From Calditrichia bacterium (GTDB lineage Bacteria > Calditrichota > Calditrichia > RBG-13-44-9 > J075), in the NCBI GenBank assembly GCA_028284905.1, contig JANQQU010000010.1, forward strand, positions 1 through 64,000: DNA of 64,000 bases, given 5' to 3'. A model generated the notes under the pieces. It worked only from the letters and a program-made list of their open reading frames with translations. It had not been told where the DNA came from and ran no database searches. Below, piece after piece: positions 1 to 64,000 of the stretch. The position numbers and the translations under genes were made by a program. Positions within the stretch are counted from its first letter, which is position 1. Each line of letters opens with the position of its first letter.

Positions 1-22
1 AGCAGTGCGCAGTAATTTATTA

Positions 23-103
23 ACTGCCACTGCCACTGCCACTGCCACTGCCACTGCCACTGCCACTGCCACTGCCACTGCCACTGCCACTGCCACTGCC
101 ACT
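23..103. repeat. CTGCCA hexamer tandem array
   Basis: About 13 uninterrupted copies of the hexamer CTGCCA end one base before the stop codon of the minus-strand A2M gene, so the array would lie in its 3' untranslated region. To its left (positions 1-20) is the opposite-strand motif GCAGTGCGCAGT, which can pair with the array, so the element looks like an inverted repeat with one expanded arm, cut by the window edge. A sister array lies at 61686-61756. Confidence 0.95.
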
Positions 104-104
104 A

Positions 105-3100
105 TCATTCCTGACTTACCTCCAACCGCGAACCAGCGGAATGTGCAGTAAATTCCGGCGCATACATACATTGAATACTACTGCTACCGCCGGAAAAACT
201 GCCGGTCTTAGTGACACTTAATTCGTACTCCAGCATATATCTGCCTGGCTGGATATCCTCAAAGAAAAAATTGACGGTTGCATCGCGAATGCTTTCGTAA
301 TAACGAAGGCCATTCTGCCAACGAAAGCCGGAGCGTTTTTGCAATGGCTCCAGGGCTGCTGCCCGCCGGTCCTTCAGGTGAACATATTCCAATCGTCGCT
401 TACTTTGAATATTAATTTGCACAGTAAGTTTATCGCCAGTTGTTAATATGGTGCTGTCTGTGAGAATAATTCTACCGTATTTACTGTGCGGTGCCTGTTT
501 AAATACTTTGCGGCGAACGGTTATATCGTTTCCGGAAGGAGGCACTTTATCCGCATCCTCAAAATACTGCCAGTAAACCGCCCCGCGGGAAGGGCCGGGG
601 CTGCCCTTGGCAACGGAAATGTTGCCTTGTTGGGGATGTATTTCCGCACCCGACCAATGCTTCTGAAAATATCCGCTGCCTGCTTCGGTTGCTAATTCGG
701 GCATTTCTGCCGGGGCAATCGTTTCATTGCCTATTTTGATAACAACATCATTCTTAGTTGCAAGCCAGTTTTCTCCTCCCAGAAGCAAAGCATAACAGGC
801 CTCGGTTGTTGCCCGGGTTGTGGACCAGCGATTTGTCTGCTTTTGTTCCAGTAACCAGCGGCGCATATCAGCCACACGCAGACTGTCCCGGGCAATTTCA
901 TTAAACGCTTCGATCATCATGGCCTGGGTTTCTATCCGGCTGTTGTACCAATAATATCCGGAATTGCCTGTCCAGAACATCATGGCATCTTCATCGTAGT
1001 GGGCATTCTCCCGTAGCGCCAGCATGATCTTTCCCGGCGTTTCCGTTTCTCCGGAACGATGTAGTGCCAGGGCGGTCATCGCCCAGGTGTAAAAATGATC
1101 TCGTTTTCCCCAGTTCGCCCGAGCTTGTTTTTGCCAGAACTCTACGGCGGGGCGATACGCTGCGTCGATGGGGAAGTCCGGATAAAAACTGCGCATATAA
1201 AGATAATGGGCAATCTGATAATTGTAATGATTCTTCCCTAAAATTTTTGCGGAATTTCCAGAAAGGCTGTCAGCAGCTCTTGCTTTAATTTTATGATACC
1301 GTTTTGCCATCTGCCGATCAGTATAGCGGAGCGCTGCCTGTAACATTTCCCGGTATTCCTGTTCCTTGGAAAGGTCCAGCACTTTTAAATGATCAAGGTG
1401 GCCAAAACCGGCAAGAATATGCCGAGTAATGTATTCGCTGCCCCGCATACCGCTAAACCAGGGCCAGCTACCATTTGCAGTTTGCAGTTTGCGAAGCTCC
1501 TTCAATATTCTCTTTCGCTCCTTTTCGATCCGCTTGCGGTCCAATAAATTCGCGACCCGTTTTCTGCGTTCCGTCTCATTTTTTCCCTCCATCATCCATG
1601 GAGATTCTTCCAGTAATAATTGCTTTATAACGCTGTTTTTTTCGAGCGGTGAAAGGAATGGTGTTTCTAACGCCTGCCATTGTTGAAAAACATCCGCAAT
1701 TTCCGGTTGGCTGTTGAGGATGTGATTCCCCAGCAGATTCGCATATAAGCGGCTAAATGTTTGTTCGCTGCATTCATGCGGAAACTCGATCAGGTAAGGC
1801 AACGCCAGTAATGCTTGCCAGGCGGGATTGGCAGTGTATTCCAAAATTAGCTTGTGGTGCTGCACAGTCGCCGATTGCTGCGCGTTTAGTAACGGCTGAA
1901 AACGAAAATCCTTTTTACCTGCGCCCGTTAAAGAAAGTGACAAAGCGTTAGTTACTAGGATGCGATTGTTCAGGATAGGCAATACTGTTTCTACACCATC
2001 TGAAAACTGCCCGGCAGTTGCGACGGCCCGATAGGTAATCGCATTGATGTTCTCCGGTGCTTGCAGATCCCAAAAAACAGTTGCGCTTTCCCCGGCGGGA
2101 ATCCGGAAAGATTGCGGGGCATCGGAGTGATAGAATGCACCGGGCAGTGGCTGCATGGTTTCCGTATCAAACAGTTCCAGCCGAGCGCTGCCGTCGATCA
2201 TGTTTTTGCTCAGATTGACAATCTTGACTGGGAATTTTAGCCGGTCACCTTCCCGCAGAAAGCGCGGTGGTTCCGGAAAGACCATCAATGGTTTTTGAGT
2301 GACAATTTCTGTTTGTCCTAAAGCAAACTGCAAATTACGGGTATGAGAGAATATTAACATCCGCCAGCGGGTTAAAGCATCCGGCGACTGAAATTTAAGA
2401 ATAACGTCGCCATTTTTATCTGTGCGTAATTGGGGGAAAAAGAAGGCGGTTTCCCGAAAATCTCTGCGAATTCGTTTGCCCGGAGGCAGGATTACTGCAG
2501 AAGATTTTTCCTGACCGGTAAATATCTCCGGGGAAGGATCAGTTTTATTGCTGCGAATATAAGCGCTTTGGGTATAATTTGCCTCAGTTTCAGGGCCTTC
2601 TGCGACAATCAAAACCGCTTGCCCTTCAATGGTAGATTCGCTCAGCCAAACGTGCACAGCCCGGTTTGGACGGGTTTGCAACACCAGGCTTTCGTAGCCA
2701 ATGAATTCGAAACGAATATTCAATAATTTTTTATCTTTGGGGACCATCAATAAAAAATATCCGTTTATATCCGTGGAGGTGCCGTAACGGGTGCCTTCGA
2801 GAATGACATTCACACCTGGTATAGGTTCATCGCTCGTTCTTTCCATTACGACGCCTTCGATCGCTGCGTAATTTTCTTTAACTGGCTGCGTCGGGTAGCT
2901 GCGGAAAGCGGGGAGATAATTTTGCAAATCCGCATGATTAAATTCCGAAGAATATCCGGAGTGATATCTCCCATGATAAAAAGAATTGAGGCGGTCATAA
3001 ATCCGTTTATATATCGGCATAGTAATGGCCCAATCTACACCCCTGGCGAGAAATTTTTTACTATTAAACATGTAAGCGGTGGATAGGGGATGAGGGAAAT

Positions 3101-6100
3101 TTCGCATACCGAAGTCGTCCGGCAAACTAAATCTCCAATCATGCTGGCTGACAAAGTCCAGTGAAGCATCAAACATGGTGGCGGCTAATTCCGCTGCGAC
3201 TTTTTCTCCTTTCGGACCTTTGATGCGTATCTGCCAATTCTCTTTACTGCCCGGGGCGATGGTATGTCTGATTGCCTCGGTGAAAATTTGTAAATCCCGC
3301 GATGGCTCCGGAATTTCCACATTCTTTACAAATTCGTAAAAGCGGTTATTTTTGACAAAGAAGATGTTGATGAGCACTTCGCCTCGTTGGTTTTTCTGGA
3401 AAGAATACTGGATATGCTGTTTGCCCCGCTTTGCCCACTGCTGCCTGGCATCAACTAATTTTCCATTCAAATAAATTTCGCTGCAGGCAAATACTGAATC
3501 ATAGGGGGAAGACCAGAATACGCTAATTCCTTCCCTGTCTATTTTTTGGAGATGATGCCAAAAATGCTCCCCGGGCGGATGTTGCGGATCTTGATGAGAA
3601 TAAAGGGTGAAATAGCTTTGTTGCTCAATAAATTTGCCAAAGTTATCCCTCAGTTGTAATTCAATGAGATATTTCCCTTCCGGCCATTCTGATAGTGTCG
3701 TCGGGCGAATCGTTTCTGTCCCGGATATCTGAAGATCTTGCTGAAAGACCAGGGTGTCTTTGGGCCAATTTTGAAAGTCGTTTTCGTCTGCGCGGGGATC
3801 GAGGGGGAATTGGCGGCGATGTTCCTCTTCACTCAGTAGAAAGCGATCTGTTTTGACCCACAGTCGTTCCCTGTAGATGTTTTGGGGAGACCGTAATCGC
3901 CAAACCTGTAGCTTGCCAGCCGCAGCTGCGGAAACGTCATCGAGGTTTTTGCAACTTATTTTTAATGCCGGCGCATCCTCCTTGTTGATTATTTCCGGCC
4001 AGTCAATTTCTCCCTGCAGAGCGGGGCGCCCGACTGTCAGGGATGTTTCCAAATAGCGGGTTTCCCCGCTAGGATCGATGATGTCGGCTTCAATTCTGTA
4101 GGTCTGCAAGTTGGTCCGTTGCCAAACCTGTGCGCTATCCGGTTTACACCGAAAAGCGATGCGGAAAGTACCGTCGGTAGCGCTGAAGATCTCTCCCTGC
4201 TGCAACAATTGTGGATTTTTGCCCCGTACCGTTTTGTGGGCGGATTCGAAATAAATGCGATATGTAATCCGGGCATTATCAATCGGGAAGCCGGCGTACG
4301 CCTGCACAGTGCCGCTAACCATGGCCGAATCACCGGGCTGCCATTGTCCGGCATGGGGAAGAAAGCGTGCCTCAAATGTCGGCCGTTTATAGGCTTCTAC
4401 CCGAATCGCACCGTATCCTTTGGGGCTGGCATTGAGAAAAGACAGGCCGGTCATCATGTTTTCCGGTAGTTTAAATTCTCCGGAAAAAGCGCCGAAATCG
4501 TTGGTTCGAAAAGTTGCATTAGCGATTTTCTTATCGTTAACATCCTCCAAATGAACGTTGATTTTTTTATGGCGATAAATCTTGCTCTTATGATTTTGGG
4601 TTTTGATAGTTAGCCCTTTGAAATAAACAGTTTGTCCGGGGCGATATACCTTTCGGTCTGTAAAGAAAAAGGTTCTGATTTCTGTTTCCGATCCTTGGGT
4701 TCTGAAGCGGCTGGCTCTGAGGTTGAAAGATTCTGTGGAAAAAAGACGTTGCCCCTGGTAGCGAAAATCGACCTGGAAAGACTTGTAATTAAATCCCTTG
4801 CTTACAGTCGATTTTTTCAAAGAGATTCGCCCCTGTTTATCGCTGGCCGCGAGGGAAGTGCGGTGATAATGCCAGCTGCTATCCACATAACTATAATAAC
4901 CACTAATAAGGTCTGCGCTCACTCCTTGCAGCGGCATACCGCTTTCAATGTCAAAAACGTAGAGCGCCTGCTTGCCTTTTTCTTCAAACCGACTGATGTA
5001 GCTCATTTGGCTAACCCAGGTATGCGCGAGGGCAGTACCGGCGGAATCCGCAGAGAAGGATGAATCTGTCGAGGCAATAATCAAATGAAGCCCGGCTGGC
5101 ATTGCCGGTATCGCCACTTCCACGGAGTGAGGTAGGAAATCTCCATTATCCGGCAGCGTTAGTTGCCATTGACTATCCGGGGCCATCGCCAGAATTTTTT
5201 CATCGAGAACCCTCGGCAGGCGGTACATTTTTTGTGAATGGCGATCTCGCCGGGGAGACGTAAATGCTTCCGGCGTTGTCCGGATCGCACGAAAATAGAG
5301 CTGCTTAACATTGTGAAAATCGATTCTGGCGAGAATCGGTTTGTTCGGCGGATTGATCTCCGGCAGGCGGAGAGAAAGCTCCGGCCGGGTGATTTTCGAA
5401 ATCAACGCCCGGCAATTGTAATTGCCGATGTAATCCGGATAGCGGTTAATTGCTTCTTTACATATCTGATATGCCTGTTGTCTGTCGCTGAGCGAATCGA
5501 CGGGGGAAATATATCCCGGTCGGTCCCATTTCCAATAAACCGCTGCCCGTTGATAGCTGATATGCACCGAAGAAGGATCTTCCCGGAATGTATTTTCCAG
5601 CGTTGTTAAGGCGGAAAGGTAAAGACTGTCAGCATCAGAGCGGAGGGAAAATCTGTGGGCGATATTCAGGCGCTTCAGGGTGATATCCAATAAGGGCTGT
5701 TTCTCGGAAAGTTGATTGTGCAGTCGACTCAATTGCTGGCATTCCCAAATTGCCCGGGTAAAAAAATGGCTGCTATCAGAGAGCGGTAATTGCCAATGGT
5801 TAAATGCGTCCGGCAATGCGAATAGATTTTCATCATGAAGCAGCCCATTGCCAAATTGCGCGATGGCCGCTTCATCATTCATCCAGAAATTGAGCGCCCG
5901 GTGTGCCAATAGATCATATAATGTCGGGCGATAGATGGGCGACATTGACGACTTCAGCAGGATGTCATCATATTCTCTTAAAGGGATTTGGTATAATTTG
6001 GAACGATGTTCTAACGATGCCTGGTACAGCTGCGAAATACGTGTGATGAATTGATCGCGGTTCCAGGATTGGATGCCGGAAATGCCGTTTTCCAGGCGCT

Positions 6101-6509
6101 TCAAAATCTGATAGCGATTGTCCTGATAATAGCGCCAGTAAAGCTTTGCCAGAATAGATTTTACGATCGCGTTAACCGGAAATTTGAATGCCGCCAGTTG
6201 CGCTTCCAGGCGGGGGATTTCTAATTCCGGTTTTAAGTAATCGCGTCGATTGGTTAGAGAGGCGCGTGCCAGCAGCACTTTGATGATTTGTACCGAATCG
6301 TTGCTGGTCAGTGCCTGCCGGTAAATGTTGTCGATAATTGCCATAGCAGAAACCGGCCGGCGATCCGCGAGATGTTGGGTGACCTGTTCCCATTCTTTTT
6401 GATAACCGGGTTCTGTGGCAGCTTGATTACTTACCTGTCCCCACACCGGTAAGCTGAGAAGAAATAGCATCCCCCATAAAATCGGAAAAAAGCGATGGCG
6501 ATTCTTCAT
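105..6509 (-). CDS. Alpha-2-macroglobulin family protein with carboxypeptidase-regulatory-like insert
   Basis: A 2134-residue exported protein with an N-terminal signal peptide (hydrophobic core near residues 10-22). After a helical N-terminal region of about 400 residues come MG-type beta domains and the A2M core region (RFLREGDRLKFPVKIVN and the following alpha-helical toroid). The thioester-type motif is intact: Cys1580-Ser-Glu-Gln1583 within PHECSEQTFSR. A beta domain of the CarboxypepD_reg-like type (EGVVMERTSDEPIPGVNV, roughly residues 1195-1290) sits ahead of the A2M core. Bacterial A2Ms trap proteases in the periplasm or on the envelope, and the family is known for covalent capture through the thioester. 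It stands alone on this strand; the stop is followed at once by a hexamer array. Family assignment is firm; the target protease is unknown. Confidence 0.92.
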   Translation of the reverse strand: MKNRHRFFPILWGMLFLLSLPVWGQVSNQAATEPGYQKEWEQVTQHLADRRPVSAMAIIDNIYRQALTSNDSVQIIKVLLARASLTNRRDYLKPELEIPRLEAQLAAFKFPVNAIVKSILAKLYWRYYQDNRYQILKRLENGISGIQSWNRDQFITRISQLYQASLEHRSKLYQIPLREYDDILLKSSMSPIYRPTLYDLLAHRALNFWMNDEAAIAQFGNGLLHDENLFALPDAFNHWQLPLSDSSHFFTRAIWECQQLSRLHNQLSEKQPLLDITLKRLNIAHRFSLRSDADSLYLSALTTLENTFREDPSSVHISYQRAAVYWKWDRPGYISPVDSLSDRQQAYQICKEAINRYPDYIGNYNCRALISKITRPELSLRLPEINPPNKPILARIDFHNVKQLYFRAIRTTPEAFTSPRRDRHSQKMYRLPRVLDEKILAMAPDSQWQLTLPDNGDFLPHSVEVAIPAMPAGLHLIIASTDSSFSADSAGTALAHTWVSQMSYISRFEEKGKQALYVFDIESGMPLQGVSADLISGYYSYVDSSWHYHRTSLAASDKQGRISLKKSTVSKGFNYKSFQVDFRYQGQRLFSTESFNLRASRFRTQGSETEIRTFFFTDRKVYRPGQTVYFKGLTIKTQNHKSKIYRHKKINVHLEDVNDKKIANATFRTNDFGAFSGEFKLPENMMTGLSFLNASPKGYGAIRVEAYKRPTFEARFLPHAGQWQPGDSAMVSGTVQAYAGFPIDNARITYRIYFESAHKTVRGKNPQLLQQGEIFSATDGTFRIAFRCKPDSAQVWQRTNLQTYRIEADIIDPSGETRYLETSLTVGRPALQGEIDWPEIINKEDAPALKISCKNLDDVSAAAAGKLQVWRLRSPQNIYRERLWVKTDRFLLSEEEHRRQFPLDPRADENDFQNWPKDTLVFQQDLQISGTETIRPTTLSEWPEGKYLIELQLRDNFGKFIEQQSYFTLYSHQDPQHPPGEHFWHHLQKIDREGISVFWSSPYDSVFACSEIYLNGKLVDARQQWAKRGKQHIQYSFQKNQRGEVLINIFFVKNNRFYEFVKNVEIPEPSRDLQIFTEAIRHTIAPGSKENWQIRIKGPKGEKVAAELAATMFDASLDFVSQHDWRFSLPDDFGMRNFPHPLSTAYMFNSKKFLARGVDWAITMPIYKRIYDRLNSFYHGRYHSGYSSEFNHADLQNYLPAFRSYPTQPVKENYAAIEGVVMERTSDEPIPGVNVILEGTRYGTSTDINGYFLLMVPKDKKLLNIRFEFIGYESLVLQTRPNRAVHVWLSESTIEGQAVLIVAEGPETEANYTQSAYIRSNKTDPSPEIFTGQEKSSAVILPPGKRIRRDFRETAFFFPQLRTDKNGDVILKFQSPDALTRWRMLIFSHTRNLQFALGQTEIVTQKPLMVFPEPPRFLREGDRLKFPVKIVNLSKNMIDGSARLELFDTETMQPLPGAFYHSDAPQSFRIPAGESATVFWDLQAPENINAITYRAVATAGQFSDGVETVLPILNNRILVTNALSLSLTGAGKKDFRFQPLLNAQQSATVQHHKLILEYTANPAWQALLALPYLIEFPHECSEQTFSRLYANLLGNHILNSQPEIADVFQQWQALETPFLSPLEKNSVIKQLLLEESPWMMEGKNETERRKRVANLLDRKRIEKERKRILKELRKLQTANGSWPWFSGMRGSEYITRHILAGFGHLDHLKVLDLSKEQEYREMLQAALRYTDRQMAKRYHKIKARAADSLSGNSAKILGKNHYNYQIAHYLYMRSFYPDFPIDAAYRPAVEFWQKQARANWGKRDHFYTWAMTALALHRSGETETPGKIMLALRENAHYDEDAMMFWTGNSGYYWYNSRIETQAMMIEAFNEIARDSLRVADMRRWLLEQKQTNRWSTTRATTEACYALLLGGENWLATKNDVVIKIGNETIAPAEMPELATEAGSGYFQKHWSGAEIHPQQGNISVAKGSPGPSRGAVYWQYFEDADKVPPSGNDITVRRKVFKQAPHSKYGRIILTDSTILTTGDKLTVQINIQSKRRLEYVHLKDRRAAALEPLQKRSGFRWQNGLRYYESIRDATVNFFFEDIQPGRYMLEYELSVTKTGSFSGGSSSIQCMYAPEFTAHSAGSRLEVSQE

Positions 6510-6597
6510 AAAAAAACTCCCTGTCTCTGATGTAATATTTAGACGGGAGTAATCATGGATTTATTGACAGGAAAATTAAATCAGTTTTCTCCAGCCA

Positions 6598-6620
6598 GCC
6601 CAGGACATTAAGTCCTGGGC
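6598..6620. other. 9-bp perfect hairpin 3' of the DUF2892-like gene
   Basis: The arms GCCCAGGAC and GTCCTGGGC flank a 5-base loop just downstream of the stop of the small membrane-protein gene. No U-run follows on the minus strand, so it may be an RNA-stabilising or REP-like hairpin rather than an intrinsic terminator. Confidence 0.6.
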
Positions 6621-6635
6621 ATACATATAACCCAA

Positions 6636-6818
6636 TCAGCTTTCGCAGGTATTAATGCCAAATAGTTGGCTGAGCGGACACCACTGAATTAAACCGGTGA
6701 CGACAAAAATTAATCCGAGTGCCCCCCACCAGCTACCAAAATATGCACCGGCCGCAATGACGCCTGCACCAAGGATGAGTCTTCCCAGTCGTTCCTTTTT
6801 TCCAACATTACATTTCAT
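6636..6818 (-). CDS. YgaP-like (DUF2892) small inner-membrane protein
   Basis: A 60-residue protein: a basic N-terminus (MKCNVGKKERLGRL), two closely spaced hydrophobic segments (LILGAGVIAAGAYFG and GALGLIFVVTGLI) and the family's end motif W-C-P-L-S-Q-L-F-G. This matches the DUF2892/YgaP transmembrane domain, a two-helix hairpin. The start is placed at the ATG at 6818 because AGGAGA lies 7 bases upstream; an upstream ATG at 6848 has no ribosome site. The next gene upstream, on the same strand, is a Crp/Fnr regulator, a pairing often seen for this family and suggesting redox or nitrosative-stress control. Cys residues at 3, 48 and 58 are notable. The function of the stand-alone domain is unknown. 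Confidence 0.85.
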   Translation of the reverse strand: MKCNVGKKERLGRLILGAGVIAAGAYFGSWWGALGLIFVVTGLIQWCPLSQLFGINTCES

Positions 6819-6923
6819 GAGTTTTCTCCTCGTTTTAGTTTTAATCAAAAGTAGTAAACCCGAAGAACGTTGTCGGTAGCTTTGTTACAAAAGAGAAAAT
6901 TGTAGTGTGGAAATAATCGAAGT

Positions 6924-7604
6924 TTATGGAGAATTTGTCGCTCCGGGAATAATCGCCCGGATTTCGTTGAGTTGCTTAATGGTAATTTTTCCCCGGGCAA
7001 GAGTGATCATTCCCTTACGTTCAAAAGCTTCCAAAGTCCGGCTGACAGCGACGCGATTAGAGCCGACTTCCCGGGCAAGTTTTTCGTGAGTGATCGCTAT
7101 TGTCTTGCTTTTTTTTATTGTGGCAGTGCTCAGGAGATAATCTGCGATACGGGCATCGAGAGAATGGAAAACGGCTTTGTCGAGTGTCTGTAATATTTCA
7201 TTCAGGCGAACAGACAGCGTATTAAACATGTGTTTTTGCCAGATCTCATATTTGCCGATCCATTCGTTCATAATGTGCGCAGGGATCAATAGTAGTTCAC
7301 AGGTTTCTTCGGCGACAGCAAATGCCGGGAATTCGATCCGGCTGGCAATACAGAATGCGGTCAGAATGCAGCTTTCCGACTGATGAATGTGATAAAGGGT
7401 AATCTCCCGGCCACTATCACTCAGTTTATAAACCCGGATTTGCCCGGCTAGTAAAACAAAAAAATGGCCGCAATCGCTGCCTTCCATGGCCAGCATCGTC
7501 CCTTTTTGAAAAGTGCTTCTTACTGCATATTTTTCAAATTCTTCAAGCGCTTGTTCAGAAGCATCTGCCAGAAAAGGAAGAATGTTGATAAATTCATTTG
7601 CCAT
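6924..7604 (-). CDS. Crp/Fnr family transcriptional regulator
   Basis: A 226-residue protein with an N-terminal cyclic-nucleotide-binding-type beta barrel (FQKGTMLAMEGSDCGHFFVLLAGQIRVYK, split here only by description) and a C-terminal winged helix (ITHEKLAREVGSN then RVAVSRTLEAFERKGMI, the recognition helix). It lacks the N-terminal four-Cys cluster of FNR, so oxygen sensing through an iron-sulphur cluster is not supported. The start is taken at ATG 7604, with a GAGAGA stretch upstream; a GTG at 7625 is the alternative. It lies about 105 bases upstream of the small DUF2892-like gene on the same strand and divergent from the DUF1028 gene, so it may control either. The ligand is unknown. Confidence 0.9.
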   Translation of the reverse strand: MANEFINILPFLADASEQALEEFEKYAVRSTFQKGTMLAMEGSDCGHFFVLLAGQIRVYKLSDSGREITLYHIHQSESCILTAFCIASRIEFPAFAVAEETCELLLIPAHIMNEWIGKYEIWQKHMFNTLSVRLNEILQTLDKAVFHSLDARIADYLLSTATIKKSKTIAITHEKLAREVGSNRVAVSRTLEAFERKGMITLARGKITIKQLNEIRAIIPGATNSP

Positions 7605-7800
7605 GCGGATTCTCTCTTTATTCACTTGCTGTATTCATTCAATATATAAAAGATAGAAAAAATTACCTCGCCAAAAAAAGTATCGAATAAAATGATAAAA
7701 ATACAAAACTGTAAGAAATTTAACAGCGGGTATTGGGTATTTGAATCAAGCTTGTTATATTTTGCACAATACTTACAAATTATTCGCCATTAGGAGATTT

Positions 7801-8778
7801 ATGCCAAGGCTAGTTTTGCTTTTTGCTCTTTTCTTTTCATTAAGTCCGCTTAGCAGCCAAACATTTTATAACAATCCCCTGGTGCATACCTATTCGATCG
7901 TTGCAATTGATACTGCAACCGGAGAAATTGGCGCAGCAGTACAGTCTCACTGGTTTTCGGTGGGGAGTATTGTGATCTGGGCGGAATCCGGCGTTGGCGC
8001 TGTTGCGACGCAATCGTTGGTAAATACCTCATTCGGGCCGCGTGGACTGGCGTTGATGAAACAGGGGATTTCCCCGGCGGCTGCCGGTAAGCTGATGCTC
8101 GATGAAGATGAAGGGCGCGGATACCGCCAACTAGCCCTGATCGATACAGAAGGCAATACATTCGCACATACCGGTAAAGATTGTATTCCCGCAGCTGGGC
8201 ATGTGAATCGTAAGAATTATTCGATTCAGGCCAATCTGATGCTAAAAAATACTGTTTGGGGCGCCATGGAAAAGGCCTTTCTGGAAACCGAAGGCCCGTT
8301 GGCAGAACGAATGGTCGCTGCGATGGTTGCCGCTGAGGAAGAAGGCGGCGATATCCGCGGTAAACAATCTGCGGCTTTGTTGGTGGTTCGTGGTGAGACA
8401 ACCGGCAATATTTGGGAAGACCGCCTTATCGACCTGCGCATAGAAGATCATTCCGAGCCGGTAAAAGAGATGCAGCGCCTGCTGAAAGTACATCGCGCCT
8501 ACGGACACATGAATGCCGGCGATGTCGCGATTGAGCACAGTGATGTCGATGGCGCACTGCGCGAATATGGCGCCGCCCAGGAGATGTTTCCGGATAATCT
8601 CGAAATGCAATACTGGACGGCAGTCTCGTTAGCCAATGCAAAACGGCTGGATGAAGCGATTCCCATGTTTAAAAAGATCTTCAAGAAAGATAATAACTGG
8701 AAGATTCTAACGCCGCGTCTGATTGATAATAATCTGCTGAATGTCAGCAAGGATGAATTGGATAAAATTTTAAACTGA
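7801..8778 (+). CDS. Exported DUF1028 family protein with TPR-like tail
   Basis: A 325-residue protein. The start at 7801 is chosen because ATTAGGAG precedes it and a clean signal peptide follows (LVLLFALFFSLSPLSSQ). Residues about 25-225 match DUF1028, an Ntn-hydrolase-like fold: HTYSIVAIDTATGEIGAAVQ, the GVGAVATQS stretch and a GRGYRQLALID strand. The C-terminal 100 residues (HRAYGHMNAGDVAIEHSD, MFPDNLEMQYWTAVSLANAK) form two or three TPR-like helix pairs. DUF1028 members are presumed peptidases or amidases of unproven activity. It is divergent from the Crp/Fnr gene and has no co-directional partner nearby. Confidence 0.88.
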   Translation: MPRLVLLFALFFSLSPLSSQTFYNNPLVHTYSIVAIDTATGEIGAAVQSHWFSVGSIVIWAESGVGAVATQSLVNTSFGPRGLALMKQGISPAAAGKLMLDEDEGRGYRQLALIDTEGNTFAHTGKDCIPAAGHVNRKNYSIQANLMLKNTVWGAMEKAFLETEGPLAERMVAAMVAAEEEGGDIRGKQSAALLVVRGETTGNIWEDRLIDLRIEDHSEPVKEMQRLLKVHRAYGHMNAGDVAIEHSDVDGALREYGAAQEMFPDNLEMQYWTAVSLANAKRLDEAIPMFKKIFKKDNNWKILTPRLIDNNLLNVSKDELDKILN

Positions 8779-9327
8779 TGCAAATTGTTCTTCAGCGATG
8801 CATCGTTTTATGTATGATCCAGTGAATATTAAAAGCTCTAATATTTTTTCGATTTATAAGACTCTAAAAAATAGGTGGTTAACAATGTTGTTACCTGGGT
8901 TGACCGAGCGCATAAGTTTAGGATTCTTTTAGAAAAAAACTTGTTTTTTTATATTATAATGATATATTGACTGGCATCTTTCTAAGGATGCGGACTTAAA
9001 TTCTTCAAAAACCATTGTTTTAATTTCCACCTTTTATACTCGCTATATGATTTGTTTTGTTAGGTCATACAAATAAGTCGGGTAAATAAAAAAGCGACAT
9101 TACGCAAAATAGTATATTGTATCTGAGGAGCGTCTCGCTATTGGCTATTGTGGGATTCGATTGTTACGCGCTTTACAAACCCCTTTTTTTATTTATCGAT
9201 TTCCAAACAACTGGATGTTTATCATCGGGATAAGGCTGTCGTTATTGCCGGATTTCCGCTGATATTGTTGTATTAATTTATATCCATAATTCATCTATCT
9301 TATCCATTAATCCAAAAGGAGTAATCC
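8779..9327. other. Intergenic stretch, about 550 bases, no gene seen
   Basis: AT-rich spacer without a convincing reading frame. It holds an A-run/T-run dyad near 8934-8952 and an imperfect dyad near 8878-8897 (GGTTAACA/TTGTTACC), neither of which I can assign. The end carries AAAAGGAGTAATCC, the ribosome site for the next gene. Its length would allow a long leader or a small RNA, but I see no recognisable family. Confidence 0.5.
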
Positions 9328-9732
9328 ATGAAGCATGCATGGCAAAGCCTTATCGCAGTGCTGTTGTTCTCCTTGCTTGCATTTGCTGGTGAAGGGCAGA
9401 AAAAAGTTCAGTCCGTCGACAAGCATAATGAAGACAAGCAGGTTGTGAACCAGACCACCGAAGTCAAGAAGATTACGGTTCGCAGCAACACTATTCATGC
9501 GGTAAAGAAAGCCCCCAAGGCAACTCGCACGAGTAGCCAGGCGCAGCGCGATCCTTCCGCCGTTGCCCCGGAAAAGCCGCAGCAGGTTGGTCAGCAAACA
9601 ACAACGACCAGCACAGCTAAGCCGGCGGTAACCAACGCCCAAAGAAGCAAAAAGAAGGTGGTTACCAATGTAGAGGAACTTAAGAAGAGACGCGTAATTA
9701 AGAATGCCAAAAGCGATCAGTCCGATCGTTAA
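9328..9732 (+). CDS. Small secreted Lys/Thr-rich low-complexity protein
   Basis: A 134-residue protein with a signal peptide (AWQSLIAVLLFSLLAFAGEG, cleavage near residue 20) and a mature part rich in Lys, Gln, Thr and Ala with no predicted fold, ending in a basic tail (EELKKRRVIKNAKSDQSDR). The ribosome site AAAGGAG lies 8 bases upstream. It is followed 25 bases later by the giant sorted protein and probably shares its transcript. A highly basic, disordered exported partner could bind anionic surface polymer, but this is speculation. No family recognised. Confidence 0.8.
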   Translation: MKHAWQSLIAVLLFSLLAFAGEGQKKVQSVDKHNEDKQVVNQTTEVKKITVRSNTIHAVKKAPKATRTSSQAQRDPSAVAPEKPQQVGQQTTTTSTAKPAVTNAQRSKKKVVTNVEELKKRRVIKNAKSDQSDR

Positions 9733-9756
9733 AGTGCGAAATAATTGGAGGTAAAT

Positions 9757-12700
9757 ATGAGTACAAAATTCGGTACTTTTTTTACATTTCTTTTGATCAT
9801 GCTTTTTTCTGCGATGGTTTTCGCCAATGGCGATTATGAGCAGAAAAAGCGGATTGCAAAAGAAACAGAAGTAAATACTTACAATCAAAGTAAGGTGCGC
9901 TATGTAGCACCGAATTTGACTGAGACAGCACAATTGTTTGAAGATTTTGAAGACAATGCAGCCTTTCCGCCAGCAGGCTGGACTGAATATCATACTGGTC
10001 TTGATACATTGAATGCAGATACCACACGGTCATTCTCACCAGACTCATCTGCCCTTTTCGACGATGTCTCCGGTGTAGATTCCAGCTGGTTTGTTACCCC
10101 GCAAATTGTTGGGTTAAATGCAAATTCAGCATTAACCTTTTGGCAAAATCAAAATTTTGGTTCCTGGTTTGAATACCATGGTATTTGGGTATCAACGGGC
10201 AGTGGAGACCCGACTAGTGGCGATTTCGTTGAAGTGGCTTCATTAGGAGCTGGCACGGAAGATACCTGGGAAAAAGTTACTGTTGGGCTTGACGCATATG
10301 CTGGTCAGGATATCTATATTGCTTTCCTGTATACCGGTAGTTTTGCCGACGAATGGTTTCTTGATGATATTTCTGTTGATGAAGCGACAACGGATTTAGC
10401 GGTAACCGAAGCGATTGGTTTGCCCTCATCTACATCTGCAGGTGCTACGGTAAACTTTGATGTTGTCGTTAATAATGTTGGTGGCACGGAAGTTTCCGGA
10501 GCCATGCTGGATATCTGGGTAAACGGTTCAGTGACTTCAACTTTACCGGTTGCGACCCTGGCTTCCGGCGCTGCTGATACGCTCAATGCTTCTTTTACAG
10601 CATCTGCGTCGGTTGGCGCAACGGATGTTGTTGCTGCTGCATTACAAATGGTTAGCGGCGATGATAACCAGACCAATGACACCCTTGCCGCCGGCAGTGT
10701 TACTATTGCACCGAGTTCGGTTTCTACTATTAACGAAGATTTCGAGGGCAATGGTTCCTTTCCGCCGCTTGGCTGGTCGGAATATCATACCGGTGTTGAT
10801 GCATTAATTGCAACTACGGTCCGTTCTTTCTCTCCGGATTCCGCAGCACTGTTTAGCGATGTCTCTGGTGTTGATACCAGTTGGTTTATTACACCAAAGA
10901 TTGCCAATGTCGGTGCTGATTTTGTGCTGAGTTTCTGGCAAAACCAGAATTTTGGTGCACTTTATTATGAATATCACGCTATCTGGGTATCAACCGGTAG
11001 TGGGGATCCGGCCAGTGGTGATTTTGTAGAGCTTGATTCTCTTGGTGTTGGTACAGAAGATACCTGGGAAAGATTAAGTGTGTCTCTGGCTGCTTATGAA
11101 GGTCAGGATATTTATCTTGCTTTTGTATATTTCGGTAGTTTTGCCGATGAATGGTACCTCGATAATATTGTTGTTGACGCAGCCCAGACAGATCTTGCTG
11201 TTTCGGAATTTCTCGATCTACCTGGATCTGCCGGGGGTAGCGCAACCGTGAACTTCGACGTTGTTGTAAACAACGCAGGTGATACGGAAGTTGCTGGTGC
11301 AATGCTGGATATCTGGCTGAATGGCGGGGTGACCTCAACCCTGGCAGTAGCAACACTCGCTTCTGGTGCAAGCGATACAATAGCAGCCTCGATTACAACT
11401 TCTACTTCCGGCACAGATGCTGTCGCCGCAGCACTGCAGGCAGTTTCTGGTGACGATAATCAGAGTAATGATACATTGGCTGCTAGTATTACAATTCTCT
11501 CCGGCCTGTCTTTACCATTTGTAGAGATGTGGGATACTACGGCTATTAATGCAGAATCATGGCCCGATGTTGTTGGAGATGTAGAGGTTCTGGATGCAAC
11601 TGGGACAGCTTCAACAAATGATTTCCCGTTTGCTGTACCTTCCGAACCCTACTTCCTTGCACTTAGCGATGATCCGACCTCAATAACGTCAGGCACTTTT
11701 GATCTGGCTGATTCAAGCGGATACGTTGTTTCCTTTTATGAGTCTGAGCATGATCTGGAGATTGGTAAAGATGTTATTATAGAATATCTGAATGATGTTG
11801 CTGAATGGGATACACTTGTTTATTTCCCCGGTACAAATAATGGCTTTGGTGTATTCGAGCCCTTTGAAAAGCACATTTATCCGTTACCGGCTGATGCCTA
11901 TCATGACGGTTTCAGAATTCGCTTTAGCACTGTCGGCGCATTATTCTCTACCGATCAGTGGTATTTTGACGATATTAGAATTGAGCCTCACCCAACAGAT
12001 ATTGCAACTATCTCTTATAGTTATCCTATGTTGACACAGATTCCTGTAAGTCAGCCAGGAGTACTCTCTGCAGTTGGTCTTAATGCGACTTATCGCAACC
12101 TCGGCGATGCGAGTAATACTGGTGATGTTACTGTAGAAGTATGGAATTCTGCTGCGTCTTCAGTTTATAGTGATGCAAATAGTGGCGTAACCATTGATGC
12201 ATTAAGCGATAGCGCTTTTGGTTTTAATGCCTGGAATGCTTCTTCTGCTGATACAGGAGATTATAGTATTGTCTATTCACATACTAATTTCCAGGATAAT
12301 GATGCTTTCAACAACGAATTAAGTACGCCGCTAAGTATCAGAAACACAATGGCATATGATAAGGGAAATTATTCTCTAAATGGATCTGTAAACTCAACTG
12401 GAAGAGGTTGGTATTCCACAAGATTTTCTTTGACTGATGAAGATACGCTTGTTGGAGTTACCATGGTGTTAACTACCAGCACCGAGCCAACAGATTCTTT
12501 TGCCGTTCAAGTATGGTCTGTCGAAAATGATACACCTTCAGTGCCAATGGCGACAGTATACAAAGGTACTTATGGCGACTTCACTCTGCCTGCATTTATT
12601 ACTTTCGAGGTTCCTGGCGGTATGGTATTACCAGCAGGCGATTTTGCGGTAGTTCTTGATGCTATTGAGGCAACCAGAGCTGCAGGAACATTCCCGATTG

Positions 12701-14976
12701 GTTTAGACCTTTCAGCATTAGGCTCGACGAATATCCCGAATACTTTTCATGGGAAGTCTACAGGCGCATGGTTCTCATTAGACGGAAGCCCTGTAGCAGG
12801 AGTTTGGACTTACATAATGCGCGCCGAATTCGCACAACCTGGTCCCCCCGATCCTGGCGGCCCGCGCGTATCGCTCATCGACGAGTCCTTCGAAGATGGT
12901 GTTCCCCCGACTGGTTGGCAGACCCTCAATCCTGATGGCGGCACTGGCTGGACTCAAGTAGCTATTGGTACTTCCCCGGCACCTGGATGGGTTGGCGGCG
13001 AAGTAACCGGACCTCCCGATGGTGGTGCTTTTGTAGCTTACGCTACCTGGAATACTGGTGGAACCACTTCTAACGATCAGTGGATTGTAACACCTCAGAT
13101 CACTAACGTTGCAGAAAGCGACTCCTTCTGCTTATGGTTACGTTACTGGCCGAACAACTTTGCTGACAATGTTGATATTCGTATTTCGACAACTGTTGGC
13201 GACGATCCGGCAGCATATGATGTTGTCGTTGCTGAATTGGTCTTCGGCGCAGCCGGCGATACCAATACGGTTTGGCAGAAATATGCCTTCAAGACAACCG
13301 ATTATGTTTCCGCTGGTTCCAACATTTATGTTGGTATTCGCGAGCATGTTTTGGATAACTACAATGATGGTGCTTCTGTTTCTCTCGACCTGTTTAACTA
13401 CAGCCGGGAAAGCGCTGGCCCAACCGTTGTATTAGAAGATAATTTTGAAAATGGCACCGCTAACTGGACATTGGAAGGCAGCTGGGCAACTACGGATGAG
13501 TTCGCAAATTCCGGTACTCGCTCCCTGACAGAAAGTCCCGGTGGTAATTATGCCCCTAACCAGAATATTTCAGCGACTCTGGCCAGCGGCATCGACCTCT
13601 CCGGCTCCTTCGGTGCTGAGTTGTCGTTCTATGCCCGTTACAACATCGAGCAGGGCTTCGACTATATGTATATTGAAGCATCCTCCGATGAAACACCGGA
13701 AAATGCCTGGGTAATCCTGGACATCTTTGATGGCGAAGGATTTGATACCTGGGAACTCTACACCTATTCACTGAGTGGATTCGTTGGTAATTCCAATGTG
13801 AAAGTGCGTTTCCGCTTCTTCAGTGATGGCGGTTATGAAGTAGATGGTATGTATATCGACGACGTCATGATTACCTCGACTGACACCGATACGGAAGGTC
13901 CGCTCATCGTGCATGATGGCCCGGCTTTCTACGAAGGTGCCAGTGGTGATTTTGTTCGCCAAGCTGATGTCATTGACATCTCCGGCGTTGGCGGCACAAA
14001 TGTGCATTATGCCGTAGATGGCGGCAGCTACAGCAGCGCAGCTTCTGACAGTGCAAATGGTGATACGCATTACTACACCGTTCCTGGTCAGGAAACCGGC
14101 GCAAATGTCGCTTATACTTTTGATGCAAGTGACGGACTCGGCAACAGCAGCGCCGCTGCCGATACCTTCGAGTATGTCGCTGGTACTCACATCTTCTACG
14201 ATGATCCGGAAGTTGACTTTGTCACCAATATCACTACCGGAAACGGTGCAGCGGTAAGAATCAGCGTACCGCAGGGCTACATGGCTGATCTTGGTGCAAT
14301 TCTGTTGAGAACTTATACCGATGTGAATCGCCCGTTCGACTCCATCGAAGTACACGTCTGGGCAGAAGACAATGGCCTGCCGGGTGCCGATTTAATTACG
14401 CCGTTCAACGTATGGCCGGAAGCTACGCTGGCAAACACCAGTCCGATGACTCGTGTGGACTTAAGAGACCATGCAGCCAACCTGACTGGCCTGACCGGTG
14501 ATTTCTTTATTGGCTTTATTACCGCACCTGGCCCGGTTGGTGAAACCTGGATGAACTTGAGAGGACCGGCGAACGGTCGTGCATTTGCATTCGGCGGTGG
14601 GCTCTGGCAGCCGGATCCGAACTACATGTATCATTTCCGTGCTGTAGTGGATCTGGATAGCATCCCGGTAGGTATCGAAGATTCCGATCTGGTTCCGACC
14701 GAGTATGTGCTCGAGCAAAACTATCCGAATCCGTTCAACCCGACGACTACACTGAAGTATGGTTTGAAGGAAACTGCAGATGTCACTATTCGCATCTACA
14801 ACGTGCTTGGCCAGATGGTTAAGACTTTGGTGAATGCGAAGCAGACTGCCGGATTCAAGGAAGTAACCTGGGACGGCACCAATGATTTTGGTGTGAAGGT
14901 CTCCAGTGGTATTTATGTCTACAAGATCCAGGCGAACGACTTTGTCAAGGCCCGGAAGATGATTCTGCTGAAATAA
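9757..14976 (+). CDS. Giant secreted multi-domain protein with choice-of-anchor-J-like repeats and type IX-like sorting tail
   Basis: A 1739-residue exported protein; the start at ATG 9757 follows GGAGG. After the signal peptide (TFLLIMLFSAMVFA) come two tandem copies of about 265 residues (from about 45 and 310). Each has a jelly-roll module opening with EDFE-N-FPP-GW and closing with DEWFLDDI or DEWYLDNI, then a CARDB-like Ig domain (TDLAV...VNFDVVVNN). A third, diverged copy starts near 585 and two MAM/choice-of-anchor-J-like modules near 1045 and 1225. The C-terminus (YVLEQNYPNPFNPTTTLKYG to ARKMILLK) is a sorting domain of the Por/type IX class, cleaved on export in known systems. Likely a surface adhesin or matrix protein; no catalytic domain seen. 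Confidence 0.85.
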   Translation: MSTKFGTFFTFLLIMLFSAMVFANGDYEQKKRIAKETEVNTYNQSKVRYVAPNLTETAQLFEDFEDNAAFPPAGWTEYHTGLDTLNADTTRSFSPDSSALFDDVSGVDSSWFVTPQIVGLNANSALTFWQNQNFGSWFEYHGIWVSTGSGDPTSGDFVEVASLGAGTEDTWEKVTVGLDAYAGQDIYIAFLYTGSFADEWFLDDISVDEATTDLAVTEAIGLPSSTSAGATVNFDVVVNNVGGTEVSGAMLDIWVNGSVTSTLPVATLASGAADTLNASFTASASVGATDVVAAALQMVSGDDNQTNDTLAAGSVTIAPSSVSTINEDFEGNGSFPPLGWSEYHTGVDALIATTVRSFSPDSAALFSDVSGVDTSWFITPKIANVGADFVLSFWQNQNFGALYYEYHAIWVSTGSGDPASGDFVELDSLGVGTEDTWERLSVSLAAYEGQDIYLAFVYFGSFADEWYLDNIVVDAAQTDLAVSEFLDLPGSAGGSATVNFDVVVNNAGDTEVAGAMLDIWLNGGVTSTLAVATLASGASDTIAASITTSTSGTDAVAAALQAVSGDDNQSNDTLAASITILSGLSLPFVEMWDTTAINAESWPDVVGDVEVLDATGTASTNDFPFAVPSEPYFLALSDDPTSITSGTFDLADSSGYVVSFYESEHDLEIGKDVIIEYLNDVAEWDTLVYFPGTNNGFGVFEPFEKHIYPLPADAYHDGFRIRFSTVGALFSTDQWYFDDIRIEPHPTDIATISYSYPMLTQIPVSQPGVLSAVGLNATYRNLGDASNTGDVTVEVWNSAASSVYSDANSGVTIDALSDSAFGFNAWNASSADTGDYSIVYSHTNFQDNDAFNNELSTPLSIRNTMAYDKGNYSLNGSVNSTGRGWYSTRFSLTDEDTLVGVTMVLTTSTEPTDSFAVQVWSVENDTPSVPMATVYKGTYGDFTLPAFITFEVPGGMVLPAGDFAVVLDAIEATRAAGTFPIGLDLSALGSTNIPNTFHGKSTGAWFSLDGSPVAGVWTYIMRAEFAQPGPPDPGGPRVSLIDESFEDGVPPTGWQTLNPDGGTGWTQVAIGTSPAPGWVGGEVTGPPDGGAFVAYATWNTGGTTSNDQWIVTPQITNVAESDSFCLWLRYWPNNFADNVDIRISTTVGDDPAAYDVVVAELVFGAAGDTNTVWQKYAFKTTDYVSAGSNIYVGIREHVLDNYNDGASVSLDLFNYSRESAGPTVVLEDNFENGTANWTLEGSWATTDEFANSGTRSLTESPGGNYAPNQNISATLASGIDLSGSFGAELSFYARYNIEQGFDYMYIEASSDETPENAWVILDIFDGEGFDTWELYTYSLSGFVGNSNVKVRFRFFSDGGYEVDGMYIDDVMITSTDTDTEGPLIVHDGPAFYEGASGDFVRQADVIDISGVGGTNVHYAVDGGSYSSAASDSANGDTHYYTVPGQETGANVAYTFDASDGLGNSSAAADTFEYVAGTHIFYDDPEVDFVTNITTGNGAAVRISVPQGYMADLGAILLRTYTDVNRPFDSIEVHVWAEDNGLPGADLITPFNVWPEATLANTSPMTRVDLRDHAANLTGLTGDFFIGFITAPGPVGETWMNLRGPANGRAFAFGGGLWQPDPNYMYHFRAVVDLDSIPVGIEDSDLVPTEYVLEQNYPNPFNPTTTLKYGLKETADVTIRIYNVLGQMVKTLVNAKQTAGFKEVTWDGTNDFGVKVSSGIYVYKIQANDFVKARKMILLK

Positions 14977-15017
14977 GCTCTGCTTGTTTGGAAGAATTAG
15001 TAGATTAACATATTTAG

Positions 15018-15048
15018 ACGCCGGTTCAATTTGAACCGGCGTTTTTTA
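15018..15048 (+). terminator. Intrinsic terminator
   Basis: Twelve-base complementary arms (ACGCCGGTTCAA and TTGAACCGGCGT) are followed by a T-rich tract, 42 bases after the stop of the giant sorted protein. A strong rho-independent terminator that separates this gene from the VCBS gene. Confidence 0.92.
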
Positions 15049-15165
15049 TTTCAAGTGGTTGCGATTTGATATCTTCTAAAAAATTTGTAACATCATTTGC
15101 TTAAATGAGCTTTTGCTAAATTATTCATATTAAAACGCTTACTGAATAGATAATCAGGTGTCGAA

Positions 15166-16944
15166 ATGAAGCATGTTACTGGGATTCTCATCGTTTTTTT
15201 ATATTGTTACTCAACAAATATGCTGATAGCACAGGAAGCGTCTTTTCGAAATGTCGCTGAACAAATGGGCATCGTTGCGACCTATGGGGGACCCTCATTG
15301 GGAGGAGGGGTGAGTTTTTGTGATTTTGATGGAGACGGCTATGATGATTTAACATTTGCAGCATGGTCATCACAGGATTTATTCTTATTTCAAAATAATA
15401 TGAATACCTTTACTAATGTGGTCAATCAAACTGGAATCTCTAATGACGGCCGTTCAAAAACTATCTTATGGGCGGATTTCGATAATGATGGCGATAAAGA
15501 TTTTTTTGTTTCCAAGGATTTAGCAGGTAATAAACTATATCGAAATGATGGTAATTTTAATTTTATTGACATTACTGATGCTGCTGGTATCCTGAGCGAT
15601 GGCACCAACTCGCTGGCAGCATGCGCCGGAGATTATAATAATGATGGATTTCTGGATTTATATGTAACCAACCGTTCTGGTTCCGACCTAAATGAATTAT
15701 ATCGGAATAACGGTGATTGGACATTTACTGAAGTCGCTGAAGCCGCTGGTGTACAGGATGTCGGTAAGTTTCCACAGGCCGTATCTTTTCTGGATTATGA
15801 TATGGATGGCTGGCAGGATATTTATCTAGGGAACGACCGGTTACTGGGAAATACACTTTTCCGGAATAATGGCGACGGCACTTTTGAAGATGTCAGCGAA
15901 GCCTCCAATACAGATATCGCCTTTGATGCCATGGGAATAGCCATCGGAGATTATGACAATGATTTCGATTTGGATATGTATATTTCCAACACAGAATATG
16001 GCAATGGATTATTACGTAACAATGGTGATGGTACTTTCTCCGAAATTGCAGATTCTTTAGGCATTGCCGTCAATCGCATTTGCTGGGGCGTCAATTTCAT
16101 CGATATTGATAATGACAGTGATTTGGATCTCTTCGTTTGTGTGAACCATCCCAATCCGGGCAATCCTGATGTTACGAATGCATTATTCAGCAATAATGGT
16201 GATGGCACCTTTACTACCCTGGAAAACACCGGGATGGAGACAGATACCACTTTGAGTTGGGGAAGTGCAATCGGGGACTTCAACGGTGATGGCTATTCTG
16301 ACATTGCCGTATTAAACTCGCAACCCACAAAATTTGAGCTTTGGAAAAATGAGGGGAGCGGTAATAATTGGATTAAAATTGATCTGGAAGGCACCCTCAG
16401 TAATCGGGATGCTGTCGGCAGTTTGATTGAAATCCATTGGGAGAAACGAAAAATAATTCGCTCCACCCATTGCGGTATCAGCTATTTATCACAGCACAGC
16501 GACATTATCACAGTTGGCTTGGGAGCGGCAGCGCTTGTCGATTCAATCGTTGTTAATTGGCCGGCCGGAGGGAGGGATGTAAGATATAACTTGGCGACCA
16601 ACCAGGTCGTTCATATCCTGGAAAGTAATGCATCAGTAGGCATCGGAGATGCTCCGCTGGCAATTAAGGATTTTGAACTTTTGCCGAACTATCCCAACCC
16701 GTTTAACCCGTCGACCAATATTCAATTTAATCTGATAAAAAGCGCTGCGGTGCAATTAGATGTGTTCAACTTGCAAGGGAAACGCGTGAAAACGTTAGTA
16801 TCAGAAACGCTTTCAGCGGGATCACATACTGTCGTTTGGGATGGGAAAGATCAGCATGGTAAGTCGGTGACAAGTGGATTATATATCTACAAAATCAAAG
16901 TTGGGAATCTTGCTGCAGCGAGAAAAATGATTCTGCTGAAATAA
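15166..16944 (+). CDS. VCBS/FG-GAP repeat protein with ASPIC/UnbV domain and sorting tail (CRTAC1-like)
   Basis: A 592-residue exported protein. About seven repeats of the calcium-loop type D-x-D-x-DG-x-x-D (DFDGDGYDDL, DFDNDGDKDF, DYDMDGWQDI, DIDNDSDLDL) form an integrin-like beta-propeller over residues 30-400. An ASPIC/UnbV domain follows (NWIKIDLEGTLSNRDAVGS to VVNWPAGG, about 400-490), and a sorting domain ends the protein (LLPNYPNPFNPSTNIQF to ARKMILLK). Function in bacteria is unknown; calcium-stabilised surface proteins of this layout are frequent in FCB genomes. Ribosome site is weak (CAGGTG). It has its own transcription unit after the upstream terminator. Confidence 0.9.
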   Translation: MKHVTGILIVFLYCYSTNMLIAQEASFRNVAEQMGIVATYGGPSLGGGVSFCDFDGDGYDDLTFAAWSSQDLFLFQNNMNTFTNVVNQTGISNDGRSKTILWADFDNDGDKDFFVSKDLAGNKLYRNDGNFNFIDITDAAGILSDGTNSLAACAGDYNNDGFLDLYVTNRSGSDLNELYRNNGDWTFTEVAEAAGVQDVGKFPQAVSFLDYDMDGWQDIYLGNDRLLGNTLFRNNGDGTFEDVSEASNTDIAFDAMGIAIGDYDNDFDLDMYISNTEYGNGLLRNNGDGTFSEIADSLGIAVNRICWGVNFIDIDNDSDLDLFVCVNHPNPGNPDVTNALFSNNGDGTFTTLENTGMETDTTLSWGSAIGDFNGDGYSDIAVLNSQPTKFELWKNEGSGNNWIKIDLEGTLSNRDAVGSLIEIHWEKRKIIRSTHCGISYLSQHSDIITVGLGAAALVDSIVVNWPAGGRDVRYNLATNQVVHILESNASVGIGDAPLAIKDFELLPNYPNPFNPSTNIQFNLIKSAAVQLDVFNLQGKRVKTLVSETLSAGSHTVVWDGKDQHGKSVTSGLYIYKIKVGNLAAARKMILLK

Positions 16945-17213
16945 GATGAAATTACCAAATAGAAATCAACGGCGCGCCAAAACTCAAAGCTGACCGCTGT
17001 CGGGATCGAGCGCTTAATTCTCCATTTTTATGACTTAATTTTCAGAAAAACACTAAGTTTCGATAAAATTTTTGCTGAAAAGTTGATTTACTGCCGGATT
17101 TCTACTATAATAAGCACTGGTATTTACCAATAATTGATTCTTGGTCTTTCGGGAGAATGGATATCCCGCTTAACAAATTATTGAGTAGAATATCCTAAGA
17201 TAATGGACGATCT

Positions 17214-18992
17214 ATGAAGTGCTTTTCTTTTTACCCATCGCATAAAAGTGTTTTGCCCTTTTTACTATTTATCCTGCTAGCTATTTTTTCCAACCCTCTA
17301 TTTTCACAAACAAAAAGTTTTTCCGGTGAATGGCGTACCTCATTCGGAAAATTAACCATGGCTGTAAACGGCAGTTCAGTGTCCGGTGTTTATCAGGCGG
17401 GACCCAACGCCGGGAAAGTCAGTGGCCGGCTCTCCAGTGATGGCATCTTGTTGACAGGGCGCTGGTCATTGGAAGGCAAATCCGGTCGGCTTATTTTCCG
17501 CATGGTGCCGGGAAAGAACGGTTTTGTCGGCGATTGGTGGGAAGGCGAACAACAGCCGAAGGGAAAATGGATCGGCGTTCGCATGGGGAGCGGGCATACT
17601 GCCGGCACAATTAGCGTTGCCGATTACCAGGGATCTTTCCACTCCAATTATGGAAAAATGACTTTTCAGGTAACCGATAATCGAGTGACAGGGACTTTTA
17701 CCGGTGCAAAAAATCAGGGAACTTTCAGCGGCACTATCGATCCCCGAACAAATAAACTGGTTGCCAACTGGAAAGATGCAAATACCAGCGGCCGGATGAT
17801 TCTTAAAATGCTTAAAGGGGAAAACAGTTTTAAAGGCGAATGGTGGTACTCTGATAATGAGTATGGCGGTTTTTGGTACGGGGCCCGTGCACTATCGGTA
17901 GAAGGTTGTATTTCCGGCGATTGCAACGATGGCCGGGGAAGGTACATTTGGGCAGATGGCAGCCGCTACGGCGGTGGCTGGCAAGGGAGCCAGTACCATG
18001 GCAGTGGTTTCCAGTATAACCCTCGTGGTGGTTTGATAAATAAAGGCATTTGGGTAAAAGGAATTTATCGTGGCAAGGTGTTGTCCGGTGATTGTATTGA
18101 TGGAAATGGAAAAATTTCTCTCGTCGATGGCAGCAGCTATGAAGGCGCTTTCAGCGGCGGAATGCCGCAGGGAGAAGGCACCTTTGTTTATGCCAATGGC
18201 GATCAGTATACCGGTGGCGTTCAGAACGGCTTGCCACATGGAGAAGGCGTCTATACATGGGCAGAGAATGGAGATAAGCTAAACGGCAATTTCCGCCGGG
18301 GAAAAATACGCGGAAAGGCCACATATACATTTGCCAATGGCGATCAATATACCGGCATCTTTCGGAGAGGTAAACGGGAAGGCGCCGGGAAAATGGTTTG
18401 GCAAAATGGAGATACTTACGAGGGACTGTGGAAAAATGGCTTAATGCAAGGGAAGGGCACCTACCAGTATAAAGACGGTGATAAATATACCGGCAACTTT
18501 AACCAGGGACTAAAATCCGGAGAAGGCACTTACACCTTTGCCAACGGCAATGCATTTTCCGCAGTCTGGAAAGAGGATGGGGTAGACGAGTATGACTCCG
18601 CTGAATCCGGATATGCCGGCATTGCGGAAGGTTCCGGTAATCTAAGTTTACCGCTGATTCTGAAGAATGCCCACCCCGGGGAAGCACTGATAACCAATCT
18701 GGAAGCGCGTCCGCTGGTATACGTCGTTAGCAAATCGCAGAAAGTCGGTGGCAAAGAGACAATCCTCGATTATTATATTGTTTACGGAGATCGTAATCAA
18801 CCGGCACCTGCCGAAGAAGAAATTGCCACCCTGGTTAGTGAGAAAAGCGGGAAAGATATTGCCAGCACTTACCAGGTGGATAAAGTTTCCAATCCATTTA
18901 CCCGTGTTAAGCAGATTATGTCCCGGCAAGGGATCGGCAGCGATGCCCGGGTCAGCACTATCTATCGGGGAACCTATTTTTGGGCAGAATAA
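17214..18992 (+). CDS. Secreted MORN-repeat protein, copy 1
   Basis: A 592-residue protein with a signal peptide (LPFLLFILLAIFSNPLFSQ, cut near residue 32). Two homologous beta-rich units of about 90 residues follow (FSGEWRTSFGKLTM... at about 36 and YQGSFHSNYGKMTF... at about 138), each ending in a W-x-GxR/AR motif. Then come about eight MORN repeats over residues 240-455 (for example DQYTGGVQNGLPHGEG, DTYEGLWKNGLMQGKG). The last 120 residues are unlike MORN and are conserved in the next gene (YVVSKSQKVGG, YIVYGDRNQPAPAEEEI). MORN repeats usually give an extended beta-hairpin sheet for lipid or protein contact. Tandem paralogue of the next gene. Confidence 0.85.
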   Translation: MKCFSFYPSHKSVLPFLLFILLAIFSNPLFSQTKSFSGEWRTSFGKLTMAVNGSSVSGVYQAGPNAGKVSGRLSSDGILLTGRWSLEGKSGRLIFRMVPGKNGFVGDWWEGEQQPKGKWIGVRMGSGHTAGTISVADYQGSFHSNYGKMTFQVTDNRVTGTFTGAKNQGTFSGTIDPRTNKLVANWKDANTSGRMILKMLKGENSFKGEWWYSDNEYGGFWYGARALSVEGCISGDCNDGRGRYIWADGSRYGGGWQGSQYHGSGFQYNPRGGLINKGIWVKGIYRGKVLSGDCIDGNGKISLVDGSSYEGAFSGGMPQGEGTFVYANGDQYTGGVQNGLPHGEGVYTWAENGDKLNGNFRRGKIRGKATYTFANGDQYTGIFRRGKREGAGKMVWQNGDTYEGLWKNGLMQGKGTYQYKDGDKYTGNFNQGLKSGEGTYTFANGNAFSAVWKEDGVDEYDSAESGYAGIAEGSGNLSLPLILKNAHPGEALITNLEARPLVYVVSKSQKVGGKETILDYYIVYGDRNQPAPAEEEIATLVSEKSGKDIASTYQVDKVSNPFTRVKQIMSRQGIGSDARVSTIYRGTYFWAE

Positions 18993-19308
18993 GTTTCCCG
19001 AAATAAACGAATAGCATTTCGATGAAATCCCTGCTGTTCAACTAAATTCCTCTCTCCTTGGAAGAATCGTTAAATATCTTTTTCCGATACCCTGCCAATT
19101 GTAAAATATCTGCACATTTCCTCCGATGATAATCTACTGGTTTTTTAACACTTACTAATTGTTTGAATATTTATACCGTTAACAGCAAAAATATGCATGT
19201 TTTCCCTGTTAAAACCAATATTGAGCAATGATGTGACTAACGGCACGCCCTTTGCTGAAATATCTGCAAATTCGTTGAATTGCAGATAACTTCAGTAAAG
19301 GATAAATC
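18993..19308. other. Spacer between the two MORN genes, with hairpin at the 5' end of copy 2
   Basis: About 315 bases without a gene. Near its end (19262-19286) an imperfect dyad, ATCTGCAAATTCG with TTGAATTGCAGAT, lies about 10 bases ahead of the ribosome site AAAGGA of the second MORN gene. It could influence translation start. No terminator for copy 1 is evident, so the two genes might share some readthrough transcript. Confidence 0.45.
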
Positions 19309-21099
19309 ATGAGCAGCAGTAAACAAACAATCAGCCTTTTTACCATCTTGTTTATTATTACAAGTATGTTAATTCTTGTGCCGGGCACTGCAGTCGCTAA
19401 AGGATTTTCCGGTTATTGGAATTCTACCTTCGGGCACATCAAGATAAAGGTGCAGGGAAAGCGAGTAAATGGTATTTACAGTGACGGAGAAGTAGAAGGC
19501 GAGATTAAAGGCACATTATCCGCAGATGGTAGTATGCTTAACGGAAAATGGCATGAAGGTGATCTTAAAGGAAAATTGTTTTTTCGACTGTTGCCGGGGA
19601 AAACTGCATTTACCGGACAGTGGTGGAAAGAAAATAATAGTACCGGTGGTCAATGGATTGCTGTCCGTATGGAAAAAGACCAGGTAAGCAAGCGGATCAA
19701 GGCTGCCGATTATGGGGGCACCTGGCAAACAAATTTTGGTAAAATGGAAATTGCTGTAGATGGTAACTCGGTTACCGGCAGTTTTAAAGGCCGTCTCTCC
19801 GCCGGTACGTTAAAAGGAAAAATAGATCCGAAGACGAAAGAACTTACTGCCAATTGGACGGATAAAAAACACGGCGGTACTGTTAAGCTATCATTATTGA
19901 AAGGTAAATCCGGCTTCAATGGTGAATGGTGGTTCAATGGTGGGCAATATGGCGGCGTATGGTATGGTGCTCGCACGACACAATTGTTCGGGCAAATCAG
20001 CGGCGATTGTGACGATGGCGAAGGCACATACGTTTGGACCGATGGTAGTCGCTACGAAGGCAGTTGGCAAAAGAAAAATTATCATGGACTCGGAACAACA
20101 TATAATGTCGCCGGCAAAGTGGATATGAAAGGGCTCTGGGTTGAAGGCATTTACCAGGGAATGCCACTGGGGGGCAACTACCTGAATGGTAATGGCAAAT
20201 TACAGTTACCGGATGGCGCAATCTATGACGGTGAATTTAAAGATTATATTATGAACGGCCAGGGCAAAATTACCTTTACCAATGGTGATGTTTATGAAGG
20301 TAACATTGCCGAAGGCATCCCAAATGGCGAAGGCAGCTACAGCTGGAAACAACGTGGCGATAAATATCGCGGTAGTTTCAAGAATGGTGTGCCCCATGGA
20401 GATGGCCATTATATTTTTGCCGGAGGCAGCGAGTATACTGGCAAATTCCGTAATGGAAAACGACACGGAAAAGGCATTCAAGTATGGCCGAATAAAGATC
20501 GTTATGAAGGACAGTGGAAACAGGATTTCCTAAGTGGAAAAGGCATTTACAGCTATTCTAACGGGGATGAATACAATGGTGCGTACATCAAAGGGAAGAA
20601 GTTTGATAAAGGCACTTATACTTTTGCTGACGGCACTGAAATAAACGCCCACTGGGAAAACGACCATGTGAGTCATGTGGAAGCTTCCGAAGAAGTGGGA
20701 TCAAATGGTATATCCGCGCAAGCGCCCAGATCGACGAATTATCCGTTTAACGTCGCTGAAAATCCTGCTTTACAGACAAGAAAGAAATTCGTTTATCAAG
20801 TTCGGGAAAATGTTATCCCTTCCGCTGGCAGTGCCACGCCGCTGAAGGAAATTTTTATCACCTATTATGTCGTTAGCGGGCCAGAGCGTGTCGATAAAGC
20901 CGCGGCGCTTTCCTGGGTTGCGGAAAAAACCGGCATTAGCGGCACTGGTAAATTCAGAGTAGAAACAGTGCTCGATCCGAAACATCGCATCGAACAGTTA
21001 ATGAACCGTTATCGCTATGATCTCGACGGCACCCGGGTAACATTTATTGGCGGGCAATACTTTGATTTTGCCGAATCGATTACCTTAAGCGCAAAATAA
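19309..21099 (+). CDS. Secreted MORN-repeat protein, copy 2
   Basis: A 596-residue paralogue of the preceding gene with the same order of parts: signal peptide (FIITSMLILVPGTAVA), two beta units (FSGYWNSTFGHIKIKV at about 29 and YGGTWQTNFGKMEIAV at about 131), a block of MORN repeats (DVYEGNIAEGIPNGEG, SEYTGKFRNGKRHGKG, DRYEGQWKQDFLSGKG) and the shared C-terminal domain (FVYQVRENVIPSAGS, ITYYVVSGPERVDKAAAL). The pair has diverged well beyond a recent duplication. Ribosome site AAAGGA is good. Its terminator follows. The unknown C-terminal domain may be the functional end, with MORN repeats as spacer or scaffold. Confidence 0.85.
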   Translation: MSSSKQTISLFTILFIITSMLILVPGTAVAKGFSGYWNSTFGHIKIKVQGKRVNGIYSDGEVEGEIKGTLSADGSMLNGKWHEGDLKGKLFFRLLPGKTAFTGQWWKENNSTGGQWIAVRMEKDQVSKRIKAADYGGTWQTNFGKMEIAVDGNSVTGSFKGRLSAGTLKGKIDPKTKELTANWTDKKHGGTVKLSLLKGKSGFNGEWWFNGGQYGGVWYGARTTQLFGQISGDCDDGEGTYVWTDGSRYEGSWQKKNYHGLGTTYNVAGKVDMKGLWVEGIYQGMPLGGNYLNGNGKLQLPDGAIYDGEFKDYIMNGQGKITFTNGDVYEGNIAEGIPNGEGSYSWKQRGDKYRGSFKNGVPHGDGHYIFAGGSEYTGKFRNGKRHGKGIQVWPNKDRYEGQWKQDFLSGKGIYSYSNGDEYNGAYIKGKKFDKGTYTFADGTEINAHWENDHVSHVEASEEVGSNGISAQAPRSTNYPFNVAENPALQTRKKFVYQVRENVIPSAGSATPLKEIFITYYVVSGPERVDKAAALSWVAEKTGISGTGKFRVETVLDPKHRIEQLMNRYRYDLDGTRVTFIGGQYFDFAESITLSAK

Positions 21100-21159
21100 T
21101 TTTGTGAATTTGGAATAGACAAGATAAAGTTTCTCGATTACCCTCCTCAACATCTTTGG

Positions 21160-21193
21160 CGCCTTGCACTTTTGTGTAAGGCGTTCATTTTTT
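21160..21193 (+). terminator. Intrinsic terminator after MORN copy 2
   Basis: Arms CGCCTTGCAC and GTGTAAGGCG (one G-T pair) with a TTTT loop, then GTTCATTTTTT. It closes the MORN unit. The rest of the 330-base gap up to 21429 is AT-rich and presumably holds the promoter of the phosphatase-kinase operon; I could not pick -35/-10 boxes with confidence. Confidence 0.85.
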
Positions 21194-21429
21194 ACCAACT
21201 TTCCATTCCGTTTTCCATATTTAGTTAGATGATAAAAAGTCTCGGTGTGGATTCAATAAATTGGATGGGGCAAAATATTTCTGAAAAGTGCTGTTTTGAC
21301 CCATTTATTCGCGTTGAAATTAAAAAAATAATATTGCCAAATCTTGCAAGATCAATTGTTTAATCCTAATTTATAACGTATCTTCGAAAATAATGAAAAT
21401 TATCTGAATCTTTAGTAAAAGGTGATTCA

Positions 21430-22740
21430 ATGACGCTTTCCCCGGATCAAAAGAAACTGGAGCGACTGGAGAAGGAAAACGTTCGCTTAAAACGCGCGAT
21501 CGAAGAGCTTTCTGTGTTGAATGAGATTTCTACCGCGATTAATTCCACTATGACCAAAGATGCCATTGTTGATTTAGTGGTTCAAAAATGTATGCGTCAC
21601 TTAAAGGTCGAACAGGCAGCCGTCCAGTTATTAGATCCGAAAGAAGAGGAAGAAGCGCAGCAATTGAAAACCATGGTGCGTCATGTAGATATTTCCGATA
21701 GTCAGATTCTGCCGTTTCGCCTGAATACCGAATTAACCGGTTGGATGTTAATTCATCAGGAACCATTACTGGTAAACGACTTTGCCGCTGATGAAAGATT
21801 CGGGAAATATGTTGATGGCGACCTGTCGATTAAATCCCTGTTAAGCGTTCCGCTGGTGATAAAAGGACATATGATTGGCTTGCTTACCGCCTTCAACAAG
21901 CATGCGAACAATGGCTTCGACCGGGAAGATCAGCGCTTGCTCTCGATTATCGCCACCCAATCTGCGCATGTGATCGAAAATGCCCGCTTGCTGGAAGAAG
22001 AGAAAGCACTAATGCGCATACGCGAAGAAGTACGCATGGCCCATGATATCCAGAGTAATTTGCTGCCGGCAGAAGCCCCACAAGTCCCGGGTTATGACAT
22101 TGCCGGCTTTAGTATTCCTGCCCGGGAAGTCGGGGGAGATTTATTTGATTTTATTCCCCTGAACGAGAAAGAGTTGGCATTTTCTCTTGGCGATGTAACC
22201 GGAAAGGGGTTTCCCGCGGCAATGTTAATGGCGAACACGCACGCCGCCATTCGTAGCCAGACCCTCGCATTGGATAAAATTGACTTAAGTATCGGCCGGG
22301 CAAATAATTTAATGTGCCAGAGTACCGGCAGTGGAAAATTTGTGACTTTGTTCTTCGGCGTATTAAACCCGGAAACACATACCCTGAACTTTTGTAATGC
22401 CGGTCATGACGATCCGATTTTGGTATCGCCGGAAGGGGAAATCAGCCGTTTAAAAACCGGGGGAATTGTCCTCGGCTTTATGCCAAATTATCAATTTAGT
22501 GAAGAAGAAATTACAGTCCCGAAAGGTACTCGCCTGGTCATTTCTTCCGATGGCATTACCGAGGCGATGAATGACAAAGAAGAAGAGTTTGGCGAAGAAC
22601 GTTTGCAGGAATTAATTCTGGAAAATCGAAATAAGTCTTCCCAGGAGCTTATAGACCTTGTTTTTGCGGCAGTGAAATTGCACAGTACTGGCGTGCCGCA
22701 ATCAGATGATATGACCATGGTAGTTGTCACCCGGGAGTAA
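21430..22740 (+). CDS. GAF-domain SpoIIE/RsbU-type protein phosphatase (PP2C)
   Basis: A 436-residue cytoplasmic protein. Residues 8-35 form a short coiled coil (LERLEKENVRLKRAIEEL), residues about 40-190 a GAF sensor domain (KDAIVDLVVQKCMRHLKVEQ, SLLSVPLVIKGHMIGLLTAF), and residues about 200-436 a PP2C/SpoIIE phosphatase. Metal-binding residues are present: GGD at Asp237 (EVGGDLFDF) and SDG at Asp374, with GDVTGKGFPAAM and NAGHDDP between. Such enzymes dephosphorylate anti-anti-sigma (STAS) proteins in partner-switching pathways; no STAS or anti-sigma gene is present here. The kinase gene starts 5 bases later, so the two are translationally linked and may act on each other or on a shared target. 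Confidence 0.94.
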   Translation: MTLSPDQKKLERLEKENVRLKRAIEELSVLNEISTAINSTMTKDAIVDLVVQKCMRHLKVEQAAVQLLDPKEEEEAQQLKTMVRHVDISDSQILPFRLNTELTGWMLIHQEPLLVNDFAADERFGKYVDGDLSIKSLLSVPLVIKGHMIGLLTAFNKHANNGFDREDQRLLSIIATQSAHVIENARLLEEEKALMRIREEVRMAHDIQSNLLPAEAPQVPGYDIAGFSIPAREVGGDLFDFIPLNEKELAFSLGDVTGKGFPAAMLMANTHAAIRSQTLALDKIDLSIGRANNLMCQSTGSGKFVTLFFGVLNPETHTLNFCNAGHDDPILVSPEGEISRLKTGGIVLGFMPNYQFSEEEITVPKGTRLVISSDGITEAMNDKEEEFGEERLQELILENRNKSSQELIDLVFAAVKLHSTGVPQSDDMTMVVVTRE

Positions 22741-22745
22741 AGCCG

Positions 22746-25334
22746 ATGATCGGTCAAACCCTGCTGCAATACCACATCCTCGAAAAGATAGGCGAAGGCG
22801 GAATGGGCATTGTTTACAAAGCCCGTGATAACCGTTTAAATCGTGATGTCGCCATCAAATTCCTTCCCCAGGCGACTGCCAATGTAGAAGAAGATCGCCA
22901 GCGTTTTATGTTGGAGGCGCAGGCAGCCGCGGCACTTAATCATCCGAATATCACCACTATACATGCAATTGAACAGTCTGAAGAGACGCTCTTTATCGTT
23001 ATGGAATATATCGAGGGGCAGGAGCTAGCGTCCTTCATTACCCGTCCTGCTAACGCTGAATCGGCTGATCAGGAATCCGCTTTGTTGCCGCTAAAGGACT
23101 TCTCGCGAATTGCAGCCCAAATTGTGGAAGGCCTGGGAGCTGCTCATCAACAGGGCATTGTTCATCGTGATATTAAAAGTGCCAACATTATGCTGCAAAA
23201 AGATCAGCGGGTAAAGATCATGGATTTTGGCCTGGCAAAGATTGAAGGCAGTAAGGGCATCACAGAAAAGAACACGACAATGGGGACGCTGGCATTCATG
23301 TCCCCGGAGCAATTGAAAGGGGAAACACTCACCCATAAAACCGATATCTGGTCGCTGGGGGTGTTGATGTACGAAATGATTAGCGGGCGTCTCCCTTTTA
23401 AGGAGGAATATCCTCAGGCAGCGATGTATGCGATCCTTAATGAGTCACCAGCCCCGCTTGACTCATATAGGCCGGATGTTCCATCAGCACTAAATGATTT
23501 AATTATGGATTGCCTGCAAAAAGATCCTGCGGATAGACCGGAGGATATGGCAGCTATTCTCGCGGTTTTGAAAATCTCATCCGGCGATCAGGAAGGGACT
23601 GATCAGCGTGAGTCCGCTCTTCCCCCGAAAGCAAATTATAATAGAAAGAAAATCTTACAATGGGCATTAACAGGCGTGGGATTTGCCGGATTATTGCTGC
23701 TTTCTTTTTGGCTAAGAACGCTTATGCAACCGGATATCCCGGAGAAAAAAGACATCCTTGTATTACCCTTTAATAATCTGAGTGAGCATCCGGCAGATCA
23801 AACATACTGTGATGGTCTGATGGAAGTTCTCAGCAGCAAATTAAGCGAAATGGAGCAGTTTCAAGATGCCTTTTGGGTGGTGCCGCCCAGCGAAGTGAGG
23901 CGATTGAAAATTAACAGTGCAGCAGAAGCGCGGGATCATTTCGGCGTGAATCTGGTAATTAACGGCAGCTTACAACAAATTTCAAATCGACGGCAGTTGA
24001 CGCTGACCCTTATCAATGCGAAAACATTGCGTCAAATGAACTCGCGGGTAATTGCTGCAGGATTTTTAAGTGTGGATTTTCAGGAAGTGGTTATCGAAAA
24101 TCTTGCCGGTTTACTCGGCATTGACATTCCCGAATCGAACTTTCGGGTATTAAAAGCCGGCCATACAGAAACACCCGTCGCATACCTTTTTTATGTGAAA
24201 GGGAAAGGATTTTTGCAAAATTACAGCGAATTGGATAATATCAATAATGCCATTGATATGTTTAATCAAGCGCTGGAAAAAGACGATCGATACGCCCTTG
24301 CTTATGCCGGATTAGGGGAAGCCTACTGGCGGAAATTTGTCCATACCCGAAATGCTGACTGGATAGAAAAAGCGATTCATAATTGCCGGCAAGCATTGAC
24401 TTTGAGTGAATTGTTGATTGGCGCGCATATCAGCCTGGGGATGATCTATCGTGGCACTGGCGAATACGCGTTAGCGGAAAAGTCGCTGCTGCAGGCGTTA
24501 GATCTGGATCCATTCAATTCCCTGGCTTATAAAGAGCTCGCTGGTGTTTATAGCAAACAGGGAAAGAATGAAACGGTCGAATCGACTTATCTGAAAGCGA
24601 TTGAACTAAAACCCAATTACTGGGCAAATTATTATGACTTGGCACGTTTTTACTATAAACTGGGAAAATTTCAACTCGCTGCGGATAACTATTTGATCGT
24701 TACGAAACTGTCGCCACTGAATTATCGGGCCTATCGTAATCTGGGCGGCTGTTACTTGATTTTGGAAAAATACGACGCTGCAGTTGAAGCATTGGAGCGC
24801 TCTATTGAAATCAAGGAAAATTATGGGGCTTATGCCAATCTTGGCGCCCTGCATTTTATCCGGGAAGATTACCAGGCTGCGGCTGATAAATATGTAAAAG
24901 CGCTCTCATTTAATGATAGAAATTATCAGATTTGGGGAAATCTGGCCTCTTGTTATGATTGGCTAAAAGCAGACCCGGAAAAAACCAGAGGCACCTTTCA
25001 AAAGGCACTTGAGATGGCGGAAAAAGCCTTAGCGGTAAATCCGAAAGATGCCAATATTTTAACGGATATTGCCAGTTATCATGCGTCACTGGAAAATATG
25101 AGAGAGGCAACTGATACAATCGGGAAAGCGTTAGCTCTAATGCCGGATGAAATAGAAATTCAGTTTAAGGCTGCGGAGGTTTTTGCCCTGAGTGGGAACC
25201 TGGATAGCAGCTGGACTTATATCGAAAAAGTGTTGGCGAAAGGGTATTCCCGTGAGAAGATTATTCGCTCGCCGGCACTACAGCTTCGCTTATCAGAAGA
25301 CCCTCGTTTTCAAGCACTGGTCAATTCACCATAA
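22746..25334 (+). CDS. Membrane Ser/Thr protein kinase with TolB-like and TPR region
   Basis: An 862-residue protein. Residues 9-275 are a complete Hanks-type kinase: Gly loop G16-E-G-G-M-G21, Lys38 in VAIK, HRD with Asp142, DFG with Asp160, and SPE. One membrane span lies near 303-322 (WALTGVGFAGLLLLSFWL). Outside or beyond it come a TolB-N/FlgO-like domain (ILVLPFNNLSEHPADQTYCD, about 335-460) and at least eight TPR repeats from about 475 to the end (YALAYAGLGEAYWRKF, YRAYRNLGGCYLILEKY). This layout is known from large bacterial sensor kinases in which the TPR half binds partners. Its ribosome site GGGAG overlaps the end of the phosphatase gene. Likely active; substrates unknown. Confidence 0.95.
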   Translation: MIGQTLLQYHILEKIGEGGMGIVYKARDNRLNRDVAIKFLPQATANVEEDRQRFMLEAQAAAALNHPNITTIHAIEQSEETLFIVMEYIEGQELASFITRPANAESADQESALLPLKDFSRIAAQIVEGLGAAHQQGIVHRDIKSANIMLQKDQRVKIMDFGLAKIEGSKGITEKNTTMGTLAFMSPEQLKGETLTHKTDIWSLGVLMYEMISGRLPFKEEYPQAAMYAILNESPAPLDSYRPDVPSALNDLIMDCLQKDPADRPEDMAAILAVLKISSGDQEGTDQRESALPPKANYNRKKILQWALTGVGFAGLLLLSFWLRTLMQPDIPEKKDILVLPFNNLSEHPADQTYCDGLMEVLSSKLSEMEQFQDAFWVVPPSEVRRLKINSAAEARDHFGVNLVINGSLQQISNRRQLTLTLINAKTLRQMNSRVIAAGFLSVDFQEVVIENLAGLLGIDIPESNFRVLKAGHTETPVAYLFYVKGKGFLQNYSELDNINNAIDMFNQALEKDDRYALAYAGLGEAYWRKFVHTRNADWIEKAIHNCRQALTLSELLIGAHISLGMIYRGTGEYALAEKSLLQALDLDPFNSLAYKELAGVYSKQGKNETVESTYLKAIELKPNYWANYYDLARFYYKLGKFQLAADNYLIVTKLSPLNYRAYRNLGGCYLILEKYDAAVEALERSIEIKENYGAYANLGALHFIREDYQAAADKYVKALSFNDRNYQIWGNLASCYDWLKADPEKTRGTFQKALEMAEKALAVNPKDANILTDIASYHASLENMREATDTIGKALALMPDEIEIQFKAAEVFALSGNLDSSWTYIEKVLAKGYSREKIIRSPALQLRLSEDPRFQALVNSP

Positions 25335-25364
25335 TCATCAGTTATATGAAGAGAGGATTTAGTT

Positions 25365-25772
25365 ATGGCAAAAGTTTCGAACAGGATTACCACCATAACC
25401 GTGCAAACCAGGGATGGCAACAATAGTGCACAGTTGGATCCAACGCCTGTGTCGGTAAGAAGAGGCGCGCCAGTAGTTTTCACAACAGCGCATCTCGGTA
25501 ACCGCCCGCCTTTTATAGTGGTGCATTTCTCTAATGATTTGTTTTGTGGAAACCCGGATAACTCGGATATCGGCAGCGCCGCTGACCAAGCTTCGATTCA
25601 GCAAATTCAATTGAAACCGGGCGAAAAAGAAACAGTGTGGGTGTGTAAAAAGGCTGGCAATGGCACGCTGAAAGTCACCCTATACAAAAAGGGTGTTCGG
25701 CCGGGGAGTGGGGGCGATGGCACCCATGCGGCAACATCTCCGGTGATTATTGTTGATGACGATGATGATTAA
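25365..25772 (+). CDS. Small acidic-tailed hypothetical protein
   Basis: A 135-residue protein without a signal peptide, rich in beta strands (ITTITVQTRDGNN, TPVSVRRGAPVVFTTAHLG, NGTLKVTLYKKGV), with Cys60 and Cys92 and an Asp tail (VIIVDDDDD). The strand pattern and the phrase QLKPGEKETVWVCKKAG suggest a small beta sandwich of the cupredoxin or Ig type, but no metal ligand set is clear. Good ribosome site (AGAGGA). It lies 30 bases after the kinase gene and is very probably its co-transcribed partner or substrate. No family recognised. Confidence 0.78.
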   Translation: MAKVSNRITTITVQTRDGNNSAQLDPTPVSVRRGAPVVFTTAHLGNRPPFIVVHFSNDLFCGNPDNSDIGSAADQASIQQIQLKPGEKETVWVCKKAGNGTLKVTLYKKGVRPGSGGDGTHAATSPVIIVDDDDD

Positions 25773-25775
25773 ACG

Positions 25776-25806
25776 AAAACAGCCACAATAAGAGTATTGC
25801 GGCTGT
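25776..25806 (-). terminator. Probable terminator of the M48 protease gene
   Basis: ACAGCC-A-CAAT pairs with ATTG-C-GGCTGT around a 6-base loop. On the minus strand the stem is followed by TTTTCGTTT, fitting an intrinsic terminator 25 bases after the protease stop. It may also act weakly on the plus-strand operon that converges here. Confidence 0.7.
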
Positions 25807-25831
25807 TCGCTGTTTGAAAGAATGTCGATTA

Positions 25832-26800
25832 CTACGTTGAGAAACCAAGCATATACCAGCGCGGCTGGCGCCTGATGCCCGGGAAAGAGTGAAACATCGT
25901 TAAGTCTTCCCGTGGGCTGCTGGGGCGCTCTAAAGGCGTATGTTTGCTACGTAAAGACAAGAGGCGCTCTACCCGCTCTTTCGTGGGCGGATGGGTGCGC
26001 AGCAATGCAGATGATGGCATCCGCCTCGCCGGGAAGAAAAACCGCCGAAAAAAACCAGTCTGGTAGTACTCCAGCTTTTTCAACGCAGCAGCGAGACCTT
26101 CCGGATCCCCGGTAAGGGTGGCTGCACCAAGATCTGCATTAAACTCCCTGGTGCGGGAAAGTGCCAGCTGTAACAGGTTACTGAGGGTTGGCGCTGCGAT
26201 CAGGGTCAGGATCGCCAGCCAGGAAATGGTTGACTGTCCCAGTAACATCAACGGGAGATTGAAGATCAGCAGAATCTGCCCAAGCATCGACAGCATCCCG
26301 GTCATTCTACCAATCATATTGGCAATGCCCATTACTCGAATATCATTGTTGCGGATATGGCTCATTTCATGGGCCAGCACCCCGGTAAGCTCACGCATAT
26401 TTAGTCGTTTGATCAAAGCATCGGTAACTGCAATGGCGGCATTGTTCCGCTGACCGATCGCAAATGCGTTCATGATATTACTGGGAATATAGTATAAGTT
26501 TGGTGCCTTCCCCAGGCCAGCCCGCCGGGCGAGTTCCTGGATAATGTTATATAATTCCGGGGCCTGATGAATCTGCAGCAAGCGGGCCTTGTGCATCCGC
26601 AAAATAAATTGTGGTGAAATACCCGGACTGAGCCAAAGCATGATCCCACCGAAGACAATTGCCCAGATAATTCCTTCCACACCAGCAAAGAGATAGCCGA
26701 GCAATGCGGTTACCAGTGCCATTCCACTGAGTATCAAAGCGGTATGCAGCATGTTGTTAATGGTATGATTAACTATTTTTTCCTGCTGTAAGTAAAACAT
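25832..26800 (-). CDS. htpX: HtpX-type M48 zinc metalloprotease
   Basis: A 322-residue membrane protease. Two N-terminal spans (about 18-57: LILSGMALVTALLGYLF and IIWAIVFGGIMLW) precede the zinc site HEMSH (His144, Glu145, His148). Two more hydrophobic segments follow (about 170-210), then the third-ligand region ALSRTREFNADLGAA with the E-x-x-x-D pattern. HtpX degrades misfolded membrane proteins from the cytosolic side. It is somewhat longer than typical HtpX through a C-terminal basic tail (KHTPLERPSSPREDLTMFHS to the end). It faces the kinase operon tail to tail and is separated by about 200 bases from the ABC permease gene downstream in the window. Confidence 0.9.
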   Translation of the reverse strand: MFYLQQEKIVNHTINNMLHTALILSGMALVTALLGYLFAGVEGIIWAIVFGGIMLWLSPGISPQFILRMHKARLLQIHQAPELYNIIQELARRAGLGKAPNLYYIPSNIMNAFAIGQRNNAAIAVTDALIKRLNMRELTGVLAHEMSHIRNNDIRVMGIANMIGRMTGMLSMLGQILLIFNLPLMLLGQSTISWLAILTLIAAPTLSNLLQLALSRTREFNADLGAATLTGDPEGLAAALKKLEYYQTGFFRRFFFPARRMPSSALLRTHPPTKERVERLLSLRSKHTPLERPSSPREDLTMFHSFPGIRRQPRWYMLGFST

Positions 26801-26998
26801 CTATTCACATCCTTTATTCTCGTTAGTTAATAGTTACTGCTCATTATTATAACGAATGGGAGTGCAAAACAGTTTCATTCAGTAAGCAGGATTTCGGGAG
26901 GCGAGGAGAAAAATCGACGAAATAATGATACTATTTTTCGGAATCCTATCCCCGAAAGTATCTGACTACTTTCGGGGACAGTTCTGGAGATGCCTATA

Positions 26999-28468
26999 TT
27001 AGCGTACATCATAGCGGATGAATCCGCTGAATGCGCCGGCGAACGCAATTAGGGTAAAGAAAATCAGTAAAGCGAGGTCGGTCATTGCTGGCGTGATGGC
27101 CGCCGAGTATGAATGTCTTGGATCTTCAAAGCGGGGAACTTCACTGAGATCAAGGCTTTTCGTGTCAATGTCGCCAGTATCGATGTTCACGCCGGTTTCG
27201 CTACTGATGCTGATGCGAAATCCGCCATGCTGGCCGGAATCCTCCAGCTTTTTGTTGACAAAACCGTTGAAGGCAGTGCGATAATCCCGCATGGCATCTT
27301 CGTAACGATTCTTCAGGTTGATATCCGTTGCAGCGAGATTCATCATCGCCAGCTGATAGGCGGAAGCCGGTGAAACGCGCGAGAGAAGAAAGGCCAGCTT
27401 TTCCTGGGCCGCCCGACGGTTACGCAAGTCTTCCTGAAGCTTACGGCCGTATTCGGAAATGTCTGCCTGAACATTCTTCATTTCAGCATCGTCTTCTTCC
27501 ATCCAACTCCACATCTTTTCTTCTTCATATGCTTCACGATCTTCTGGAGATAATCCTTCCATTGCTGCATTACGCTTCTCATATCTCTCCGAGATCAATG
27601 CACTATGCTGATCCCAGCGTTCCTGGCTGAACTTGGCATGCTTGCTTTCTATCTCCGCGACGGTTGGAACAGATTGTACCTGTCCGGCAAGCATAACACC
27701 CGCCCGGGGAATGATGAGTACCAAGGTTACCCAGGCAACCAAAAGGATCAGAAATGAGCTTGAAGAAGAACGGGTAAGGGCAGAAACCATCAGACCAAAT
27801 GCAATGAAGAAAGTAAAGAATAACAGGGAAAATCCCAGCATGGTGATGATCTTTGCCCAATGGACACCGGTCAACGGCAGATTATAGAGCATTACCAACA
27901 GCAGACCGATGAGAATAGGGATCAATAACGGAATTACCAATCCCAGCCAGGCGCCAATAAATTTAGAAAGAATATAGGTCACTTTCGGGACCGGATTGGC
28001 AAAAGTGAGTTTCAAAGTGCCTTGTTCCCGTTCGCCATTTATAGCATCATATGTGAAGAGTATTGCCAGCAATGATAGGGCAATCTGCACAATGAAAGTG
28101 AAATCGATAAAGCGAAACACCGCAAATATTGGATCATCGGAATAGTTGCTGCGACGGAGCTTAATTTCCTCCCATCTGCTGATGCCAGTCATGCGGCCGA
28201 CGTCATAATGAATGCCGGAGACAAAGATTTGCATGGGATCCGGCTGACGAAAAACCCGGGTATCAAAACTTCCCCAGGAAGTTGATTCTGCCATTTCCTG
28301 ATCGTTCAACTGCACGGCGGTTTCATATTGGCGAACCGCACCGCGATATTCCTGGATACCGATGAAAATACTCAGCAGGATCAATACCGCGCAAGTGCCG
28401 AAGGTGGCAGTGAATTTCGGACTGGCGATAATCATTTTCAGTTCTTTATAAATAAGCGTTTTAAGCAT
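26999..28468 (-). CDS. ABC-2 type transporter permease, paralogue B
   Basis: A 489-residue permease: an N-terminal span (TFGTCAVLILLSIFIGIQ), a periplasmic segment, a block of spans (about 135-265, including IALSLLAILFTYDAINGERE and VAWVTLVLIIPRAGVM), a second large charged helical periplasmic segment (about 270-440) and a last span (LALLIFFTLIAFAGAFSGFI). NGEREQGTLKLTFANPVPK is the cytoplasmic coupling segment typical of ABC2_membrane_2 permeases. It is the last gene of a five-gene minus-strand run (PDZ, adaptor/NEW3, ATPase, permease A, permease B), 17 bases after permease A, with which it shares the whole layout and surely pairs as a heterodimer. Confidence 0.88.
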   Translation of the reverse strand: MLKTLIYKELKMIIASPKFTATFGTCAVLILLSIFIGIQEYRGAVRQYETAVQLNDQEMAESTSWGSFDTRVFRQPDPMQIFVSGIHYDVGRMTGISRWEEIKLRRSNYSDDPIFAVFRFIDFTFIVQIALSLLAILFTYDAINGEREQGTLKLTFANPVPKVTYILSKFIGAWLGLVIPLLIPILIGLLLVMLYNLPLTGVHWAKIITMLGFSLLFFTFFIAFGLMVSALTRSSSSSFLILLVAWVTLVLIIPRAGVMLAGQVQSVPTVAEIESKHAKFSQERWDQHSALISERYEKRNAAMEGLSPEDREAYEEEKMWSWMEEDDAEMKNVQADISEYGRKLQEDLRNRRAAQEKLAFLLSRVSPASAYQLAMMNLAATDINLKNRYEDAMRDYRTAFNGFVNKKLEDSGQHGGFRISISSETGVNIDTGDIDTKSLDLSEVPRFEDPRHSYSAAITPAMTDLALLIFFTLIAFAGAFSGFIRYDVR

Positions 28469-28485
28469 GGTTTTTACCTACTGTT

Positions 28486-29895
28486 TTAGCGTACGTCGTA
28501 TTTTAAAAATGAGACAAAGGCGCCAGCGAAGAAAATCAGGTTGAAGAGCGTCAACAGGCCGAGGTCTCCCATTGCTGCCCCGAGCGATGCGCCAATGGTC
28601 GGGCGCCGGTATTCAAATGCCGGAATTTCTGTGGGATCTATCGGTGGAGGCTGATTTTCCTCGCCACCCATGCGGCGCATAATGAAGCCGCCGCTCTTCA
28701 GCATGCCGCCGGTTTTTTCCTTGAAGAAATTACTGTATGTTTGCTGATAGGATTTCACCGCATCCATATAATGCTCCTTCAGGGAAAGCGAAGTACCGGC
28801 CAAATTCATTGAAGCCAGGGAGAATGCGGCAGTGGGGGAGAGGCGGGCGAGCCAGAAGGAAAGTTGCTGCTGCTGTAGCTGGCCATTGCGCCGTTGCTCA
28901 TAAAGCTTGCCGCTAAGTGCCTGCATCTTTTTTTGCCGTTCCTCGGCCTGGTCCTGCATAAAACGATTGAACTCATCAAGCACCTTTTGAACATCTTCCG
29001 TCGATGGTTTAAAATCTTTCATCGTTTTACGATCTTCTTCCCAGAGCTGGGACATTAAACGGCTTTTCTGGGTGGCGATTTCATCTACCGGGAGCACATC
29101 GACGGCTCTGCCCGCGAGTAAAACAGCGGTACGGGGGATGATTAGTACCGCGAACATCCAAAGAATTAGCATCAGCAAAAAGGAATTCGCCGAGCGATGC
29201 GTGAGTGTGGATACCCAGGTAGAAAGCGTCAGAAATACGCCGAAATAGAGGAAGCCGGCGAGAATGATCAGGGCAAGTTTCTGCCAGTCATTGCCGTCCA
29301 TGGGGATTCCCATCAGCGGTAACAATAAACTACCGAGCAGAATGGGAATGAGTAGCGGGAGCGCGAGCGCCAGAAAGGAGCCGATGAGCTTTCCGAGAAT
29401 AAAGGTATCCTTGGGAATAGAATTGGCAAATGCCAGACGGAGTGTGCCCTGCTCCTTCTCACCGTTGATCGCATTATATGCAAATAAAATGGCGAAAAGC
29501 GAGAGGATGACCTGGAAAATAAAATCCAGATCGAGAAAGCGGAAAACGGCAAAAATAGGATCGTCATTAAACCGGCTGTCTTCTGCGGTAAGTTCTCCGC
29601 GGCCATGGATTTCCACGTTGCGGCCAATGTCGTTAGAGATACCGGTAACCAGTGAGGATACCGGATTCGGCGGCATAAAAACATGATGTTCCACCATCAT
29701 CCAATCGGTAATGCCTTCCATTTGCCGCAGGTTTTCGGCGACGGCGGCATCGTGCTGAACACGACTGACCTGGTAATTGCGGGCGCCGACGTAAAAGGCA
29801 AGGATGATCAGCAGGGCGCAGACGCCGAAGGTGACAGCGAATTTCGTCGACCCGATGATATCCCGAAGTTCTTTTTCTATAATTGTTCGTAACAT
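28486..29895 (-). CDS. ABC-2 type transporter permease, paralogue A
   Basis: A 469-residue protein with the same topology as the next gene: N-terminal span (TFGVCALLIILAFYVGA), coupling segment (NGEKEQGTLRLAFANSIPK), central spans, a long Gln/Arg-rich helical periplasmic region (about 275-400) and a C-terminal span (LLTLFNLIFFAGAFVSFLKY). The ribosome site CAGGAG is strong. Ending both paralogues in YDVR suggests a duplication. The big extracytoplasmic segments are the likely contact for the periplasmic PDZ and NEW3 proteins encoded upstream. The substrate is unknown. Confidence 0.88.
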   Translation of the reverse strand: MLRTIIEKELRDIIGSTKFAVTFGVCALLIILAFYVGARNYQVSRVQHDAAVAENLRQMEGITDWMMVEHHVFMPPNPVSSLVTGISNDIGRNVEIHGRGELTAEDSRFNDDPIFAVFRFLDLDFIFQVILSLFAILFAYNAINGEKEQGTLRLAFANSIPKDTFILGKLIGSFLALALPLLIPILLGSLLLPLMGIPMDGNDWQKLALIILAGFLYFGVFLTLSTWVSTLTHRSANSFLLMLILWMFAVLIIPRTAVLLAGRAVDVLPVDEIATQKSRLMSQLWEEDRKTMKDFKPSTEDVQKVLDEFNRFMQDQAEERQKKMQALSGKLYEQRRNGQLQQQQLSFWLARLSPTAAFSLASMNLAGTSLSLKEHYMDAVKSYQQTYSNFFKEKTGGMLKSGGFIMRRMGGEENQPPPIDPTEIPAFEYRRPTIGASLGAAMGDLGLLTLFNLIFFAGAFVSFLKYDVR

Positions 29896-29949
29896 TATTG
29901 CTCCTGAAAGTTAATTGGTTCAGCGCTGAAAGTTCATAAGCCAGATTTT

Positions 29950-30744
29950 TTATCCAACCGTTACTGATGCGTCTGTTGCCTGAACCGCAGTGTCCATATA
30001 GCCAGTCATATACTCTACATAGAGCTTTTCGAGATCTTCGCCCACCAGTTCTTCGCGTTGTTTTTCCGCGACCAGTTTGCCGGCATTCATAATACCGACA
30101 ATATCAGCCACCTGTTTTGCGCGGAAGATATCGTGGGTAGACATCAGGATTGCTTTACCTTCGTCGCGTAAATCCTGGAGCAGATTGATAAATTCCATCC
30201 CGGCTTTCGGATCCAGGCCAGAGGTGGGTTCATCCAGCAGGATAGCCGGTGCATCTTTCAGGATCGCAATGGCGATCCCGCATTTTTGGCGCATCCCTTT
30301 CGAATAGGAGCGGAGCTTTTTATCATGGGCTTCTTCCTGCAGGCCAACCCGGAGGAGCACTTTCTGGTAGTCCTCAGCGCTGTAGCTGGTCTTTCCGCCA
30401 AGATGCGAGAAGTAATCGAGGTTCTGCAATGCGGTAAAGTTCGGATAAAGCATCACATTCTCGGAAACGTAGGCGATCTTCGCTTTGGCCTTTAGCGGCT
30501 CCTGATGGGTGATGATGCCATCGACAATCGCTTCTCCTTCAGTCGGATCGATGAAGTTCAGGAACAGGTTGATCGTGGTGGTTTTTCCGGCGCCGTTTCC
30601 TCCGAGCATCGCGTATATTTGTCCGGGATTGACAGAAAGATCGAGGCTGTCCAGCGCGAGGACGCCGTCTTCATAGCGTTTACTGAGATTTCGGGTGGCC
30701 ATCATCGGCTGGATGGTTTCCGGGGTGTTTTCTGGTGTTGTCAT
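29950..30744 (-). CDS. ABC transporter ATP-binding protein
   Basis: A 264-residue ATPase: Walker A GGNGAGKTT (about residues 48-56), signature SYSKGMRQK, Walker B AILLDEPTSGLD and the switch His in MSTHD. The form (LDSLDLSVNPGQIYAMLGGN) is that of ABC-2 exporter ATPases of the NatA/CcmA type. Ribosome site AAGGAC at 8 bases. It lies 54 bases ahead of permease A and would energise the A/B permease pair. Confidence 0.96.
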   Translation of the reverse strand: MTTPENTPETIQPMMATRNLSKRYEDGVLALDSLDLSVNPGQIYAMLGGNGAGKTTTINLFLNFIDPTEGEAIVDGIITHQEPLKAKAKIAYVSENVMLYPNFTALQNLDYFSHLGGKTSYSAEDYQKVLLRVGLQEEAHDKKLRSYSKGMRQKCGIAIAILKDAPAILLDEPTSGLDPKAGMEFINLLQDLRDEGKAILMSTHDIFRAKQVADIVGIMNAGKLVAEKQREELVGEDLEKLYVEYMTGYMDTAVQATDASVTVG

Positions 30745-30769
30745 GTTTTTGTCCTTGGTTTCTCGGTAG

Positions 30770-30877
30770 GCGTCTTTGACGCGTACCGGGTTCTGTCGTG
30801 GAACCGCTTTGCGGTATTTTTTAGCGGGCGTCTTTGATGCTTACCGGATTTGGTTTTGTAACCGCTTTGCGGTAATC
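30770..30877. repeat. 58-bp tandem duplication carrying hairpins inside the ABC operon
   Basis: Two imperfect copies (from 30770 and 30828) each contain GCGTCTTTGA-GC-TACCGG and a hairpin core ACCGCTTTGCGGT. They fill the spacer between the NEW3-domain gene and the ATPase gene, the only long gap in an otherwise tight run. A role in mRNA processing or differential expression within the operon is possible. Confidence 0.88.
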
Positions 30878-30882
30878 TTTGT

Positions 30883-32376
30883 TTATTTTCGGGAGAGGCG
30901 GATGCCGAAGATGACGATGCCGGCGACCAGGCCAATGATCAGGAGAATGATGATCGCTGTGCCTAGAATATTGGCTTCCGGTAAAATCTCCACGGTAATA
31001 GTTTTGTCCTCACCATTGATGGGCTGACCTTCCGAAAAAGATGTGGTGCGCGCCCGAATTTCGTATTTGCCGGGAATAATGTTCGCCGCCGGTGTAATCG
31101 CGATCTGAAATGTTTTCTCCTGACCGATCTCCAATGCGGGAATGATAGTTGGATTCACTGCCCATTCCCAGTTTAGGGGCGGGTCGATTTCGATTTCGAT
31201 ATTATCGAGGCGACGCGAACCCTCATTTTTTACATCCAGGCGGACAGCGATGGTTTCGCTGGTGCCGGCGGAATAGTAAAGCTGTGGTGCTTTTACCAGC
31301 AGTTCACCGATGCCGCGCGGCACAACTTCCATCCGGACGAATCCGACATTCAGCGCTTCAATTTCTGCCTGCGTCCACTGGCGGCCGCGTATGTTGCCGA
31401 GTGTTTTCCGCTGCTCCTGGGGAATCACCAGCACGTAGAATACCAGCGGTTGATCCATGCTGACGTCATCGGTGGGGCGGTCGGGCAAGTCGACCATCAG
31501 GCGGGCGCTGCGGGTATTGGTCGATTCCGTGAATTTGAACTGACTGAGCCGTGCCTGGCCACTAACGTCGGTAAAATAACTGTTAATCTGCCGCGGCAGG
31601 TTGACCACTTCCAGCTTGAAAGTGTTATTCAATCCGCTGAACAACTCCAGGGTAAGATCGAAGGCGGCGGATTTGCCCAGTTCGATTTCCTGGGAAAACT
31701 GCTCGGATTGCACCAACACTTTATTGACGCTGGCGTCCTTTTGCAGGTAGATTTTCGGACTGCGCTGCGTACCACTACCATAGACTAAATTAACGACGAC
31801 CGCATCGAGATCCTGCAGCAGCTCGAACTCTATGTTGGTCGGCTTACCATGCACCAGCTGATCGATCTTCGCTTCATACGGTTGGCTGATGATGGCATTT
31901 TCGTCGTTGAGCAGTGAGACATAAATATTGTTCACAACATCCGGCTGCAGGGCATTAAACAGTTCATCATCAATATTGATCAGCTTACGATATTCGGCAT
32001 TGCCGCCGGATGCATTTTTCAGTGTAAGACGAACAAATTTTCGCCCGTCCTTACCCTGGTATTTCACGGCCTTCTCTACAGTGACATACTGCTGTTCGAA
32101 GAGTACTGCCAGCAAGGATTGCTGAAAATTCACTTCTGCATCGGCAAAATCCCGCCGGCTTTTTTCCAGCTCATCTGCAGATACCAATTCAGCATCGAAC
32201 AGCCTTTTTTGTCGCTCCAGATCTGCTTTCGCCGCTTCGAAGGTGCTTTTGGCGCGCTTCAAACCAAGGAGACGATATTCATCATCCCGCTGATTAAAAG
32301 GGGTGCCATACTGTCCGAAGAGCGAGGCGCCTATGAAAAGGCTGCAAATGAAGATAAGTAGATAATTCGTTTTCAT
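30883..32376 (-). CDS. Membrane-anchored periplasmic protein with adaptor-like helical hairpin and NEW3 domain
   Basis: A 497-residue protein. After a signal peptide (LLIFICSLFIGASLFGQ) residues about 30-90 form a helical hairpin of the HlyD/RND-adaptor style (AAKADLERQKRLFDAELVSA then DELEKSRRDFADAEV). Residues about 95-360 are several beta domains without a clear family. A NEW3-type domain (DNIEIEIDPPLNWEWAVNP, LEIGQEKTFQIAITPA, about 375-465) follows, then one C-terminal span (AIIILLIIGLVAGIVIFGI). This is an unusual union: adaptor hairpin plus sugar-enzyme-type Ig domain, anchored by its C-terminus. Its place ahead of the ATPase argues that it is the periplasmic partner of the ABC-2 permeases. 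Confidence 0.82.
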   Translation of the reverse strand: MKTNYLLIFICSLFIGASLFGQYGTPFNQRDDEYRLLGLKRAKSTFEAAKADLERQKRLFDAELVSADELEKSRRDFADAEVNFQQSLLAVLFEQQYVTVEKAVKYQGKDGRKFVRLTLKNASGGNAEYRKLINIDDELFNALQPDVVNNIYVSLLNDENAIISQPYEAKIDQLVHGKPTNIEFELLQDLDAVVVNLVYGSGTQRSPKIYLQKDASVNKVLVQSEQFSQEIELGKSAAFDLTLELFSGLNNTFKLEVVNLPRQINSYFTDVSGQARLSQFKFTESTNTRSARLMVDLPDRPTDDVSMDQPLVFYVLVIPQEQRKTLGNIRGRQWTQAEIEALNVGFVRMEVVPRGIGELLVKAPQLYYSAGTSETIAVRLDVKNEGSRRLDNIEIEIDPPLNWEWAVNPTIIPALEIGQEKTFQIAITPAANIIPGKYEIRARTTSFSEGQPINGEDKTITVEILPEANILGTAIIILLIIGLVAGIVIFGIRLSRK

Positions 32377-32413
32377 GATATACATTCACTTTCAGAGTAG
32401 AGTTAAGTATAGA

Positions 32414-33151
32414 TTACTGGCGCCGCATCATTACCCTGCCGGGAGATTTCGGCTTGTTGAATTTGGCAGTAAGTGTTTCACCATCTCTTTTGTATTGCAC
32501 TGTTACCTTGTCGCCAATCGCCAGTGCAGCGTAAACCGTTTGAAAATCAGCCGTCGTTTTCACAGCAGTGTCGTTGATGGATACAATGACATCGTCACTT
32601 TGGAAATCCGCACCTTCCGGCGCCTCGCCGGGCATTCCCTTCAGGTCGCCAACGGTAACGCTACCGTCTTCACCCTGGAGCATGATGTGTAATCCCGGCA
32701 GCGGCAAAATATCACTCTCTCCACCGGGGCCACCACTGGTTGCAATCTGGAAATGCATTTTCGGGGCATTGGCCGGATCGATCTTTGGGAAATCGACAAT
32801 AAACATTTTGCCATCCCGCCGAACGCCCAGCTTTACGGCATCGCCAACAGCCAGCGCTTCATAGGCATTTTTTAAATCTTCGGTTTTCTTGATGCGCTTG
32901 CCATTCATCATCAATATTTCATCATTCGATTTTGCGTCAATATCTTTGTAACCGTCCGGGCGGCGTTCGCCATCCATTACCACCAAAAAACTAACTTTCT
33001 CGCCATCGCCGGCAACAATTGCACCGAGCTCCGCCAGTTGGAAGGGCTCGCCTTCGATCGACATTTCCGAACTGCTTTGACGAACAATACTTTGGGCATG
33101 AATGCTGATACTCATTGACAACAATACAAATAATACGGCTAGATATTTCAT
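32414..33151 (-). CDS. Exported double-PDZ protein without protease domain
   Basis: A 245-residue protein with signal peptide (YLAVLFVLLSMSISIHA). Two PDZ-like domains are visible: about 55-130 (DAKSNDEILMMNGKRIKK) and about 150-238 (SDDVIVSINDTAVKTTADFQ), each with the ligand-loop and DxIxxINxxxV pattern. No catalytic domain is present, so it probably recognises C-termini or disordered tails in the periplasm. Strong ribosome site (AAGGAG). First gene of the ABC run, 37 bases ahead of the NEW3 gene, and downstream of the BlaI/M56 pair on the same strand. Confidence 0.87.
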   Translation of the reverse strand: MKYLAVLFVLLSMSISIHAQSIVRQSSSEMSIEGEPFQLAELGAIVAGDGEKVSFLVVMDGERRPDGYKDIDAKSNDEILMMNGKRIKKTEDLKNAYEALAVGDAVKLGVRRDGKMFIVDFPKIDPANAPKMHFQIATSGGPGGESDILPLPGLHIMLQGEDGSVTVGDLKGMPGEAPEGADFQSDDVIVSINDTAVKTTADFQTVYAALAIGDKVTVQYKRDGETLTAKFNKPKSPGRVMMRRQ

Positions 33152-33392
33152 TAGGCGTCTCCTTGGAAATAAGTTTGGAATTTGGACAAAAATTACCTGT
33201 CAGACTTTGCGCTATCCCTGATGCCCGGAAGGTGCAGCACCATAGGGGGTCTTCTCGCGATAATTCTTTTAGTGAATCTTTAGATCAAATTTTACAAGTA
33301 CATAGCTCACCTGTCGCTATGGCCGAAAAATGCCATAACTGCTTATAAAACACTACTAATTCTTTGCTGAAAAGGCGTAGTTATCCCGTCGC

Positions 33393-33432
33393 CTATCCTG
33401 ATAAAGGTGAGTTAGGGTAATTATCAGGATAG
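33393..33432. other. Hairpin 3' of the M56 gene
   Basis: Perfect 12-base arms CTATCCTGATAA and TTATCAGGATAG with a 16-base loop lie about 30 bases downstream of the M56 stop. There is no U-run, so it may cause pausing or protect the 3' end rather than terminate. The surrounding 310-base gap (33152-33463) must also hold any promoter of the PDZ-ABC run; nothing else was recognised there. Confidence 0.6.
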
Positions 33433-33463
33433 AATGCTGAAATGTCCCTCAAGTCGGTTTTTG

Positions 33464-35260
33464 TTATTTCGTTACCGTCTTAAAAGCAAATCCTGTTTTG
33501 CCATCGGATGTATGCTGAAAGCCATTAACGGTTGCTTGTCTGCTAACTTTTACTTTAAACTGTTTCGGTTGTTTATCGACTGGCTGTAGCGATCCTTCCG
33601 TAGTATTTACCCAAATCTTTCGTGCCGTTTCCGAAGGAAGATTGTCGGTGATGTTGACGCTATCCAACATAAAAACATACATGTTTCCCTGAACGAAATC
33701 TGCAGACACCAAAGGGGCAGACCAGGTGAACAGCAACAGCAAGGAAAAAATTGCCAGCTGCGGCCAGCGTTTTGCCCGGGAATTTCTGGTTTGCGGGGAA
33801 TCGTCCAGGATGCGCACAACCCGTCGTTTCAGCACCGAACCACCGCTACTCATGGCGGCGGCATAACGATAGGTCGTTGCCGGTTTCAGCCATTCGGCGA
33901 CCTGGGTAAGGCAGCGGGCAAGATTGATATGCTGACCGGTGTGTATCACCGCCCAGTCGTCACAAAGATATTCGGCGCTTTCCTGATAACCACGTCGAGC
34001 AAAACGATTTAGCGGCTGAAAGAAAAAGAGAATATCCAACATCGCTGCAAATTTTAGCCAGAGCGGATCACGACGAACAATATGCGCCATTTCATGGGCG
34101 AGCATCGTTTGCTGCTGCTCGGCATTCAATTCTTTTAGAGCCCGGCTGGGAATACAGATTTCCCGGGACGAAATGGCCATCGGGCTACTGATATTTGCCG
34201 ATATTGAAAGGTGAACCGGGCGCTTCAGTCCGGCCTTCTTCTCCAGCTGATTGGCCAGTATCGATAAAGGACCGCTGGTTAATGGCTGACGATCTTTTAG
34301 CAGATTGCGGAGTCTTTTCCAGCCTAGAAAATAGCGAAATCCAAAAAACAGACTGCCGCATAACCAGAAAATAGTGACCCAATGCAGCCAGCTGAAATCA
34401 TACAAGGTGATTTGATGAAAAGCGTTTTGTTTCGTCAAAGAAACATGTTGGCCGAGCATTCCGGAGATGGCATTTGCCGAACCGGCAGCAAATGAATCGG
34501 AAGAAACGAAATACGAAGAAGAAAGCGCAACACTGGCGGTAACGGAATCTTCCGGCAAATCTGTTATTAACATGCCAATGGCAGAAATTGAATCGCTGAA
34601 AGTTTCTGCTATTTCCGGTAAATGCATTTTCAGCGTTGTGCCTTGCGGGTTATCCTGGAAAGCATCTATCGCCTGCCGTTTGATCATGATTTTATTCGGC
34701 TTTGCTGAATATTCCTTCCCTGCTTCGTCACTGGAAAAGCTGAAAGAATAACTGAGGTGATTGCCGTTATTCTGACCATCCGGCTTCGCAGACCAGCTTT
34801 GGCTTTGAAATACGGCGCCATTTTCGCTGCTTTGAAATGCACCCTTGCTGCTAAGCATTTCTTTCCGGGCAGCAGGAATAGTGCAGTTATCAAAGAAAGT
34901 AGAGGAGGTTCTGCAGGAATCCAGAACCGTGGCCAGGGAGGCATCCATCTGTGCCGTTTCTTTCAGCTTGTTGATAACCGCTTCATTATCCATATCACTG
35001 GATGAAGATAGCAAATGCTTGCCGCCTACTGGCTCCAACCCGCTGAGCAATTGCAGGGAAGTAGTAAGAATCGCGCCGAGTAGTGCTGCTTTCCAGAGCG
35101 TGTTTTTCAATCCGGGATCGCGGGGATTAAGGATCATGGTAACCAACCAGATGCAGCTAATCAGCAAAGTGCTGTGAATCGCATAAGTCAGCAACCAGGT
35201 GACAAAACCGGGAATAATAGGATTTATTGCAGTGAAAATAGGCAGTAGCAACTCATTCAT
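33464..35260 (-). CDS. BlaR1-type M56 metallopeptidase sensor
   Basis: A 598-residue membrane protein. Spans at about 14-43 (VTWLLTYAIHSTLLISCIWL) and 54-70 are followed by a long polar insert of about 220 residues (about 75-290), then a span (HWVTIFWLCGSLFFGFRYF) and the M56 zinc-protease core with HEMAH (His389, Glu390, His393) and ESAEYLCDD as third ligand region. A last span (LAIFSLLLLFTWSAPLVSA) precedes a 90-residue periplasmic tail. There is no penicillin-binding sensor domain, so the signal is not a beta-lactam bound as in BlaR1. By family knowledge it cleaves or inactivates its BlaI-like partner, whose gene overlaps its start by four bases (ATGA). Confidence 0.92.
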   Translation of the reverse strand: MNELLLPIFTAINPIIPGFVTWLLTYAIHSTLLISCIWLVTMILNPRDPGLKNTLWKAALLGAILTTSLQLLSGLEPVGGKHLLSSSSDMDNEAVINKLKETAQMDASLATVLDSCRTSSTFFDNCTIPAARKEMLSSKGAFQSSENGAVFQSQSWSAKPDGQNNGNHLSYSFSFSSDEAGKEYSAKPNKIMIKRQAIDAFQDNPQGTTLKMHLPEIAETFSDSISAIGMLITDLPEDSVTASVALSSSYFVSSDSFAAGSANAISGMLGQHVSLTKQNAFHQITLYDFSWLHWVTIFWLCGSLFFGFRYFLGWKRLRNLLKDRQPLTSGPLSILANQLEKKAGLKRPVHLSISANISSPMAISSREICIPSRALKELNAEQQQTMLAHEMAHIVRRDPLWLKFAAMLDILFFFQPLNRFARRGYQESAEYLCDDWAVIHTGQHINLARCLTQVAEWLKPATTYRYAAAMSSGGSVLKRRVVRILDDSPQTRNSRAKRWPQLAIFSLLLLFTWSAPLVSADFVQGNMYVFMLDSVNITDNLPSETARKIWVNTTEGSLQPVDKQPKQFKVKVSRQATVNGFQHTSDGKTGFAFKTVTK

Positions 35261-35649
35261 TTTTGCTGCTCCTCATTTTCTTTTTCATCAATTAATGATT
35301 TGATGTTTTCCAGATCATCATCAGCAATATCCGATTCTTTCACCAGATGACTGACCATTGCGGCAACATCTCCCTGGAATAATCTGCCGACCAGATCCCG
35401 GACCATGGAACGGCGCACTTCAGTCTCCGATACTTGTGGACTGTAAATGTATTGACGGCTTTCGGTGCGATGAGAAATCAACCCGCGTTTTTCCAGGCGG
35501 GAGAGCATGGTGGAAACCGTGGTTGGTGCTAGTTCGCGGTTTTGCTGAATCAAAGTATTATGGACTTCCGAGACACTCGCCTCCTGAAGTTCCCAAAGCA
35601 CTCGCATGATCGCCATTTGCAGTTCGCTTAATGTTTTGTCTTTTGGCAT
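35257..35649 (-). CDS. BlaI/MecI-type winged-helix repressor
   Basis: A 130-residue repressor: residues 5-80 form the winged helix (LSELQMAIMRVLWELQEASV, LAPTTVSTMLSRLEKRGLIS with the recognition helix, SRQYIYSPQV), and the C-terminal helices (RRSMVRDLVGRLFQGDVAAM) make the dimer. BlaI proteins repress their own operon until cut by the M56 partner. Two dyads that fit the BlaI-type operator lie 35-60 bases upstream. Overlap with the M56 gene shows co-translation. Targets likely include this operon and perhaps the PDZ-ABC genes that follow. Confidence 0.95.
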   Translation of the reverse strand: MPKDKTLSELQMAIMRVLWELQEASVSEVHNTLIQQNRELAPTTVSTMLSRLEKRGLISHRTESRQYIYSPQVSETEVRRSMVRDLVGRLFQGDVAAMVSHLVKESDIADDDLENIKSLIDEKENEEQQK

Positions 35650-35683
35650 CGGTAGTTCCTGTTTTAGTCACGTTTTTAAGTAT

Positions 35684-35708
35684 TACACGTGTAGTTCTAC
35701 GCGTGTAG
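35684..35708. promoter_or_regulatory. Double dyad, probable BlaI-type operator
   Basis: TACACGTGTA (35684-35693, perfect palindrome) and CTACGCGTGTAG (35697-35708, near-perfect) have centres 14 bases apart, 35-60 bases upstream of the repressor start. They resemble the TACA/TGTA half-sites of BlaI/MecI operators. Two adjacent sites fit autorepression by two dimers. This is a sequence resemblance only. Confidence 0.8.
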
Positions 35709-35854
35709 TATATGAAGGTTCCAAAAAAAATTCAAGCAGGAAAATAATTTTTTTGAAAAAAGTATTCTGATGATTGAATGTGTTGGGAAACAGGTGTTTA
35801 GAAAAGAAAGGCGGCTGTAAGGTATATGTTGATTGTGTCCTGAAATGCAATTAT

Positions 35855-35944
35855 CTGTCATCGCGAGGAGTATTGCGACGAAGCGATCTCTTTATGGATA
35901 CACCTTATGAGATTGCTTCGGCAAATAACGCCTCGCAATGACAG
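35855..35944. repeat. 90-bp imperfect palindromic intergenic element
   Basis: The arms CTGTCATCGCGAGGAG...GAAGCGATCTC and GAGATTGCTTCG...CCTCGCAATGACAG fold into one long imperfect hairpin, abutting the stop of the S9 peptidase gene. The sequence style (CATTGCGAGG...GAAGCAATCTC) is one I know from REP-like elements scattered in many bacterial genomes. It and the operator account for most of the 305-base gap 35650-35954. Confidence 0.88.
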
Positions 35945-35954
35945 AATCTTAAAC

Positions 35955-37982
35955 TTAGTTAATCACTTGCTCTGCACGCGTATCATCCTTGCCATTATCT
36001 TTCACATACTTATCGTACCAATTGATAAGCATGTCCATGTAATGGAGCATGTTTGCGCGCTCGGTCAGGCCATGCGGCTCCCGCGGATACAACAGCAGCT
36101 TGGTATCAACATTGTTATGCTTCAAGGCAGTATACAGCTGCATGCTTTGTTCCGGATGCACCCGGTCGTCTTTCATACCATGAACGACCAGCGTGGGTGT
36201 TTGGGCGTTCTGGATATGATACAGCGGGGAGCGCTCCCAATGAAGATCACGCTGCTGATACCAGTAGGAATTCCAGTGTACCAGGGCCATCTCGTGCGGA
36301 ATATCCGTGGTGCCGGAAAATGAAATCCAGTTGGTCAGCCCGGCTGCTGCCATGGAGGCCTTAAAGCGCTGACTGTGGCGGGTCGCTGCCCAGGCAGAAA
36401 AATAACCACCATAGGACCAACCACCGGTGCAGACCTGGTCGTTGTTTACCATTCCACGATCAACGAGTGCATCGACGCCGGCGAGCACATCTGCGAATTC
36501 TTTGCCGCCAAGGTCGTCATGATCTCCCTTGCTGTAAGCGACACCCCGACCACCACTGCCGCGGTAATTAGGTTGCAATACCATATAACCATTGGCTGCA
36601 AGGAATTGCACCGGATAGGTGGGGCGCGTGCTCCATCCGTTCTGGCTGACCCCCTCCGGGCCACCATGGATTTGGAGCGCGAGCGGATAGCGTTTGCCTG
36701 CTTCGTAGTTAAGCGGATATGTGAGAACACCTTCAATACGCCAGCCATCGGCACCCTGCCACTCAATGACTTCTTCCTTCGCCAGGCGAACGTTTGCGAG
36801 TTGCGGATTATGGTCGGTTAATTTGGTCATCTTGCCATTTTTCAAACTGCCGGTAAATACTTCCGAAGGATGGGCAGAAGCATGGGCAACAGCTGCGAAG
36901 GATTTGCTCTTCGCGTGCACTGAAATACTATTGACAATCGGCGTGCCTTTATAAACGGACTTCATCTTGCCGCTGGCAACTTCTACAATGTCAATACTGC
37001 TCACACAGCCTTCGTTGGAAAGGAGGGCAATTTTGCCGTTATCCAACCAGGCCAATGCACTGCCGGATTTCTCCGCACCTTCCATGAAGTTTTTCGGAGT
37101 GCCGCCACTGGCGGGTACCACAAAAAGGCTTTGTGCAATCGGATCGCTGATATCTACTGCACCAAGGAATGCAAACTGACTACCGTCGGGAGAGTAGGCC
37201 ATCGTGCCAAGCTTGCCTTCGGTTTTACACAACGGCTGCACATCGCCACTGCTGACATTGACTGTGGAAATTTTGCTGAAAACATAATCTTCATCTACCG
37301 CCGGCGTAGCAGTAGAACGAAAAGCAATCGTGTTATTATCCGGGGACCAGTAGATATTGCGAACATAATGGCTGTTATCTGTCAGGCGACGTACTTCCCC
37401 ACTGGCCAAGTTTTGCAGCCAAAGACCGGCATTAATCGGATCGCTGTCGGGAATCGTCCAGTCTTGCCCGGCGGCTTCCGCAGCAAGCTTCTCAGCAGTT
37501 TTGACGGGAATTGCAATAAAGGCCAGCCATTTGCCATCAGGAGAAAGCGCATATCTGCTCACTGTGTTTTCATATTCAGTTACCAGGGCAGGTGCACCAC
37601 CGGCAACCGGCATACGATACACCTGGGTATGGGGATTGCGATCAGTTTGTTTGGTAAGAAAATAGAGGTGCTTGCCATCCGGGGACCAGCTGACACTACT
37701 AGCGCTGACCGGCCTTGAAGAGTATTGCACCGGACTGGCACCTTTTACATCCGTTAGCCAAATTTCGGAGTAGGAACGTCCCGGGGCCTCATCGGCAGTG
37801 CGGGGAACGCTCAGGACATAAGCGATACTTTTGCCGTCCGGGGAAATTGCTACCTGACGAACACTGTTTAAATCAACAATCATTTCCGGGGTTAGCTGCG
37901 CCCAGATGGAAATGGATAATCCAACTAGCACAAGGACAGTAAAAGCAACTGTCTTGCGGAAAATCTCCTGAAAAGGTCTCAT
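35955..37982 (-). CDS. Exported S9 family (prolyl oligopeptidase/acylaminoacyl-peptidase type) serine peptidase
   Basis: A 675-residue peptidase. The start at ATG 37982 is chosen for its GGAG ribosome site and the signal peptide that follows (AFTVLVLVGLSISIWAQ). Residues about 35-400 form a TolB/WD40-like beta-propeller (QVAISPDGKSIAYV, VSWSPDGKHLYF, IYWSPDNNTIAF). Residues about 410-675 are an alpha/beta hydrolase with GGWSYGG (Ser523), the acid in HGMKDDRVHP and the His in REPHGL. Such enzymes cleave oligopeptides in the periplasm. Transcribed alone, divergent from the isoaspartyl peptidase gene, another peptide-recycling enzyme. Confidence 0.96.
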   Translation of the reverse strand: MRPFQEIFRKTVAFTVLVLVGLSISIWAQLTPEMIVDLNSVRQVAISPDGKSIAYVLSVPRTADEAPGRSYSEIWLTDVKGASPVQYSSRPVSASSVSWSPDGKHLYFLTKQTDRNPHTQVYRMPVAGGAPALVTEYENTVSRYALSPDGKWLAFIAIPVKTAEKLAAEAAGQDWTIPDSDPINAGLWLQNLASGEVRRLTDNSHYVRNIYWSPDNNTIAFRSTATPAVDEDYVFSKISTVNVSSGDVQPLCKTEGKLGTMAYSPDGSQFAFLGAVDISDPIAQSLFVVPASGGTPKNFMEGAEKSGSALAWLDNGKIALLSNEGCVSSIDIVEVASGKMKSVYKGTPIVNSISVHAKSKSFAAVAHASAHPSEVFTGSLKNGKMTKLTDHNPQLANVRLAKEEVIEWQGADGWRIEGVLTYPLNYEAGKRYPLALQIHGGPEGVSQNGWSTRPTYPVQFLAANGYMVLQPNYRGSGGRGVAYSKGDHDDLGGKEFADVLAGVDALVDRGMVNNDQVCTGGWSYGGYFSAWAATRHSQRFKASMAAAGLTNWISFSGTTDIPHEMALVHWNSYWYQQRDLHWERSPLYHIQNAQTPTLVVHGMKDDRVHPEQSMQLYTALKHNNVDTKLLLYPREPHGLTERANMLHYMDMLINWYDKYVKDNGKDDTRAEQVIN

Positions 37983-38183
37983 CGTGTGTCTCCATGGGTT
38001 ATAATGAAAAATATGATTGAATGCTGCTGAAATCGTCCCGTCAAAACAAGCAATGAAGTTAAGGATTTGGCGGGTTTTCTCCAAACCGATTCTGCTATTT
38101 GAGGTTCCCGATAATTATTTGAAATCCGCACCAAACCGCTTATATTTACAAAGATGACGCCATTCGACAAGAGGAGAAATAAA

Positions 38184-39233
38184 ATGCCCCAATCTTCCGT
38201 TAAGAGATTTGTTCATTCAATCATGTATACTATCTCTATAATTCTCACGCTATGTTTATTGAGTTGTACTACGCCGGAAGCGCAATCATCCCCGAGTAAC
38301 TTTGGATTGGTTGTTCATGGAGGTGCGGGAACAATTCTGAAAAAAAATATGACTCAGGAAAAAGAAGCCGCTTATCGGGCCAAAATGGAAGAAGCGTTGA
38401 AAAAAGGCTATGAGATTCTTAATAATGGTGGCAGCAGTCTGGATGCTGTGGAAGCAACGATTCATATCCTCGAAGATGCCCCGCTGTTTAATGCCGGTAA
38501 AGGCGCTGTTTTTACCAGTGAAGAAACGAACGAATTAGATGCTTCGATAATGGATGGTGCAACGCTTAATGCCGGTGCGGTTGCCGGAGTTAAGCACATC
38601 AAAAATCCGATAACGGCCGCTCGTCTGGTAATGGAAAATTCTCCACATGTGATGATGTCCGGTAGCGGCGCAGAGGAATTTGCAAGGCAAAATGGCGTGG
38701 AGATGGTTGACCCCGATTATTTTCGCACCGAACGCCGACTGAAGCAATTGCAGCGGGCCAAAGAAAAAGAGAGTTCCCAGGGGGCGATTGATGCACCTTC
38801 GGAAATGAATAATTTTAAATTCGGCACAGTTGGCGTAGCGGCATTGGATAAGAACGGCAATTTGGCGGCCGGCACTTCAACGGGAGGAATGACCAACAAG
38901 CGCTATGGGCGCATTGGCGATTCCCCGGTTATTGGCGCCGGTACCTACGCCGATAACAATACTTGCGCAGTCTCCAGCACCGGACACGGTGAATATTTTA
39001 TCCGCTCTGTTGTCGCATATGATATTGCCGCCCTGATGGCTTACAAAGGCATGAGCCTGGAAGAAGCAGCCAATCATGTTGTCAACGAAAAGCTGGTGGA
39101 AAGAGAAGGCAGCGGTGGGATTATTGCCATCGATAAGGATGGAAATGTTGCAATGCCATTCAACACTCCGGGTATGTATCGTGGATTTGTGAAAAGTGAT
39201 GGCAAAATTGTTGTGAAAATTTATAAGGATTAG
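38184..39233 (+). CDS. Isoaspartyl peptidase/L-asparaginase (Ntn hydrolase), lipoprotein
   Basis: A 349-residue protein. ATG 38184 follows AGAGGAG and opens a lipoprotein signal with lipobox LLSC. The family signature is clear: LVVHGGAGTI near the N-terminus, GGSSLDAVEATIHILEDAP, FNAGKGAVFT, LDASIMDGATL, and the autocleavage site before Thr215 in FKFGTVGVAALD, then GTSTGGMTNKRYGRIGDSP. The precursor cuts itself at Gly-Thr to give the active alpha/beta form, which hydrolyses beta-aspartyl peptides or asparagine. Its lipoprotein anchor places it at the envelope, matching the neighbouring S9 peptidase. All expected residues are present. Confidence 0.96.
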   Translation: MPQSSVKRFVHSIMYTISIILTLCLLSCTTPEAQSSPSNFGLVVHGGAGTILKKNMTQEKEAAYRAKMEEALKKGYEILNNGGSSLDAVEATIHILEDAPLFNAGKGAVFTSEETNELDASIMDGATLNAGAVAGVKHIKNPITAARLVMENSPHVMMSGSGAEEFARQNGVEMVDPDYFRTERRLKQLQRAKEKESSQGAIDAPSEMNNFKFGTVGVAALDKNGNLAAGTSTGGMTNKRYGRIGDSPVIGAGTYADNNTCAVSSTGHGEYFIRSVVAYDIAALMAYKGMSLEEAANHVVNEKLVEREGSGGIIAIDKDGNVAMPFNTPGMYRGFVKSDGKIVVKIYKD

Positions 39234-39272
39234 GTGTAGTTATTAGGCCTAAGGCCTTAGACTGAGGGCCAT

Positions 39273-39600
39273 AGGCAAAAGGCGCCAAGTCTCTCTGGTT
39301 CCCAAACTGGAGTTTGGGAACCCAATGATGCTCGAAACTCTGTTTCGAGAGTTGGCAGGCTCTTCCACAATTGCGAAACAGAGTTTCGCCTGTAAGTGCA
39401 TTCCCAAACTGGAGTTTGGGAACGAGTAGTTAGAATTAGATGTCAGGCAAAAGGCGCCAAGTCTCTCTGGTTCCCAAACTGGAGTTTGGGAACCCAATGA
39501 TGCTCGAAACTCAGTTTCGAGAGTTGCAAGCTGTTCCAAAATCGCGAAACGGAGTTTCGCCTTTATGAGCATTCCCAAACTGGAGTTTGGGAACGAGTAA
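39273..39600. repeat. Two tandem 172-bp units built from nested palindromes
   Basis: Copies start at 39273 and 39445. Each holds the palindrome CCCAAACTGGAGTTTGGG twice, at either end, and between them CGAAACTCTGTTTCG and its reverse complement CGAAACAGAGTTTCG (CGAAACTCAGTTTCG/CGAAACGGAGTTTCG in copy 2). The order P1-P2-P2'-P1 makes the unit an inverted repeat whose parts are themselves palindromes. The array fills the whole 367-base gap before the split-kinase genes and ends exactly at an ATG (39601). Confidence 0.95.
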
Positions 39601-39648
39601 ATGAGCAACAAAGTTAATCCACACATTAATTTTTACCAAAGGAATGCC

Positions 39649-40857
39649 ATGGGTAAAGGAGACGATCGCTCCGTAAAATTGATCGACTGTTTCGAAACGG
39701 TGGAAATGCAATTTGCCGAACTGATGCAGAAAGAGGATGGGAATTTCCTCTATCGCAATATCGGTGAGCTGTTCCATCATCCCGAGAGAGCTGTCACCGA
39801 ATTGGGGCGCGCATTTAAGCCGTTAGTAGATCCGATTCTCCTGAATACTTTTATGGGGAACTGGATGGCATTTCTGCTCTGGAATAATCTCAGTAAATCA
39901 TATCACCTTCTTTACGACTATCGCTCCCATCGTATTTCGAAAGAACGGTATCTTTTTATCGGGGGATTTCTCGATTCCGAGCAGTTCCAGGAAAAGGGAT
40001 TCATCGAACCGATGACGGAAATTATTTTTCAGGATCATACCAAAAACAAAGTGCTGGTTTTTACCTGGTCGCGGGACAAGCAGCGTCCTCTCAATATTAA
40101 ACGGGAGTTTCCGGAAGAAATTGCCCCGGTCGTCATCAGCTTTGATCCGTTGAATGATCTGCCGGACATCACGGAATTATTTGAAGATCTCGACCGTTTT
40201 ATCAGCCTGAATTGCTATAAAGTGGATAATCGCGAAGTCATCTTCGGGCAGCTGGCTTCGCGCATTCAGTTACTTTCGGAGCGAATTCTCACCCATCCCC
40301 GTGGGCAGCGCCTTTTTGAAGAGGCCGCAGAAAAAATAGACCATAATTTTCGAACGGATGATGGTGATAAGGATTCTAAAATCATAACGCCGGAGTTGCT
40401 TTGCCGTTCGTTAATCTGGAACCGCTTTTTTGATGAGAAATGGCAAAGTCTTTATTACATACCTGCCCGTTTTCTGGCAAAAAATGCCGTCAGCGGCATC
40501 GTCTGTGCGTTTGATGATTTTCTGAAAGAGCGGGAATATTTTGTTTTAACACAGATTGTTAACCGGGTATTTTCCATTTTCCACTTTGCTTTATACCGGC
40601 AGGAATATGTGCTCTATGCTTTGCGTTCAACGATTGCCGCGATTATGTCCCGCAATATGTCGCACAATATTGGCAGCCATTCACTCGCATACCTTACCAA
40701 CGATATCCGTAATAAAATTGAGCGGCAGGAACCGATCGATGAATACGAGGCGGAAGATGCCGTGAAGTTGATTGAGTATTTGAAAGCGCGAATGGATTAT
40801 CTCGCGGAAATCACCAATTACTGGAGAGAAAATCCATGGCTAAATCAGTTAACCTGA
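39649..40857 (+). CDS. Protein with histidine-kinase-like H-box (DHp half of a split kinase?)
   Basis: A 402-residue soluble protein. Residues 1-300 are an unrecognised helical/alpha-beta region, possibly sensory (FKPLVDPILLNTFMGNWMAF, YFVLTQIVNRVFSIFHFALY). The C-terminal 100 residues look like a dimerisation/phosphotransfer helix pair: IMSRNMSHNIGSHSLAYL, with His339 and His344, then LIEYLKARMDYLAEITNYW. No ATPase domain follows in this chain; it appears at the start of the next gene, which overlaps by 22 bases. I chose ATG 39649 because AAAGGA lies 5 bases upstream; ATG 39601, directly after the repeat, would add 16 residues. Kinase-half assignment is by motif; the N-terminal role is unknown. 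Confidence 0.75.
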   Translation: MGKGDDRSVKLIDCFETVEMQFAELMQKEDGNFLYRNIGELFHHPERAVTELGRAFKPLVDPILLNTFMGNWMAFLLWNNLSKSYHLLYDYRSHRISKERYLFIGGFLDSEQFQEKGFIEPMTEIIFQDHTKNKVLVFTWSRDKQRPLNIKREFPEEIAPVVISFDPLNDLPDITELFEDLDRFISLNCYKVDNREVIFGQLASRIQLLSERILTHPRGQRLFEEAAEKIDHNFRTDDGDKDSKIITPELLCRSLIWNRFFDEKWQSLYYIPARFLAKNAVSGIVCAFDDFLKEREYFVLTQIVNRVFSIFHFALYRQEYVLYALRSTIAAIMSRNMSHNIGSHSLAYLTNDIRNKIERQEPIDEYEAEDAVKLIEYLKARMDYLAEITNYWRENPWLNQLT

Positions 40858-42632
40858 TTGTTGATGTCATCAAGCCATTTGCTGCGAACACCCGCTTGAT
40901 AGAAGGTCTGCTGAAAAGCGAGGTGCCGGATTTCTCGATTGAAAGCTTGCAGTGGGAAGTTGTTTACAGAAACGGCGAATCCAGTGAGCCGCAATCATTA
41001 TTATTGAACCGTGATTTCTTTATTTATGAAGATGAACAACTGGAACGCGCTGATGAAATTTCCCGAATTCCTTCCGTAGGCATTTTGGGCGGATATCTCG
41101 ATATTCAGGCGTTTTACATCATCTTGGAAAATTACCTTCGTAACCTGGCGAAACATAATCAGCATATTCAAAAGAGAGCCATCAGCGGCCGCCCGCTGAA
41201 GATGGTGATCGAACTACAGGATCTGCCTAATACCGTCTACTATGAGCTAGCACTACATCTGGATGTCCGGGAAGATAATGAAGTCGGGGAAAGCATCAAC
41301 CGAATTCTCAGCAACGGCCTGATCGATGATTACGGCATGCTTATTCCGGAAGGGTGGGGCGTAAAAGAGATGCTCATTGCAGCGGCGCATCTCGGCGGTT
41401 TCCCCGTAGCGGAAATCCAAAGCAAGGGATGCGGCATCCTCTGTTGCGAAGTGCGCAATGGCTTTTTGGAATATCGATTCAAAATTTTGAAGCCACTCTT
41501 GCTTTTTGTCCAGGTTGGCAAGGAGCCGGATAGTAATATGAAAATGCGAATGGCCTCCCGGGGCGTGTTTATTTCCAGATCCATGCCGCCGCTTATTCCA
41601 CATGAATATTGCGTCATCTCGCCAAAATATGCAAAGCTGAAGCCAATTAACGCCGGCCTGAAAAAATTCCGCGAAGATATCGGGGAAACCTTAATGCCGG
41701 CGCTGCCCGGCAACGATCCGGAAAAAAATAACACAAACGATGATGAGACGATTTATAACTACCTGTTAGAAAAAGAAGCGGAATTCCTGAAAAGCATCGG
41801 TATTCATCAGCGAAAAGTAATTTTCTTTATCAAAGACACCGGCCATACTCAGCTAATCGAAGATTTTTTACCAGCAGAGGGAAATTCAGCGATGCTGAAT
41901 ATCTGTGGGCTGGAGGTCGAAATTCGCACGAATCTAACCCCAACATTCGGGGATGATTTTGTGGTGGTTTTCGATCGGCACGGTGCATTGTATCATGAGA
42001 TTAAGCAGCAATGCCGCCACTTCGATCGTCTGTATTACGAAGCTTATGAAGGAGGATCTTCCACATTGTCGATGTTGATCCATCCACCGTTTCATGATTA
42101 TCGTAAAAAGCATTTGATCCTCAGTAATATTACGGCCGCTTTTTTGCGGGTGCTGATTATCGATGAGCGCCTTCAGTTGAATTTATTGGATAAACGCTGG
42201 GATTTTGGCAAAGGAGGCGTGCAGGCGGTGGACTGGTTGGAAATGATGCAAATATACATCCTCCGGCAGAACACCCTCGATCTTCGCAAGCCGGATGGAG
42301 AATCGCCGCAGAGTTACCGGGAAAAAATCAATCAGTGTATTCATGAAGGCCGCCATCATATTGTATCGATCCATGCCGGTGTGTTGGACAAAATGGGCTG
42401 CCGCACCCCGGAGGAATTACGACGCTGGGTTAAATCCATGAAAGAAGATTGCCGCTTTTTACGGCGCATTGTAGTGCATTCCGGACGGGGCATTCCCGTC
42501 AATATTCCCAAAGACGCATCCGTACCTTTCATTGGCTTTACCGCGGTGGAGCATTGGATTGCTTCCAAAGGACTGAAATCCAAATATGAACTGGTGCAGG
42601 AACTATTATCTGCCCGGGGGATTTTAAAATGA
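40836..42632 (+). CDS. GHKL-ATPase-like protein with unrecognised C-terminal alpha/beta domain
   Basis: A 598-residue soluble protein. An N-box-like motif is seen at residues 98-107 (ENYLRNLAKH, preceded by YLDIQAFYII) and a G-box-like segment at 173-185 (GWGVKEMLIAAAHLG), so residues about 1-230 probably form a GHKL ATP-binding domain. The usual DxGxG is not clear (LHLDVREDNEVGES). Residues about 310-598 show alternating strands and helices: VIFFIKDTGHTQLIEDF, FVVVFDRHGAL, LRVLIIDERLQLN, HHIVSIHAGVLDKMG, RIVVHSGRGIPVNIP. No family recognised for this half. Conserved-looking DRHG, DER, HAG and HSGRG could form an active site. Overlaps both neighbours; good ribosome site GGAGAG inside the first gene. 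Confidence 0.78.
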   Translation: MAKSVNLIVDVIKPFAANTRLIEGLLKSEVPDFSIESLQWEVVYRNGESSEPQSLLLNRDFFIYEDEQLERADEISRIPSVGILGGYLDIQAFYIILENYLRNLAKHNQHIQKRAISGRPLKMVIELQDLPNTVYYELALHLDVREDNEVGESINRILSNGLIDDYGMLIPEGWGVKEMLIAAAHLGGFPVAEIQSKGCGILCCEVRNGFLEYRFKILKPLLLFVQVGKEPDSNMKMRMASRGVFISRSMPPLIPHEYCVISPKYAKLKPINAGLKKFREDIGETLMPALPGNDPEKNNTNDDETIYNYLLEKEAEFLKSIGIHQRKVIFFIKDTGHTQLIEDFLPAEGNSAMLNICGLEVEIRTNLTPTFGDDFVVVFDRHGALYHEIKQQCRHFDRLYYEAYEGGSSTLSMLIHPPFHDYRKKHLILSNITAAFLRVLIIDERLQLNLLDKRWDFGKGGVQAVDWLEMMQIYILRQNTLDLRKPDGESPQSYREKINQCIHEGRHHIVSIHAGVLDKMGCRTPEELRRWVKSMKEDCRFLRRIVVHSGRGIPVNIPKDASVPFIGFTAVEHWIASKGLKSKYELVQELLSARGILK

Positions 42633-43507
42633 AAATCGTTGTTTTCATTACGAATTATACTGAGGATTTATGCAGTGGCGTTGCCCGGAAAGAACGGGGT
42701 AATCGTTTAAAATCAAGTCTTTCCCGCTTCGATCGCGCTGGCAGCTTTTTGTGCTTTCGGCCGGAGGCCCAGCAAATATTAGCCATTCATAAAGAGCGGC
42801 CGATTAACGATGAAAGCTGGAATGCATTGGCCAATATCGTTGATGCCGAGAGTCGGCATAAGATCGCCGTCGCTTTTCATCATGGAAATGATGTTGTCCA
42901 TCAGGCGGAAAAATGTTTCGAGAAATCGCGGGTGGTCAGTGTCGGCTATTCTCACGAATGCGATGAAAAAGAACCCTGGTTCCTTTTCTCGCAGCTGATA
43001 CATGATATCGAAAAACAGACGGAAAATAGCCCGGCGGCTTTTTTGACTTTGTTTAAACGAATTTACAAGGATCAGCCCTCGCGGGATATTACCCAGATTA
43101 AGCACAAGCTGGTCCACCTCTTTTTACCGCTGGAAGTTGACTTTCAGGGGCTGGAAGTTGTCGACTTTCGGGAGGATTACTGGGCGGATGTCGCTGCCCA
43201 ATACCGGGAAAAAGATTTGCGGGAAAAGATCGAAGTTGCCCGTGGTTTACTCTACCGGCGGGATAATGAAAACTTTGGAGAGCAGCTGGAGGATGTGCTG
43301 ACAGAACGAGGACTGCTCCAGGATGCCGCCTGGTTAAATATCAAGCGGGCAATCCCCGCTGTCGTGAAATTGGATGTGATTGAAAATGTGCGTAGTGCTT
43401 TTATGAGTGATGATAAATCTGCAGCCCGGAAATCTGCGGCAGCTTATCATGAATGGTATCGCAAGTTATTGACCAATCTGGAACTACTTTTTAGTCAGTT
43501 GCGCTGA
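42629..43507 (+). CDS. Unrecognised third protein of the split-kinase cluster
   Basis: A 292-residue soluble protein, joined to the preceding gene by an ATGA overlap. It opens with a Rossmann-like strand (MKIVVFITNY) and has a second strand with histidines (HKIAVAFHHGNDVVHQAEKC) and a third (SRVVSVGYSHECDEKEPWF). The C-terminal 150 residues are helical and charged (REKDLREKIEVARGLLYRRD, YHEWYRKLLTNLELLFSQLR). No known fold family could be named. The overlap pattern says it is made in fixed ratio with the ATPase-like protein, so it may be its phospho-acceptor, regulator or effector. Confidence 0.72.
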   Translation: MKIVVFITNYTEDLCSGVARKERGNRLKSSLSRFDRAGSFLCFRPEAQQILAIHKERPINDESWNALANIVDAESRHKIAVAFHHGNDVVHQAEKCFEKSRVVSVGYSHECDEKEPWFLFSQLIHDIEKQTENSPAAFLTLFKRIYKDQPSRDITQIKHKLVHLFLPLEVDFQGLEVVDFREDYWADVAAQYREKDLREKIEVARGLLYRRDNENFGEQLEDVLTERGLLQDAAWLNIKRAIPAVVKLDVIENVRSAFMSDDKSAARKSAAAYHEWYRKLLTNLELLFSQLR

Positions 43508-43585
43508 ATGTCACGGGGGAAGTTGCTCAGCCGGGCGTATATTTTATAAAGAGAAGGTTTTAAAAAGTTATCAATCAGAGGAAAT

Positions 43586-46138
43586 ATGAGAAAGATATTT
43601 ATCATACTGGGCACGTTAATTTTGTTGTTGCTGGTCGCTGTCGTTTTAACACCGGTATTGTTTAAAGGGAAATTGATCGAAATGGTAAAAACCGAGGCAA
43701 ATAACAGCCTGAATGCCTCGCTGGATTTCACTGACGCAGACCTCAGCCTGATCCGCGATTTTCCAAAATTATCCCTGGGATTGGAAGAACTCTCCATTGT
43801 CAATCAGGCGCCATTTGATGGCGATACCTTGCTAAGCATGCGCTCGTTTCAGTTTGCCGTAAACTTATTTAGTGCGATGGGGGACGGGCCGATCGAGATT
43901 AACGCCCTGGTGCTGGATCAACCAAAGATCTCCCTGAAAACCCTTGAGGACGGCCGTACAAACTGGGATATTCTTCAGGAAGAAGAAACGGCTCCATCAA
44001 GCGATACGACCGCAGCGCCCGCGATCAATCTGGCTATGCAGCGCTATGAGATGCTTGATGGCGAAATTATCGTCGATAATCGCAGCAACGGCCAGCTGAT
44101 TTCCCTGGAAGGCATTAACGTGAACAGTCGTGGCGATTTTACTGCCGCCCGGTCGTTAGTCAGTACCACGGTGGATATCGCGAATGCGTTCATCCGCAAT
44201 GAGAATGTCCCCTTGCTTAACAACGCCCGGGTGCAGGCAAAGCTCGACCTCGATGTTGATCAGGAAAGCGGCCGTTTCACCTTTCGTGAAAACGAGTTAC
44301 GGGTAAACGATTTGGCTGTAAACTTTGATGGCAGCGTTCAGGAAGCGGGCGCCGGTTACCAAATGGATTTAACCTTTGATACACCTACAGCGGCCTTTAA
44401 AAGCGTCCTCTCCATGATTCCATATATCTATCGGAAAGATTTCAGTGAACTGCAGGCTGCCGGCAGCATGAGTTTGCAGGGGAAAATTAATGGCTTGCTG
44501 GAGGGAGAAAGAGTGCCGGCATTCGACCTTGCCCTTAATGTGAAGGATGGCGAATTCCAGTATCCCGATTTACCTACACCGGTGAAAAATGTGCAAATTG
44601 TCCTCACCGCGAACAATCCCGGCACCAATACCGATGCGACCATTATCGACCTGAAAAACTTACATCTGGAAATTCTCAACGAACCACTGGATATGCAGGC
44701 GCTGGTAAAAACACCGGTTTCCGATGCCTACCTGGACGCGTCCGTCAAAGGTAAGTTGAATCTGGATGAAATCCGCAATATCGTCCCGATGGAAGAAGGC
44801 GTTGCCTTAAACGGAAGGGTGCAATCGGATATCCGTTTGCGGGGAAATATGTCCGCGATTGAAGCGAATCGCGCCGATGGCTATAGTGTTGCCGGAAAAC
44901 TGGGCATAAGCGGTGTTGCTTATAATTCCCCGGATTTACCGGAAAAAATAATGGTGGAAAATGCCGATCTGGATTTTTCTCCGGAAAGGGCTTCCCTGAA
45001 AAATTTCCGGGCAAAGGTTGGTGATAGCGACTTGCAGGCCAACGGTGTTCTGGAAAATATCTTCGGCTATATTTTTCATGGACAGACAATTAAAGGCACT
45101 CTTGCTTTAAACTCCCAGGCATTTAACCTCAACCCCTGGATGGCCGGGGAAAGCGAACCACTGGCGCCGGTGGAGTTGCCGGATAAAATCGAATTTTTAC
45201 TCGCGGCAGAATTTGGAGCGCTGACTTTCGACAATCTCAATCTAAAAAATGTGAAAAGTCAATTACTCTTGAAGGATCGCCAGTTGAACCTGATGGATCT
45301 GAGCGCGAATCTTTTTCAGGGAACATTCTCCTCAAACGGCACTTACAGCTACCTGCCGCCGGCCAAGCCGAAAATCTATTTCGATATGAAACTGGTACAG
45401 GTAAATATTCCCGACATGTTTCAAAATGTGGTATCCGTGCAGAATTTCGCCCCGATGACGCAGCATATGCAGGGATCGATGGGCGGGAACCTGACGCTCA
45501 ACACCGATCTCGATGGCGCGATGATGCCGGAGTGGCAACAGTTCTTCAGTGAAGGCAGCCTGACAATTCCGAAAGTAAAAGTGAAGGATTTTCTCCCTTT
45601 CAATAAAATTGCGGAAGTGCTAAAAATCGATAAGCTGCATAATCCCGCACTGAGCAATCTCGCTCCGAAATACACCATTAAAAATGGGCGTTTTCACCTG
45701 AAGCCGATGACCTTTCAGGTGGACCAGTATAAAATTGTTGCCTCCGGCTCAAATGGGTTCGACAAATCCCTGGACTATAAACTGAAAGTCCATGTTCCCG
45801 CTGCTGAATTAAAAAACCAGGGAAATGCGCTGATCAGCCAGCTGGTGAAAAAAGATCTGAATCTGCTAACCAACGAAACCGTGGTGGTGGATGTTGCGGT
45901 CGGTGGCTCTTTTCAGGATCCCTCAGTGAAGGGATCATCCGCATCTGTTCTGCAAGGCGCCAGCGATCCTTTAAAACAGGCTGCGCAGGATGAAGCCGAT
46001 AAGCGGAAAGCGGAACTGGAAAAACAGGCCCAGGCAGAATTGGAAAAACAAAAAGCGGATTTAGAGAAGAAAAAGAAAGAAGCGGAAAATGCTTTGAAAG
46101 ACAAGTTGAAGGGGCTTTTTAAGAAGAAGAAAAAATGA
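43586..46138 (+). CDS. AsmA family protein with Lys-rich coiled-coil tail
   Basis: An 850-residue protein. An N-terminal anchor (IFIILGTLILLLLVAVVLTP) leads into the AsmA N-terminal region (LNASLDFTDADLSLIRDFPK, LSLGLEELSIVNQAPFDGDT) and long stretches of repeated beta strands as in bridge-like lipid-transfer proteins (AsmA/TamB class). The last 70 residues are a charged coiled coil (ADKRKAELEKQAQAELEKQK and so on) ending in poly-Lys, which is unusual for the family. AsmA proteins span the periplasm and affect phospholipid transport to the outer membrane. It sits between the split-kinase genes and the pore-like gene, 78 bases after the former, all on one strand. Ribosome site AGAGGA. Confidence 0.9.
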   Translation: MRKIFIILGTLILLLLVAVVLTPVLFKGKLIEMVKTEANNSLNASLDFTDADLSLIRDFPKLSLGLEELSIVNQAPFDGDTLLSMRSFQFAVNLFSAMGDGPIEINALVLDQPKISLKTLEDGRTNWDILQEEETAPSSDTTAAPAINLAMQRYEMLDGEIIVDNRSNGQLISLEGINVNSRGDFTAARSLVSTTVDIANAFIRNENVPLLNNARVQAKLDLDVDQESGRFTFRENELRVNDLAVNFDGSVQEAGAGYQMDLTFDTPTAAFKSVLSMIPYIYRKDFSELQAAGSMSLQGKINGLLEGERVPAFDLALNVKDGEFQYPDLPTPVKNVQIVLTANNPGTNTDATIIDLKNLHLEILNEPLDMQALVKTPVSDAYLDASVKGKLNLDEIRNIVPMEEGVALNGRVQSDIRLRGNMSAIEANRADGYSVAGKLGISGVAYNSPDLPEKIMVENADLDFSPERASLKNFRAKVGDSDLQANGVLENIFGYIFHGQTIKGTLALNSQAFNLNPWMAGESEPLAPVELPDKIEFLLAAEFGALTFDNLNLKNVKSQLLLKDRQLNLMDLSANLFQGTFSSNGTYSYLPPAKPKIYFDMKLVQVNIPDMFQNVVSVQNFAPMTQHMQGSMGGNLTLNTDLDGAMMPEWQQFFSEGSLTIPKVKVKDFLPFNKIAEVLKIDKLHNPALSNLAPKYTIKNGRFHLKPMTFQVDQYKIVASGSNGFDKSLDYKLKVHVPAAELKNQGNALISQLVKKDLNLLTNETVVVDVAVGGSFQDPSVKGSSASVLQGASDPLKQAAQDEADKRKAELEKQAQAELEKQKADLEKKKKEAENALKDKLKGLFKKKKK

Positions 46139-46235
46139 TTCGTTTCTGGTTGCTGGCCAATTAGTACCGGCACAAATACCCTAGCAGCAACAAATCATTT
46201 CACTATGGAGCGAAGACTAATTTTGAGGCTGATGC

Positions 46236-48143
46236 TTGAACACTTTCCTGATCACTGAAAATGCGGAATTCCATCGATCTTTTGCCCGCTATGTACAGCA
46301 AATAGCCGGCAGAAAAGTGGGGTTGATCAATAAACCGGTTTTTTATCCCGCCGAAAAAAATTACCGGCAGAGCGCCCGGAATTACATGCTTTCCTTTTAT
46401 GCCCAGGTCGCTTATGAAATCGAGTGTAAAACGATCAGCAGCGTTTCCCCGGCGGAAACCCTGCGGAAAACCAAGGTTTTTATTGATGCCATCAATCCGG
46501 AGTTTGATCGGGGAATAGATCTTAATCTGCTGTCCGATGCTTTGCCCTATTATCCCTATGCCCGCGCCCTCAGTATGTTGATGCTCGCTTTCCCGGAAGT
46601 GCATTGGATTTTTATTATGCGGGAAAAGCCAGATACGCCCTGGACGGAATATCATTGCCTGAAATTCCCGGAAGAGTTACCGACGATTTTCCAATACTGC
46701 CCGGAAGGATACCTCCCGCTATTTGATCCGACCGGTTTTCGCAATAGCATTCGGCAGCTGGTTAACGAAGGCGTTGGCCGTATGGGTAGCCTGGACATCC
46801 CGCTACGGGAAACACTCGCCGCCGGCCTGGATGATGAGGATTCCTATGCCTACATGAATGCATATACTGCCTATCGCTTTGGCTACCGGGCCTGGACCAT
46901 CACTAACTGGAACCTGATGAAAAGTGCCTTTCGGAAAGGGCGGGAAAAGGTGCATTTGGCATTCGAAGATCTTTACCTCAGTTTCCCGGACCAGCCTTCC
47001 GGCCCGGAAGACGGGCAAAATCATGCCGAGTTGGTAGAGAAGTTCCCGGATGAAAAATTGTGGAGTATTTCCAGTCTGGAGTTTCGCGACGTGCTGCTGA
47101 AAGGATTTAATGCACTGGATTATCGGGTGCTGGTAACCGTTGGCCATCGCTCCTCGCAAAAGTATAATGATCGCTGGGAAAAAAACCTTGCCTATCTGAA
47201 GTCTGCCTTTAAAGATCGTCACATCATTTTATTCAAACCTTTATCCGGCATCTTTGATCTTTGGCGGAAGGCCGGGCTCTGGGGGGGGAAACGGAAGGAG
47301 CCTTGCTATGCCAAAGGGTTCAAATGGCCGATTGCCGAAAGCAATGTGCTGGAGGGGAGCGGAACGCACAGTGCGCCGGGACGGTTGCTACGCATAGCCA
47401 AAACCTTGTTAGACCGTTCGGAAAAAATTCTTCGTACCGCGGAAACCGTGCCGGATGCGATCCACGCAGCCTTGCTGGCGCTGGAAGCAAAAGAGATACT
47501 GGCCTGTCGCACACCAACCACAGCCCTGGAAGCACTCGCCGTACAGCAATTGGGGGAAATTACCGCGGAAAGTATGTTTTACGGTATCGAGTATAACCTG
47601 AATGTGAAAGACCGTTTCGATGAAGTCCAGAGGGAAGTGCATGCGATTAGCCGTTGGTTTAGCACCGATGGTAGCAAAAAATCGGAAATAAATGCCCGCC
47701 TGACGATTATTGAAAATCTTGCCCAGCGTTTCCGGGAATTGAGTCAGTTTGAGGAAGAGCAGGATTGTCTGGCAGAAGCCCGAAAACTACGTTTTGAATT
47801 TTGGCGGCTGCAAAGTTGGTGGCGCAACCTTACTGCCCCAATCCTTTGGTATGTTCGGCGGTCGGTCCATTCTGCCGCCTGGTTAACTTTACTGGTCGCC
47901 GGCTGGGTGATTATTTTCTCATTAATTTACTTTTTTGCTAATGGAATGTCGAACTACCCGGAAGCATTTAGCGCTGCCGCTGCTTTCTTCTTTACTTTAG
48001 AACCGATAAACGGCTGGGGATCAAAAGAGATTTTAGATAGCAAGATTCTCTGGAATCTGGTGCTTGCTTTCCAGGGACTGCTGTCCTTTTTTAATCTGTC
48101 TCTGTTGCTGGCTATCTGGTTCTCGAAATTATCCCGCAAGTGA
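46236..48143 (+). CDS. Large soluble domain fused to C-terminal two-span pore-like membrane module
   Basis: A 635-residue protein read from a TTG start with GAGG 7 bases upstream; no in-frame ATG gives a better choice. Residues 1-370 are an unrecognised alpha/beta region (FLITENAEFHRSFARYVQQI, ALSMLMLAFPEVHWIFIMRE, ALDYRVLVTVGHRSSQKYND, RHIILFKPLSG). Residues about 385-540 are helical. At the end, two spans (about 545-567 WLTLLVAGWVIIFSLIYFFA; about 606-630 LVLAFQGLLSFFNLSLLLAI) enclose a short re-entrant-like segment (EAFSAAAAFFFTLEPINGWG). This recalls two-helix ion channels, but TLEP replaces the potassium filter. Likely a sensor or effector acting through the membrane; 98 bases after AsmA. 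Confidence 0.78.
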   Translation: MNTFLITENAEFHRSFARYVQQIAGRKVGLINKPVFYPAEKNYRQSARNYMLSFYAQVAYEIECKTISSVSPAETLRKTKVFIDAINPEFDRGIDLNLLSDALPYYPYARALSMLMLAFPEVHWIFIMREKPDTPWTEYHCLKFPEELPTIFQYCPEGYLPLFDPTGFRNSIRQLVNEGVGRMGSLDIPLRETLAAGLDDEDSYAYMNAYTAYRFGYRAWTITNWNLMKSAFRKGREKVHLAFEDLYLSFPDQPSGPEDGQNHAELVEKFPDEKLWSISSLEFRDVLLKGFNALDYRVLVTVGHRSSQKYNDRWEKNLAYLKSAFKDRHIILFKPLSGIFDLWRKAGLWGGKRKEPCYAKGFKWPIAESNVLEGSGTHSAPGRLLRIAKTLLDRSEKILRTAETVPDAIHAALLALEAKEILACRTPTTALEALAVQQLGEITAESMFYGIEYNLNVKDRFDEVQREVHAISRWFSTDGSKKSEINARLTIIENLAQRFRELSQFEEEQDCLAEARKLRFEFWRLQSWWRNLTAPILWYVRRSVHSAAWLTLLVAGWVIIFSLIYFFANGMSNYPEAFSAAAAFFFTLEPINGWGSKEILDSKILWNLVLAFQGLLSFFNLSLLLAIWFSKLSRK

Positions 48144-48217
48144 GTGGTAGTTGCCGTCGGTCGAAGATTCAATGAGTTAAACGAATCGCAGGTCTACCGC
48201 TAATAGTTTCATTTAAT

Positions 48218-48348
48218 CACCCTTCGACAAGCTCAGGATGATAGGGGATTCGATACGGAAATGTCCGTTTTTTCTGATGTTGTCAAATAAAATAGTGGTA
48301 AATTTTTCCGAGATTTATTTTCATTCATCCTGAGCTTGTCGAAGGGTG
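48218..48348. repeat. Element with 24-bp perfect inverted ends
   Basis: Left arm 48218-48241 and right arm 48325-48348 are exact reverse complements containing CCTTCGACAAGCTCAGGAT, separated by 83 bases with no reading frame. It looks like a MITE or REP-pair unit; I recall similar TTCGACAAGCTCAGG motifs in many genomes. It sits between the pore-like gene and the Nramp gene. Confidence 0.92.
48255..48273 (+). terminator. Weak intrinsic terminator within the inverted-repeat element
   Basis: A short stem ACGGA/TCCGT with loop AATG is followed by six T bases. It lies inside the element described above, so the element may itself end transcription of the upstream genes. Confidence 0.5.
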
Positions 48349-48435
48349 AACGGTTGGGAGTTATTACTATTAACTCATCAAAATTCGTGTACTTATTTAT
48401 TTCTAAAATTAAAATACACCGCCTCCGGAAAAAAT

Positions 48436-49665
48436 ATGTCATCATCCATCAAAGATAAACTAAAAGTACTAGGACCGGGTATCGCGGTGGCTGCAACCGG
48501 CGTGGGGGCCGGGGATATGATCGCCGCGGCAGTATCCGGCGCAAAATACGGCACAGCCATACTCTGGGCGGCGGTCATTGGGGCACTGGTAAAATTTGCA
48601 CTCAATGAGGGCATTGGCCGTTGGCAATTGGCGACCGGTCAAACCCTTCTGGAAGGCTGGGCGGATAAGCTTGGCCGCTGGGTTTCTATTGTCTTTGCCG
48701 GTTATTTGTTGGTCTGGTCCTTCATAGTCGCCGGCGCTTTGATTGCCGCCTGCGGATTGGCGGCCAACTCGGTATTTCCCGAGATATCACTGGCAACCTG
48801 GGGAATCCTGCATTCTATTGTTGCGGTTGTCCTGGTTGTCTACGGACGATATAGTTTTTTTGAATCAGTGATGAAATTTTTTATCGGGTTGATGTTCGTT
48901 TTTATTATCGCCGCCGCCTGGTTGACCCGCCCCGACTGGCTGGCGATGCTGCCATCGCTCGTGATCCCTACTATACCGGATGGTGCCGGCAAATTTCTGC
49001 TTGGGGTCATCGGCGGTGTCGGGGGAAGTGTTACGTTGCTGAATTACAGCTATTGGATTCGGGAAAAGAATTGGGAGGGAACCGGGTATAAAAGTAATAT
49101 CAATTGGGATTTAGGCATTGCCTACGGACTGACCGGGCTTTTCGGTATCGCAATAATGGTCATCGCCGCCGGTGTTTCCCCGGAAGTGATTACCGGGAGC
49201 AAAATGGTGCTGGCGGTTGGAGATCGCCTTGGGGAAATTGTCGGAAATACCGGTAAATGGATTTTTCTGGGAGGATTTTGGGGAGCGGTATTTTCATCCA
49301 TGCTTGGCGTCTGGCAAGGCGTGCCCTATATCTTCAGCGATTTTATGCGCTTGCAAAAACAAGAGGAAGCACCTGAACAAGGCCGCAAATCACCATACTA
49401 TTACGGATTCCTTTGTTATCTCGCTTTTCCGCCGATGTTACTGTTGCTCTTCGATCGCCCGGTCTGGATCGTGATTATTTACTCCATCTGTGGTGCACTG
49501 TTTATGCCTTTCCTGGCCATCACTCTGCTTTATATGAACAATCGCCGTGAGTGGGTATCTTCGATGAAAAACGCCTGGTATAGCAATGCTTTGTTGGTGC
49601 TGGCGTTGTTGGTGTTTGGGTATCTGTGTTATGCGGAGGTGGTGAGAATTTTCGTTGATGGTTGA
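48436..49665 (+). CDS. Nramp-like metal-ion transporter with non-canonical binding motifs
   Basis: A 409-residue protein with about 11 membrane spans and the Nramp layout. The start is taken at ATG 48436 (MSSSIKDKLKVLGPGIAVAA); an earlier frame opening at 48346 runs through the repeat. In the first span the usual DPGN metal motif reads GAGD (ATGVGAGDMIAAA), and in the sixth the MPHN-type motif is replaced by GGSVTLLNYSYWIREKNW. This branch of the family exists in many bacteria but its substrate is not settled; manganese or iron cannot be assumed. It converges on the MacB-like permease gene with 13 bases between stops. Confidence 0.88.
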   Translation: MSSSIKDKLKVLGPGIAVAATGVGAGDMIAAAVSGAKYGTAILWAAVIGALVKFALNEGIGRWQLATGQTLLEGWADKLGRWVSIVFAGYLLVWSFIVAGALIAACGLAANSVFPEISLATWGILHSIVAVVLVVYGRYSFFESVMKFFIGLMFVFIIAAAWLTRPDWLAMLPSLVIPTIPDGAGKFLLGVIGGVGGSVTLLNYSYWIREKNWEGTGYKSNINWDLGIAYGLTGLFGIAIMVIAAGVSPEVITGSKMVLAVGDRLGEIVGNTGKWIFLGGFWGAVFSSMLGVWQGVPYIFSDFMRLQKQEEAPEQGRKSPYYYGFLCYLAFPPMLLLLFDRPVWIVIIYSICGALFMPFLAITLLYMNNRREWVSSMKNAWYSNALLVLALLVFGYLCYAEVVRIFVDG

Positions 49666-49678
49666 TGGTTATCCATTG

Positions 49679-52075
49679 TCATTCATGCCGTAATGTTTTT
49701 ACCGGATTGGAAATTGCTGCCTTAATCGCCTGTGACCCAACGGTGATCAATGCAATCAACAACGTCGCACAACCAGCTCCCAAAAACACTTTCCAGTCAA
49801 TTGTAATCCGATACGCAAAATTGTTTAGCCAGTGATCAACCAAAAACCAGGCGATGGGCCAGGCCACGAAGTTTGCGAGGAGAATCCAGCGGGTGAAATC
49901 TTTACTAAGGAGGATGAGAATTTCCCCAATCGATGCGCCGAGTACCTTCCGAATTCCGATTTCCTTAATGCGCAGCTGAATGCCGTAAATAGATAATCCT
50001 AATAGCCCCAGGCAGGCAATAAAAATCGAGATAAAAGAAAATATGACAATTGTGTCGCTAACCCGTTTTTCAGAATTATACAACGCATCAAAATGCGCAT
50101 CGACAAAGAATGAATTGAAAGGATGTGTCGTTGCTGCCTTCCAATGTGTTTCAATAAACGCCATGGTTTCGTCGAGATTCCCCTCAGCGATTTTTAGCGT
50201 GAGGCGTCTATGTCGTCCATTATACAAGGGAATGATCAACGGCTCAATATCGCTGTGCAGTGACTCATAATGAAAATCTTTCACAATCCCTACAACTGTG
50301 CCGATCGTTTCTCCGCCTTCCCCTTGATAGCCTAGCGTTTTCCCAATCACATTTTTATGTCTGCCGAGTAATTCCGCTGCAGATTCATTAATTAGAAATT
50401 GTGTCTCTTCATTTGAATTCCCCGTTTGCGGAGAAAACATCCTCCCTTCAATGAGTTGCAATCCATATATATCCGGAAAGTCGTCTCCGGCGATGATAAC
50501 GTTCATGGAATGAGTTTCATTTTGTGAGGCACCATGTTGACGGATAGTAAGAATTCGATGAAATTCGCCGGGAATGCCATCGGAATAAGCGGCGCCTGTT
50601 ATCCCGGAATGGTTTAATAATGCGTTCTTGAAGGTTGCCTGAGATTGATTTAAATCAACCCCGCGCATGCGTAATACCAGCAGTTGTTCTTCAGCGAAGC
50701 CAGGTTTTTTTTCCTGCATAAAATTGATCTGGTTGAGCATAAAAACCGTGCAAATAATCAGCACAATAGAAATGGAGAATTGTATTACTACCAGTGTTTT
50801 CCTGAAGAATGATTGACTGCCTGTTTTGCGAATTTTCCCTTTCAGTGCTTCAACCGGCTTTAAAGCGGACATGAATAAAGCCGGATAGCTACCGGCGAAA
50901 ATTCCGGTTAAGATTGTCAGCACGATCAAGCTAACAGTGATTGGCCAGTTGCTATAGTAATTAAAAGTGATATCGCGGTCAATCATCTGGTTGAAAGTGG
51001 GAAGGATAAGTTCAACCAAAAAAACTGCAAACAAAAGCGCGGAAAATGCTATGATGACAGATTCCAGCAAAAACTGAGAAATCAAACGTCCTTTAATTGC
51101 TCCCAATGCTTTTCTGATCCCAATTTCCAGGTGCCGCCTGGAAGCACGGGCTGTGGAAAGGTTCATAAAATTGATACAGGCAATACCCAGAATAAATATG
51201 GCGATTAGTACAAATAAGTATATGGTAGTGATGTTGCCCTGACTTGCGTTGTATAGCAAATGTTCAGAATAAAGGTGAATATCGGATAGCGGCTGTAATT
51301 CGAATGTTATCTCTGCACCATTGGCGGCGGCTTGATCTCCGGCATGTGTTTCTACAATAGTAGCGAGTTTGCTCTGGACATCTTTAGGGTCGGTATTCTC
51401 GGAGAGTAAGAGAAAGGATTCTGGATTTGGGATTAGCCAATGCGCCAGTAGTGCCGGGTCTGCTTGTTGCAAGATCGTCATTGGTAATACATAGCGAAAA
51501 TTGAAGTCAGACTGATTCGGAATATCTTTGATAACGCCGGTGACTTTTACATCCCCGGGGCGTGACAGATTAACGATTTGTCCGAGGGGATTTTTCTCCC
51601 CGAAAATCTTGCGGGCCAGGGACTCGGTCAATACAATAGAGTGCGGTGACTGCAGGGCGGTTGACGGATCGCCATGGATGAACTCGAAAGAAAATATTTG
51701 AAAGAAGGAAGTATCGGTAAACGCCCGGCCGGATTCGAAAAATTTTTTATTTTCATAATTAATAAATGCGCTTCCGGAAGTTAAGATTCTGGTATAAGTC
51801 GTTATCTCCGGAAGACTTTCGGAAAATGCCGGGGCAGCGGCCGCCGGAGTCGCTGCATATTGAGAAGGAACGCCGTTTAGCGTTTTGCTGAAGGTGAGCC
51901 GGTAGATACGATCATGATTCTCATGAAAATCGTCATAATTTAACTCATACTGAACAAATAACAGTATTAGGATTGAGCAGGCAAGGCCAAGGGCGAGTCC
52001 GGCAATTTTAATTACCGAATAGCCGAGGTTCCGTGATAAATTTCGAAAAACGACTTTCAGATAGTTCGCAAGCAT
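49679..52075 (-). CDS. MacB/FtsX-like ABC transporter permease (two-module)
   Basis: A 798-residue permease with two MacB-PCD plus FtsX modules. Module 1: span near 20-40 (VIKIAGLALGLACSILILLF), periplasmic domain, and FtsX spans (ATIYLFVLIAIFILGIACIN after a TT-type start, ASRRHLEIGIRKALGAIKGR coupling helix). Module 2: span near 430, periplasmic part, and RIKEIGIRKVLGASIGEILI near 715. This is the common form in FCB genomes, where it moves antimicrobial or lipid substrates or drives mechanical work. The gene is 210 bases downstream of the ABC pair and separated from it by a long perfect palindrome, so it may be separate. No dedicated ATPase adjoins it. Confidence 0.92.
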   Translation of the reverse strand: MLANYLKVVFRNLSRNLGYSVIKIAGLALGLACSILILLFVQYELNYDDFHENHDRIYRLTFSKTLNGVPSQYAATPAAAAPAFSESLPEITTYTRILTSGSAFINYENKKFFESGRAFTDTSFFQIFSFEFIHGDPSTALQSPHSIVLTESLARKIFGEKNPLGQIVNLSRPGDVKVTGVIKDIPNQSDFNFRYVLPMTILQQADPALLAHWLIPNPESFLLLSENTDPKDVQSKLATIVETHAGDQAAANGAEITFELQPLSDIHLYSEHLLYNASQGNITTIYLFVLIAIFILGIACINFMNLSTARASRRHLEIGIRKALGAIKGRLISQFLLESVIIAFSALLFAVFLVELILPTFNQMIDRDITFNYYSNWPITVSLIVLTILTGIFAGSYPALFMSALKPVEALKGKIRKTGSQSFFRKTLVVIQFSISIVLIICTVFMLNQINFMQEKKPGFAEEQLLVLRMRGVDLNQSQATFKNALLNHSGITGAAYSDGIPGEFHRILTIRQHGASQNETHSMNVIIAGDDFPDIYGLQLIEGRMFSPQTGNSNEETQFLINESAAELLGRHKNVIGKTLGYQGEGGETIGTVVGIVKDFHYESLHSDIEPLIIPLYNGRHRRLTLKIAEGNLDETMAFIETHWKAATTHPFNSFFVDAHFDALYNSEKRVSDTIVIFSFISIFIACLGLLGLSIYGIQLRIKEIGIRKVLGASIGEILILLSKDFTRWILLANFVAWPIAWFLVDHWLNNFAYRITIDWKVFLGAGCATLLIALITVGSQAIKAAISNPVKTLRHE

Positions 52076-52238
52076 AAAGATTCCCCGGGAATATTTTTTC
52101 TAACCTAAATTAACTCGCGAAAATTATGCCATTTGAATCAAAGGCATAAAGTGGCGGTATTCTTGATGCTTTTACGGGGAGATTAGCTGCAAGTTGTATA
52201 TTGCACGAACAATAGCTGTCCGCTGTCGAACATGGAAT

Positions 52239-52278
52239 GATATTATAGGGACAATTCATGAATTGTCCCTATAATATC
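52239..52278. repeat. 40-bp perfect palindrome
   Basis: A perfect dyad centred at 52258/52259 with core AGGGACAATTCATGAA and TATA-rich flanks, 7 bases past the stop of the His-rich permease. It would form a 20-bp hairpin or cruciform. It shares the core AATTCATGAATT with the palindrome at 55895. Confidence 0.95.
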
Positions 52279-52285
52279 AATAAAA

Positions 52286-53617
52286 TCATTTCTCCGCCAG
52301 CGTGCCGGAAATGTCTGTGCGATAGGCCTGAATCGCCGGAATAACCGCGGAAATGATTCCCACTACGATGGCAAGGCCAATCAGCCAAAATTCTTCATTG
52401 AGAAATACACCACCGCTTATTGACAGCTGTTGAGCGTCGCGCAACCACTGACCCAGTAAATCGCTGGCAAGATGTCCCAGTGCTAATCCGGCGGCGGTGC
52501 CGAGGAAAGCCAAAAGAACGCCCTCAAGAATCACATGCCAAAGCAGCTTACCGGGTGATGCGCCGAGGGTGCGCATTATGGCGAGGTCATAACGACGCGC
52601 CTTCATGGCGGTGTAGAGCGCGATGAAAACGCTCAGTGCGGCAGTAATGATTAACAGAATGCCGAGGGCCTGGACAGCATCGTAGCCAACGCCGAGCAGG
52701 TTAAACAGGCGGGCGGTTTCGAATGCCGGGGAAGCAGCTTGCATATTAGTTCGGGCATTAATAAAACGGGGAAAGGTCGCCGCAGCCATCGGGGAACTGT
52801 ATTGGATTAACAATGAGGTAATTGCTTCGGCACTGTCCGCCGGGGTATAGGCGAAGCCGGTTTTTTTCATGATGAGCGGATGTCCCTTGTGGGAGGCTTG
52901 TTCTTCCTGATGATCTTCATCATGATCATGTTCTTTTTCAGTATCGTGGTCATGAGCGTGTTTTTCCTCGTGTTCTTCCTCATGATCTTCCGCTTCATCC
53001 ACTTCTTCGTGAATTGCCCACATGGTTTCCACGCTGCAAAGGATGAGGCGATCCAGCACAGTATCATTTTGCTTGAGAATACCTTTGACGATTAACTGAT
53101 GGTCATCATGGGCATGTCCGCCCGCGGTGAGTCCATGCGAGCTGGTAATTTCATCGCCAATAGCTAAGCCGGCTTCCCGGGCGACCTGCGCGCCCAGAAC
53201 GATCTCGAGAGTATGATCCCAGAGTTCACCCGCTGCTAATTCAGCTTCATAATGCTCAAGATATAATGGGGTGGTGCCGACAATGCGGTAGCCACTGTAG
53301 CTGTCTCCGAGGGCGAGCGGAATCGCTTTTTTGATCGCGCGGTTCGGCACCATCTTCATCGCCTCTTTCAAGGGAATATTGCCGGTGGGTGCATCCATAT
53401 GGTAGATTCCGGAAAGGATTAGCTGCAGGGGACTGCCTTTTGCCCCGACAACCGCATCCAACCCACGGGAATTGCGCGTCAGGTTGTCTTCCATTTGTTT
53501 GCTAAAAAGAAGTACGACGACAATGGTGGCAATCCCCAGGGCAAGGAGCAGGACGTTCAATAATGTGTTTAATTTGCGTTGGCGAATGTAGGATAAACTA
53601 AGCTTTAACAAATTCAT
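52286..53617 (-). CDS. FtsX-like ABC permease with His/Asp/Glu-rich periplasmic insertion
   Basis: A 443-residue permease. The start at ATG 53617 lies one base after the ATPase stop (TGA-T-ATG), so translation is coupled. Four spans: N-terminal (TLLNVLLLALGIATIVVVLL) and three FtsX spans near the C-terminus (LGILLIITAALSVFIALYTA, GVLLAFLGTAAGLALGHLA, WLIGLAIVVGIISAVIPAI). The periplasmic MacB-like domain carries an insertion of about 45 residues almost made of His, Asp and Glu (HEEEHEEKHAHDHD, EKEHDHDEDH). This points to binding of zinc, copper or nickel. With the LolD-like ATPase it forms a complete half-transporter pair. Confidence 0.92.
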   Translation of the reverse strand: MNLLKLSLSYIRQRKLNTLLNVLLLALGIATIVVVLLFSKQMEDNLTRNSRGLDAVVGAKGSPLQLILSGIYHMDAPTGNIPLKEAMKMVPNRAIKKAIPLALGDSYSGYRIVGTTPLYLEHYEAELAAGELWDHTLEIVLGAQVAREAGLAIGDEITSSHGLTAGGHAHDDHQLIVKGILKQNDTVLDRLILCSVETMWAIHEEVDEAEDHEEEHEEKHAHDHDTEKEHDHDEDHQEEQASHKGHPLIMKKTGFAYTPADSAEAITSLLIQYSSPMAAATFPRFINARTNMQAASPAFETARLFNLLGVGYDAVQALGILLIITAALSVFIALYTAMKARRYDLAIMRTLGASPGKLLWHVILEGVLLAFLGTAAGLALGHLASDLLGQWLRDAQQLSISGGVFLNEEFWLIGLAIVVGIISAVIPAIQAYRTDISGTLAEK

Positions 53618-53618
53618 A

Positions 53619-54269
53619 TCAGGCCCCCTCTCCGGAAATTTTATCAAGATCCAGCTGATGTTCAAAATGCGATTTAATGCGCTGGTCGTGCGTGGCGATG
53701 AGTAGTGTTGCATTATAACGGGTTGCCTGATCCAACAGCAATTGGATCACCTGTTCGCAGCTAACATCATCCAGGGCTGATGTCGGTTCATCTGCGAGAA
53801 TAAGCGTGGGATTGTTCATCACTGCCCGGGCAATTGCCGCTCGTTGCTGCTGCCCAAAGCTGAGGGTTTGCGGGTATGACGACGCCTTATCAGCGATATC
53901 CAGACTTTCCAGCACTTCTGCCACTCGGGCAGGATCTTGCGGGTTTCCGGCCATGTATGGCGCCATCAGTAAGTTTTCCCGAATCGTCAAAGTAGGCAGG
54001 AGGTGCATCTGCTGAAAGATGATGCCGATATGTTTTCCGCGAAAACGATCGAGCTCGCCTTTAGGGAGTTGTGCGAGATCTTTGTCGCCAATAATCACGC
54101 TTCCGCTGGTCGGGTTTAATAAACCGGCAAGAATATGTAATAACGTCGTTTTACCACTGCCGGAGTTCCCCAGCAATAACCAATGATCTCCCTGGGCGGC
54201 GTCAACTTCCGGAAGGGATAATACTGTTTTGCCATCATATTTATGGCTGATATTCTTCAGTTTGAACAT
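53619..54269 (-). CDS. LolD/MacB-type ABC ATPase
   Basis: A 216-residue ATPase with Walker A GNSGSGKTT (about 34-42), signature LSFGQQQR, Walker B LILADEPTSALD and switch His in LLIATHDQR. The compact form and the FtsX-type partner place it in the LolD/MacB/FtsE group. ATG 54269 (MFKLKNISHKYDGK) is the family start; the frame opens earlier at 54329 without support. Immediately followed by the His-rich permease. Confidence 0.95.
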   Translation of the reverse strand: MFKLKNISHKYDGKTVLSLPEVDAAQGDHWLLLGNSGSGKTTLLHILAGLLNPTSGSVIIGDKDLAQLPKGELDRFRGKHIGIIFQQMHLLPTLTIRENLLMAPYMAGNPQDPARVAEVLESLDIADKASSYPQTLSFGQQQRAAIARAVMNNPTLILADEPTSALDDVSCEQVIQLLLDQATRYNATLLIATHDQRIKSHFEHQLDLDKISGEGA

Positions 54270-54458
54270 TCTCTGCACCGAAATTTTTTGATTCTCATTT
54301 AGCCCATTACAACTTCTAAAATGCGGCAATCAGAAATAAATTAATCTGTTCGCCAAGAAGCTAATATAGCAAAGAATTCGGAAAATTCCCTCGCTAAATG
54401 ATTAAGGAAGTGGAGAATGTTTCTTGGAAAGTTTTACAAGCAAAGAGATGGTAATACT

Positions 54459-54512
54459 CCGCTTCCTGAAATCGCCCGATAAATATTTTATCATAATGAT
54501 TTCAGGAAGCGG
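54459..54512. other. 15-bp inverted repeat 3' of the VWA gene
   Basis: Arms CCGCTTCCTGAAATC and GATTTCAGGAAGCGG enclose 24 bases, 27 bases past the stop of the VWA lipoprotein. No U-run. It may end or protect the transcript, or be a further dispersed hairpin. Confidence 0.65.
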
Positions 54513-54538
54513 ATGTTGAAAAGGTAAGCTAAATGATT

Positions 54539-55597
54539 CTAGAGTAATTCCCCGTTAATTCGTAAGCGGACTGAGCGCTTATTATCTGGCGAAACGATTT
54601 GCCGGTTACGAATATAGCGTAAGTTATAGTTGTTAGTTACTGCCCGGGAAAATCGGTTAAAAACGGTTTGCAGTTCATCAATACTTAGCGGGAATGCATA
54701 AAGACCATTGCTGGCAGTCAGCGATCTGAGAATGCTTTCGTCGATGCCGTCATCACCATGCAAGCCGATAATGTAACTCTTAATACGGGAGCTGTTCGGC
54801 CCGGAAGTTTTTAACATCGAAACCAATGTTTCCGGAGAAAGGGCCTGGGTGGAATTGTTGTCATTACCATCGGTAAATGTTACCATTGCCCGCGCATTGG
54901 CGGTGGTGTGGCTTAACATATGGATGCCAGCGTTAATGCCGTCATAAAGCGCGGTAAACTGCCCGGGAACTAATTGATCGATGTACTGAAACACCGTGCT
55001 GGTATCCGCGGATAAACCGAGCGAATCAACCGAAGTGGCAAACGCAACGACACCGATCCGGGCAAGTGGCGAAAAGCTTTTTACAGAAGTGATAAAGTCT
55101 TTCGCAAAGATTTTAACATTCTCGAAATCGTTGTTCAGTGAGGCACTAACGTCCAGCACTAACACAACGTTTAAATGGTCCACCCGATCATATTCAAGAC
55201 TGAACTCGGTGGTTGAGTGCCACTGGTTATCAGTAAATTCCTCGGAATTCGCCATCATGATTTCATAATTGCCATTATCATCAGCCAGGCTGATGTTCTC
55301 CAGAATAACGCAGGAACTATCGGTGCCATGCAGGTTATAGGTCCACTGAGTAGCGGGGTCGAGAATGATTCCTGCTGAGGTGCGAAGCGTGTCAAGCTCT
55401 ACCCGCGGTGAATTACCGTCGGGATTCCAATAATCGAGATAAAGTAAGAAATCCTGGTTGGTATTGATTACCGGTGTCGGATCGGTAATGTCCGGGGGAG
55501 TATAATTATCTGAGCCGCGATGAATAGTGTCTTTACAGGATGATAATGCAATGAAAAGAAACATCAGCGCGAAAGAAGCGAGTATATTCTTTTTCAT
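54539..55597 (-). CDS. VWA-domain lipoprotein
   Basis: A 352-residue lipoprotein (lipobox LSSC at residues 18-21). Residues 22-140 are an unassigned beta-rich part. Residues about 140-325 form a von Willebrand A domain with a full metal site: D-V-S-A-S (DxSxS), the Thr in GQFTALYDGINAG, and the Asp in VTFTDGNDNNS. Such domains bind protein ligands through a metal ion. It is transcribed alone. Its ribosome site is weak. No partner gene (MoxR ATPase, for example) is nearby. Confidence 0.92.
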   Translation of the reverse strand: MKKNILASFALMFLFIALSSCKDTIHRGSDNYTPPDITDPTPVINTNQDFLLYLDYWNPDGNSPRVELDTLRTSAGIILDPATQWTYNLHGTDSSCVILENISLADDNGNYEIMMANSEEFTDNQWHSTTEFSLEYDRVDHLNVVLVLDVSASLNNDFENVKIFAKDFITSVKSFSPLARIGVVAFATSVDSLGLSADTSTVFQYIDQLVPGQFTALYDGINAGIHMLSHTTANARAMVTFTDGNDNNSTQALSPETLVSMLKTSGPNSSRIKSYIIGLHGDDGIDESILRSLTASNGLYAFPLSIDELQTVFNRFSRAVTNNYNLRYIRNRQIVSPDNKRSVRLRINGELL

Positions 55598-55894
55598 CTT
55601 TGCTACGCCTTTGTGTTTAGTAACCGGATTAAAATTTCAGAGCACTGCCATATTCATTTTTGAAATACTGGCGTCTGTGCGAAAAATGTTTCTCGCAACT
55701 GGCGTTCCAAAAACGGAAAGAAAACATAAAAGCAAAAAACAGCTTCAGGTTTTCCGAAGGTAATTTATTGTAATTGTTGAATATCGATGTGAGGAAATCG
55801 GAGAATTTATAAAACGATTTTCAAATCCCCTGTGGCATAATTTGCAAAAAGAGCACCTGAAAGTGTGAAAAGTGTTTACAAGAGAAGGGGGGTA

Positions 55895-55948
55895 AGGGAA
55901 TTCATGAGTAGAGGGAATTCATGAATTCCCTCTACTCATGAATTCCCT
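55895..55948. repeat. 54-bp perfect palindrome
   Basis: A perfect dyad centred at 55921/55922; GGGAATTCATGA recurs within each arm, giving the order of a palindrome with internal direct copies. It lies in the 507-base gap (55598-56104) between the divergent VWA and YdjM-like genes, where both promoters must also be; nothing else was recognised there. Core AATTCATGAATT is shared with 52239-52278. Confidence 0.95.
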
Positions 55949-56104
55949 CTACGTATGAATTGCGACGAAAATTTATAAAAGCAAATAAATTTGAAACTCT
56001 TCCGGAATATTTTCATCTATAAATAACCATGCCCGAATGTCAAAGGTAGATTTTAGTAGAAGGTTGTTACGGGCACTGATAAAAAACGACAAAAAGGAAT
56101 TATC

Positions 56105-57139
56105 GTGGATACCATTACACAATTTGTTTTAGGCGGTGCTGTCGGCGAAGCAGTGTTGGGAAGAAAAGTGGGGAACAAGGCGATCATCTGGGGAGGCATT
56201 GCCGGAACCATTCCCGATCTGGATGTGCTGGCCCGCCCATTTGTTTCGGAAGTAACCATGCTGGGACTGCATCGCGGTTTTTCTCATTCCATCGTTTTTG
56301 CATTTCTGCTGGCGCCGGTTTTTGGCTGGTTAGTAAATCGTTTCTATCAAAATCGCGATTCCCGGGGAGGCCTCACCGGTTGGAGCTGGCTGTTCTTTTG
56401 GGCGTTTCTGACCCACACTTTGCTGGATAGTTTTACCGCTTACGGCACTCAACTTTTCCAGCCATTTAGTGATTATCCGGTAGCTTTCTCATCGATATTC
56501 ATCATTGATCCGGTCTATACCATACCTATTATTTCCGGGCTGTTCATAATTTGGCGGATGAACCAACAGAACAATCGCCGCCGACTGATCAACTATGGCA
56601 TCCTCGCTTTTACAACTGCTTATTTACTGCTTTCTTTGGCGATAAAATTACGGGTGGATAATGCCTTTCAGGATGCCCTGGCCAAGCAGGAAGTAAGCCA
56701 GCGATCCCAATTTTCAGCGCCACTGCCAATGAATATCTTTCTTTGGATGGGAATCGCTCAAGTGGACGACCACTTACTGGTAGGCACCTATTCAATATTT
56801 GACCCGCATAATGATATACAATTCAAACGCATAGAGCGGAACAGCCATCTGATTGCCGATAATCTTTCTACCCCAACGATACAACGGCTCCTCTGGTTTT
56901 CCCGCGGAAATTATCATGTTCAGGAAATCGATGGGGAATTGTACTTTTACGATCTGCGCTTTGGCCGGAGCGATTTTTGGATGAAGGATGACGGTGCCTA
57001 TGTCTTTACTTTTCATCTTTTGAAAGATCCGGCAGCACCGGAGAAAATCGCTGGTTTTGATCAGCAACGACCAGGGTTGAAATTTGAAGATCGTATTCTC
57101 GAACAGTATTGGGCGAGAATTTGGGCGCGCCCGCAATAA
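56105..57139 (+). CDS. YdjM-like (DUF457) membrane-bound metal-dependent hydrolase family protein
   Basis: A 344-residue protein starting at GTG with AAGGA upstream. The family motifs are present: DTITQFVLGGAVGEAVLG at the N-terminus, GTIPDLDVLA, and LHRGFSHSIVFAF (His-rich site), with spans near 60-80, 95-110, 135-150 and 165-180 (GILAFTTAYLLLSLAIKL). The C-terminal 160 residues are soluble and beta-rich. Members are called metal-dependent hydrolases on motif grounds; the E. coli member is LexA-controlled, but no SOS box was found here. Followed by a strong terminator. Confidence 0.9.
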   Translation: MDTITQFVLGGAVGEAVLGRKVGNKAIIWGGIAGTIPDLDVLARPFVSEVTMLGLHRGFSHSIVFAFLLAPVFGWLVNRFYQNRDSRGGLTGWSWLFFWAFLTHTLLDSFTAYGTQLFQPFSDYPVAFSSIFIIDPVYTIPIISGLFIIWRMNQQNNRRRLINYGILAFTTAYLLLSLAIKLRVDNAFQDALAKQEVSQRSQFSAPLPMNIFLWMGIAQVDDHLLVGTYSIFDPHNDIQFKRIERNSHLIADNLSTPTIQRLLWFSRGNYHVQEIDGELYFYDLRFGRSDFWMKDDGAYVFTFHLLKDPAAPEKIAGFDQQRPGLKFEDRILEQYWARIWARPQ

Positions 57140-57190
57140 GCTCTGATTCAGCACTGCGTTTGTAACGCAGGTTGAAGATTATCAAAAAAT

Positions 57191-57232
57191 AAAGGCCGTG
57201 ATTATCTATTTGATAATACGGCCTTTGTTTTT
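57191..57232. terminator. Strong bidirectional-looking terminator
   Basis: AAAGGCCGT-G-ATTATC pairs with GATAAT-ACGGCCTTT around TATTT, followed by GTTTTT; the A-run on the left also gives a U-run on the other strand. It closes the YdjM-like gene. Confidence 0.93.
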
Positions 57233-57346
57233 ACATTTTGAAAACCTATCTAAGTATTTGATTTTATTGAATCATTCTCTGTGGCATTGTTCTTGTTCTA
57301 AAGTTTATATTGAACATTTTAAATATCGATAAAATGGGAGCTAAAT

Positions 57347-59254
57347 ATGTTGAATTTCGATATAAAAAAAATTTTTAGCCGGGCATCAGGGTTTACAAAA
57401 AACGTTTTCGGAATGCTGTTTTTGTTAACCATTATTCTGATACTGCCGGCAACCCTGCAAGCACAAACCTGGCAACTGGTTTGGCATGACGAATTTCTTG
57501 GGGACGAAATCGATCTGACCAAATGGAGCCATGAAGTAAATGGCCAGGGCGGCGGCAACAATGAACTGCAGTATTATACTGCCCGCGACACTAACTCCTT
57601 CATTGAAAATGGTAATCTGGTGATTCAGGCGCTGCAGGAACAATATACCGGTCCGGATGGTACTCGCCAGTATACTTCCGCACGAATGCGCACAAAGTTT
57701 AAGGGCGATTGGTTGTATGGCCGTTTTGAAATGCGTGCAAAGTTACCGACGGATCAGGGACTGTGGCCGGCGTTCTGGCTGTTGCCGACCGATTGGGAAT
57801 ATGGCGGCTGGGCGGCCAGCGGGGAAATCGATGTAATGGAAACTGTCGGATATTCTCCCAATCAGGTGCATGGCACGATTCATTATGGCGGTTCCTGGCC
57901 GAATAATGTGCATAGCGGTGGTAGTAAATTTCTAAGCAGCGGCACCTTTAGCGATGATTACCATGTTTTTGCAATGGAGTGGGAACCGGGAGAATTTCGT
58001 TGGTATCTGGATGGTGAGCATTACCATACCGAAACATCCTGGTTCACTACCGCAGCTTCTTTTCCTGCCCCTTTTGACAAGCGCTTTCATATACTTTTGA
58101 ATGTTGCTGTTGGTGGCGATTGGCCAGGTTCGCCGAATGCTACTACGACTTTCCCGGAAAGAATGTATGTCGATTATGTCCGGGTGTTCCAGGATAATAA
58201 TGCTGCACCTTCAGTGGCGATTACCCATCCGGCGAATAATGCCACGTTTAATGCCGGCGAAAATTTGACCATCGAAACCGAAGCGTCCGATCCCGATGGG
58301 TCTGTCAGTAAAGTGGAATTTATGCAGGGAGATGGCGTCATTGGTGAAGCAGTCAGTGCACCATATAATCTTCCGGTAAACAACCTTGCTGCAGGCAGCT
58401 ACACACTGAGAGCACGGGTAACAGATAATAATGGATTGACTTCATTATCTGGTGATGTAAATGTTGTTGTCGGTGGGGGAGCCGAGCAATCTCCATATCT
58501 AATGAGTGCGGTACGTCTGCCTGGAAGAATCGAAGTTGAAAATTATGATATTGGTGGCGAAGGCGTTGCCTATCATGATGTCGATACCGGCAATAATGGC
58601 GGTGGATTCCGTAATAATGAAGATGTTGATATCGAAGCAACAAATGATGTTGGCGGCGGGCATAATGTCGGTTGGATTGATGCCGGCGAGTGGATGGAAT
58701 ATTTGGTAGACGTCAGCAGTGGCGGCGTTTACAGCCTGGTTGCCCGGGTCGCTGCTCCATCTGCCAGTGGTATCTTTTCGATTGAGATGAATGGCACGGA
58801 TGTCACCGGCCCCATCGGTGTAACAAATACTGGTGATTGGCAAAACTGGGCATCGGTAACGAAAAATAATATAAATCTGACCCCCGGCATTCATACCTTG
58901 CGTTTTAAAGTGCTGAATGGTGGATTCAATCTCAACTGGATTGAATTTAATGCCATAACCAGTATCGATGACGAAACTGCAGCATTGCCGGCCGTCTATG
59001 AATTGTCGAAGAATTACCCGAATCCTTTTAACCCGAGCACCCGCATCGAATTTCGTTTGCCGACAGCGGACTTTGTAACACTGGAAGTCTTTGCAATTAC
59101 CGGGGAAAAAGTGGCTACACTGGTGCAGGAACATAAAACTGCCGGAAAACACAGCGTGCAGTTCGACGCGCGTGAACTTGGCAGCGGCGTTTATATGTAT
59201 CGCATGATAACGCCAAACTTTCAACAAAGCCGGAAGATGCTGCTGGTGAAATAA
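57347..59254 (+). CDS. Secreted GH16 beta-glucanase with Ig, CBM6 and sorting tail
   Basis: A 635-residue enzyme. Signal peptide (FLLTIILILPATLQAQ), then a family 16 glycoside hydrolase at about 42-280 (WQLVWHDEFLGDEIDLTKW) with the active site E160-I-D-V-M-E165. A Big-type Ig domain follows (ITHPANNATFNAGENLTIET, about 285-375), then a CBM6 (RIEVENYDIGGEGVAYHD to FNLNWIEF, about 388-530) and a sorting domain (LSKNYPNPFNPSTRIEF to SRKMLLVK). It is built to cut beta-1,3/1,4-glucans such as laminarin or lichenin outside the cell. Ribosome site GGGAG is good. A catabolic role on algal or plant glucan is likely; no transporter or second glycosidase is adjacent. Confidence 0.95.
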   Translation: MLNFDIKKIFSRASGFTKNVFGMLFLLTIILILPATLQAQTWQLVWHDEFLGDEIDLTKWSHEVNGQGGGNNELQYYTARDTNSFIENGNLVIQALQEQYTGPDGTRQYTSARMRTKFKGDWLYGRFEMRAKLPTDQGLWPAFWLLPTDWEYGGWAASGEIDVMETVGYSPNQVHGTIHYGGSWPNNVHSGGSKFLSSGTFSDDYHVFAMEWEPGEFRWYLDGEHYHTETSWFTTAASFPAPFDKRFHILLNVAVGGDWPGSPNATTTFPERMYVDYVRVFQDNNAAPSVAITHPANNATFNAGENLTIETEASDPDGSVSKVEFMQGDGVIGEAVSAPYNLPVNNLAAGSYTLRARVTDNNGLTSLSGDVNVVVGGGAEQSPYLMSAVRLPGRIEVENYDIGGEGVAYHDVDTGNNGGGFRNNEDVDIEATNDVGGGHNVGWIDAGEWMEYLVDVSSGGVYSLVARVAAPSASGIFSIEMNGTDVTGPIGVTNTGDWQNWASVTKNNINLTPGIHTLRFKVLNGGFNLNWIEFNAITSIDDETAALPAVYELSKNYPNPFNPSTRIEFRLPTADFVTLEVFAITGEKVATLVQEHKTAGKHSVQFDARELGSGVYMYRMITPNFQQSRKMLLVK

Positions 59255-59263
59255 ACCTTTTCA

Positions 59264-59396
59264 AATGCGGAATTCGGAATTTGGAATGTGGAATTAAAAA
59301 ATGGCATTCAGGATTCTAAATTCCGCATTCCCACTTCCGCATTCCGCATTCCCACTTCCGCATTCCGCATTCGCAAATTCCGCATTCCGAATTCGA
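59264..59396. repeat. GGAATG/CATTCC inverted arms with expanded short repeats
   Basis: The left arm reads AATGCGGAATTCGGAATTTG and so on; the right arm carries several tandem copies of CATTCCGCATTCCCACTTCCG-like text that pair with it. Same plan as the hexamer element: an inverted repeat with one arm expanded, right after a stop codon. Confidence 0.85.
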
Positions 59397-59546
59397 ATAA
59401 TTCCCTCCCGGGTTAACCTATTTTTGTGATTTTTAGGGTTTACCCCCCTTGTTTACCCCCAAACAATCCACATGATTAGGGGATGTAATCCCCCCTTTTT
59501 TCTCGCTAAATATCTCCAACGCATTCACCCTAACCTTGGAGGACCA

Positions 59547-61619
59547 ATGCAGAAAAGAGTTAAGTGGATTTTTGTATTTTTGTTCAGCCTGTTAATTTTT
59601 CCCCTCAACGGGCAGGTCATGGTTTCTACGATTACCGAGTCTTTTGCAGCTAGCGGGGGAGTTTCAATTGACGCGGAAGGATATCTTTACGTCGCCGATT
59701 TCGGGGCCCAGCTAAGCAATGCAAACGGACAAACGATTACCCGGGTAGATCCTGCCGATGGCTCCCTCAGCACATTTGCCAGCGGATTTTCCGGCGCCTC
59801 CGGCAACGCTTTCGATTCCCAGGGCAACCTGTTTCAATCGAATATTGCCGGTGGATTTATCAGTAAAGTCGATCCTTCCGGGAATGTCAGTTTTTTTACC
59901 AGCACGAACATTGTCGGGCCGGTTGGTATTGCTATTGATGCAAATGACAATGTTTTTGTCGCAAATTGCGGTGGAAACACCATCGCCAGAATTACCCCGG
60001 ATGGCGCCACTTCTACCGTGTTTGCTACGAGCACATTGTTAAATTGTCCGAATGGTTTGACCATCGATGAAAACAATAATCTCTACACCTGTAATTTCAG
60101 TGATGGCAATGTATTAAAAATCGACCCTGCCGGAAATGTCTCAATCCTGACGTCTATTTCCGGAGCGAATAACGGACATCTAACTTATCACAACGGGTAT
60201 CTTTTTGTCGTCGATCGTGGCGGTAATCGTATTTACCGGGTAAATGCAACGACCGGTCAACAGATCCTGGTTGCCGGCAATGGCGCATGTGGCAAAGCGG
60301 ATGGCCCGGGGCTGGAAGCAACATTTTCTTTTCCCAATGGCATTAAAGCAACCCCCAGTGGTGATACGCTCTATGTCAATGATGCTGTGCCATTATGTAA
60401 TGCCAATCTGAATCCCATCGTCATCCGGATGATTACCGGTGTGAACTCTTTACCGGCAGAAGAAAGAAGCAGTTTAGTACATACAACCGGGAATCTGGCA
60501 ATGGGCGTATTTAATGATGGTGCTCTCGGCGCCCAGCAATCGCCGCCATTTACCGGCCCGGGGGTTACCTGGCGTGGTGTAAACGGGGCTTTTACCGGGG
60601 GACCGATTTGTGCCCAGCTGCCAACTGCCAATGGTTTGATGGGAAGCTATGGCATTTCCAACGACATTCTTAATGTTGCCAGTAATTATGCTGCGGGTTT
60701 CAGCAGCGACGGTAATTTTGACCAGATCGCCACTGCTAGCTTGCATGACTATGGTGCACCGACACCCTTTGGCGTCGATATCATCCAGAAAACTTATAGT
60801 AATACGGGAGATGACTTCGTGTTCATCCGCTATGGATATGTTAACAAGTCTGCTGCGACACTGAGTGATTTTTATATGGGGATGCTGGTTGACTGGGATC
60901 TAACCCCACAAGCGGTGACCGACCTTGGCGGTTATGCCCCGGAACGGCATCTTGTTTACAATTATGAATCGACCGGCGCGAATCCATATTACTATGGTAT
61001 TGCCGCTTTGGATACAGTTTCCGGAATGATGACTACACCGGATCCCGTTGGTGTTAATGCTCGTTTGCAAAGCTTCGTCCGAATTTCATCCATCGATACT
61101 AATCCCATCGGTCCGCCCGGCGATTTTCGCAGCTGGATTGGCACGGGACCGGCGGATATTGCCCCGGGGGACACTTTCTGGACAACCTTCGCGATCCTCG
61201 CTGGGGATGATTTACAGGACATCCGGGAGCATGCGGATATGGCCAGTCAAAAGGCTTTTGCCCTGGGGTGGACGAATACCGTCACAGGTCTCGAAGATTC
61301 GCCGATATCTGCCGGGGAGATTCGCGATTTTGCCCTGGAAGGCAATTATCCCAATCCATTCAACCCTTCTACATCCATTCGTTATCAGCTTGCTGAAAGC
61401 GCCGATGTAAGCCTGAAAGTATTTAATCTGCTTGGTCAGGAGGTGGCTACACTGGTGCGGGCGACGCAAAGTGCCGGCGCAAAGACGGTAAGCTGGGATG
61501 GCCGGGATTACCTGGGCAATCCGGTCGCGTCCGGTGTCTACATCTATCGTATGACTGCCCGGAACGACGCTAAGGGGACATTCTTCAGCGATAGCCGAAA
61601 AATGGTATTAATGAAATAA
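59547..61619 (+). CDS. Secreted NHL/SMP-30-like beta-propeller protein with sorting tail
   Basis: A 690-residue protein; ATG 59547 follows TTGGAGGA and opens a signal peptide (WIFVFLFSLLIFPLNGQ). Residues about 35-290 hold at least six propeller repeats (VSIDAEGYLYVADFG, IAIDANDNVFVANCGGNTI, LTIDENNNLYTCNFSDGNV). Residues about 300-590 are an unassigned beta region (NLAMGVFNDGALGAQQSPPF, YGYVNKSAATLSDFYMGMLV). The C-terminus is a sorting domain (EGNYPNPFNPSTSIRY to SRKMVLMK). No catalytic residues were identified. It stands between the GH16 enzyme and the BNR protein. Confidence 0.88.
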   Translation: MQKRVKWIFVFLFSLLIFPLNGQVMVSTITESFAASGGVSIDAEGYLYVADFGAQLSNANGQTITRVDPADGSLSTFASGFSGASGNAFDSQGNLFQSNIAGGFISKVDPSGNVSFFTSTNIVGPVGIAIDANDNVFVANCGGNTIARITPDGATSTVFATSTLLNCPNGLTIDENNNLYTCNFSDGNVLKIDPAGNVSILTSISGANNGHLTYHNGYLFVVDRGGNRIYRVNATTGQQILVAGNGACGKADGPGLEATFSFPNGIKATPSGDTLYVNDAVPLCNANLNPIVIRMITGVNSLPAEERSSLVHTTGNLAMGVFNDGALGAQQSPPFTGPGVTWRGVNGAFTGGPICAQLPTANGLMGSYGISNDILNVASNYAAGFSSDGNFDQIATASLHDYGAPTPFGVDIIQKTYSNTGDDFVFIRYGYVNKSAATLSDFYMGMLVDWDLTPQAVTDLGGYAPERHLVYNYESTGANPYYYGIAALDTVSGMMTTPDPVGVNARLQSFVRISSIDTNPIGPPGDFRSWIGTGPADIAPGDTFWTTFAILAGDDLQDIREHADMASQKAFALGWTNTVTGLEDSPISAGEIRDFALEGNYPNPFNPSTSIRYQLAESADVSLKVFNLLGQEVATLVRATQSAGAKTVSWDGRDYLGNPVASGVYIYRMTARNDAKGTFFSDSRKMVLMK

Positions 61620-61685
61620 TAGTAGCAGTAGCGGCAAAGATAGTGGCAGTCGGCAGTAGCACCTGGCAGGAAAAATGTTTCATTT

Positions 61686-61756
61686 CCACTGCCACTGCCA
61701 CTGCCACTGCCACTGCCACTTCCACTGCCACTGCCACTGCCACTGCCACTGCCACT
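61686..61756. repeat. CCACTG hexamer array, second copy
   Basis: Twelve hexamers with one variant unit (CACTTC) lie between two convergent genes, 9 bases past the minus-strand stop. Opposite-sense GGCAGT units at about 61640-61672 (GTGGCAGTCGGCAG and GGCAG) can pair with it. Twin of the array at 23-103. Confidence 0.95.
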
Positions 61757-61764
61757 ATTCTCAA

Positions 61765-64000
61765 TTACTGCTTCAGTGGTTCGTACGGCTTAAAAAAAGA
61801 AATCTTCGCTGCATCGACGGTTGATTGATACTCCGGCCAGTCACTCTGAAAAAAATCGTCAACTTGTTCTACGATATCGTTCAGCTGCTTTTCAAAGCGG
61901 GTGACCATTTGCGCGGACACCGGCTGCGAGAAGGTCCAGGCGGAACCAATATAGTTCATCGTGCGCCATATTTTTGCCCCCAGCCGTTCCGGGTCGCCGT
62001 AAATGCCCTGCAAACCATCCGTCTGGTTGATCAACTCATCGAGGGACTTCAGCGAATCCTGCAAAGCTTTCCCTTTTTCTTTCACAGCTTTGGCATCGTC
62101 GTCTTTTCTGTCTGTCAACTGCGCGTTGATGTTCTTGATGATCTTTTTCGCTTCACGAATTCGGTCGGCTGCAGCGGTTGCCAGTTCGATGTTGGCATAC
62201 ATCTGTGCGTACGCTTCATCAGCCTTTTCGTTCATCGCTGCATCAAATTCGAAGCGAGGGTCAAAGTGAACTTTAATTTTTCCGCTCGCTTGTTGATCGT
62301 TGTAAGACAGTGCGACAGTATAAGTGCCGGGGAGAACGGAAGCGCCGCCGGGTTCTGCTGCGCCGGGCTTCGGTTTTGCCTGACTGGGATAACGCACGCC
62401 CTTGCGATTGAGATTCCAGGAAATGCGATTTAATCCCGGCTTTGCCTTAACACGCAGGGTGCGCAGTGTATCTCCGGCTGCGGATAAAATTCGCACTGTA
62501 ACGGTATCCGAAACAGCTTTCTTCTCTTCACCGTCTGCAGCATCCTCATCCGTTGTTTCCTTGCTTTTCAAAGCATCGGGATTAATAGAGAAGGATATCC
62601 GGGCGCCATAGCCACGATTGTCCCCGCTAAAATGGGAGGCGCCATAAAACCGGGTACCGGCAGCTTGTTTAAAGCTGGCCAGGTAGGCATCGGGAATGTC
62701 GTAGAGATGCAACGGTTTATCCAGCAAGCCAATGCCATCTTTTGCCAAAGCCTGCAGCGGACGAATATCATCGAAAATGTAGGCAGAGCGGCCGAAAGTA
62801 CCGATGATCAGGTCATAATCGCGGGGGTGAATTTTCATATCCATGGTGGAGACTGTCGGGTATCCTTCCGTCCATTTCGTCCAGGTCGTGCCGGCATCGA
62901 TACTGACGTAGAGGCCGGACTCTGTGCCGGTGAACATCAGGTTGGGTGATGTGGGATCCTGCGCGAAAGAGAGCGCATAACCGTAGACGTCGTTTTCATC
63001 GACCAGGCGTGTCCAGCTTTTCCCGTAATTTTTGGTATGATAGACATAGGGCGTCCAGTCGTTCTGGCGATAGTTGTTCAGCACGACAAATGCTTCTGCT
63101 GCGTCGTAGGTCGATGCATGTACCTGCGGCACCCAGGCGTTTGTTGGGACGCCTTTCATCTTCGTGGCGACGTTCGTCCAGTTCGCACCACCATCGCGGG
63201 TGAGTTGCACATTACCGTCGTCCGTGCCAACCCAGATTACGTCTTTTTCCAGTGCGCTGGGAGCGATAGCCAGAATGCTGGTATAATTTTCCGCCTGGGT
63301 GACATCGTAGGTCAAGCCACCGCTTTCCAGCTGCTTTTGTTTTTCCGGATCATTCGTGGTTAAATCCGGTGAGATGGTTTGCCAGGTTTGCCCACGGTCG
63401 GTGCTTTTATGCAGGAACTGACTGCCGTAGTAGATCGTGGCAGGATCATACGGATCCTGGGCAATACCAGCGTTCCAGTTGAAGCGTAGCACGGTATCAT
63501 CCAGATCGATGGGACGGATATATTGGGATTCGCCGGTTTCCGAATCGTAATACATTAAATTTCCGCCTTGCCACATGGCATAGCCGTAACGGGAATTCTC
63601 CGGATCGGGCACCACATCAAAGCCATCGCCAAATCCGACTTCTTCCCAATAAGAATTACGAATACCACCCCAGCGCCACACCTGGCTCGGCCCTTTCCAG
63701 GAGCCGTTGTCCTGCATGCCACCATAGACGTTGTAGGGAATATCCATATCGATGTTGATGTGATAGAACTGCGCCAATGGAAGATTTTCCACGAAGCGCC
63801 AGGTCTTCCCGCGGTCGCGGGTAATCGCCAGGCCACCGTCGTTCCCGTCGATCATAAAATCCGGATCATCGGGATGCACCCACCAGGCATGATGATCCGG
63901 GTGGATGGTCGACCAGCTAACAAAGCTGCTAAAGGTTTTCCCACCGTCTTCGCTCTTGGTAACAGTGCTATGTAGATTGTAAATGCGATTTTCATTGCTG
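61765..64000 (-). CDS. BNR/VPS10-like beta-propeller protein, N-terminus beyond the window
   Basis: The frame stays open to the right edge, so only the C-terminal 744 residues are seen; a GTG at 63879 is internal, not the true start. Asp-box-type repeats recur (RDRGKTWRF, STDRGQTWQT, TRDGGANWTN, SIDAGTTWTKW), giving a sialidase/VPS10-like propeller. Downstream come a FlgD-like Ig region (VTVRILSAAGDTLRTLRVKA, PGLNRISWNLNRKG) and a helical C-terminus of about 130 residues (IKNINAQLTDRKDDDAKAVK). Proteins of this form are common exported proteins in FCB bacteria and are often mislabelled glycosyl hydrolases; no catalytic residues were confirmed. Confidence 0.88.
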   Translation of the reverse strand, partial: SNENRIYNLHSTVTKSEDGGKTFSSFVSWSTIHPDHHAWWVHPDDPDFMIDGNDGGLAITRDRGKTWRFVENLPLAQFYHINIDMDIPYNVYGGMQDNGSWKGPSQVWRWGGIRNSYWEEVGFGDGFDVVPDPENSRYGYAMWQGGNLMYYDSETGESQYIRPIDLDDTVLRFNWNAGIAQDPYDPATIYYGSQFLHKSTDRGQTWQTISPDLTTNDPEKQKQLESGGLTYDVTQAENYTSILAIAPSALEKDVIWVGTDDGNVQLTRDGGANWTNVATKMKGVPTNAWVPQVHASTYDAAEAFVVLNNYRQNDWTPYVYHTKNYGKSWTRLVDENDVYGYALSFAQDPTSPNLMFTGTESGLYVSIDAGTTWTKWTEGYPTVSTMDMKIHPRDYDLIIGTFGRSAYIFDDIRPLQALAKDGIGLLDKPLHLYDIPDAYLASFKQAAGTRFYGASHFSGDNRGYGARISFSINPDALKSKETTDEDAADGEEKKAVSDTVTVRILSAAGDTLRTLRVKAKPGLNRISWNLNRKGVRYPSQAKPKPGAAEPGGASVLPGTYTVALSYNDQQASGKIKVHFDPRFEFDAAMNEKADEAYAQMYANIELATAAADRIREAKKIIKNINAQLTDRKDDDAKAVKEKGKALQDSLKSLDELINQTDGLQGIYGDPERLGAKIWRTMNYIGSAWTFSQPVSAQMVTRFEKQLNDIVEQVDDFFQSDWPEYQSTVDAAKISFFKPYEPLKQ

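What the first reader, a model, noticed from the sequence alone, without database searches (positions are those of the whole stretch)
26999..35708. BlaI/M56 pair heading a PDZ, adaptor/NEW3 and ABC-2 exporter run
Seven same-strand genes start at a double dyad operator of BlaI type. The M56 sensor lacks a penicillin-binding domain and has a 220-residue insert and a novel tail, so the signal is unknown. This may be a proteolysis-triggered envelope export response.
Basis: partly seen in the sequence, partly recalled or inferred. Interest (0 to 1): 0.52.

Follow-up and report, generated by a model that had tools for sequence, protein, structure and literature searches.

The report
Exporter operon with swapped envelope sensor
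A conserved five-gene bacterial membrane-export cassette, elsewhere almost always paired with a two-component sensor, is here headed by a penicillinase-type repressor and a membrane protease, so the same machine appears to be wired to different kinds of envelope sensor.

Summary
The seven minus-strand genes are real: BlaI, M56 protease, double-PDZ protein, NEW3 protein, ABC ATPase and two ABC-2/DUF3526 permeases. The double dyad (35682-35709) abuts a sigma70-like promoter, TTGAAT-17-TATACT. Promoter, operator and all seven genes recur in order in another genus of the same family (G003), between different flanking genes. In the 8.55-Mb genome the dyad pattern occurs five times: two here, two at another blaI promoter, one inside a coding frame. 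So no distant regulon is visible, and chance adjacency is unlikely.

Among relatives the exporter core is widespread, but BlaI/M56 is not. Of 52 related core loci with at least 1.5 kb upstream, 47 have a divergent histidine kinase next door, 1 has BlaI/M56, and 4 have neither. On the NEW3 tree BlaI/M56 and two kinase types each mark one branch: a regulator exchange on one exporter.

M56 keeps HEXXH/EXXXD, lacks a penicillin-binding domain and has an enlarged, unconserved extracytoplasmic loop (about 195 residues). Most likely an envelope signal makes M56 cleave BlaI, de-repressing the exporter. The 312-nt M56-PDZ gap with a hairpin leaves a separate exporter promoter possible. Substrate and signal are unknown. 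New variant of a known kind.

The parts
35707..35735 (-). sigma70-like promoter TTGAAT-N17-TATACT of the blaI operon
   Evidence: the same arrangement TTGATT-N17-TATACT in G003. The scan alone is at chance level; conservation next to the operator is the evidence.
35682..35709 (-). double dyad operator ACTACACGCGTAGA + ACTACACGTGTAAT, two contiguous 14-mers
   Evidence: conserved in G003; core fits TACANNTGTA-type operators of the BlaI/CopY group (PMC7253601, passages)
35257..35649 (-). BlaI/MecI-type repressor, 130 aa
   Evidence: Penicillinase_R 113.7 bits; MecI 1okr E 9e-14; 61% identical to the G003 copy, at most 33% to the five own paralogues compared
33464..35260 (-). M56 membrane metalloprotease, 598 aa, HEMAH at 389 and EYLCD at 430; enlarged extracytoplasmic loop (about 79-272); about 80-aa tail, no penicillin-binding domain
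   Evidence: 4-nt overlap with blaI
33393..33432 (-). 12-bp hairpin in the 312-nt M56-PDZ gap, no U run after it; possible attenuator or mRNA stabiliser
   Evidence: (z -5.3); an unrelated hairpin at the same place in G003 (z -5.0)
32414..33151 (-). secreted protein with two PDZ domains, 245 aa
   Evidence: N-terminal hydrophobic segment
30883..32385 (-). NEW3 protein, 500 aa: signal segment, helical hairpin (31-98), beta-rich domains, C-terminal membrane helix (473-499); adaptor-like
   Evidence: weak hairpin matches to periplasmic adaptor proteins
29950..30744 (-). ABC transporter ATPase, 264 aa
   Evidence: ABC_tran 98.2 bits
28486..29895 (-). ABC-2 permease 1 (ABC2_membrane_2 + DUF3526), 6 hydrophobic segments, two large loops
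26999..28468 (-). ABC-2 permease 2 (ABC2_membrane_2 + DUF3526), 6 hydrophobic segments

Best explanation
This is an envelope-response operon. BlaI dimers sit on two tandem dyads that directly follow the -10 element of the operon's promoter and block transcription. A signal outside the inner membrane, read by M56 through its enlarged extracytoplasmic loop and short tail (it has no beta-lactam-binding domain), activates the cytoplasm-facing zinc protease, which cuts BlaI. Transcription then raises BlaI and M56 (feedback) and, by read-through of the M56-PDZ gap, a heterodimeric ABC-2 transporter with a membrane-anchored NEW3 adaptor-like protein and a periplasmic PDZ protein, which moves an unknown envelope-active or lipophilic substrate out of the inner membrane. 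The exporter core is an old module whose sensor was exchanged: most relatives carry a divergently transcribed two-component system instead. Shown by sequence: gene order, promoter and operator conservation, catalytic motifs, different regulators on different branches. Inferred: binding, cleavage, read-through, direction of transport. Unknown: signal and substrate.
For: The seven-gene order and the operator-promoter are conserved in G003, another genus of the same family, with different genes on both flanks. ACTACANNYGTARW has 5 sites in G000 (32 for the backwards control) and 3 in G003 (21 for the control); two in each genome are this operator, and the one site in each genome that lies at no blaI promoter is inside a reading frame. 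Among 40 genomes of the phylum the only M56 matching the window copy at 40% or more is the G003 one. HEXXH/EXXXD are present, the signature described for BlaR1 (PMC9834060, passages). The enlarged loop lies where BlaR1 has EL1 (residues 56-96), which that paper ties to signalling. In 47 of 52 informative relative loci a histidine kinase faces the cassette, so coupling to a membrane sensor is the rule. An outer-membrane efflux protein lies directly upstream of distant NEW3 homologues in L025 and L026.
Against: A 312-nt gap (116 in G003) with a hairpin separates M56 from the exporter genes in both genomes, and there is no dyad in either gap even at 2 mismatches; two chance-level promoter matches lie in the window gap. 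Only two genomes carry BlaI/M56 with the cassette. The MecI cleavage bond N101-F102 aligns with H-L here, so the cut is not predicted by identity. The NEW3 protein fails the RND_mfp cut-off (19.3 of 94.9 bits), and the fold search returned tandem beta-domain proteins rather than adaptors. No expression or biochemical data.
Confidence: 0.6

Rival explanations
1. Two transcription units: BlaI controls only blaI-M56, and the exporter genes run from their own promoter in the 312-nt gap. M56 may act on something else.
For: Gap of 312 nt with a hairpin after M56, and a similarly placed hairpin in G003; promoter-like matches GGGACA-17-GATAAT and GCGACA-17-TAAAAT in the gap.
Against: The matches are at chance level (6 found in the region, 4.0 expected) and none was found in the G003 gap. 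Neither hairpin was flagged as an intrinsic terminator on the transcribed strand. The order is kept in G003 despite different flanks.
Confidence: 0.22
2. The sensor is a cell-wall-damage or beta-lactam/muropeptide sensor in disguise: M56 or the PDZ protein reads peptidoglycan stress and the operon is a resistance response.
For: BlaI and M56 are the beta-lactam regulators in Firmicutes. Beta-lactamase-fold serine hydrolases (PF00144) lie inside or next to the cassette in L023, L071, L072 and L073.
Against: No penicillin-binding domain in M56; the window cassette holds no PF00144 protein; PF00144 members have many activities (recalled).
Confidence: 0.15
3. The five-gene core is not an exporter but an ABC machine for another envelope task, such as lipid extraction or protein-complex remodelling, with PDZ and NEW3 as docking parts.
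For: No outer-membrane channel gene is part of the window cassette; NEW3 is mostly tandem beta domains; weak GldF similarity of the permeases.
Against: Permeases and ATPase match ABC-2 exporter families; distant NEW3 homologues sit next to an outer-membrane efflux protein.
Confidence: 0.25
4. The adjacency of blaI-M56 and the exporter is accidental.
For: Most relatives lack BlaI/M56 at the cassette; none of the other six own blaI loci has the cassette.
Against: Seven-gene synteny and operator kept in a second genus between different flanking genes.
Confidence: 0.05

Closest known systems
BlaI-BlaR1 / MecI-MecR1 (staphylococcal beta-lactam response)
   Same: Repressor of the Penicillinase_R family, M56 protease with HEXXH and EXXXD, TACA/TGTA operator of the operon's own promoter
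   Different: No C-terminal penicillin-binding sensor; loop between TM2 and TM3 about 195 residues against 41 in BlaR1; downstream genes are an exporter, not a beta-lactamase or PBP2a
CopY/CopR copper-export operons
   Same: A BlaI-fold repressor with TACANNTGTA-type, often doubled, operators controls an exporter in its own operon (PMC7253601, passages)
   Different: The repressor here has no cysteine, hence no CXC metal motif, is below the CopY cut-off (82.1 of 121.95 bits), and is paired with a protease
Two-component system plus ABC exporter modules (BceRS-BceAB type; recalled)
   Same: A dedicated membrane sensor next to an ABC exporter; the relatives of this very cassette have this layout
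   Different: In the window the two-component system is replaced by repressor plus protease; permeases are ABC-2/DUF3526, not MacB/BceB type
GldFG / ABC-2 transporters with DUF3526
   Same: Permease and ATPase families
   Different: Below every equivalog cut-off shown; adds PDZ and NEW3 proteins

Membership tests
BlaI/MecI repressor family | Penicillinase_R domain over the whole protein | tested here: met
   113.7 bits against cut-off 22.6, residues 7-122
BlaI/MecI repressor family | TACA/TGTA dyad at the gene's own promoter | tested here: met
   two dyads at 35682-35709, conserved in G003
BlaI/MecI repressor family | inactivated by cleavage by its M56 partner | not testable with these tools
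   MecI N101-F102 aligns with H-L
BlaR1/MecR1 beta-lactam sensor | M56 protease domain with HEXXH and EXXXD | tested here: met
   HEMAH 389, EYLCD 430; BlaR1 8exs matched at E 9e-4
BlaR1/MecR1 beta-lactam sensor | C-terminal penicillin-binding sensor domain | tested here: not met
   no such domain; match to BlaR1 ends at window-protein residue 525 of 598; 64.9 of 400 bits for blaR1_generic
CopY/TcrY copper repressor | equivalog score and CXC metal motif | tested here: not met
   82.1 of 121.95 bits; no cysteine in the protein
ABC-2 transporter | ABC ATPase plus ABC2_membrane permeases over cut-off | tested here: met
Periplasmic adaptor (MFP/HlyD type) | family profile over cut-off | tested here: not met
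   RND_mfp 19.3 of 94.9 bits
Periplasmic adaptor (MFP/HlyD type) | antiparallel helical hairpin | tested here: inconclusive
   predicted helices 31-64 and 70-98; weak profile hits to adaptor chains 4l8j (E 0.0095), 4tko, 2k32
Two-component-system-linked exporter cassette | divergent histidine kinase and response regulator beside the cassette | tested here: not met
   absent beside the cassette in the window and G003; kinase present in 47 of 52 informative relative loci

The most novel reading that the evidence does not exclude
One exporter cassette has been wired, on separate branches of its own tree, to two unalike histidine-kinase systems and to a proteolytic BlaI/M56 switch, all placed at the same end of the cassette. 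The M56 here would be a non-beta-lactam envelope sensor reading, through its enlarged EL1 loop, the same stress that the kinases read elsewhere: a natural sensor swap between phosphorelay and repressor proteolysis.
Probability: 0.45. Interest if true: 0.6.

Novelty: new variant of a known kind. Interest (0 to 1): 0.43.

Why it matters
Few BlaI/M56 pairs outside beta-lactam resistance have a known signal (recalled). A sensor that replaces a two-component system in front of the same five-gene output allows a direct comparison: any stimulus found for the kinase version becomes a testable stimulus for the M56 version. It would also show that the switch 'repressor cut by a membrane protease' can take the place of a phosphorelay.

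Tried and rejected
Dyad as the mark of a wider regulon: rejected; in G000 only this operator, the C39 blaI promoter and one intragenic site match. Cassette at other own blaI loci: none of six. Orphaned cassette kinase left in G000/G003: not found among 8 of the 29 kinase hits examined (four of 15 in G000, four of 14 in G003), but the query was a type-A kinase only, so a diverged type-B orphan is not excluded. Sensor relatives of the M56 loop or tail: none among 4,510 ORFs. Fold search of the NEW3 model: uninformative, tandem beta-domain proteins of unrelated function, pTM 0.39. Literature: no paper holding 'NEW3 domain', 'ABC transporter' and 'permease' together; a DUF3526 search gave nothing useful; searches on BlaI/M56 listed mostly beta-lactam, copper or unrelated papers. 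I read passages of PMC9834060, PMC7593790, PMC7253601 and PMC8265638 only. A second structure job (M56) was not run: only the window's single sequence was clearly allowed, and it would probably give a poor model.

Full report
Observation. blaI and M56 overlap by 4 nt; the other gaps are 312 (M56-PDZ), 28, 138, 54 and 17 nt. The genome is an unnamed assembly, G000, 8.55 Mb in 93 contigs, with seven blaI-type genes and eight M56 matches, seven of them over the family's cut-off.

Operator and promoter. On the minus strand the promoter reads TTGAAT-N17-TATACT and runs into ACTACACGCGTAGA and ACTACACGTGTAAT, the first dyad sharing the last three bases of the -10. G003, another genus of the same family, has TTGATT-N17-TATACT and ACTACAGGCGTAGA and ACTACACATGTAAT at the same spacing. 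The promoter scan by itself is at chance level; conservation is the argument. The pattern ACTACANNYGTARW has five sites in G000 and three in G003, against 32 and 21 for the backwards pattern. In G000 two are this operator, two lie at the blaI promoter on contig C39 and one is inside a reading frame; in G003 two are the operator and one is inside a reading frame. The C39 repressor shares the motif type, so cross-talk between these two repressors is possible. The other four own blaI promoters that I read carry different palindromes (the promoter of L007 was not read).

The protease. M56 carries HEMAH (389) and EYLCD (430), the gluzincin signature described for BlaR1 (PMC9834060, passages). Solved BlaR1 aligns to residues 266-525, and nothing of the penicillin-binding domain follows. 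The long stretch at about 79-272 falls where BlaR1 has EL1 (residues 56-96), the loop tied to signalling in that paper. In the G003 orthologue the parts before and after are conserved (51% and 40% identity) but the loop is not. So the loop appears enlarged in both but evolves fast. The MecI cleavage bond N101-F102 aligns with H-L in the window BlaI and the G003 BlaI also reads H-L there.

The exporter core across genomes. NEW3 homologues were found in 7 of 192 relatives, 4 of 40 genomes of the phylum, 3 of 9, 8 of 386 (overlapping), 40 of 132 in a phylum that includes Zixiibacteriota records and 19 of 82; a separate scan of a named collection gave 7 loci. Counts use E at most 1e-30, those use 1e-8. 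Of the 60 related core loci, 46 extend at least 4.2 kb downstream of NEW3, and all 46 have the ATPase and both permeases.

The regulator exchange. Of those 60 core loci (window excluded), 52 have at least 1.5 kb upstream. In 47 a histidine kinase faces the cassette; in one (G003) BlaI/M56 heads it; four have neither (L020, L030, L069, L071). Kinases form two separate groups, A (42) and B (5), joined by long branches; relations between the groups are unsure because of those long branches, and A and B could be one old system that diverged. On the NEW3 tree of 65 sequences, A (41 rows), B (5) and BlaI/M56 (2) each need only one change, 17 rows being unlabelled; the three labels together are more clustered than in any of 200 shuffles, though near relatives make some clustering expected. 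The root is not fixed, so whether BlaI/M56 is derived is not shown. The window and G003 copies of the exporter are sisters (99/98).

Does the operator drive the exporter? For: the order is conserved in a second genus while flanks differ (M48 and S9 peptidases here; a transglycosylase-domain protein and a hybrid sensor kinase there), and no promoter match was found in the G003 gap. Against: the 312-nt gap, no dyad in either gap even at two mismatches, two chance-level promoter matches in the window gap, and hairpins of unrelated sequence after M56 in both genomes (z -5.3 and -5.0), neither flagged as an intrinsic terminator on the transcribed strand. I put co-regulation at about three in four (judgement).

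Function of the core. Permeases have six hydrophobic segments and two large loops. The NEW3 protein has an N-terminal hydrophobic segment, a predicted helical hairpin, beta domains and a C-terminal membrane helix (model pLDDT 71, pTM 0.39). Weak hairpin matches all go to periplasmic adaptors, but the family cut-off is not met, and the fold search is uninformative. Distant homologues lie just after an outer-membrane efflux gene in L025 and L026. An export function is therefore likely, not shown. In some other cassettes a beta-lactamase-fold hydrolase is inserted or adjacent (L023, L071, L072, L073), which keeps a cell-wall connection open.

Verdict. A real, conserved operon and a new variant of a known kind: the BlaI/M56 switch is known, the exporter families are known, and the new part is that one cassette is headed by either kind of sensor. 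In the papers that I could search I found no description of it.

Noticed in passing
window 35854-35945: Long imperfect hairpin repeat (z -7.3 as DNA) between the S9 peptidase gene and the operator; its core GAAGCAATCTC occurs six times in L071, so it looks like a dispersed palindromic repeat.
   Followed up: partly
window 30769-30880: 54-nt direct repeat, 81% identical, in the NEW3-ATPase gap, each copy with the small hairpin ACCGCTTTGCGGT near its end.
   Followed up: partly
L008, L009, L010, L011, L012: Other blaI/M56 pairs of the same genome each have their own palindromes at the promoter, e.g. AAAGGTGCGAAAAATTTCGCACCTTT in L012, which suggests insulated one-operon switches.
   Followed up: partly
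L010 5123-6187, next to the blaI match of L007: A shorter M56-like protein (354 aa) on contig C54 near its own blaI match, about 7 kb from a second blaI/M56 pair on the same contig.
   Followed up: no
L023 10338-11726; L072 4818-6416; L073 (minus strand) 8345-9811; L071 (minus strand) 7915-9378: PF00144 beta-lactamase-fold serine hydrolases inside or beside the exporter cassette in other phyla; L073 also holds an S41 peptidase at 4875-5894.
   Followed up: partly
window 25832-26800: An M48 peptidase with weak M56 similarity follows the operon on the same strand; it is absent at this place in G003.
   Followed up: no
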